Shown: positions 1-23,608 of the stretch, piece by piece
Position numbering within the stretch: position 1 is the stretch's first letter
Layout of the letters: each line of letters starts with the position of its first letter
Virus record (IMG/VR): IMGVR_UViG_3300042465_000865
Coordinates: 1-23,608 of that record
From: a virus
DNA length: 23,608 nucleotides
Reading direction: 5' to 3' (one strand)
Made by a program: the position numbers and the translations under genes
The notes under the pieces: generated by a model
Seen by the model: only the letters and a program-made list of their open reading frames with translations
Databases searched by the model: none
Told to the model about the DNA's origin: nothing

Positions 1-192
1 ACCAAGGTGTTTATCACTGGAGACCTTACGCATGACGAATACGAAGGCAAGCCACAGTTTAATGTGCGGGTCGGCAGCATTGACACTGCTCTGCGATCAG
101 AAGCTGGCTCAAGCAACACGCAATCTAGTGCGCCTAGCCAGAACCAGCACACTTCATACGATGATGATCTAGAGGACTCGGTTCCATTTTAG
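1..192 (+). CDS. ssb: Single-stranded DNA-binding protein (SSB), C-terminal part
   Basis: The frame is open from the left edge, so the true start is upstream; the GTG at 7 is an internal Val codon. The visible 63 residues begin TKVFITGDL and continue with a pattern typical of the last OB-fold strands of SSBs (a 'V-x-G-x-L' strand, then 'NVRVGSIDTAL'). A Ser/Gln/Asn-rich linker follows. The protein ends in an acidic tip, DDDLEDSVPF, like the bacterial SSB tail DDDIPF that recruits replication partners. SSB coats single-stranded DNA during phage replication, so the genes to the left are probably replication genes. Seen: acidic tail and linker. Inferred: SSB identity, since the N-terminal OB core lies outside the window. 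Confidence 0.68.
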   Translation, partial: TKVFITGDLTHDEYEGKPQFNVRVGSIDTALRSEAGSSNTQSSAPSQNQHTSYDDDLEDSVPF

Positions 193-203
193 GATTAACA
201 GCC

Positions 204-437
204 ATGTCAATTAAAACTCGCAACGAACTGCCTACGCGCTCGAGAAACATTCTTCCACCTTCTGAGCATCTCGAGGCTAAGAACGCTGAGATCCACAAAC
301 GGATTGCTGAAAGTAGCCGACAGCTACTAAAGGCACAGCTTCAAGCTGGCCAGCATGTGCTTACAAAGGAATCATTTGTCGGCATTGCTAAGAAATATGG
401 CTGGCAATACGCGCTTCTACAACATACCTGGCTGTAA
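204..437 (+). CDS. Unknown small protein (77 aa)
   Basis: This gene begins 11 nt after the SSB-like stop and is followed at once by a strong terminator, so it is the last gene of the replication-side transcript. The product is hydrophilic and rich in Arg, Lys, Gln and Ala. Its middle (about residues 20-55) looks helical, and the C-terminus has the aromatic stretch KKYGWQYALLQHTWL. There is no signal peptide or membrane segment. The ATG at 204 has only a weak upstream purine stretch (AGGATTAACAG), so translation may be coupled to the SSB gene. I do not recognise the family. Confidence 0.6.
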   Translation: MSIKTRNELPTRSRNILPPSEHLEAKNAEIHKRIAESSRQLLKAQLQAGQHVLTKESFVGIAKKYGWQYALLQHTWL

Positions 438-440
438 GAG

Positions 441-480
441 ATGGCGGGTGGCAATACGCTTCCCGCCATTATTTTTGTTT
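441..480 (+). terminator. Rho-independent terminator after the 77-aa gene
   Basis: A perfect 8-bp GC-rich stem, ATGGCGGG (441-448) with CCCGCCAT (462-469), encloses a 13-nt loop. It is followed directly by the T-rich tract TATTTTTGTTT. It lies 4 nt after the stop codon at 437 and separates the SSB-side transcript from the microgene operon that starts at 570. Confidence 0.85.
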
Positions 481-557
481 GTGATGAAAAAAGTTGTTTA
501 CATATGATAAATGGCTTTTTATAAGAGGGCATCAGCAAGGGAATAATCCCGCCATTA
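461..557. repeat. Direct 11-nt repeat TCCCGCCATTA
   Basis: TCCCGCCATTA occurs at 461-471, where it is the right arm of the terminator and its first following bases. It occurs again at 547-557 in the leader just before the ribosome binding site of the next gene. Both copies can pair with ATGGCGGG at 441-448, but only the first would be in the same transcript unless RNA polymerase reads through. It may be a chance or duplicated leader segment. Confidence 0.4.
497..525 (+). promoter_or_regulatory. Sigma70-like promoter of the microgene operon
   Basis: A -35 box TTTACA (497-502, 5 of 6 to TTGACA) and a -10 box TATAAG (520-525, 5 of 6 to TATAAT) are separated by exactly 17 bp of AT-rich DNA. They sit between the terminator at 441-480 and the first gene of the next operon at 570. 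Predicted transcription would start near 532, giving a leader of about 38 nt. That leader contains a small GGGA-ATAA-TCCC hairpin (539-550) and the AAGGAG ribosome binding site at 556-561. A host-type promoter fits early or middle expression. Confidence 0.7.
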
Positions 558-569
558 AGGAGACTGATT

Positions 570-716
570 ATGTTTAAGATTCAAATCCGCAGCAACGGCA
601 ACATGATTGATTACAGCGAACAGCGGTTTAGCACCCGCAAGGATGCTCAGAAAGTTCTCTGTCAAGATTACGTTGCCAAGAAGATTTGGGCAGATATGCG
701 GGTGGTAGCAGCATGA
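570..716 (+). CDS. Unknown microprotein (48 aa), first gene of the small-gene operon
   Basis: The ATG at 570 follows a good ribosome binding site (TTAAGGAGA, about 8 nt upstream) and the promoter at 497-525. The 48-residue product starts MFKIQIRSNGN and is rich in Lys, Arg and Gln. Its layout, an exposed beta strand followed by a helix (STRKDAQKVLCQDYVAKK), is common among small phage proteins that resemble short cytosolic adaptors. The stop TGA overlaps the start of the next gene as ATGA (713-716), so the two are translationally coupled. Family not recognised. Confidence 0.65.
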   Translation: MFKIQIRSNGNMIDYSEQRFSTRKDAQKVLCQDYVAKKIWADMRVVAA

Positions 717-1006
717 GCGCGAACATTAACGAACTAGCCCAAGCTGCGATTGACGCGCTGGCAGCTATCAATGCCATCCATAAGGATTGGCTTGAGCAAT
801 TAAAGCTTAAAAGCGGCCACGGCCAATATATCAGCACCCGCCCACAGATTGCAGAACATCTGCACATGGAGCTGCTTGAGGTCATTACCGACTTTGATTG
901 CGATCCAATGGGAACGCTGGAAGAATTTAAACTGCATAGCACGGACGAGCCAGATGATTATGATGGCGGACGTTTCGATTATTTAACTTCAAGGGGGGTA
1001 AAATGA
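713..1006 (+). CDS. Unknown acidic protein (97 aa)
   Basis: I chose the ATG at 713 because it overlaps the previous stop as ATGA. An in-frame alternative start at 686 would lie inside the upstream gene. The N-terminal half is helical and Ala-rich (MSANINELAQAAIDALAAI), and the C-terminal half is acidic (DEPDDYDGGRFDY). There is no membrane segment and there are no metal motifs. Its stop overlaps the next start (ATGA at 1003-1006). Function unknown. The compact coupled operon suggests it is made together with the other small early proteins. Confidence 0.7.
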   Translation: MSANINELAQAAIDALAAINAIHKDWLEQLKLKSGHGQYISTRPQIAEHLHMELLEVITDFDCDPMGTLEEFKLHSTDEPDDYDGGRFDYLTSRGVK

Positions 1007-1092
1007 CTAAATTATCAAAGACTCAATTCTGGCTGACCGTAATATGGTTAGCAGTAGTAATCACAATGTTTGCAACGGAGAGGACATTCTAA
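1003..1092 (+). CDS. Single-span membrane microprotein (29 aa)
   Basis: This tiny frame has one of the strongest ribosome binding sites in the window, AAGGGGGG at 991-998, 4 nt before the ATG. It is coupled to the previous gene by ATGA. The product is a short polar N-terminus (MTKLSKTQ), one hydrophobic helix of about 15 residues (FWLTVIWLAVVITMF) and a polar tail, ATERTF. That layout is a minimal one-helix inner-membrane protein. It could modulate a host membrane protein or enzyme. The function cannot be read from sequence. Confidence 0.6.
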   Translation: MTKLSKTQFWLTVIWLAVVITMFATERTF

Positions 1093-1093
1093 A

Positions 1094-1282
1094 ATGACAT
1101 TGATCGAACTTAGAAACATCGTCGCGGATCATGTTCAAATGATGCACGGCAACCCAGAATTTATCCGCCAAATCAGAGATGGTGAGCAGGATGATGGCCC
1201 GTTTATAACAGGCGCTTTAGCGATCTGGGCCAAGTTCATGGAAGGTTTGCAACCAGCTCCAGAGGTATTGGCAGATGACTAA
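1094..1282 (+). CDS. Unknown small protein (62 aa)
   Basis: The gene begins 1 nt after the preceding stop. The ATG at 1094 is preferred over an in-frame TTG at 1070 because GGAGAGG (1078-1084) is well placed for it and the TTG lies inside the membrane microprotein gene. The product is mixed helical and acidic (MTLIELRNIVADHVQMM, with RDGEQDDG in the middle). It ends EVLADD and has no Cys and no membrane helix. Its last codons overlap the next gene start (ATG at 1275). Family not recognised. Confidence 0.62.
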   Translation: MTLIELRNIVADHVQMMHGNPEFIRQIRDGEQDDGPFITGALAIWAKFMEGLQPAPEVLADD

Positions 1283-1412
1283 AATCGCACAAATGGCCCC
1301 ACGGGGCAGGGCTTATCGCGTAAGCTCAGAAAATGCGTTTCCACTTCGCGGGGCAGATGGAAAAACATGGGCAGAGCGTCGAGCAGAGCAAGAAAAGGAA
1401 TCAAATAAATGA
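1275..1412 (+). CDS. Unknown basic microprotein (45 aa)
   Basis: The start overlaps the last 8 nt of the previous gene (ATGACTAA), and the stop overlaps the next start as ATGA (1409-1412), so the frame fits the operon's coupling pattern. The product is strongly basic and charged: MTKIAQMAPRGRAYRV, then a C-terminal helix with the run AERRAEQEKESNK. It may bind nucleic acid or a host partner, but no family is recognised. Position and coupling are the main evidence that it is real. Confidence 0.55.
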   Translation: MTKIAQMAPRGRAYRVSSENAFPLRGADGKTWAERRAEQEKESNK

Positions 1413-1594
1413 GTCGCCCAATGACATATCCAATGGGAAGAATGGTTGTTGGTGATGTAGAAACGATGCCAGCAACTGAGAAGGGTTGGGCACGGCGCAC
1501 GTCCAGGAATGTCTCACAATATTCAATACGACACGGCAAATGCTTTCGGTGTCGGACTGTGAATGGCGTCACGTTTATAACTAGGTTAGGATAG
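1409..1594 (+). CDS. Unknown basic protein (61 aa)
   Basis: ATGA-coupled to the preceding gene, with AAAGGAA as a likely ribosome binding site. The product is Arg-rich with a central stretch TEKGWARRTSRNVSQYSIR and a C-terminal beta-like KCFRCRTVNGVTFITRLG. That end contains a single C-x-x-C pair (Cys45, Cys48), too little for a complete zinc site alone. It could be a small nucleic-acid-binding protein in which a helix is followed by a beta wing. That reading is inference only; I do not recognise a family. Confidence 0.6.
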   Translation: MSRPMTYPMGRMVVGDVETMPATEKGWARRTSRNVSQYSIRHGKCFRCRTVNGVTFITRLG

Positions 1595-1597
1595 GAT

Positions 1598-1834
1598 ATG
1601 ACTGACGCAACCACATTAAAGCCATGCCCGTTTTGTGCTGGTGAGGCTGCAATAGGAACGGGGCGCAATTACTATTTTGTGTTGTGCCCTGATTGCCTTG
1701 CATCCACGAATGTTATTCTTGCGGAAAGTATTATGCCGACTGAGGACGAAGCAATTGCAGCATGGAACACCCGCCAGCCCACACAGAGCGATGCGCTTGG
1801 CTTTGAGATAAGGGAGAAGAACGATGATGATTGA
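1598..1834 (+). CDS. Lar-like restriction-alleviation zinc-ribbon protein (78 aa)
   Basis: The sequence shows a zinc ribbon: C10-P-F-C13 near the N-terminus, C30-P-D-C33 after a beta hairpin, and then the W-N-x-R element (AAWNTRQ, residues 54-60) that ends this domain in Lar/Rac-type proteins. Lar of the E. coli Rac prophage reduces host type I restriction by promoting DNA modification. Many phages carry short ribbon proteins of this family, often with unproven activity. The ribosome binding site AGGATAGGAT lies directly before the ATG. The 3' end overlaps the next gene. Likely role: protecting incoming or replicating phage DNA. Confidence 0.78.
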   Translation: MTDATTLKPCPFCAGEAAIGTGRNYYFVLCPDCLASTNVILAESIMPTEDEAIAAWNTRQPTQSDALGFEIREKNDDD

Positions 1835-2018
1835 TGTAGATATAGATCAGCTAGACGGCATCGTCCGAGCATGGCTAAAGGATACATTGGAAACGGTGCA
1901 GCATAACGCATGTCAGAACTACGTTCATCCAGATGACGCCAAGCAATACCGCTTCCAATACCGCAAGGATATTAAGGCGCTGAAGCGGTTGCTGGAATAT
2001 ATTGGAGATAGCAAATGA
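1824..2018 (+). CDS. Conserved-type small phage protein (64 aa)
   Basis: The start at 1824 (ATGATG; 1827 is an alternative) follows AGGGAGAA and overlaps the Lar-like gene by 11 nt. The product begins MMIDVDIDQLDGIVRAWLKD and ends in a helix, DIKALKRLLEYIGDSK. The pattern 'D-x-D-x-L-D-x-I-V', then a helical middle and a final Lys/Leu helix, recurs in small early proteins of many phages, but no function is established to my knowledge. Soluble and probably all-helical. Coupled by ATGA to the next gene (2015-2018). Confidence 0.68.
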   Translation: MMIDVDIDQLDGIVRAWLKDTLETVQHNACQNYVHPDDAKQYRFQYRKDIKALKRLLEYIGDSK

Positions 2019-2107
2019 CGCAGACCACTATATTATTCTTCTGGTTCGCATTCATAATAAGCGCTGCTTATATATGCGGAGAGGATAACGGCATACATCC
2101 GCGATAA
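2015..2107 (+). CDS. Single-span membrane microprotein (30 aa)
   Basis: This is the last gene of the early operon. It overlaps the previous stop as ATGA and has GGAGAT a few bases upstream. The 30 residues are a short N-terminus (MTQTT), one hydrophobic helix (ILFFWFAFIISAAYI) and a short hydrophilic tail, CGEDNGIHPR. It matches the 29-aa protein at 1003 in size and layout but not in sequence. It may be a small inner-membrane effector. Function unknown. Its stop is followed by the inverted repeat at 2131-2171. Confidence 0.55.
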   Translation: MTQTTILFFWFAFIISAAYICGEDNGIHPR

Positions 2108-2130
2108 AACGTGTCACTTTTCTAACAACA

Positions 2131-2171
2131 ATATCCCGCAAACTGGCTTATGGCTTTGGTTTGCGGGATAT
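2131..2171. terminator. Hairpin between convergent early and late transcripts
   Basis: A perfect 13-bp inverted repeat, ATATCCCGCAAAC (2131-2143) and GTTTGCGGGATAT (2159-2171), encloses a 15-nt loop. It lies in the 79-nt gap between the last plus-strand gene (stop 2107) and the end of the late minus-strand operon (stop 2187). It could end transcription from both sides. T-runs are poor: none on the plus side and only TGTTGTTAG on the minus side. It may work with Rho or simply stabilise 3' ends. Confidence 0.55.
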
Positions 2172-2186
2172 GCACATCAAACAGAA

Positions 2187-3365
2187 TTAAGCTACTTCCA
2201 GCATTTCGGTGGTAATCATCACCCGCCCTACGGCTCCGTATTTTTTATGGTACGTTATCGCCCAGGCTGCTCGATCCGCAATCCACCCGCCACGCGCTGC
2301 ATAAGCGTCCCTAGCAGCTAGAGTTGGATGTTGAACCACTGTAACCCCATTATATTCTTTTTCGTCACGATGGTGTCTGTGACCGCAGTGGATCTCGCGT
2401 CGAGTAGTTCTGCCCCATTGCTGAGGGAACTGTGCTGCAAACAACAGCGGTAGGGATTCGTTCTTGACCTTATGGCCATGATGAACGCCTAGCATGGTAT
2501 TGCCCCACTCGAATACGTAGAACGGTAGGACGCTATCGTTGACAGTGACGCGAGGTTCTTCTTCGTAATGCACGGAGAATAGATCCGATAGCCAGCCACT
2601 GCTTTCTTCGTCGTGATTGCCTTCTGCGATAATCAAATGCACTTCCTGATGGCGTTGCAATGACATTGCCACCAGTGATCGTATAACACGAATAGCCGAC
2701 TTGCGAAGTTTAGGAAAACGAGTGTCAGCATCTAAAACATGGCGAGACACTGGAGTCACTGGTATCTTGCCATCTGTATGGAGAAAGTCTCCCTGGATGT
2801 TCAGCACTGCCGTGTGAGCCTTTGGGCTTTGGTTTATCATTTGCGCTAAAGCAGCAACAATGGTTTTTTCTGCAATAGACACATTCCAATCACTGCCACC
2901 CTCCTTATGCCACGCCAGCATTCCAAGATGGTAGTCAGTAAACGTGTAGAGGTTGCATAGATACTCCTCACAGCCCTGTGGGGCAACGATAGGGCTTGCT
3001 GGGTCTATCTGATCCTTAAAGCCTTCAACAGCCTCCTTCAGGGCTTCCACGAGCGCCTCATGCGTCAGTGATGCTTTGACCCATTGGCCTGATGGTTTGC
3101 CTTCAGAGTTATAGTAGGTGGACACGCCTTTTGTGACGTAGCCGTTTGGTACGGGTCGGGTGAAATCATGCTCTGGTGCATACCCCTGCAACGCCGCCTT
3201 CTTCTTAACTGCGACATGGGCATCACTGGCTGCACCATGATTAATGCCTAACGCGATTGATGCAGCCTTAGCACTGCCATGCAGATTTATTGCCTCAAGC
3301 AATTCACGTTGACGGGGCGTGGCGTATGCAAACAAGCCCTCGTCTATTTTTAGGGAAGCAACCAT
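2187..3365 (-). CDS. Metallophosphoesterase with N-terminal helix-turn-helix
   Basis: With the ATG at 3365 the protein has 392 residues. That start overlaps the previous stop as TAATG; the longer TTG start at 3383 is less likely. Residues about 16-60 form a helix-turn-helix (TPRQRELLEAINLHGSAKA). The C-terminal part has all calcineurin-like metal motifs in order: D144-x-H146, G-D193, G249-N-H-D252, H296-x-H298 and G328-H-x-H331. The family hydrolyses phosphomono- or diesters, and phage members may act on DNA ends or nucleotides. It is the last gene of the late operon, after the spanins, although its type suggests DNA metabolism. The fold is clear; the substrate is unknown. Confidence 0.82.
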   Translation of the reverse strand: MVASLKIDEGLFAYATPRQRELLEAINLHGSAKAASIALGINHGAASDAHVAVKKKAALQGYAPEHDFTRPVPNGYVTKGVSTYYNSEGKPSGQWVKASLTHEALVEALKEAVEGFKDQIDPASPIVAPQGCEEYLCNLYTFTDYHLGMLAWHKEGGSDWNVSIAEKTIVAALAQMINQSPKAHTAVLNIQGDFLHTDGKIPVTPVSRHVLDADTRFPKLRKSAIRVIRSLVAMSLQRHQEVHLIIAEGNHDEESSGWLSDLFSVHYEEEPRVTVNDSVLPFYVFEWGNTMLGVHHGHKVKNESLPLLFAAQFPQQWGRTTRREIHCGHRHHRDEKEYNGVTVVQHPTLAARDAYAARGGWIADRAAWAITYHKKYGAVGRVMITTEMLEVA

Positions 3366-3598
3366 TATTTGCTTTTCGGACAATCAGCCTCGCATAAGCA
3401 AATAAATACGCCATTGTGCAGCTCGACTTCCGCTACCGTTTCAGGCGTGTCTTGCTTTGCGTCATAGGTAATGGGTTTAGCAATAGCGCAATAGCTATTT
3501 ACGGGAACGGTCGAAACGGTCGCGCAGCCGTTCAGTGCGCTCAGGATCAGGGACGATAATAGCAGCTTCGCCAAGTGCGATTTGCTCATTAATAGCAT
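3365..3598 (-). CDS. Rz1-like outer-membrane spanin lipoprotein
   Basis: The 77-residue start at ATG 3598 is supported by AAGGAA 7 nt upstream; a GTG at 3661 would add an untypical N-terminus. A lipoprotein signal is clear: a basic start, a hydrophobic core KLLLSSLILSA and a lipobox L-N-G-C25 for signal peptidase II. The mature part is short and starts CATVSTVPV. It contains further Cys residues near the C-terminus (ICLCEADC). Outer-membrane spanins join inner spanins across the periplasm to fuse the two membranes at the end of lysis. The first 104 nt overlap the Rz-like gene in another frame, the classical nested layout. This implies a Gram-negative host. Confidence 0.78.
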   Translation of the reverse strand: MLLMSKSHLAKLLLSSLILSALNGCATVSTVPVNSYCAIAKPITYDAKQDTPETVAEVELHNGVFICLCEADCPKSK

Positions 3599-3707
3599 CG
3601 TTCGTTTCCTTGATTGTTTCCTGACGCCCTTGCTGCTTCCAACGGCTCTCTGCCCAAGCACCCAACAGCTTATCCAGAATGCCCAGTAAGAGCGTCAGGA
3701 ACTTCAT
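3495..3707 (-). CDS. Rz-like inner-membrane spanin candidate (70 aa)
   Basis: The start at ATG 3707 overlaps the holin stop as TAATG. The product has a hydrophobic N-terminal helix (MKFLTLLLGILDKLLGAW) and then a long charged helix (SRWKQQGRQETIKETNDAI). It ends in a very basic tail with ERLRDRFDRSRK. One membrane anchor followed by a periplasmic coiled-coil region is the design of an i-spanin. At 70 residues it is shorter than lambda Rz (153). The Rz1-like lipoprotein gene begins inside it, which supports the pairing. Assignment rests on layout rather than family similarity. Confidence 0.7.
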   Translation of the reverse strand: MKFLTLLLGILDKLLGAWAESRWKQQGRQETIKETNDAINEQIALGEAAIIVPDPERTERLRDRFDRSRK

Positions 3708-3889
3708 TACTCTGCGGACTCTACTACTGGCTGCTTGCTTATTACTGACCATACAGCAACGCCGATGGTGGCAACCGCGCCAGCCAATGCTTCAGCCGTT
3801 GCACCGTCGATGAGACCTTTACCGGCAAGATAGCCAAAGCCAGCAGCAGCAAGTGTACGAACGATTCCAAACAATTGATCTTTATTCAT
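3707..3889 (-). CDS. Pam3-gp28-type putative holin (60 aa)
   Basis: The start at ATG 3889 has GGGAAG 5 nt upstream and lies 1 nt after the endolysin stop; a longer start at 3988 would run inside the endolysin gene. The product begins MNKDQLFGIVRTLAAAGFGY. It has two hydrophobic stretches (about residues 6-22 and 30-47) around a short turn with GLIDGATAEA, ending in an acidic tail. This pattern matches small Pam3-gp28-like putative holins. Holins form lesions in the inner membrane that release or activate endolysin and set lysis time. Position between endolysin and spanins supports this. Confidence 0.78.
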   Translation of the reverse strand: MNKDQLFGIVRTLAAAGFGYLAGKGLIDGATAEALAGAVATIGVAVWSVISKQPVVESAE

Positions 3890-3890
3890 G

Positions 3891-4283
3891 TTACTTCCCT
3901 TTCGGATAAAAAGCCCAAGGTAATTCCCAATGTGGGCCATCCTTAAAAGCTCGCCACGAACCGCCCCAGGTGAGCGGAACCTTTTCATCTGCCGCAGCAG
4001 CTTTAACGATTTTAGCTAATCTATGGTACATGGGCCAGTCCCAAGATACCTTGCCATCAATCAGCGGAGCAAGATCGACTGCGTGTCCAGTAAGGTGGCG
4101 AGACTTCATTGTCCTCGATGCGCCCTCTGCAACCAATTTACGCTGCCGTTCAAGAGTGCGAAGACCTTCAAGCACAGTAAAGTCTAAGTCAGATATTGCC
4201 GCAGCCCTCTTTACAACGCGCACTAGATCAGGGTGGACACCCTCAAGCCGTGAAAGGCTACGTTGACCAAGAATTATACTCAT
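3891..4283 (-). CDS. M15-family endolysin (L-Ala-D-Glu or D-Ala-D-Ala peptidase type)
   Basis: The protein has 130 residues from ATG 4283, preceded by AAAGGT. That start overlaps the previous stop as ATGA; an upstream start at 4346 would run through the membrane-protein gene. Zinc-site motifs of peptidase family M15 are complete: SRH63-LTGHAVD70 and D115-G-P-H118-W-E. There is also a conserved EGLRTLERQ segment at 39-47. Such enzymes cut the peptide stems of peptidoglycan. There is no signal peptide, so release needs the holin. It sits directly before the holin and spanin genes, as in a lysis cassette. Confidence 0.9.
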   Translation of the reverse strand: MSIILGQRSLSRLEGVHPDLVRVVKRAAAISDLDFTVLEGLRTLERQRKLVAEGASRTMKSRHLTGHAVDLAPLIDGKVSWDWPMYHRLAKIVKAAAADEKVPLTWGGSWRAFKDGPHWELPWAFYPKGK

Positions 4284-4462
4284 GGAGTACCTTTGAGTAA
4301 GATGCTTAACAAGATGCCAATTAGCAGCATAATGATTGTGCCACAAGCCGTGATACCAATACTCTCTAGGCGTTTCATCCTAGCGCAGATGCTTTCGTAT
4401 CTAAAAGCGCAGACTTCTTCATGAGTGTTGAGTTGAGCCTGTGTTCTGTCAATCGTGTTCAT
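4280..4462 (-). CDS. Small one-span membrane protein of the lysis cassette (60 aa)
   Basis: The product has a soluble helical N-terminal half with polar heptads (MNTIDRTQAQLNTHEEVCAF; RMKRLESI) and one strong C-terminal membrane helix (GTIIMLLIGILLSILL). This resembles XhlA-like proteins and other small phage membrane proteins found beside endolysins. It is coupled by ATGA to the endolysin gene. It could be a second holin, an antiholin or a membrane recruiter of the endolysin. The first residues (NTIDR) are encoded by a 10-nt sequence that is also found in its leader. Confidence 0.6.
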   Translation of the reverse strand: MNTIDRTQAQLNTHEEVCAFRYESICARMKRLESIGITACGTIIMLLIGILLSILLKGTP

Positions 4463-4480
4463 GTTGTCTCACTCATTTTT

Positions 4481-4500
4481 GCAGTCTAACAATCGTGTTA
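4481..4500. repeat. Leader element shared by two late genes
   Basis: GCAGTCTAACAATCGTGTTA (4481-4500) and GCAGTCTGGCAATATCGTTA (4937-4956, ending in the stop codon of the spike gene) match at 15 of 20 positions. Both sit just upstream of a small gene on the minus strand. The first copy contains a short inverted repeat, TAACA-ATCG-TGTTA. CAATCGTGTT recurs at 4450-4459 inside the start of the next gene. It could be a regulatory site or a trace of duplication. Confidence 0.3.
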
Positions 4501-4502
4501 CA

Positions 4503-4916
4503 TTAAACGCCCAGATTACCCGCAGCGATGAATGTATTAGCAACAGGCGCTATAAGCGATATGACAGCGTACTGGCCCATTGTGCTGAACAGCGACGAGT
4601 AAGACACAAGCGTTTGTCCACCAGCAGCAACAGTAACCTTGCCAGCGCCGCCCTGAATGATGGTGACGTTAAACCCTGCACCCAAGCTGGCAGCACAAGT
4701 GATCGTCACAGCAGAAGCAGATGTGCAGTAGATGATCTTGCCGTTGTCCGTTGCAGACAAAGTGCGTGAGGTTGTAGCATCAGTTACAATTACGCCTGTC
4801 AGCATTTGTTGCACCGTGACCTTCTTGGTCGTGGCGCTCTGAACTGCGGGAAGTTCTTCTGTCAGTGCAAGCGGAGTGGTGACCGCTGTTAATTGGGAAA
4901 TCTTTTGGTCAGCCAT
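4503..4916 (-). CDS. Small virion fibre-like protein (137 aa)
   Basis: The ATG at 4916 follows AAAGGA. The N-terminus, MADQKISQLTAVTTPLALTE, followed by LPAVQS and KKVTVQQML, is a short module often seen at the start of phage tail-spike or head-fibre proteins. It resembles the start of the protein at 19138-19464. The rest is rich in Ala, Gly, Thr and Val, with short alternating strands typical of beta-rich trimeric fibres (e.g. GKVTVAAGGQTLV). It follows two spike genes, so it is probably a virion appendage or decoration. The function is inferred from composition and place. Confidence 0.6.
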   Translation of the reverse strand: MADQKISQLTAVTTPLALTEELPAVQSATTKKVTVQQMLTGVIVTDATTSRTLSATDNGKIIYCTSASAVTITCAASLGAGFNVTIIQGGAGKVTVAAGGQTLVSYSSLFSTMGQYAVISLIAPVANTFIAAGNLGV

Positions 4917-4953
4917 TTCTTAATCCTTTATCTTATGCAGTCTGGCAATATCG

Positions 4954-6312
4954 TTAGCGGTTACTGAATACAACGCCGCTTAGGTAAGCCCCAGTTGCGC
5001 TTGCTGTCAAAATTTGAACCGCTCCTGCTGGGATTATCTGCAACACAACGGAGGTTGCCGCTCCAGCAGCGCCATAAGTCCCAATAAGGTAGCCTTTAGT
5101 TTTGGGGCGGTAACCGACAGGCAATGTGAATAAAGTTTCGCCGCCCACAATAGCAGCGCCTGCAACGCGACCACGCAACTGAATTTCGCCATCGCAAGTT
5201 TTAAAGAACCCTGTAGGATGCTCGTTAGCCGTGTTTTGGTTTGTCCAGCCAGCCAGTGTCAGAGTTGCGTCGACCCATACACCAGAAGTTCCAACACCGT
5301 TATTGACGATGATGGGGTCAATCTCTGCGCCAGTAACGCTGCTGTAGTATTTGTTGTTTCCTATAACGGTATCAACAGCGCCAGTGTCTAGGTAGATATG
5401 CGCGTCGGTAGCTGGGTCGCAATACAATTCATTGCCATCAATTATAGTTTGAACTGCGTTTTGAAGATAAATGCAGTAAAGCGGATTGCCCTGTGTATTG
5501 ATGTTATTGTTGAGGATTTTGGTGTTGTAGATAGAACCACCAAAAGGGCGGTTAATGCTTACCGCAGCGTTATCAGCACCCGTAAACGCAGATGGGCATT
5601 CTACCTGCATACCTTCAAAAATAAGATTAGCACCGCTAACCATCTGAAGTGCACCGCCAGTACAGGTGCAGTTTCCATCGCGGATTGCGATGTTTGCAGC
5701 AGTGGCTAGCTGGTTGACATAATAGCCTACGCCAGAACCAGTGGTTGTGTTGCGATTAAGCACAACGCTATCACCTACGTTGTCAAGATAGTACCCGCCG
5801 TAAGACCAGTTATCTTCAATCACTGAAGTGAAAAATCCATCAGCATTAGGGATAGCGTTTGACAATTCCACAAAGCGACCTGTGGAAACTGCTGCGTTAG
5901 ATACGACACGCTTTAAAGTTAGTTTGCTGACGTATTTGTTTGCAACATCAAGATCAATTTTAAATACGGATGTAGCGGCCCCCGCATTGGTGACGCCAAA
6001 ATCAGAAATGCGCCAGTTTTTTGGATCGGTTGATGCTGGTGGGGATATAGTAAAGATAGGCGTAGCACCAAAGCCAGCCGTCGTCTGGATAAGTGTTTTC
6101 TTTCCGTTTCCGGTAAAAGACTTGGCAACCGTCAAAGGAACGTTTGCAGAAATAGAGAACGTGCCGTCAGGAATGCTTATCGTACTTGCGCTTGCACCAG
6201 CCGCCTGGAATGCCGTTACACTATCGGCAACGCCAGTGTTATCAGCGCCCAAATCAACAACATTGCTTGGTGCGCCTTCAATCATCGAATATGTAGCTTT
6301 AGTCAGGCTCAT
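4954..6312 (-). CDS. Beta-helix tailspike-like protein (452 aa)
   Basis: The protein begins MSLTKATYSMIEGAPSNVVD. It then has a pectate-lyase-type right-handed beta-helix entry motif, DLGADNTGVADSVTAFQAA (residues 20-38). Repeated short coils with Asn, Gly and Val follow through about residue 335. The C-terminus (about 345-452) is a separate beta domain (GFFKTCDGEIQLRGRVAG; LFTLPVGYRPKTKG) of the kind found at the tips of phage fibres. It lacks a P22-type head-binding domain. A likely role is binding or cutting surface polysaccharide. Active-site residues cannot be assigned by eye. Confidence 0.8.
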   Translation of the reverse strand: MSLTKATYSMIEGAPSNVVDLGADNTGVADSVTAFQAAGASASTISIPDGTFSISANVPLTVAKSFTGNGKKTLIQTTAGFGATPIFTISPPASTDPKNWRISDFGVTNAGAATSVFKIDLDVANKYVSKLTLKRVVSNAAVSTGRFVELSNAIPNADGFFTSVIEDNWSYGGYYLDNVGDSVVLNRNTTTGSGVGYYVNQLATAANIAIRDGNCTCTGGALQMVSGANLIFEGMQVECPSAFTGADNAAVSINRPFGGSIYNTKILNNNINTQGNPLYCIYLQNAVQTIIDGNELYCDPATDAHIYLDTGAVDTVIGNNKYYSSVTGAEIDPIIVNNGVGTSGVWVDATLTLAGWTNQNTANEHPTGFFKTCDGEIQLRGRVAGAAIVGGETLFTLPVGYRPKTKGYLIGTYGAAGAATSVVLQIIPAGAVQILTASATGAYLSGVVFSNR

Positions 6313-6321
6313 GTTGAAATC

Positions 6322-7569
6322 CTATTTAGAAAAGGCTTGAGTTTCAGCATTGATAAGACGCTGCGGCCAATACTTGATTTGTCGCATATGCCCGTTTAGA
6401 AATGCAGATGTAAATGCTGAACCAATCCATAAACGATCTACAGTTACAGGCATAACACCCAAATTGTCAGTCGTTGGGGCAACGCCGCTTTGTGAGAAAG
6501 CAAAACTGTCCAGCTTCGTGGCAAAACACATTTTAATTGGCGTATTAAGTGCCGCAGCCACACCATTTGTGCCAGAAACTTGAGATACGCTGTTGGAAAC
6601 AAGCGATGCTGAGAAATTATTAGACGCCGTAAAGTTCATCAAAATACGGTTAGGAAATCCGTTGTTGTTGATGTTCGCAACGAACTTATCAGTGGCAGCG
6701 TTAGAGAATGTAGACGCTTCTGTCATCAACGTGCTTTGGCTGGCGTTATACCAATCGCTGAAGTTAGTTCCTGTCATGACCACTTGGTCAGCGTTGCGTG
6801 TCAGGCTGGTCGTAGTTGTGGGGATGTAGCTGGTAGCAAATGCGCCTGCTTCGAGTTGGGCGCCCCATGCAAAAATGCCAGATGTTCCGTCACCAGTAGA
6901 AAATGCTGCGTTTGCATTTGTCGGATAAACTCGAACGCGAGGGCTTGTTGTAGTAAGTCCAGTAGTCCGTGTTAGTGAGCATCTATACCAGCCATTACCT
7001 GCATCTGTAATAGTTGCGGTTCCCGCACCTACGATAGTCCCTACAGCTCCTGTATTCAGGTTAAACCATGCTTGCACAGCGTCAATAGATTCGCCGCGTA
7101 TCTCAAGGGCAAGCCAAGACCATTCAGCTTTTTTGGCGTACACAGTTTCGGTGTACGCAGTGCTTGCTGTTAATGCGGGTGATTGAAACACCGCAATATT
7201 AGCCAAGCCTGCCGTGCCTACTAATTTATCTGCGTTTGTTGTCCCATCAGGTGAGGTCGTAGCGTCTGCTGTGACGGTTGCGTTTAATTTAGACCATGCA
7301 ACGTTTTCAAATTGCGCTGAATAAGTAAGAATGTTTGTTCGTGCTTCTTCGATCAATAGGCCCTTACAAGCTAATGTAACGGGATTATAATCAAAGCGCG
7401 GAAGATTAGCGTTTACTACCGCAACAAAACCGCTGCTGTTTATGGCGGTAGCTGTATTCAACGCACGCGTAACAGTAACTCGGCTATCCAAGGACGCCGT
7501 TGTAAAGTCCAGCGCCATGCGAGGTAAAACGCGTTCTGTTGCAGTAGCTGAGTAAGATGGAGTAATCAT
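6322..7569 (-). CDS. Lectin/LamG-like receptor-binding protein (415 aa)
   Basis: I chose ATG 7569 (MITPSYSATATERVLPRMAL). It lies 1 nt beyond the upstream stop, whereas 7620 would overlap the tailspike gene. The sequence contains the phage module 'LPRFDYNP...KGLLIEEARTN' near residues 57-80. A carbohydrate-binding-like region follows (NWxR-type strands, GNGWYRCSLT, GAQLEAGAFATSYIPTT), and a C-terminal concanavalin/LamG-like part ends WIGSAF...HMRQIKYW. Such domains usually bind sugars on the host surface. It sits between two beta-helix spikes, so it is probably part of the adsorption apparatus. Fold assignment is by sequence pattern only. Confidence 0.7.
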   Translation of the reverse strand: MITPSYSATATERVLPRMALDFTTASLDSRVTVTRALNTATAINSSGFVAVVNANLPRFDYNPVTLACKGLLIEEARTNILTYSAQFENVAWSKLNATVTADATTSPDGTTNADKLVGTAGLANIAVFQSPALTASTAYTETVYAKKAEWSWLALEIRGESIDAVQAWFNLNTGAVGTIVGAGTATITDAGNGWYRCSLTRTTGLTTTSPRVRVYPTNANAAFSTGDGTSGIFAWGAQLEAGAFATSYIPTTTTSLTRNADQVVMTGTNFSDWYNASQSTLMTEASTFSNAATDKFVANINNNGFPNRILMNFTASNNFSASLVSNSVSQVSGTNGVAAALNTPIKMCFATKLDSFAFSQSGVAPTTDNLGVMPVTVDRLWIGSAFTSAFLNGHMRQIKYWPQRLINAETQAFSK

Positions 7570-7570
7570 C

Positions 7571-9742
7571 TTAAAAACGAACCGCAAGAACGCCAGCAGA
7601 CGTTCGATATACCTGACCAACAGTCAACCCGCCAGCAGTTGCTGCTGCGTTATCTGCATAAACGCCAATACCAGTTGGTTGGATAGCAAAGATGTTAGTG
7701 CCAGCGTTATTGGTAACGCGGAAGATGTTCGATCCTTGCGACGCACCGGCTTGCACAACAAATGTTGTATCTCCGCTATATCCTAGAACGGTGGTGTTGC
7801 TGCCAAGGCGAAAATTGGAATATCCGACGCCGACTGTGTAAGAGTATAAATAACCCGTTGTAGTGGTTGAGTCCCAACCCATCGCAATACCTTGGTTGGT
7901 ATTAGCTGCGTTTGAAATACGAACCGTGCCAACGCCAAGCGTAGGTGCTGCTGCGCTGCCTGAGAACTCAAATGGAGCAATCGGGGTTTCTGTGCCAAAG
8001 CCTTGACGCTGTGCGTATGATGGCGTGGTCTGCAAATAGTTATGGATTATGCCAGGATGCCTAGGGTCGGAATAAACATCATTGCCGTTAAGAGATGATG
8101 TTCTGTTGTTTACCAGAGCAAGTGGCTGACCAGTTTGAACGCGAATGGCTTTAAGTGTCGGGTCATCAACGAAGTTATTTGAGACAAAAGCCAAAGCCTG
8201 ACGAGCCGAAAAATAGAAACCATAATCAGCATTTTGTGCAGTTCCGCTATATGCGCCCAAATTTGAATTGACCGTTGGAGATTGCACAAGATCAATCCAG
8301 AACGATGCCGATATGCCGGTGGCCGCATCTTCAGTTAGCGAAACTGAACCATCACCGTTAATTGTCCGTTTTACGACCGCACCAAGTGCGCCAGCTTCGC
8401 TTTCGCCTGGGATGCTTTCGTTACCAAACACGTTGCAATAGCCAGCGTTTTTCAAGAAAACTGCGCCGCCGACATTCGCAAGATTGTTTTGAGAGATTTC
8501 AACAGCGCCAGCACCGATAGTATCAACCATCTGAACTGCAACGCTTCGGGAAATATTGGAAGTGTTGTGGCGGATTTGAATACCATCACAGCCAGTTTCG
8601 ACGCGGACAAGATATCCACCTTGCGAACAAATATTTCCTTCAACCTTTAAGCCGAGAGTCTGTGATGTAACAAGAATTGCACCACCAGCAGCTTCGGTAA
8701 CAGTTTCCTTTTTGCCTACAGCCTCAAACCAGCAGTCATGGATGTTTGCTTGCAGAATACTCTGAAAATAACTGCCATTGAACTCACCAGAGAATAAAAA
8801 GCCATATTGTCCGTCTACATTAGTACCGACAAGCCAAAGCCCTTCAGCTTCAAAACCATAGCCTTGAACGGGGATGTTAAAAAATGCGCCTGCGCCAGAC
8901 TTTTTAATCTGAGTGTATTTTTGGCCAACTAACTTCATTTCCCCAGCGGGTATAGTGATGGTAGTTGAGCCTAAGTTGTATGCTGCACCAGTTGTTTTGT
9001 TTTTACCCTGAGCAAACAATACAGTCCGTGAGCCGTTTGACGCCGCAAAGTTAATAGCTGCCTGAATAGCCGCTGCGTCATTGGTTACGCCATCACCAAC
9101 AGCACCGAAGTCTTCGACCGAGACATATTGCTCCAGCTTCGTCTGAACGGTCTGGAGAGTGGCTCCAGGGAAGCCAGCAGTGTATGAAATAGCAGTAGCG
9201 TTACCAGAGTTGATAATGCCTGTTTCGTTTGTCATCACTTCAATGCTGGAACTCAGCGGTGGAGCAACTGTGAACGTAATGGTGTTACCAGATAGGGTAT
9301 AGCTATCCTTTTCCTGATACACGCCATTGATAAAGATGTTGGTTGCCAGGATAGTGCTAGGAGATGCCGAAAGCACAAAGGCAACTGTAACGCCATCGCC
9401 TGTAAAGTCGTTCTTGACCACAGACGCAGACACAGCTGCAGGATCGAAGCCATAGCCTACAGGACTGTAGAGGACGAACTCATTGCGCTTATTGCGGATG
9501 GTGATCGAGAACTCGCCGCCAGTGTAAAGCAGGGCTGGTGTGCCGTTACGATAGGCGTAGCCGTTGCTTGTGCGGATAGGCTGAGTAGCTGGGATGGTTA
9601 GGTTGGCGTCAAAGAACACCTGAATCGGATTTGTCTCAGGGTCATCGTTGATTGCACCGATATACAGGTATCCGTCATCCAGAGGCGTACCGTCTAGATC
9701 AGTGAATATTGGGTAAGGGCCAGTAACTTGAGTAAGTGCCAT
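7571..9742 (-). CDS. P22-like tailspike (723 aa)
   Basis: Three parts are visible. Residues 1-105 form a P22-tailspike-type head-binding domain (PIFTDLDGTPLDDGYLYIG, then DPETNPIQVFFD and QPIRTSNGYAY). Residues 110-172 are a common phage linker module (DFTGDGVTVAF, INGVYQEKDSY). From about 208 a pectate-lyase beta-helix starts (VEDFGAVGDGVTNDAAAIQA). The last residues, VYADNAAATAGGLTVGQVYR, form a C-terminal motif frequent in phage fibres. P22 gp9 binds the tail hub and cleaves O-antigen. The gene follows the gp16-like ejection gene, as in P22. Substrate unknown. Confidence 0.88.
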   Translation of the reverse strand: MALTQVTGPYPIFTDLDGTPLDDGYLYIGAINDDPETNPIQVFFDANLTIPATQPIRTSNGYAYRNGTPALLYTGGEFSITIRNKRNEFVLYSPVGYGFDPAAVSASVVKNDFTGDGVTVAFVLSASPSTILATNIFINGVYQEKDSYTLSGNTITFTVAPPLSSSIEVMTNETGIINSGNATAISYTAGFPGATLQTVQTKLEQYVSVEDFGAVGDGVTNDAAAIQAAINFAASNGSRTVLFAQGKNKTTGAAYNLGSTTITIPAGEMKLVGQKYTQIKKSGAGAFFNIPVQGYGFEAEGLWLVGTNVDGQYGFLFSGEFNGSYFQSILQANIHDCWFEAVGKKETVTEAAGGAILVTSQTLGLKVEGNICSQGGYLVRVETGCDGIQIRHNTSNISRSVAVQMVDTIGAGAVEISQNNLANVGGAVFLKNAGYCNVFGNESIPGESEAGALGAVVKRTINGDGSVSLTEDAATGISASFWIDLVQSPTVNSNLGAYSGTAQNADYGFYFSARQALAFVSNNFVDDPTLKAIRVQTGQPLALVNNRTSSLNGNDVYSDPRHPGIIHNYLQTTPSYAQRQGFGTETPIAPFEFSGSAAAPTLGVGTVRISNAANTNQGIAMGWDSTTTTGYLYSYTVGVGYSNFRLGSNTTVLGYSGDTTFVVQAGASQGSNIFRVTNNAGTNIFAIQPTGIGVYADNAAATAGGLTVGQVYRTSAGVLAVRF

Positions 9743-9800
9743 TAGAACTTAATCCCTTGCGTCTTTGAGCTTATAGCTGAAATTATGTTGCTGCGAAAGG

Positions 9801-12800
9801 TCATTGTGGCATTGCCACAGTTGGTGCTTCATCTGGTTTAGAACCTACAGCTTCTGTGCCACCAATCGTCGCACCCTTTGCTATTGCAGAGTTCAACCAA
9901 TTGCGAGCGTCCTTCATGTCGATGCCAACCAACTTAGCGTAGTCGCTGAACTCTTTACTGCCAGCAACACGATTGATGTTACGCTCAAGTCCTTCGCCCG
10001 TTGCCGCACTGACAGCAAGCTCACGGAACTTATCGCTTTTCATAAGATCGTGTAATTTTTGAACATTTGTTTTACTTTTAAGCTGAGCAAATGCCGCTCC
10101 GCCACCCGCAGCAATAATTCCCCCAACAGTCTGAATAAGATCAGCGCCAAGCACACTTGTTGCAGCTGCACCAGCACCTGCGGCACCAACACCTTGCAGA
10201 ATCTTAAGCATAAGGTTTTCAGCATTAAGTGCATTTAACTGGTTAGCTGCGCCAGTTGGAATTATATTAGCTTGAGCATTAGCTATGCGTCTACCAATAG
10301 CGTTAAAGTCATTTAAAAGATTCACACCATCAGGGCCAATAGCTTTGGCAAACTGATTGAAAACTTGGCTTTGTTCACGCAGCTTGCTGTAAGTGTTTGC
10401 AAAATTTGTGAAGCTAAATCCGCCTTTTGCATCCGTTGCTGTGTTAAATAATCCTGACGTTAAGACTGTTCCGCGCATATCTGCTGGAATATTCTCAAGC
10501 AATTTATTAATAGCTTCTACGCCACCCTTGCCACCTTGAGTGATGGCTGTTGTGATAAGTGGCCCAAGGTCTTTAGACAAATTACGTCCAAAAATCTCCT
10601 GCATTTGCCCCCGTCCATCATACATTTGCTTGAACAGAGTATTTGCAGCGCGTTGCTTATCAGCAATTTCCTTGCCAGCACTAGACTCAATGAAGCCCAT
10701 CTGATCGTCAGCAAGTTTTGCATAAATATCGTTAATGCGTTGTGCGTTTGAATCGACCCAAGCCCCAGTGCCTTTAGTCATCGCCCGACCAATTTCAGCA
10801 CGTTTCTTATCTAGTGCTTCATATGTTGGATTGCCCTTAGATACCATCGCCCAAAGCTTTTTCTCCTCTCCAGAAAGTTCTCTTAATCCCTCTGCACCAC
10901 CGCCTAATTTACGGATTTGATCTTCTAAATATGACCTTATGGCTGTTGCGTCGACTCTGCCACTTACATCAATAGCTTGAGTGACTTGATCCCGCAAATC
11001 AGCAGCCTGAACCTCAAGACCTTTATTTGCAGTATCAAGTTTATCAAATACATTTTTAGAAAGCTTTGAAATGTCTTTAACCGCGCCAAGTTCATCCATC
11101 GCTTTAAAGGCGCGTTCAGCAGCATCGTCATAAGTTTTACGCCACGCAGTTTCTACTTCAGAACCTATTTGTGAACGCGCCAAACCAGTAACTCTTTGCA
11201 ACTGTGCATTTTGACCAAGAACATCAACTGGTAATTGAATGCCAAGCCGTTCTGCTGCGGCTTGCGCTTCGGGGTCAATCTTTGCAAGTTCAGCAAGCTC
11301 TGCTCTTGCTTTTGATGCACCAGGGCCACGACTTACGGCTTTTCGAGCCAGCTCAATCATTGCCTCGCGGCCAACATCAAGCGCCTCATCATCAATAGCA
11401 GCCATGTCAGGTGTTGCCCCAGTTGGTGGGGCCGCGCCAGCAGTAGGCGGAGCCATACCAGCAGTCGCACCAGTTGGCATATCGAATCCAGTTGGTGACG
11501 GAGCCGCTTGTCCGCCCACACCAATATCAGGAGCCATGCCAGCAGGAACTTCGCCTGTGACATTAACAAACTCACCTTCAGGTATACCAGCACCATCTGG
11601 CGCAGCCCCACCTGGCATAAAGCGTCGAGCAGCAGCGCCAAATCCACCTTGCAGCAAGCCACCAGTAGCGCCAGTTTTTAAACGCTCAAGGATGTCAGTT
11701 CCTGGTCGGCCTTCACCAATACCATAAATCGCGCCCTCTAGAACATCCTTTGCTAATGGGCCACCTGGAAGAAGGCGCGAAATAGGAGATAAGGTGCTAC
11801 CAATGGCTTCACCAACAAATCCTGAATATGGGCGTTGCTGTTGAGCAAAGTCTGTAGCCGCTTGTAATTTAGCAGCAGCTTCAGCGTCTACTAAAGACAA
11901 TGCTTCTTCAGCAAGGTTACCAGTAAATCCTCGTATGGAACCAGCGCCAATAGCTGAACCCATACCCATTGTTGGTTCAGCGCCTTCACGGATGCCTGAA
12001 CGAGCAGGCGTCCATAGAATCGTGCGATCTGGGTCATTCTGTAGCGCCTTTATCGTTTCAGGCGAAAGCGGGTCTATCTTTAGTGTTTTGGCTAGCTCTT
12101 GTAATTCATCAATAGATTTATTGCTCTGCCATGCGCCCTGCATAAGACTTGCATTTTCAATATCTTGATCAGTTGCTATTCTATCGCCCTCTGCAACTTG
12201 CAAAGCAATAACGCCCTTCTCACCATCTCGAGCAGGAGCTTCCAACGAACTTAGATAGTTTTGGTAAAGGTCAGCATCGGCATCATAAATTGGGCTTCCA
12301 ATCTCAAGGGGATCAAGATTGTTTCTCTGTAGTCTAGCTGCAAAATCATTACGCACAAGATCATAAGGCCCGCGCAATGTTTTGACACGCTGGTCAAGAG
12401 CTTCGTGAAGTTCTCTGCGTTGTTGCTCAGGCAACGTTCCACCTTGGTCTAATATACGACCAAATTGACGGGTGATTTTCTGAACAATTGGGCTTTGGCT
12501 TTCAATACCTTCAATGTCTCCAGTTGGAACGGCACCGTCTGGATCAAACACTTTAATAGCATTATAGATACGAGCGCGGTCACCTGACGTTGTGTTGGGC
12601 TGAGAAATGGCAGATGTAAAAGCTGGCCACGCAGCTTCAAACGTCTGAACAGGCTTGCGCCCATAATACTGATCGAGAATCTTGGCCCCACGACCAAAAC
12701 GTTTTTCTTCTATATCAAGCGGCTCACCACGCGCTGCACGGTCCGCTGCTTCTTGTGCTAACCTAGCAGCATTTTGCTGGCGAGTTTCTTCGCTTCTTTT

Positions 12801-12947
12801 ACGCTGCTCGTCTGCTTGACGCGCAGCAGCTTCCTCTGCCGACTCAAAACTAATGACAGGTCTGATAGTGGCAACGGGAACACTGGTTGTTTCTGGCTTA
12901 TATAAGCCATACTTTTTCAGAAAAGCTTTGTCATCAGGTTCAGCCAT
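9801..12947 (-). CDS. Large gp16-like DNA ejection protein candidate (1048 aa)
   Basis: This is the third gene of the ejection block, in the P22 gp16 position but much longer than P22 gp16 (609 aa). The N-terminus has a charged coiled region with Arg, Glu and Ala repeats (about residues 35-75). A Gly/Ala/Pro-rich flexible stretch lies near residues 445-520. Much of the rest is helical, and a strongly hydrophobic Gly/Ala segment (about 916-956, ILQGVGAAGAGAAATSVL...) could insert in membranes. Such proteins leave the capsid before DNA and help form the channel into the cell. Assigned by order and composition; no enzymatic motif was found. A short hairpin overlaps the stop codon. Confidence 0.68.
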   Translation of the reverse strand: MAEPDDKAFLKKYGLYKPETTSVPVATIRPVISFESAEEAAARQADEQRKRSEETRQQNAARLAQEAADRAARGEPLDIEEKRFGRGAKILDQYYGRKPVQTFEAAWPAFTSAISQPNTTSGDRARIYNAIKVFDPDGAVPTGDIEGIESQSPIVQKITRQFGRILDQGGTLPEQQRRELHEALDQRVKTLRGPYDLVRNDFAARLQRNNLDPLEIGSPIYDADADLYQNYLSSLEAPARDGEKGVIALQVAEGDRIATDQDIENASLMQGAWQSNKSIDELQELAKTLKIDPLSPETIKALQNDPDRTILWTPARSGIREGAEPTMGMGSAIGAGSIRGFTGNLAEEALSLVDAEAAAKLQAATDFAQQQRPYSGFVGEAIGSTLSPISRLLPGGPLAKDVLEGAIYGIGEGRPGTDILERLKTGATGGLLQGGFGAAARRFMPGGAAPDGAGIPEGEFVNVTGEVPAGMAPDIGVGGQAAPSPTGFDMPTGATAGMAPPTAGAAPPTGATPDMAAIDDEALDVGREAMIELARKAVSRGPGASKARAELAELAKIDPEAQAAAERLGIQLPVDVLGQNAQLQRVTGLARSQIGSEVETAWRKTYDDAAERAFKAMDELGAVKDISKLSKNVFDKLDTANKGLEVQAADLRDQVTQAIDVSGRVDATAIRSYLEDQIRKLGGGAEGLRELSGEEKKLWAMVSKGNPTYEALDKKRAEIGRAMTKGTGAWVDSNAQRINDIYAKLADDQMGFIESSAGKEIADKQRAANTLFKQMYDGRGQMQEIFGRNLSKDLGPLITTAITQGGKGGVEAINKLLENIPADMRGTVLTSGLFNTATDAKGGFSFTNFANTYSKLREQSQVFNQFAKAIGPDGVNLLNDFNAIGRRIANAQANIIPTGAANQLNALNAENLMLKILQGVGAAGAGAAATSVLGADLIQTVGGIIAAGGGAAFAQLKSKTNVQKLHDLMKSDKFRELAVSAATGEGLERNINRVAGSKEFSDYAKLVGIDMKDARNWLNSAIAKGATIGGTEAVGSKPDEAPTVAMPQ

Positions 12948-12949
12948 AA

Positions 12950-13309
12950 TTAATCACCATATCTTTCACGAGAACCACTTACGTCAGGAGCCTTACCCCA
13001 GCCAGGGAAGGTTATATGAATTGTGCCCTTATTGCTAGGAATAGCCTTAGAACCTGGATACTTCTGTTTAACAGCAGCAATAGCACTTTGAGTTGACATT
13101 CCCTTTGGTGGGAAAAAGTCTAATGCGTCACCTATGGGATGCGATCCCGTCTTTGTTTTCGTTAATCCCTGTGCGACTAATGCCTCTTGATGCCTTTGCG
13201 TTCTGAATCCACTAGTAGGACGGAACCCAAGCTTACCAAGGTCAGCAATAGGGTTGATGTCACTGCCCTTGAAAGTTACCAGACGGTGTTTCCGTCTGAC
13301 CTCCAGCGT
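12950..13309 (-). CDS. M15-like peptidase domain in +1 frame after the gp20-like gene (no own start codon)
   Basis: This frame is open from 13309 to its TAA at 12950-12952. The part downstream of the gp20-like stop encodes 103 residues beginning DINPIADLGKLGF. Numbered from that Asp, it shows S17-GFRTQRHQEALVAQG, then S40-H41-PIGDALD48 (the HxxGxAxD zinc motif of family M15) and I81-H82-ITF as the third ligand. There is no ATG, GTG or TTG before the conserved part, so a separate gene is unlikely. It stops 2 nt before the gp16-like ATG. Expected as a C-terminal peptidoglycan peptidase fused to the gp20-like protein by a +1 shift near 13262, or split by a one-base error in the GGG at 13266-13268. 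Confidence 0.75.
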   Translation of the reverse strand, partial: TLEVRRKHRLVTFKGSDINPIADLGKLGFRPTSGFRTQRHQEALVAQGLTKTKTGSHPIGDALDFFPPKGMSTQSAIAAVKQKYPGSKAIPSNKGTIHITFPGWGKAPDVSGSRERYGD

Positions 13310-14054
13310 TTAGAGCTTTGTTCGCTGCTCCTGGGCCAAATGCACGATCAAATGCTGCTGGGGTAACTCTACCCGCTTTTAAATCAGCCACAGCATCTAA
13401 AGGAATTGCTATCGGTATTTCTGCATTTGGTGAACCAGCCTTACGCGCCGCTGCTACAGCCGCATCAATTTCAGAGTTAAGAACATACCCTTTCCCTGGT
13501 ATAACAGTAATATTGCTGCGCTCGTAAGCTACTTTATAAGCATCAGGATCAATTGCATTCAACAGTGATTTTGCTGCAAAATTATCATCCGCATTTGGAC
13601 TGCGAGCTAATTGCGCCGCAAAGTCAAATTTTTCTGCAATATCTGGGCTATTTGAGTTTCTTGCAGCCTCAGCGCCTTTTGTGTAAATTTCCGCAATTTC
13701 TTCTGGCGTTTTACCAAGGTCTTTTGCAATAATAGCGTTTTGCAAAATTGATCCATATGTTGTTTTTTTAGCATCACTTAGACTTGCTTTGAACGCATTA
13801 ATCCCTGCGCTATACGTTGGAAAATCTGCATATAAAGCAGATAGCTTTTCTGGTGATGGGTCTTTCGCAACTTCTTTTGCGCGTCTACTAAAGTTATTTG
13901 CTTCATCAATCTTAGCCTGATCAGCTCGCGCAGATGCTTCAGCAGCCGCCTGTGCAGCCATTACCTTTTGCTGATTCTGATATGACTGAACACCCGCCAG
14001 AAATGATTCTGTGGTTGATGGTGTTTTCAGTGTATAATCGAAAGGTTGTACCAT
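13260..14054 (-). CDS. gp20-like DNA ejection protein, zero-frame product (264 aa)
   Basis: The product is largely helical and rich in Ala, Lys and Glu (QSYQNQQKVMAAQAAAEASA; KEVAKDPSPEKLSALYADF). It ends in a Gly/Thr/Ser/Pro linker (NAGGQTETPSGNFQGQ) that looks like an inter-domain linker rather than a natural terminus. It sits between the gp7-like and gp16-like genes, the place of P22 gp20 (471 aa). With the +1-frame peptidase it would be about 366 residues. The ribosome binding site AGAGG lies before ATG 14054. Likely packaged in the virion and ejected with DNA. The family match is by position and composition. Confidence 0.72.
   Translation of the reverse strand: MVQPFDYTLKTPSTTESFLAGVQSYQNQQKVMAAQAAAEASARADQAKIDEANNFSRRAKEVAKDPSPEKLSALYADFPTYSAGINAFKASLSDAKKTTYGSILQNAIIAKDLGKTPEEIAEIYTKGAEAARNSNSPDIAEKFDFAAQLARSPNADDNFAAKSLLNAIDPDAYKVAYERSNITVIPGKGYVLNSEIDAAVAAARKAGSPNAEIPIAIPLDAVADLKAGRVTPAAFDRAFGPGAANKALNAGGQTETPSGNFQGQ
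13280..13298 (-). promoter_or_regulatory. mRNA hairpin and SD-like sites before the gp20-like stop
   Basis: On the minus-strand mRNA, CAGACGG and CCGUCUG pair perfectly (7 bp, extendable by two G-U pairs) around the loop AAACA. The hairpin ends about 17 nt before the TGA at 13262-13260. Just before it is GGAGG (13304-13300), and just before the stop is AAGGG-CAG-TGA-C. SD-like sequences and structures near a shift site can stimulate frameshifting, as in prfB (SD plus UGA-C). GGAGG also encodes Gly-Gly, so coding chance is a valid alternative. Confidence 0.4.
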
Positions 14055-14056
14055 TT

Positions 14057-14728
14057 TTAGAAACCTCTAAGTTGAGGAGCTTGAGGAGGTGGAGCGTAGC
14101 CCATAGATTTAGAAGCAGACATACCGCCTAGCGTTGACAATAGATTGAATGGCCCACTTAGAGCTTGACCAACCCCTAGTGCAGCTCCAGCCCTTGCAGC
14201 GCCAGCTTCACCCAATAAGTTAGCAATGCTTGTAGCCGATTGCATGCCAGCAGTTCCCACGCCAGCAGCAGATTGCTGACCAAGGGCTGTCATGCCGCCA
14301 AGCTTACCATACTGCTGTTCAAGGAACTGGTTAAGCAAAGCGGGGCGGAACTGAGCCAATGCGCCTTGGACGTTGCCGCCACGAAGTCCGCCAGTTGCCG
14401 ATGCGTTCTGTAAAATAGCTTCTTCTTGCTGCCGTGCGAGTGCCTGAAAGATTGGGCTTTGCTCTTGCTCTGCTACATAAGCCTGTTGAGCTTCTGGGCC
14501 ACGAAGACCTAACGCACCCATCTGAGCTTCTAAAGCAGGGCCACCAGCCGCAACATAAGGTTGAAGCAAGCGCCGCATTTCTTCACGTGCGGCCCGTTGT
14601 TCTGCCGTTCCTGCTTCAGCCGCCCTTGCTTGTATCTTGCCAGCCTTGCTTGCTGAAATTGCGCCGATGGCTGAGCTTCCAATTGCGCCAACGCCAAGGG
14701 CAATTGCTGCTGCTGTTCCAATAGCCAT
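14057..14728 (-). CDS. gp7-like DNA ejection (injection) protein (223 aa)
   Basis: The N-terminus is a hydrophobic Gly/Ala/Ile region (AIALGVGAIGSSAIGAISAS), followed by Lys, Arg and Glu-rich helices and a Gln/Gly/Ala-rich body (GGMTALGQQSAAGVGTAGM). It ends in Pro-rich APPPQAPQLRGF. Length (223) matches P22 gp7 (229), and the gene opens the block of three ejection genes. In P22, gp7, gp20 and gp16 are capsid-internal proteins injected before the genome. The ATG at 14728 has GAGG upstream and lies 1 nt past the acetyltransferase stop. Good confidence from N-terminal type, length and order. Confidence 0.78.
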   Translation of the reverse strand: MAIGTAAAIALGVGAIGSSAIGAISASKAGKIQARAAEAGTAEQRAAREEMRRLLQPYVAAGGPALEAQMGALGLRGPEAQQAYVAEQEQSPIFQALARQQEEAILQNASATGGLRGGNVQGALAQFRPALLNQFLEQQYGKLGGMTALGQQSAAGVGTAGMQSATSIANLLGEAGAARAGAALGVGQALSGPFNLLSTLGGMSASKSMGYAPPPQAPQLRGF

Positions 14729-14729
14729 A

Positions 14730-15248
14730 TTAAACTAGCCTCTTAATAAATGAGTGTTCGCTTGGTCTGTATCCATTGCGAATATAAAGGTTGGACATTC
14801 TATCGCCATTTAATGCGTCAATTGACTTCATCTGGATCGAAAGAGCGCCGCGATCTTTAGCTTCTTCTTCCATCCGCTTCTTCAACTTCATGCCAATGCC
14901 AGGATAGTTGGATTCAGGATCAGCCCACCAAAACAATTCTTCACAAGAGATGTGCGAGTGATTGAAATATACTGGGCTAAGAACGAGCGAACCAAATGAA
15001 ACGAACCTACCGTTGACTTCAGCAACCATGCAAATGAAATTAGGTTGGCCAATAAATCCCTCTAGCGACAATATGCAGTCATCTATGTCATACTCTAGAA
15101 TGTCATCCCAGAACGCTTGCTCATGGAATAAGCAGCCTAGATACGCAATCTGCTCGGCATCATCAATAGTTGCATGACGGATTATAGGCAAAGTAACCCT
15201 ACCTTGATAAGCTAATTCTGTATTGGAATCTGCGTTACTTTCCGTCAT
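14730..15248 (-). CDS. GNAT-family N-acetyltransferase (172 aa)
   Basis: A GNAT fold is indicated by an N-terminal strand and helix (LPIIRHATIDDAEQIAYLG, residues 20-38). Central strands with MVAEVNGRFVSFGSLVL follow, then the acetyl-CoA loop and helix N114-YPGIG119-MKLKKRMEEEAKDRG (a form of Q/R-x-x-G-x-G), and a final NLYIRNGYRPSE segment. The substrate is unknown and could be a host or virion protein or a small molecule. It lies within the structural gene series before the ejection proteins, as an inserted cargo gene. The ATG at 15248 overlaps a small upstream frame as ATGA and has GAGAG as its binding site. Confidence 0.82.
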   Translation of the reverse strand: MTESNADSNTELAYQGRVTLPIIRHATIDDAEQIAYLGCLFHEQAFWDDILEYDIDDCILSLEGFIGQPNFICMVAEVNGRFVSFGSLVLSPVYFNHSHISCEELFWWADPESNYPGIGMKLKKRMEEEAKDRGALSIQMKSIDALNGDRMSNLYIRNGYRPSEHSFIKRLV

Positions 15249-15307
15249 TTCAATCTCTCAAAATGGTAAGCCACAGGATGCTCTATAACGCTCTGTGGCA
15301 AAACCAT
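15245..15307 (-). CDS. Possible 20-aa leader or microprotein before the GNAT gene
   Basis: The frame from ATG 15307 encodes MVLPQSVIEHPVAYHFERLK and stops in an ATGA overlap with the acetyltransferase start. It fills an otherwise empty 66-nt gap. A 7-bp inverted repeat (GCCACAG 15270-15276 with CTGTGGC 15293-15299) lies within it. The ribosome binding site is weak, so it may be a translation-coupling leader rather than a functional protein, or chance. Clean coupling in a phage that uses this pattern often is the only positive evidence. Confidence 0.35.
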   Translation of the reverse strand: MVLPQSVIEHPVAYHFERLK

Positions 15308-15314
15308 ATCACAA

Positions 15315-15716
15315 TCAATCGTCAAATTCAAACTCTCGTTCTTCTTGCGCTTGACAAGAGCGAAGATCGTGGCAGATGAACTCAAACTTATGGCAGTAGC
15401 CACGGAAGCCAGCATCAACATCCCACTCGTTAAATGGAATCTTTTCCATCTTGGCTTGGGTCATTGTGCTGTTGTCGTAATACTCGCAGTTAGAACATCT
15501 GCGCCGACGAGCCTCAGCTTCATCCACTTGCATAGCTACACCCAAGGCAACCCAGTATTCAGGATTAGCGCCGCGCTCGTTGCTTGGGTTTTCAGGGCCA
15601 AGCATCCAATCGTTGATCACGATCTTCGTGTTCTTCTTGTTCTCAGCAGTGGTGATGAATGGTTCGCTCTCACGCAGACCAGCAAAGCCTTCAATAATCA
15701 TCATTGGCTTTTTCAT
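15315..15716 (-). CDS. Cys-rich protein, possible iron-sulfur or zinc binder (133 aa)
   Basis: Five Cys residues are arranged as C74-S-N-C77-EYYDN, then after about 30 residues G-Y-C108-HKFEFI-C115-HDLRS-C121. Aromatic residues beside the cysteines (CEYYD, CHKFEF) recall the small high-potential iron-sulfur-type (HiPIP) domain predicted in phage proteins. A zinc knuckle is the main alternative. The N-terminal 70 residues (MKKPMMIIEGFAGLRESEP) have no known motif. The start overlaps the upstream stop as TAATG (15716). It lies between virion genes, so it may be a minor virion or assembly protein. Confidence 0.7.
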   Translation of the reverse strand: MKKPMMIIEGFAGLRESEPFITTAENKKNTKIVINDWMLGPENPSNERGANPEYWVALGVAMQVDEAEARRRRCSNCEYYDNSTMTQAKMEKIPFNEWDVDAGFRGYCHKFEFICHDLRSCQAQEEREFEFDD

Positions 15717-16051
15717 TACGATATTTCCCGTCCAGATGCGCGGATGTTAATGGCTGTCGCTGTTCCCGCAATAGTTGAAATAAACCCGCCTGACGCAATT
15801 ACCTGGCCGACTAGCTCAGGAAACGTATAGGTCTCCGATGGCTGAAGCGTTTTTGTCTTGACGATAAGGTTGTCATTCCCAGCGCTGCCAGACACTGTCA
15901 CAAGGTTGACGCTAATCGTTGCAGCCGTTGCGTTGTAATTAGTCGCTGTGAACTTATCAATGACCGTTGTAACGTTCACAGAGGTATATTGCGTTGTTTG
16001 CGTATTCTCAGCCGTCTTAGCTGGAATCAGAACTTTAGTTGTTACAGCCAT
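15716..16051 (-). CDS. Small beta-rich virion protein (111 aa)
   Basis: The sequence is almost entirely Thr, Val, Ala and Ser with alternating strands: VLIPAKTAENTQTTQYTSVN, then VIDKFTATNYNATAATISVN and LQPSETYTFPELVGQVI. This is a recurrent phage pattern: 'DKFTATN' plus a beta-sandwich with 'L-x-P-x-E-x-Y-x-F-P-E-L-x-G'. Such proteins sit near tail hub or neck genes and are probably small structural parts, though function is not established. GGAGA before ATG 16051 lies in the end of the tail-needle gene. Confidence 0.65.
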   Translation of the reverse strand: MAVTTKVLIPAKTAENTQTTQYTSVNVTTVIDKFTATNYNATAATISVNLVTVSGSAGNDNLIVKTKTLQPSETYTFPELVGQVIASGGFISTIAGTATAINIRASGREIS

Positions 16052-16052
16052 A

Positions 16053-16826
16053 TCAAGTCTCCATAGAACTTATATTGTCAGTCACCGTTAAGATGATTGA
16101 CGGAACGGAAGGATGTACGGCAGATGCCGCTTCAGCCAATAAAATAACAGATGTATTGTCAACTTCCCACATTAATTCGATATAGTCGCCAGCGTTTAAC
16201 TGAAGAATATAATTCCATGCAGCCAAAATTTCAGCGTTATTACCTTGTATGCGGATTTGACCGGCGCTGTCGGGCACGTTGACGCCGTTCTTGCGTAGCC
16301 ACACCCACACCAAGGCAACGCCGCCAGCAGTCTTGTCTACCTGTGCTGAAAATTGCACGTTGTAGACATTTGGCCGGTCAACGTAAATGCGCGAAGTCGG
16401 ACTGCCTCTAGTCACGCCAAATGATAAATCGGTTGTGTTAAAGGTCATAGCATACGCTGTATTAATAACAGCGGCTGTCTGTGTTGTTGTATCATAGAAA
16501 GAGCCGTAGCGAGGTGTGCGATGCTGCCTTGGTGGTGGCATCTGCTGAAGCGCCGTTATCTGCTCTTGCAGTGCTGCAATCTGTTCTTGTGATGCCGCTG
16601 GTGGCCCTCTGTCTAAAGAATCCAGAAGCCTTTGAATGCTGTCATTTGCTTCATTCGCACTAGCATTAGCGTTGCCAGCCGCAATACTGATCTCATCAGT
16701 TGTCACGTTCGCCATCGTATCAACGGTAGCAAATAGATTTTCGAATTGCTTAATCTGCTCAAAGTCCTGAAGGAACGAGGCAAACTGATCCCGTGTCAGG
16801 CTTAATCTTCGTGGAGTTACAGCCAT
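16053..16826 (-). CDS. Tail-needle candidate with C1q/TNF-like knob (257 aa)
   Basis: The N-terminal 100 residues contain two helical coiled-coil stretches (about 10-36, QFASFLQDFEQIKQFENL; and 76-97, QEQIAALQEQITALQQM) and end in PPPRQHR. Residues about 107-251 form a beta-rich knob (YGSFYDTTTQTA; YNVQFSAQVDK; VWVWLRKNG; GDYIELMWEVD) of the jelly-roll type seen in C1q/TNF-like phage domains. In P22-like phages gp26 is a trimeric needle that plugs the tail, and the Sf6 needle carries a TNF-like knob. The gene follows the gp10-like gene, as gp26 does. It overlaps the preceding stop as TGATG. The role is inferred. Confidence 0.6.
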   Translation of the reverse strand: MAVTPRRLSLTRDQFASFLQDFEQIKQFENLFATVDTMANVTTDEISIAAGNANASANEANDSIQRLLDSLDRGPPAASQEQIAALQEQITALQQMPPPRQHRTPRYGSFYDTTTQTAAVINTAYAMTFNTTDLSFGVTRGSPTSRIYVDRPNVYNVQFSAQVDKTAGGVALVWVWLRKNGVNVPDSAGQIRIQGNNAEILAAWNYILQLNAGDYIELMWEVDNTSVILLAEAASAVHPSVPSIILTVTDNISSMET

Positions 16827-18238
16827 CAGTAAGCCAACGGCTCTATTGCCGCCTCTAGCCTAGCAAAAGACATATGAGCGTCTGATGTGCCTTGGAAGCG
16901 TTGAACGCGCCAGTTACGCATCCAGCCTTGGTGGAACCATACAAGCCGCTTTGCTCGCTCTCCCGTCTTACCCGCCTTGATGAACTTCTGCTGGCTCCAG
17001 TTCTGCCCATCAGTCGAGTAACTGGTGTTAATCGTTGGGTCTAAGCCAAACGCAACCGAGCCTGTTAGAGAAACCAGCTCAAGGTTCTGCAATATCGCGC
17101 CGCGACCCTCATTGTATAGAATGGTTGTGCCGAACTCCCAGCGCACCTTTTGCCCCCAATGCGTCGATATATCCTTTACCAGATACCCAATGGCATTGCT
17201 GGTAGGGTCGCCTAGCAACCACTTGTCATAGCACCACACGAAGTTCTGAGCGCGATAGCGAGCGAAGTCTACAAGGCTGCTCGTCAAAGTGAACCAAACA
17301 GGCTGTCCAAGTTCTTGCGATGCCGCTGCGTCAAATACAATCGTGCGATCTGGAAGGTGGATATATAGATGCTGGTGCGCCCTATCGTTCCTTGCCTCTA
17401 GCTTTACAGTCGCTAACTGCGCTTCAGTGAATGTAGCCAGCAGTTCGTCAATCTCTTGCGTGCTGACCTTATTTGCGGTTGCGTTTGCGGCAAGATAAAT
17501 AGATGGTGCTTCGTTAAAGCCACTACCAAGAAATGCGATGTTCTCAAGGAATACGCAGCAAGCGTGTGTGCCAACAACGCCCTTTTCGACTTGAGCGCCT
17601 TCGATACGTTGGAACGGGAATAGGTCTCCGCCACGGTTGTCGAACACTTCGATGGTGTGACGATTAAGCGCATAGACTTCATTGCGTAGCTTCAGCAGGG
17701 CAACCACTGGATCAGGGTCAGCTTCTGCCGAACCATATTTCAGCGGGTTCACTGCGAACGGATTGTTAAGTTCAGTGACCACCAGAAACTCGCCATCAGT
17801 GGTCATCCAGTAGCCATCCACCCACACTGTATCAAGAACTATGCCAAGATCAGGGTCGGTGTTCTGAGCAAGAACGCCTGTTGCTATATCCCAAAGGAAT
17901 AGATTGTTGTTCGACGCGATGCCGATATATTCAAAGCTGTAGTCGAGCGTTACATATTGGTTATCATTGCCAACATCGCCTAAGATCGTCACAGCGCCGT
18001 TGCTGGCAACTGATACAAACTTAGAACCCATGACGCGATAGCAAACGTTGTTATAGTTTATGCCACCGCGATCAATGCCAGGGCCAGTGCCGTTGCCAAC
18101 AATGCCTTCAGCGGGTCGTAAGAATCCATTACTGATTCCATTTGCTTTTGGCACAGGAACAAAGTTCACAGGATAAGACGTTCTAAAGTCTGGCCCGTTG
18201 TCTGTAAATATGCCACTCAAGATTGGAATCTGCGTCAT
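16826..18238 (-). CDS. P22 gp10-like packaged-DNA stabilisation / tail hub protein (470 aa)
   Basis: Length agrees closely with P22 gp10 (472 aa). The N-terminus MTQIPILSGIFTDNGPDFRT and the following region 'YPVNFVPVPKANGISNGFLR' are characteristic of the family. The body consists of repeated beta-propeller-like strands with Asp and Asn turns (DYSFEYIGIASNNNLFLWDI; WVDGYWMTTDGEFLVVTEL). The C-terminal half includes YSTDGQNWSQQKFIKAGKTG. gp10 sits below the gp4 ring and receives the tailspikes and needle. The gene lies after gp4-like and small genes and before the needle candidate. Confident. Confidence 0.9.
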   Translation of the reverse strand: MTQIPILSGIFTDNGPDFRTSYPVNFVPVPKANGISNGFLRPAEGIVGNGTGPGIDRGGINYNNVCYRVMGSKFVSVASNGAVTILGDVGNDNQYVTLDYSFEYIGIASNNNLFLWDIATGVLAQNTDPDLGIVLDTVWVDGYWMTTDGEFLVVTELNNPFAVNPLKYGSAEADPDPVVALLKLRNEVYALNRHTIEVFDNRGGDLFPFQRIEGAQVEKGVVGTHACCVFLENIAFLGSGFNEAPSIYLAANATANKVSTQEIDELLATFTEAQLATVKLEARNDRAHQHLYIHLPDRTIVFDAAASQELGQPVWFTLTSSLVDFARYRAQNFVWCYDKWLLGDPTSNAIGYLVKDISTHWGQKVRWEFGTTILYNEGRGAILQNLELVSLTGSVAFGLDPTINTSYSTDGQNWSQQKFIKAGKTGERAKRLVWFHQGWMRNWRVQRFQGTSDAHMSFARLEAAIEPLAY

Positions 18239-18250
18239 GGATATACTCTA

Positions 18251-18382
18251 TTAAAGCAGAATGTAGCCGCCATCTTCAAGAAGCAGGAAGTCGCCATTCT
18301 CTTGAAGAAGCGCACCAGGAACGGGGCCACCGCCTGTGTTAAAGTAACGCAGACGAGTCCGAAGGCGCGTCAGCAAAAACAT
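18251..18382 (-). CDS. Small phage protein (43 aa)
   Basis: ATG 18382 overlaps the preceding stop as TAATG. The product starts MFLLTRLRTRLRYFNTGGGP and ends LLLEDGGYILL. Its design is a short basic amphipathic N-terminus, a Gly/Pro linker and a small acidic-hydrophobic hairpin in which 'LLQENGDFLLLEDGGYILL' reads as two similar strands. Such minimal proteins occur near neck genes of environmental podoviruses. The function is unknown; a small structural filler or assembly factor is possible. It ends 12 nt before the gp10-like start. Confidence 0.68.
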   Translation of the reverse strand: MFLLTRLRTRLRYFNTGGGPVPGALLQENGDFLLLEDGGYILL

Positions 18383-18684
18383 TAGAAGCCCTCGCCTGGA
18401 ATGATGTGGAGCGAACCACCGCCAGCAGGAGCGATGTATGCGATCCGATCATAATCCAAGAATTTGCTAATGCTTACCTGACCGTTTGGCGGAACCAGAT
18501 AGTCAGCACTCGTTGCAGCTAGACCAGCGCCAGTGCCGATGCGGACAAAGCACTCAACTGAATTGCGGCTGGTGATGCACAGAGATGTCACGTTCTTACC
18601 AAGAACGGAGTTCGCACTAGCAACGCCAGGAGTTACGGAAATGCCTTGTCCGTAAGCTGGTGCAAATGTTCTAATATCATCCAT
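18382..18684 (-). CDS. Small beta-rich virion-type protein (100 aa)
   Basis: The ATG at 18684 has AAAGGA upstream. The sequence contains short strands rich in Ser, Val, Gly and Ala: MDDIRTFAPAYGQGISVTPG, then SLCITSRNSVECFVRIGTG and YLVPPNGQVSISKFLDYDRI, ending IIPGEGF. The overall pattern is that of small beta-sandwich proteins encoded between head and tail genes in many tailed phages. They could decorate the capsid or neck. There is no signal or membrane segment. Family function not known to me. Confidence 0.65.
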   Translation of the reverse strand: MDDIRTFAPAYGQGISVTPGVASANSVLGKNVTSLCITSRNSVECFVRIGTGAGLAATSADYLVPPNGQVSISKFLDYDRIAYIAPAGGGSLHIIPGEGF

Positions 18685-18696
18685 AATTTAATTCCT

Positions 18697-18978
18697 TTAC
18701 CACTTAACTTTGTCGGCCCAGAATGCCGCGCTCATTTTACCTTTAGCTATATTCTTTGCGTGCCTAGACTTAAACGATGCGCGGCGCTTCTTATTGGATT
18801 CGCTTTCGCCTTTGCTGGCGGGTGAACCCATTACGCCTTGCTGCCCGAAGCGGATTGTCTTAACCTTATCACCTTCTTTAGCTACAACAACGTGCGACTT
18901 CTTCGGATGCGATGGTGTTTTCTTGGGCTTATTATACCCAGCGACACCAGCACGAGTAAGGCGCGAATCCTTTTTCAC
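18697..18978 (-). CDS. Very basic conserved phage protein (93 aa)
   Basis: The start is GTG at 18978; no ATG fits the conserved N-terminus, MKKDSRLTRAGVAGYNKPKK. The protein is extremely rich in Lys, Arg, Ser and Gly and carries HVVVAKEGDKVKTIRFGQQG and a C-terminus SRHAKNIAKGKMSAAFWADK. This composition and the 'KTIRFGQQG' block are frequent in uncharacterised phage proteins of this gene region. Strong positive charge suggests DNA or RNA contact inside the virion or during assembly. Activity unproven. Confidence 0.75.
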   Translation of the reverse strand: MKKDSRLTRAGVAGYNKPKKTPSHPKKSHVVVAKEGDKVKTIRFGQQGVMGSPASKGESESNKKRRASFKSRHAKNIAKGKMSAAFWADKVKW

Positions 18979-18987
18979 TGAGGCGTC

Positions 18988-19110
18988 TTACTTCTTTTTC
19001 TTCTTTGCTTTGGTCATCATCATTGACTTGCCAGATTTAGCAGGGGCTTTCTTTGCCATTGCCATACCCTTTTCGCCGTAGCTATAACCTTTTCCACCGC
19101 TCATTTTCAT
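18988..19110 (-). CDS. Lys-rich microprotein (40 aa)
   Basis: ATG 19110 is preceded by GGAGAATTGA, a good ribosome binding site. The product starts MKMSGGKGYSYGEKGMAMAK and ends in MMMTKAKKKKK. It is disordered-looking, Met- and Lys-rich, with no hydrophobic core. It lies between the 93-aa basic gene and the small fibre-like gene. The poly-Lys tail resembles the ends of the two basic proteins at 20434-20622 and 18697-18978. It may be a DNA-binding filler in the capsid. Unknown family. Confidence 0.65.
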   Translation of the reverse strand: MKMSGGKGYSYGEKGMAMAKKAPAKSGKSMMMTKAKKKKK

Positions 19111-19137
19111 TTCAATTCTCCATCAACTAAGTTTGAT

Positions 19138-19464
19138 TTATCCCACTCTCCACACAGTGCCATCGCTGTATACGGGAACAAAGTTAGCACCCGCGCCAGC
19201 AACAGTAGCAGCAAATGTCGTAGTGCTTCCGTCAGTAATAAAAGCCCGTGCGCCAGTGTTACCAACAGGGTTGATAAGCTGGGCAAAGGTTGATGGCGTT
19301 GTCTGAACCGAATTACAAACAACAGCGTCAAAGTTTTCCTCAACATATTCAATAAGCGTTGTAACAGAGCAACGACGAGCATCGCCTTGGTTGGTTACGA
19401 ATAATGGTAACTGATCTCCGCCAGAGACCTGTGTTACGGTTGGTAGCTGATTAATGGTAGGCAT
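19138..19464 (-). CDS. Small fibre/decoration-like protein (108 aa)
   Basis: The N-terminus MPTINQLPTVTQVSGGDQLP, followed by GDARRCSVTTLIEYVEENF, is a recurrent phage module placed at the start of small virion proteins. The rest (TPSTFAQLINPVGNTGARAF; TFAATVAGAGANFVPVYSDG) is beta-rich with a terminal strand, VWRVG. It shares the 'I-x-Q-L ... L-P ... V-T' start pattern with the protein at 4503-4916. It sits directly after the gp4-like gene. A likely role is a capsid-surface or neck fibre. The function is inferred. Confidence 0.68.
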   Translation of the reverse strand: MPTINQLPTVTQVSGGDQLPLFVTNQGDARRCSVTTLIEYVEENFDAVVCNSVQTTPSTFAQLINPVGNTGARAFITDGSTTTFAATVAGAGANFVPVYSDGTVWRVG

Positions 19465-19467
19465 GAT

Positions 19468-19947
19468 TTAACTCCAATCAAGGGGGCCATCAGGCCCAGC
19501 ATTTACAGAATCATAAGGAATCCGCACATAAGGATTATCCCACCGCCAAGGCTTGTTGCCCTGACCTAATGGCATTGTTGATGGAAGCTGTTGTTCAAGC
19601 GGGAATGTAGCGCGTTGCAGCAATACATTGTAAGCGCCCTTAGCTGATACCTTAGTGTCAGCAGATACAGCCTTACCATAGCCAGGAGCAATCCGAATGG
19701 CTAGGTTGGTGATGATAGCTTCCCATGCGCTGTCAGGCACATTGGTTTCTGTATCTAAGTCGCTATCTTGTGGGCTGCTTGGCATTGCGTATGCAAGGCG
19801 TATGCCAGCAGCGTTCCATTCAGCCATCATGGAATCTAAACGGCGCAAAGCGGCCTCTAGCTGTTCAGGCTGAAGGTCAAAGACGTAATCTGCCAAGCCT
19901 ATTTCTTCAAAGGCTGACGTTACGAACTGGCGCTTTGTATATCCCAT
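19468..19947 (-). CDS. P22 gp4-like head completion / tail adaptor protein (159 aa)
   Basis: The sequence closely follows the P22 gp4 layout and length (166 aa): an N-terminal TKRQFVTSAFEEIGLADYV, then QLEAALRRLDSMMAEWNAAG, a loop with SDLDTETNVPDSAWEAIITN, and a helix with LAIRIAPGYGKAVSADTKV. gp4 binds below the portal after packaging, opens the tail assembly and precedes gp10 binding. In P22 itself this protein also has a reported muramidase activity, which I cannot judge here. It is located before the gp10-like gene, as expected. Confident. Confidence 0.88.
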   Translation of the reverse strand: MGYTKRQFVTSAFEEIGLADYVFDLQPEQLEAALRRLDSMMAEWNAAGIRLAYAMPSSPQDSDLDTETNVPDSAWEAIITNLAIRIAPGYGKAVSADTKVSAKGAYNVLLQRATFPLEQQLPSTMPLGQGNKPWRWDNPYVRIPYDSVNAGPDGPLDWS

Positions 19948-19948
19948 T

Positions 19949-20437
19949 TCAGACTTCCAATGCTGACGTTATGCGATCTGACAGCGTTATATCAGAAGTT
20001 CGTGCATTAAACGATACCCCTAATTCTTTTGCCTTAACTTCCAGTTCCTCACGGCTTGGGCCAGAGACTTCATCAATCCCAACAGCCTTAGCCTTTGGCT
20101 TCTTGTCTAGCTTGCTTGCAGCAGCTTCATAAGACGCAGACCAGCCCTTGGCGATCAATGCGTCGAATGCCTCTTTGTCCGCAGCAGGACGAATAGCGTA
20201 TGTGCCACCACGAGGCTTCTTAAATGGGCCAGGGGTGCGGTAAACTATGGTTGGGAAGTCAGTCACTTCTTTTTGCCTTTCATTGGCTTTGCAGTTTGCA
20301 GCAACGACAAATGCAGCAGCAGTCGGTGCGCCTTTGCTACCAACCTTACGCATACGTTCTGGCGTCTTGCCAGCAGCTTTCTGAGCTTCAATGCGTTTGC
20401 GCTTCTTAGCGATATTGGCGTAAAGACCAGGCTTCAT
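19949..20437 (-). CDS. Basic protein with C-terminal LEM/HeH-like motif (162 aa)
   Basis: Three parts are visible. Residues 1-45 are the basic phage module MKPGLYANIAKKRKRIEAQK...KVGSKGAPTAAAF. The middle part contains DFPTIVYRTPGPFKKPRGGT and ends in a helix (AFDALIAKGWSASYEAA). The C-terminal residues about 127-162 are SREELEVKAKELGVSFN, then SDITLSDRITSAL, which looks like a short helix-extended-loop-helix (LEM/HeH) nucleic-acid or protein-binding motif. The start overlaps the previous stop as ATGA. It probably acts in head assembly or neck completion. Function unproven. Confidence 0.72.
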   Translation of the reverse strand: MKPGLYANIAKKRKRIEAQKAAGKTPERMRKVGSKGAPTAAAFVVAANCKANERQKEVTDFPTIVYRTPGPFKKPRGGTYAIRPAADKEAFDALIAKGWSASYEAAASKLDKKPKAKAVGIDEVSGPSREELEVKAKELGVSFNARTSDITLSDRITSALEV

Positions 20438-20622
20438 TTCTTTTTCTTCTTCTTGCTGATACCAGCTTCAGACAGAGCGATGGCAATAGCTTGCTTAGGG
20501 TTCTTAACCATAGCAGCTTTCTTTGGCCCTTTTGGATTCACACCAGCGTGCAACTTACCAGCCTTATACTCACCCATGACTTTGGCGACTTTAGCAGCGG
20601 CTTTGGTAGGTTTCTTTGCCAT
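20434..20622 (-). CDS. DUF6496-like basic protein (62 aa)
   Basis: The product is Lys/Ala-rich: MAKKPTKAAAKVAKVMGEYK, then a segment KLHAGVNPKGPKKAAMVKNP and KQAIAIALSEAGISKKKKKK. The 'F/Y-K-x-G-K-L-H-x-G' and 'N-P-K-Q-A-I-A-I-A-L-S-E-A' blocks match small phage proteins grouped as DUF6496. AAAGGA precedes ATG 20622. It lies just downstream of the coat terminator, so its expression is probably lower than that of coat. A virion DNA-binding role is plausible but unproven. Confidence 0.8.
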   Translation of the reverse strand: MAKKPTKAAAKVAKVMGEYKAGKLHAGVNPKGPKKAAMVKNPKQAIAIALSEAGISKKKKKK

Positions 20623-20631
20623 CTATATTTC

Positions 20632-20667
20632 CTTTAAAGAAAAGAGGGGGAAGCCGAAGCTCCCCCC
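20632..20667 (-). terminator. Rho-independent terminator after the coat gene
   Basis: On the minus strand, about 10 nt after the coat stop, GGGGGAGC-TTCG-GCTTCCCCC forms a GC-rich stem with a stable UUCG tetraloop and one small bulge. TCTTTTCTTT follows. Partial termination here would let coat and scaffold be made in excess over neck and tail proteins, which share the upstream transcript. Confidence 0.85.
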
Positions 20668-20674
20668 ATCCCTA

Positions 20675-21949
20675 TTAAGTTTGGTTGAAAAGCAGAATGC
20701 CTGCCATTTCAGGGTTCGTCATAACCACACCATACAGTGTGTCCAGCGTGTAAAGCGTCTGGAAGGTCAGTGGATCGAAACGCTTGGTCATGACCAATTC
20801 GATACCCTGATCCGTTGATGCACGAAGAACGTCAACGCCAGCGCCATCTGGAACAGCATAGCGGCCTGGGAGGAGTTCAATCGAATCCTTGCGCCAGAAC
20901 GGGTTGATGTTCGAAGCCGCAATGTTTAAGAAGTTGAGCGGAGCAGCCGAAGCAGCAGCAACCAATTCAACGTTCTTGTACTGCAATTCAGCATCAGTTG
21001 CTGGAGCAGTCGCAGCGATGATCGGTGGCGAGATAACCATCGATGTGCCGTTGACAACTTCAATGACGCGAAACGTCTTGAGTTCGCCAGTCGAACGCTT
21101 CGTGATGTGGTGAACAGCTTCAATGCCATCAATCGTGAACGCATCGCCAGCAAGAACGCCAGTTGTCGAGGAGACAGTGACAGTCTGATAGCGGTTGTCA
21201 ACGTTCAGGATACCCGAAACACTGTTGGTTGTCGCCTCTGGAACATACTGAGCTTGAGCGCCAGTAGTGTTGATGGTGACAGTTGCAGCGTTAGCAGCAC
21301 AACGGTTAGCATAGTCAAGCTTGTAGGTTGAGAAGCTTGCGACTTCACCAACGAACGAACGCTCATATGCGTTAGCTGACTTCGTGCCAGTGAACGAGCG
21401 AGTCGCTACTGCCAAGTTACCAGCCATACCGTTATAATCGCGGCTCGACAATGCGAGGTAGCGATCACCAGCCATAACACCCTGTTCGTTCATGATGCTG
21501 TCGCAAAGTGCAACATCGTCATAATCGCCAGCAGCGGTAGCTACGTCAACAACAAGCGTACCCTGAGCAGCAGCCAAATCCATAACGGAAAGGTTGATGT
21601 CCGAAGCAAGCTTCTGCTTTGCAGCATCGCCAAGACGGTTTTCTTGCAGCGCGTCACGAAGTTCCAAAGCATTCATTTCCCACGCAGAGCAAGGGCTGAA
21701 GCCCAAGGTCGAAGGAACAGAAAGCTGGGTCATCGTCTGAACATTAGAAGCAATCGTCGTACCAACAGTACGAGTGAACGACTGAGCGATGTATGGTTGC
21801 GGACGCCACATGGTGTCACGAGCGCGTTCCATAGTTACGCCATTGGTGTTGTAGATGTTGACGTTCTTTGAAAGGATCAAAGCGTCATGGAAGCCTTCAA
21901 GAATATTCTCAAAGGCAACAATTTCTTCTTTTGAAAAAGCATTTGCCAT
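20675..21949 (-). CDS. P22 gp5-like major coat protein (424 aa)
   Basis: Length is near P22 coat (430 aa). The N-terminal arm (MANAFSKEEIVAFENILEGF), the HK97-type core and a telokin-like insertion domain are all recognisable. The insertion domain (about 225-335) has NVDNRYQTVTVSSTTGVLAG and RVIEVVNGTSMVISPP, very like the P22 I-domain. After it, NPFWRKDSIELLPGRYAVP is also P22-like. The protein forms the icosahedral shell with scaffold help. CGGAG precedes ATG 21949. It follows scaffold and is followed by a terminator. Highly confident. Confidence 0.95.
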   Translation of the reverse strand: MANAFSKEEIVAFENILEGFHDALILSKNVNIYNTNGVTMERARDTMWRPQPYIAQSFTRTVGTTIASNVQTMTQLSVPSTLGFSPCSAWEMNALELRDALQENRLGDAAKQKLASDINLSVMDLAAAQGTLVVDVATAAGDYDDVALCDSIMNEQGVMAGDRYLALSSRDYNGMAGNLAVATRSFTGTKSANAYERSFVGEVASFSTYKLDYANRCAANAATVTINTTGAQAQYVPEATTNSVSGILNVDNRYQTVTVSSTTGVLAGDAFTIDGIEAVHHITKRSTGELKTFRVIEVVNGTSMVISPPIIAATAPATDAELQYKNVELVAAASAAPLNFLNIAASNINPFWRKDSIELLPGRYAVPDGAGVDVLRASTDQGIELVMTKRFDPLTFQTLYTLDTLYGVVMTNPEMAGILLFNQT

Positions 21950-21967
21950 TATATTAACTCCGAAAAA

Positions 21968-22825
21968 TTAGGTTTTCTTATTACGACGCTTATACTCCAT
22001 GACCTTTGATAAGTCTCCGGTCTTCAAAGCTTCAGCGCGTAAGCGTTCAAGTTGTGAATCAATGGAACCAGACACACGCCCACCGTTTGAGGTGATTGTA
22101 CGTTCTGGCGTGGTTGTCGCCCTACGGTTAGTTACTTTCAACTGAGTCTCCAGTTTTGCTACCGCAAAGGCAAACTTCACGGGGTCGGTGATTGCTGCCA
22201 GTTCCTTAGCTCGCTTAGTGCTTTTGCCAATTGCGTAAATAAGCAAAGCAGGATTGTCAGAGCCTTGTAGAACTATCCCTTGCTGCGTGACGTTAAACGT
22301 ATCTAAAGCCGTAGCTTCAGCTTCATCATAGTCCCGCACCTTTAACGAAGATTTTGCCTTCGCATAGGAATCAAGCTTTCCCTGCCATGCTTTAGCTTCA
22401 GCATCTCGCTGGGCTGCTTCATTGGCTTCGGCTGCATCGTATTCGCGTTTATGCTCATACCAATCAGCAAGCTTTTGTTCATACTCGTCGGAGTCATAAT
22501 CGCAACTTTCAAGCGTTGGCTTAGATACTAATGCAACTGGTTTGGTCTCAGTTGCTGCCGTATTTAGCTTTGCTTCCAGTTCGCGTATCTTCCGCTCTTT
22601 TTCCCGATTTGATTTACGCAATTCACGCACCCAAGCAGGCGCACGAACTTCTTCATCTTGAGGTGGCGATTCCTCTCCGATAGATATTACGACTTCATCC
22701 TCGTCATCTTCTTCCTCATCATCAGCCTGGTCGATGGAATTGGTCTCATCTTCCGCTTGGTCATTGATGTCTGTGTCGATGTCTATTGTGTCGATGTTGT
22801 CGTTATCCAGTTCTGCCGTTTTCAT
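21968..22825 (-). CDS. P22 gp8-like scaffolding protein (285 aa)
   Basis: The gene lies between portal and coat, as in P22, with a similar length (303 aa in P22). The N-terminal 60 residues are extremely acidic (NIDTIDIDTDINDQAEDET, DEEEDDEDEV). A charged coiled-coil with KSNREKERKIRELEAKL follows, then a helical body with many Lys/Glu pairs. The C-terminus is basic (LSKVMEYKRRNKKT), resembling the coat-binding end of P22 scaffold. It guides coat assembly and leaves before packaging. Assigned by order and composition; sequence similarity to P22 is weak. Confidence 0.82.
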   Translation of the reverse strand: MKTAELDNDNIDTIDIDTDINDQAEDETNSIDQADDEEEDDEDEVVISIGEESPPQDEEVRAPAWVRELRKSNREKERKIRELEAKLNTAATETKPVALVSKPTLESCDYDSDEYEQKLADWYEHKREYDAAEANEAAQRDAEAKAWQGKLDSYAKAKSSLKVRDYDEAEATALDTFNVTQQGIVLQGSDNPALLIYAIGKSTKRAKELAAITDPVKFAFAVAKLETQLKVTNRRATTTPERTITSNGGRVSGSIDSQLERLRAEALKTGDLSKVMEYKRRNKKT

Positions 22826-22842
22826 GTTTTAACCCCATTAAC

Positions 22843-23608
22843 TCACCCAAATTGTGTGGAGGGTGGAACCACATTCATTTGCGGCTGTATTGCAGCCCCA
22901 ATCTTTTCAGCAGTCTCAATAGCGGACTTGCGTTCGTCTATATCGACGCTTGATAGCGTTTGAATTGTCTTGGCCTTCGTTTCTTCAGAACGCGCCAAGG
23001 TAAGCTCAGTGTCAGCCTGTGCCTTGATAGCAAGCGCCTGGGCCTTTGCAGCTTCAGCCATCAGGTAAGCAGTCTGTGGATCAGGTTGCACGTTAGCTTG
23101 TGCTTCCATCATCTGCTGCTGTTCTTCTTCCGTTGGCTTCAGAACGCCCATCTGGACTAGCTGCTTGCGGAAGTATTCCTTGATGTCGCCAATGCCTTCG
23201 CCTTCCATGTTCATGATAGCCATAGCTTGCAGAACCTGTTGGGTTGTTGGATCGGTGGTAACTTGCATCATGCCTGTAAGCGCACGCACTGTTGCGTCAC
23301 GGCGGCTGCTCGACGATGGGCCAACGTCTACAGCAACATCAAACAAGGCATCGCCTAGGTTGTTTTCGTAAATCAGTTCGCCTGTTTCTTCGTCGATCTG
23401 TGGCTTCATCAGTTCAATGGAACCAACTTCTTCCATAGCGCCAACAGTTTTCATCTTGCGCTTTTCTTCAACGTAGATGTCTTTCGACATTGACAGCCAT
23501 ATCTCACCACAGCGGCGCACAGCCTTAGCCATGTTGCTCATGTAGATGAACGTCTGCATATCTAGGCGGGTCTGGATTAGCTCAACAGCTTTGCCGCTGA
23601 TGCCACTG
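22843..23608 (-). CDS. P22 gp1-like portal protein, C-terminal part
   Basis: The frame is open to the right edge (first visible codons SGISGKAVELIQTRLD), so the N-terminal part is outside; the ATG at 23559 is internal. Visible parts include MQTFIYMSNMAKAVRRCGEI and KMKTVGAMEEVGSIELMKP, which resemble the P22 portal C-terminal region. A helical Gln/Ala/Glu-rich end follows (AAKAQALAIKAQADTELTLA), like the barrel or tail region of long portals. The portal forms the dodecameric DNA channel and binds terminase. Terminase genes are probably just beyond the right edge. Confidence 0.85.
   Translation of the reverse strand, partial: SGISGKAVELIQTRLDMQTFIYMSNMAKAVRRCGEIWLSMSKDIYVEEKRKMKTVGAMEEVGSIELMKPQIDEETGELIYENNLGDALFDVAVDVGPSSSSRRDATVRALTGMMQVTTDPTTQQVLQAMAIMNMEGEGIGDIKEYFRKQLVQMGVLKPTEEEQQQMMEAQANVQPDPQTAYLMAEAAKAQALAIKAQADTELTLARSEETKAKTIQTLSSVDIDERKSAIETAEKIGAAIQPQMNVVPPSTQFG

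Follow-up and report, generated by a model that had tools for sequence, protein, structure and literature searches.

How is a peptidase domain made when its reading frame offers no usable start codon? The question is raised by a virus record of 23,608 bases, analysed here over its whole length (the window), in which a gene for a putative DNA ejection protein on the minus strand is overlapped by a +1 frame encoding an M15-type peptidase domain (Table 1). A conserved +1 split, selection in the +1 frame, a conserved Shine–Dalgarno sequence, a co-varying hairpin, a slip codon and the swapping of domains behind one signal are the comparative grounds on which we propose that some gp20-like ejection proteins very probably acquire a virion-borne lysin through programmed +1 frameshifting at TTT-C, with a Shine–Dalgarno sequence and a hairpin upstream as the stimulator. 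The original prediction from this DNA, that a frameshift fuses the peptidase to a share of the ejection protein molecules, is thereby strongly supported by conservation, coding selection and an RNA signal; the signal itself (GGAGG, hairpin and TTT-C) was missed in that prediction.

Table 1. Positions in the window of the genes and signal elements discussed
Feature	Position	Strand	Remarks
gp7-like DNA ejection protein, 223 aa	14057..14728	-	Gene preceding the zero-frame ejection gene; ORF, phrog_598 match 5e-30
Zero-frame gene, gp20-like DNA ejection protein, 264 aa	13263..14054	-	TGA 13262-13260; Gly/Thr/Ser/Pro linker at end
Internal Shine–Dalgarno sequence GGAGG	13300..13304	-	Same place in 141/149 distinct +1 splits
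Hairpin CAGACGG-AAACA-CCGTCTG	13280..13298	-	Window fold z = -2.98 and co-variation in homologues
Spacer GTAAC, 5 nt, hairpin to slip codon	13275..13279	-	Contains E-site codon AAC
+1 slip site TTT-C	13271..13274	-	tRNA-Phe on UUU proposed to re-pair with UUC
+1 frame, M15-type peptidase domain	12950..13270	-	TAA 12952-12950; PHROG endolysin 8.6e-6
gp16-like DNA ejection protein, 1048 aa	9801..12947	-	Next gene; ORF, phrog_770 match 1e-13
Separate M15 endolysin	3894-4346	-	Pfam Peptidase_M15_4 2.9e-11; PHROG endolysin 2.6e-63

A peptidase frame without a start codon

The zero-frame ORF spans 14054-13260 in the ORF list, and no stop interrupts the +1 frame between 13309 and 12953, a run of 119 codons of which 103 lie past the zero-frame TGA. 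Its upstream bound is a TAA at 13312-13310, and the ATG of the gp16-like gene follows the peptidase stop by 2 nt, a geometry that had been read correctly from the outset. The accompanying claim that the frame has no start codon holds as far as the catalytic motif, ahead of which no ATG, GTG or TTG occurs, but not beyond it: an ATG is present further on, within the peptidase domain (PPKGM), too late to serve as a start.

The middle gene lies between the gp7-like and gp16-like genes and next to tail genes, in the order 7-20-16 of P22, and the gene order is identical in Pseudanabaena phage Pam1 and Sphingopyxis phage VSN-002, in which the middle gene is annotated as a DNA/protein translocase of the P22-type injectosome. 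The gene of the window has no Pfam or PHROG match to any ejection family and no detectable sequence match to P22 gp20. It is thus gp20-like by synteny and not by sequence, and the identity first suggested for it stands only in that positional sense. We know of no lysin on, or frameshifting in, P22 gp20. A GNAT-like acetyltransferase gene (14730-15248, minus strand) directly precedes the ejection genes, and an acetyltransferase is also annotated near the corresponding place in Pam1 and in Pseudomonas phage PfAn1.

The extra domain carries the motifs expected of an M15 peptidase, which had been noticed at the start: SHPIGDALD (SxHxxGxAxD), a later His in IHITF and an upstream SGFRT. Four residues (R24, H45, D52 and H86) are invariant across 20 aligned sequences (alignment A3). 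The domain fails Pfam cut-offs and so has no Pfam match, and its best PDB profile match, to an M15C enzyme, is weak (E = 0.3). An AlphaFold model of the domain (pLDDT 81) placed M15C enzymes at ranks 1 and 28 in Foldseek, not significantly (best E = 0.035). We classify the domain as M15-like by its motifs and its PHROG endolysin match; enzyme activity is inferred. The window thus holds two M15-type domains, this one and the lysis endolysin, and after the latter come overlapping ORFs (3365-3661 and 3495-3752, minus strand), one with a lipobox-like LNGC, that resemble an Rz/Rz1-type spanin pair.

The split recurs and the shifted frame is under selection

Programmed +1 frameshifting should leave marks that sequence can reveal: overlapping ORFs, conserved in relatives, whose +1 downstream frame has no start of its own; within the overlap, a P-site codon able to re-pair in the new frame; and a conserved candidate stimulator. 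A scan of IMG/VR with the 107-aa peptidase stretch of the window, giving matches at 65-94 per cent identity, found 60 viral loci encoding a relative. In 59 of them an ORF precedes the stretch, which is +1 relative to it, and the stop of that ORF lies 5-14 nt past the start of the +1 slip-site codon; the exception, L059, is -1. Further hydrolase types were sought by protein alone, without use of the DNA element (alignments A1 and A2), and these element-independent scans brought the total to 149 distinct +1 splits, with a median frame overlap of 26 codons and a zero-frame stop within 4 codons in 94 per cent of loci. Across 139 loci, no position shows a conserved start codon; in 47 of them, one being the window, ATG, GTG and TTG are all missing from the stretch that links the hairpin to the catalytic motif. 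The first mark is therefore present in 149 loci.

In the two main peptidase groups, pN/pS is 0.235 and 0.198 in the +1 frame, compared with 1.5-2.6 in the other frames, which argues that the +1 frame is translated and under purifying selection. Many of the loci are related, so nominal statistics overstate their independence. One 68.9-kb contig, IMGVR_UViG_3300042314_000177 (L048, L081, L174 and L228), carries the element twice, in non-identical copies with different hydrolases, and may stem from two phages, from a joined assembly or from duplication of the module.

A Shine–Dalgarno sequence, a hairpin and a TTT slip codon

The junctions share a constant layout: GGAGG, about 1 base, a hairpin, about 5 bases, TTT followed by C or T, and the zero-frame stop a few codons on. 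A zero-frame TTT-C/T falls inside the overlap in 145 of 149 splits, when the frequency of TTT-C/T in those genes predicts about 25; the second mark, a P-site codon able to re-pair, is met at this site. GGAGG precedes the TTT in 141 of 149; the distance is 25 nt in 119 loci, 28 nt in another 16 and 22 nt in a further 4, and the hairpin-to-slip spacer is 3-6 nt in all homologues, mostly 4-5 (the value depends on how the closing pair is counted). Codon choice points to the same site: across 53 GC-rich loci, Phe elsewhere in the gene is encoded by TTC 290 times and by TTT 62 times, and the slip site is TTT in all 53.

The zero frame reads TTT TAA in L045 and L048 and TTT TGA in L193; with a stop directly behind TTT, the shift must occur on or before TTT. 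These loci set the slip site at TTT-C and displace the GGG run to which attention was originally drawn. TTT-T permits perfect re-pairing in +1, and in the prfB context UUU ranks with the more slippery codons (PMC10885494). Most loci have an ordinary sense codon (CGC, CAA or CCC) in the A site, neither a stop nor obviously slow; a stop is found there in only 2 of 141. Two other routes were set aside, a -2 shift because TTT-T ahead of the stop re-pairs perfectly in +1 and makes it unneeded, and transcriptional slippage because no homopolymer is shared by the +1 sites on inspection.

The hairpin is conserved as pairing. Among 110 distinct homologous elements the mean folding z is -3.4, against 0.0 for neighbouring segments, and their inner sequences carry 32 different 5' arm hexamers (CAGACG, GCGGGG, GCGCCC, CCGGCG, GGTAGT, GCTGGC and others). 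At least 5 contiguous base pairs are possible in 108 of the 110, a number that falls to about 37 once halves are swapped between loci. In a fixed register, pairing scores 558 compared with 374 +/- 12 when partners are shuffled, and still 271 compared with 170 +/- 9 when all CAGAC/GTCTG stems are excluded. Shared ancestry inflates these figures, but the variety of stems in its own right attests to repeated compensatory change. The peptide encoded by the element is a free-form Gly/Ser/Thr/Pro linker found in 88 versions, and because it varies so freely the protein does not explain the conservation of the element. As judged from co-variation, the hairpin is conserved at the RNA level, and with the Shine–Dalgarno sequence it supplies the third mark, a conserved candidate stimulator; stimulation itself is inferred. 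Rfam returned no match to the element, and searches of open-licence PMC papers returned no account of this signal, nor of any ejection protein given a lysin by frameshifting, so the signal appears not to have been described previously.

Interchangeable hydrolases behind one signal

Domain swapping was surveyed by pattern scans for the CAGAC-stem version of the element, after which the +1 frames were read. Behind the element lie three M15-like types, lytic transglycosylases and an NNPGNLR-type domain. In relatives, the M15-C type passes Pfam M15_3 (4e-9) and the transglycosylases match Pfam SLT (7e-10 and 3e-8). The NNPGNLR-type domain, seen in the +1 frame of L181 (about 1490-1840) and L186 (about 1790-2150), has no Pfam match and is possibly another class of virion muramidase on the same signal. 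The proteins upstream of the element are also diverse. By these comparisons, the same signal serves interchangeable, predicted wall-cutting domains in over a hundred related phages and one cultured phage.

A scan anchored on the gp7-like neighbour found 27 loci with the +1 element and 36 without it. In most of the element-free loci the gp20-like protein is longer and a hydrolase is absent. Among close relatives sharing the ejection protein, that of L405 stops where the element would begin, again with no hydrolase, and those of L394 and L417 carry another small C-terminal domain in place of the hydrolase. The idea that extension-free phages house the hydrolase in the gp16-like gene was not supported by searches of gp16-like proteins, which found none in nine element-free or three element-bearing relatives; the only match, to SLT in PfAn1, was marginal.

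In-frame and -1 variants of the junction

The same junction is found in other arrangements. In VSN-002 the ejection protein is fused in frame to an M15-B domain and the element is absent. Five loci (L309, L310, L314 and L348, around 3000, and L059, around 5000) use a -1 route: the zero frame reads ...CCT TTC..., the hydrolase is in -1 and the canonical heptamer C CCT TTC is present. None of the five has a strong hairpin beside the slip site, which fits the published attenuation of -1 and stimulation of +1 shifting by such a hairpin (PMC6321510). The junction has thus apparently switched in evolution between +1 and -1 recoding.

Ten further loci (L083, L143, L196, L207, L278, L282, L288, L291, L312 and L350) have the hydrolase in the zero frame yet keep the element; two spurious matches in the gp7-like gene (L106 and L142) were left out of this set. 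In nine of the ten the +1 frame stops 2-4 codons past TTT, compared with a control rate of 0.135 per site, and a bacterial copy, L375, has the same in-frame pattern with a nearby +1 stop, by inspection, as an eleventh case. Since the ten amount to about five independent groups, the evidence is strong without being astronomical. With a +1 stop within four codons, slippage in these fusions would make a short form. The simplest reading is that in-frame loci use the shift to produce the short form, and that the phage has a use for both, regardless of the frame in which the enzyme lies.

Alternatives to frameshifting

The peptidase might instead be made as a separate protein, either from a non-standard codon that GGAGG serves through the hairpin or by re-initiation after the zero-frame stop. 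A hairpin can shorten the distance between a Shine–Dalgarno sequence and a start codon, as in T4 genes 25 and 38, and the strong, conserved GGAGG and the closeness of the zero-frame stops would suit such a scheme. With no conserved start, and none of the three usual start codons between hairpin and catalytic motif in the 47 loci noted above, we consider it very unlikely; it also leaves the near-universal TTT-C/T, the -1 heptamers, the in-frame fusions and the +1 stops of in-frame loci unexplained.

The Shine–Dalgarno–hairpin might also be mainly a DNA-level element, for example a recombination site at which hydrolase cassettes are swapped, its placement relative to the frame being secondary. 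Hydrolases of different families directly behind the element, with diverse proteins ahead of it, are in keeping with this. But a fixed recombination site would keep its sequence, whereas the stems vary freely with pairing kept, as are spacing and TTT-C/T, and the clustering of +1 stops in in-frame loci goes unexplained, which makes the proposal highly improbable. Virtually nothing remains of the suggestion, made originally for the GGG run, that a sequencing error or recent one-base insertion split a simple fusion gene: the two parts are indeed fused in frame in VSN-002 and the in-frame loci, but the split persists in 149 distinct loci, most without GGG there (for example TTTCGCTGATGG and TTTCCCTGACCC), as well as in the complete genome of one isolate; the shifted frame is under purifying selection and the junctions have no homopolymer in common, so the gene is neither misread nor broken.

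Proposed mechanism

Programmed +1 frameshifting remains the preferred reading, and every criterion for it that sequence can test is met. Most ribosomes would reach the TGA and release the 264-aa protein. With UUU in the P site, the hairpin would re-form behind the ribosome, beside the E site; if the hairpin is bulged out, GGAGG would come to about 6 nt from the P-site codon and could pair with the 16S anti-Shine–Dalgarno sequence. Either duplex may then drive tRNA-Phe forward from UUU to UUC. Upstream hairpins beside the E site and internal Shine–Dalgarno duplexes do stimulate +1 shifting on 70S ribosomes, the hairpin effect being seen in the 70S system only with RF2 absent (PMC6321510). Published duplex-stimulated +1 systems have a hungry or stop A site, and the mostly sense A-site codon of the phage signal counts against the parallel. 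Slippage itself, its rate, the action of the hairpin and Shine–Dalgarno sequence, enzyme activity and presence in virions are all inferred, with no experiment, protein or ribosome-profiling data.

A fixed fraction of the virion ejection protein would in this way carry a lysin that cuts the wall at DNA entry; because a separate M15 endolysin is encoded in the window, entry rather than lysis is the probable role of the frameshifted copy. For P22, the numbers of gp7, gp16 and gp20 molecules injected are about 12, 12 and 30 (PMC8402733); with about 30 gp20 molecules per virion, as in P22, a modest rate of shifting would be enough to arm a few. A 'dosage switch' in virions is plausible, the virion content being inferred. 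More generally, we think it likely that this is a natural, general and portable +1 signal, in which a Shine–Dalgarno sequence bridged by a hairpin to UUU-C provides a socket for unrelated peptidoglycan hydrolases in a large phage group, the ratio of lysin-bearing to plain protein being held even where the hydrolase is in the zero frame (the shift then giving the short form) or follows a -1 signal.

Relation to known recoding systems

The phage signal shares with prfB (release factor 2) a +1 slip on a U-rich P-site codon and stimulation by an internal Shine–Dalgarno sequence, but the prfB-type layout is not met: a hairpin stands between the two elements, the linear distance is 25 nt and not 3 nt (PMC5009743), stop codons seldom occupy the A site, and the outcome would be a virion protein of two domains rather than autoregulation. 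It is this difference in distance that makes the bridging idea an inference. Synthetic refolding upstream hairpins adjacent to the E site likewise stimulate +1 shifting, also on 70S ribosomes (PMC3639245, PMC6321510), but are engineered and related to a -1 attenuator, whereas the phage use looks natural, widespread and combined with a Shine–Dalgarno sequence. Phages also place portable Ig-like C-terminal domains on part of a structural protein through -1, +1 or in-frame fusion (PMC5009743); here the addition is a peptidoglycan hydrolase on an ejection protein, with one dedicated stimulator for many domains. As in Escherichia coli dnaX, the shift in in-frame loci would yield a short form, although the phage signal is +1 rather than -1 and its polarity differs among relatives. 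The lambda G-T tail chaperone frameshift similarly fixes the proportions in which a phage protein is made short or extended, but it is -1, has no upstream hairpin and its products are absent from mature virions.

According to a 2024 tool paper, forward frameshifts have had no general motif assigned to them (PMC10885494). The present element is a compact forward-frameshift motif with strong comparative support that could go into annotation tools at once, and it indicates a natural setting for the upstream-hairpin +1 stimulation so far shown with synthetic constructs. It would also reveal a hidden, mis-annotated class of virion-borne lysins and offers a testable answer to how podoviruses set the number of ejection proteins bearing a wall-cutting enzyme. 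For the question of why the ratio matters, the variants of the junction (-1, +1, in-frame and polarity-swapped) amount to a natural experiment.

Bacterial copies and a cultured phage

Among bacterial genomes there was one exact match to the element, in Sphingopyxis bauzanensis. Across 398 genomes of its family we found two +1 copies, that of S. bauzanensis included, and one in-frame fusion, and a class-wide bacterial scan gave nothing beyond the copies in that family. Searching isolates with the element DNA gave only chance matches; isolates were found through their proteins.

Pam1 (ON014753) carries the element (AAAGGAGGTCAGGCGGCTCCCCCGCCTGCTGGCTTTTCGG...), with the stem CAGGCGG/CCGCCTG, compensatory to CAGACGG/CCGTCTG, and TTT-T as the slip site. 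Its zero frame is Pam1_14, and its +1 frame encodes an M15-B domain ending GPHWHFVLGE. The GenBank gene Pam1_15 (ON014753 11366-11515; L210 3630-3779) is an internal fragment of this +1 M15 frame following Pam1_14, and is an annotation error. The paper on Pam1 states that mass spectrometry was used to identify its structural proteins (PMC9382816). Being in culture, Pam1 makes the system testable now.
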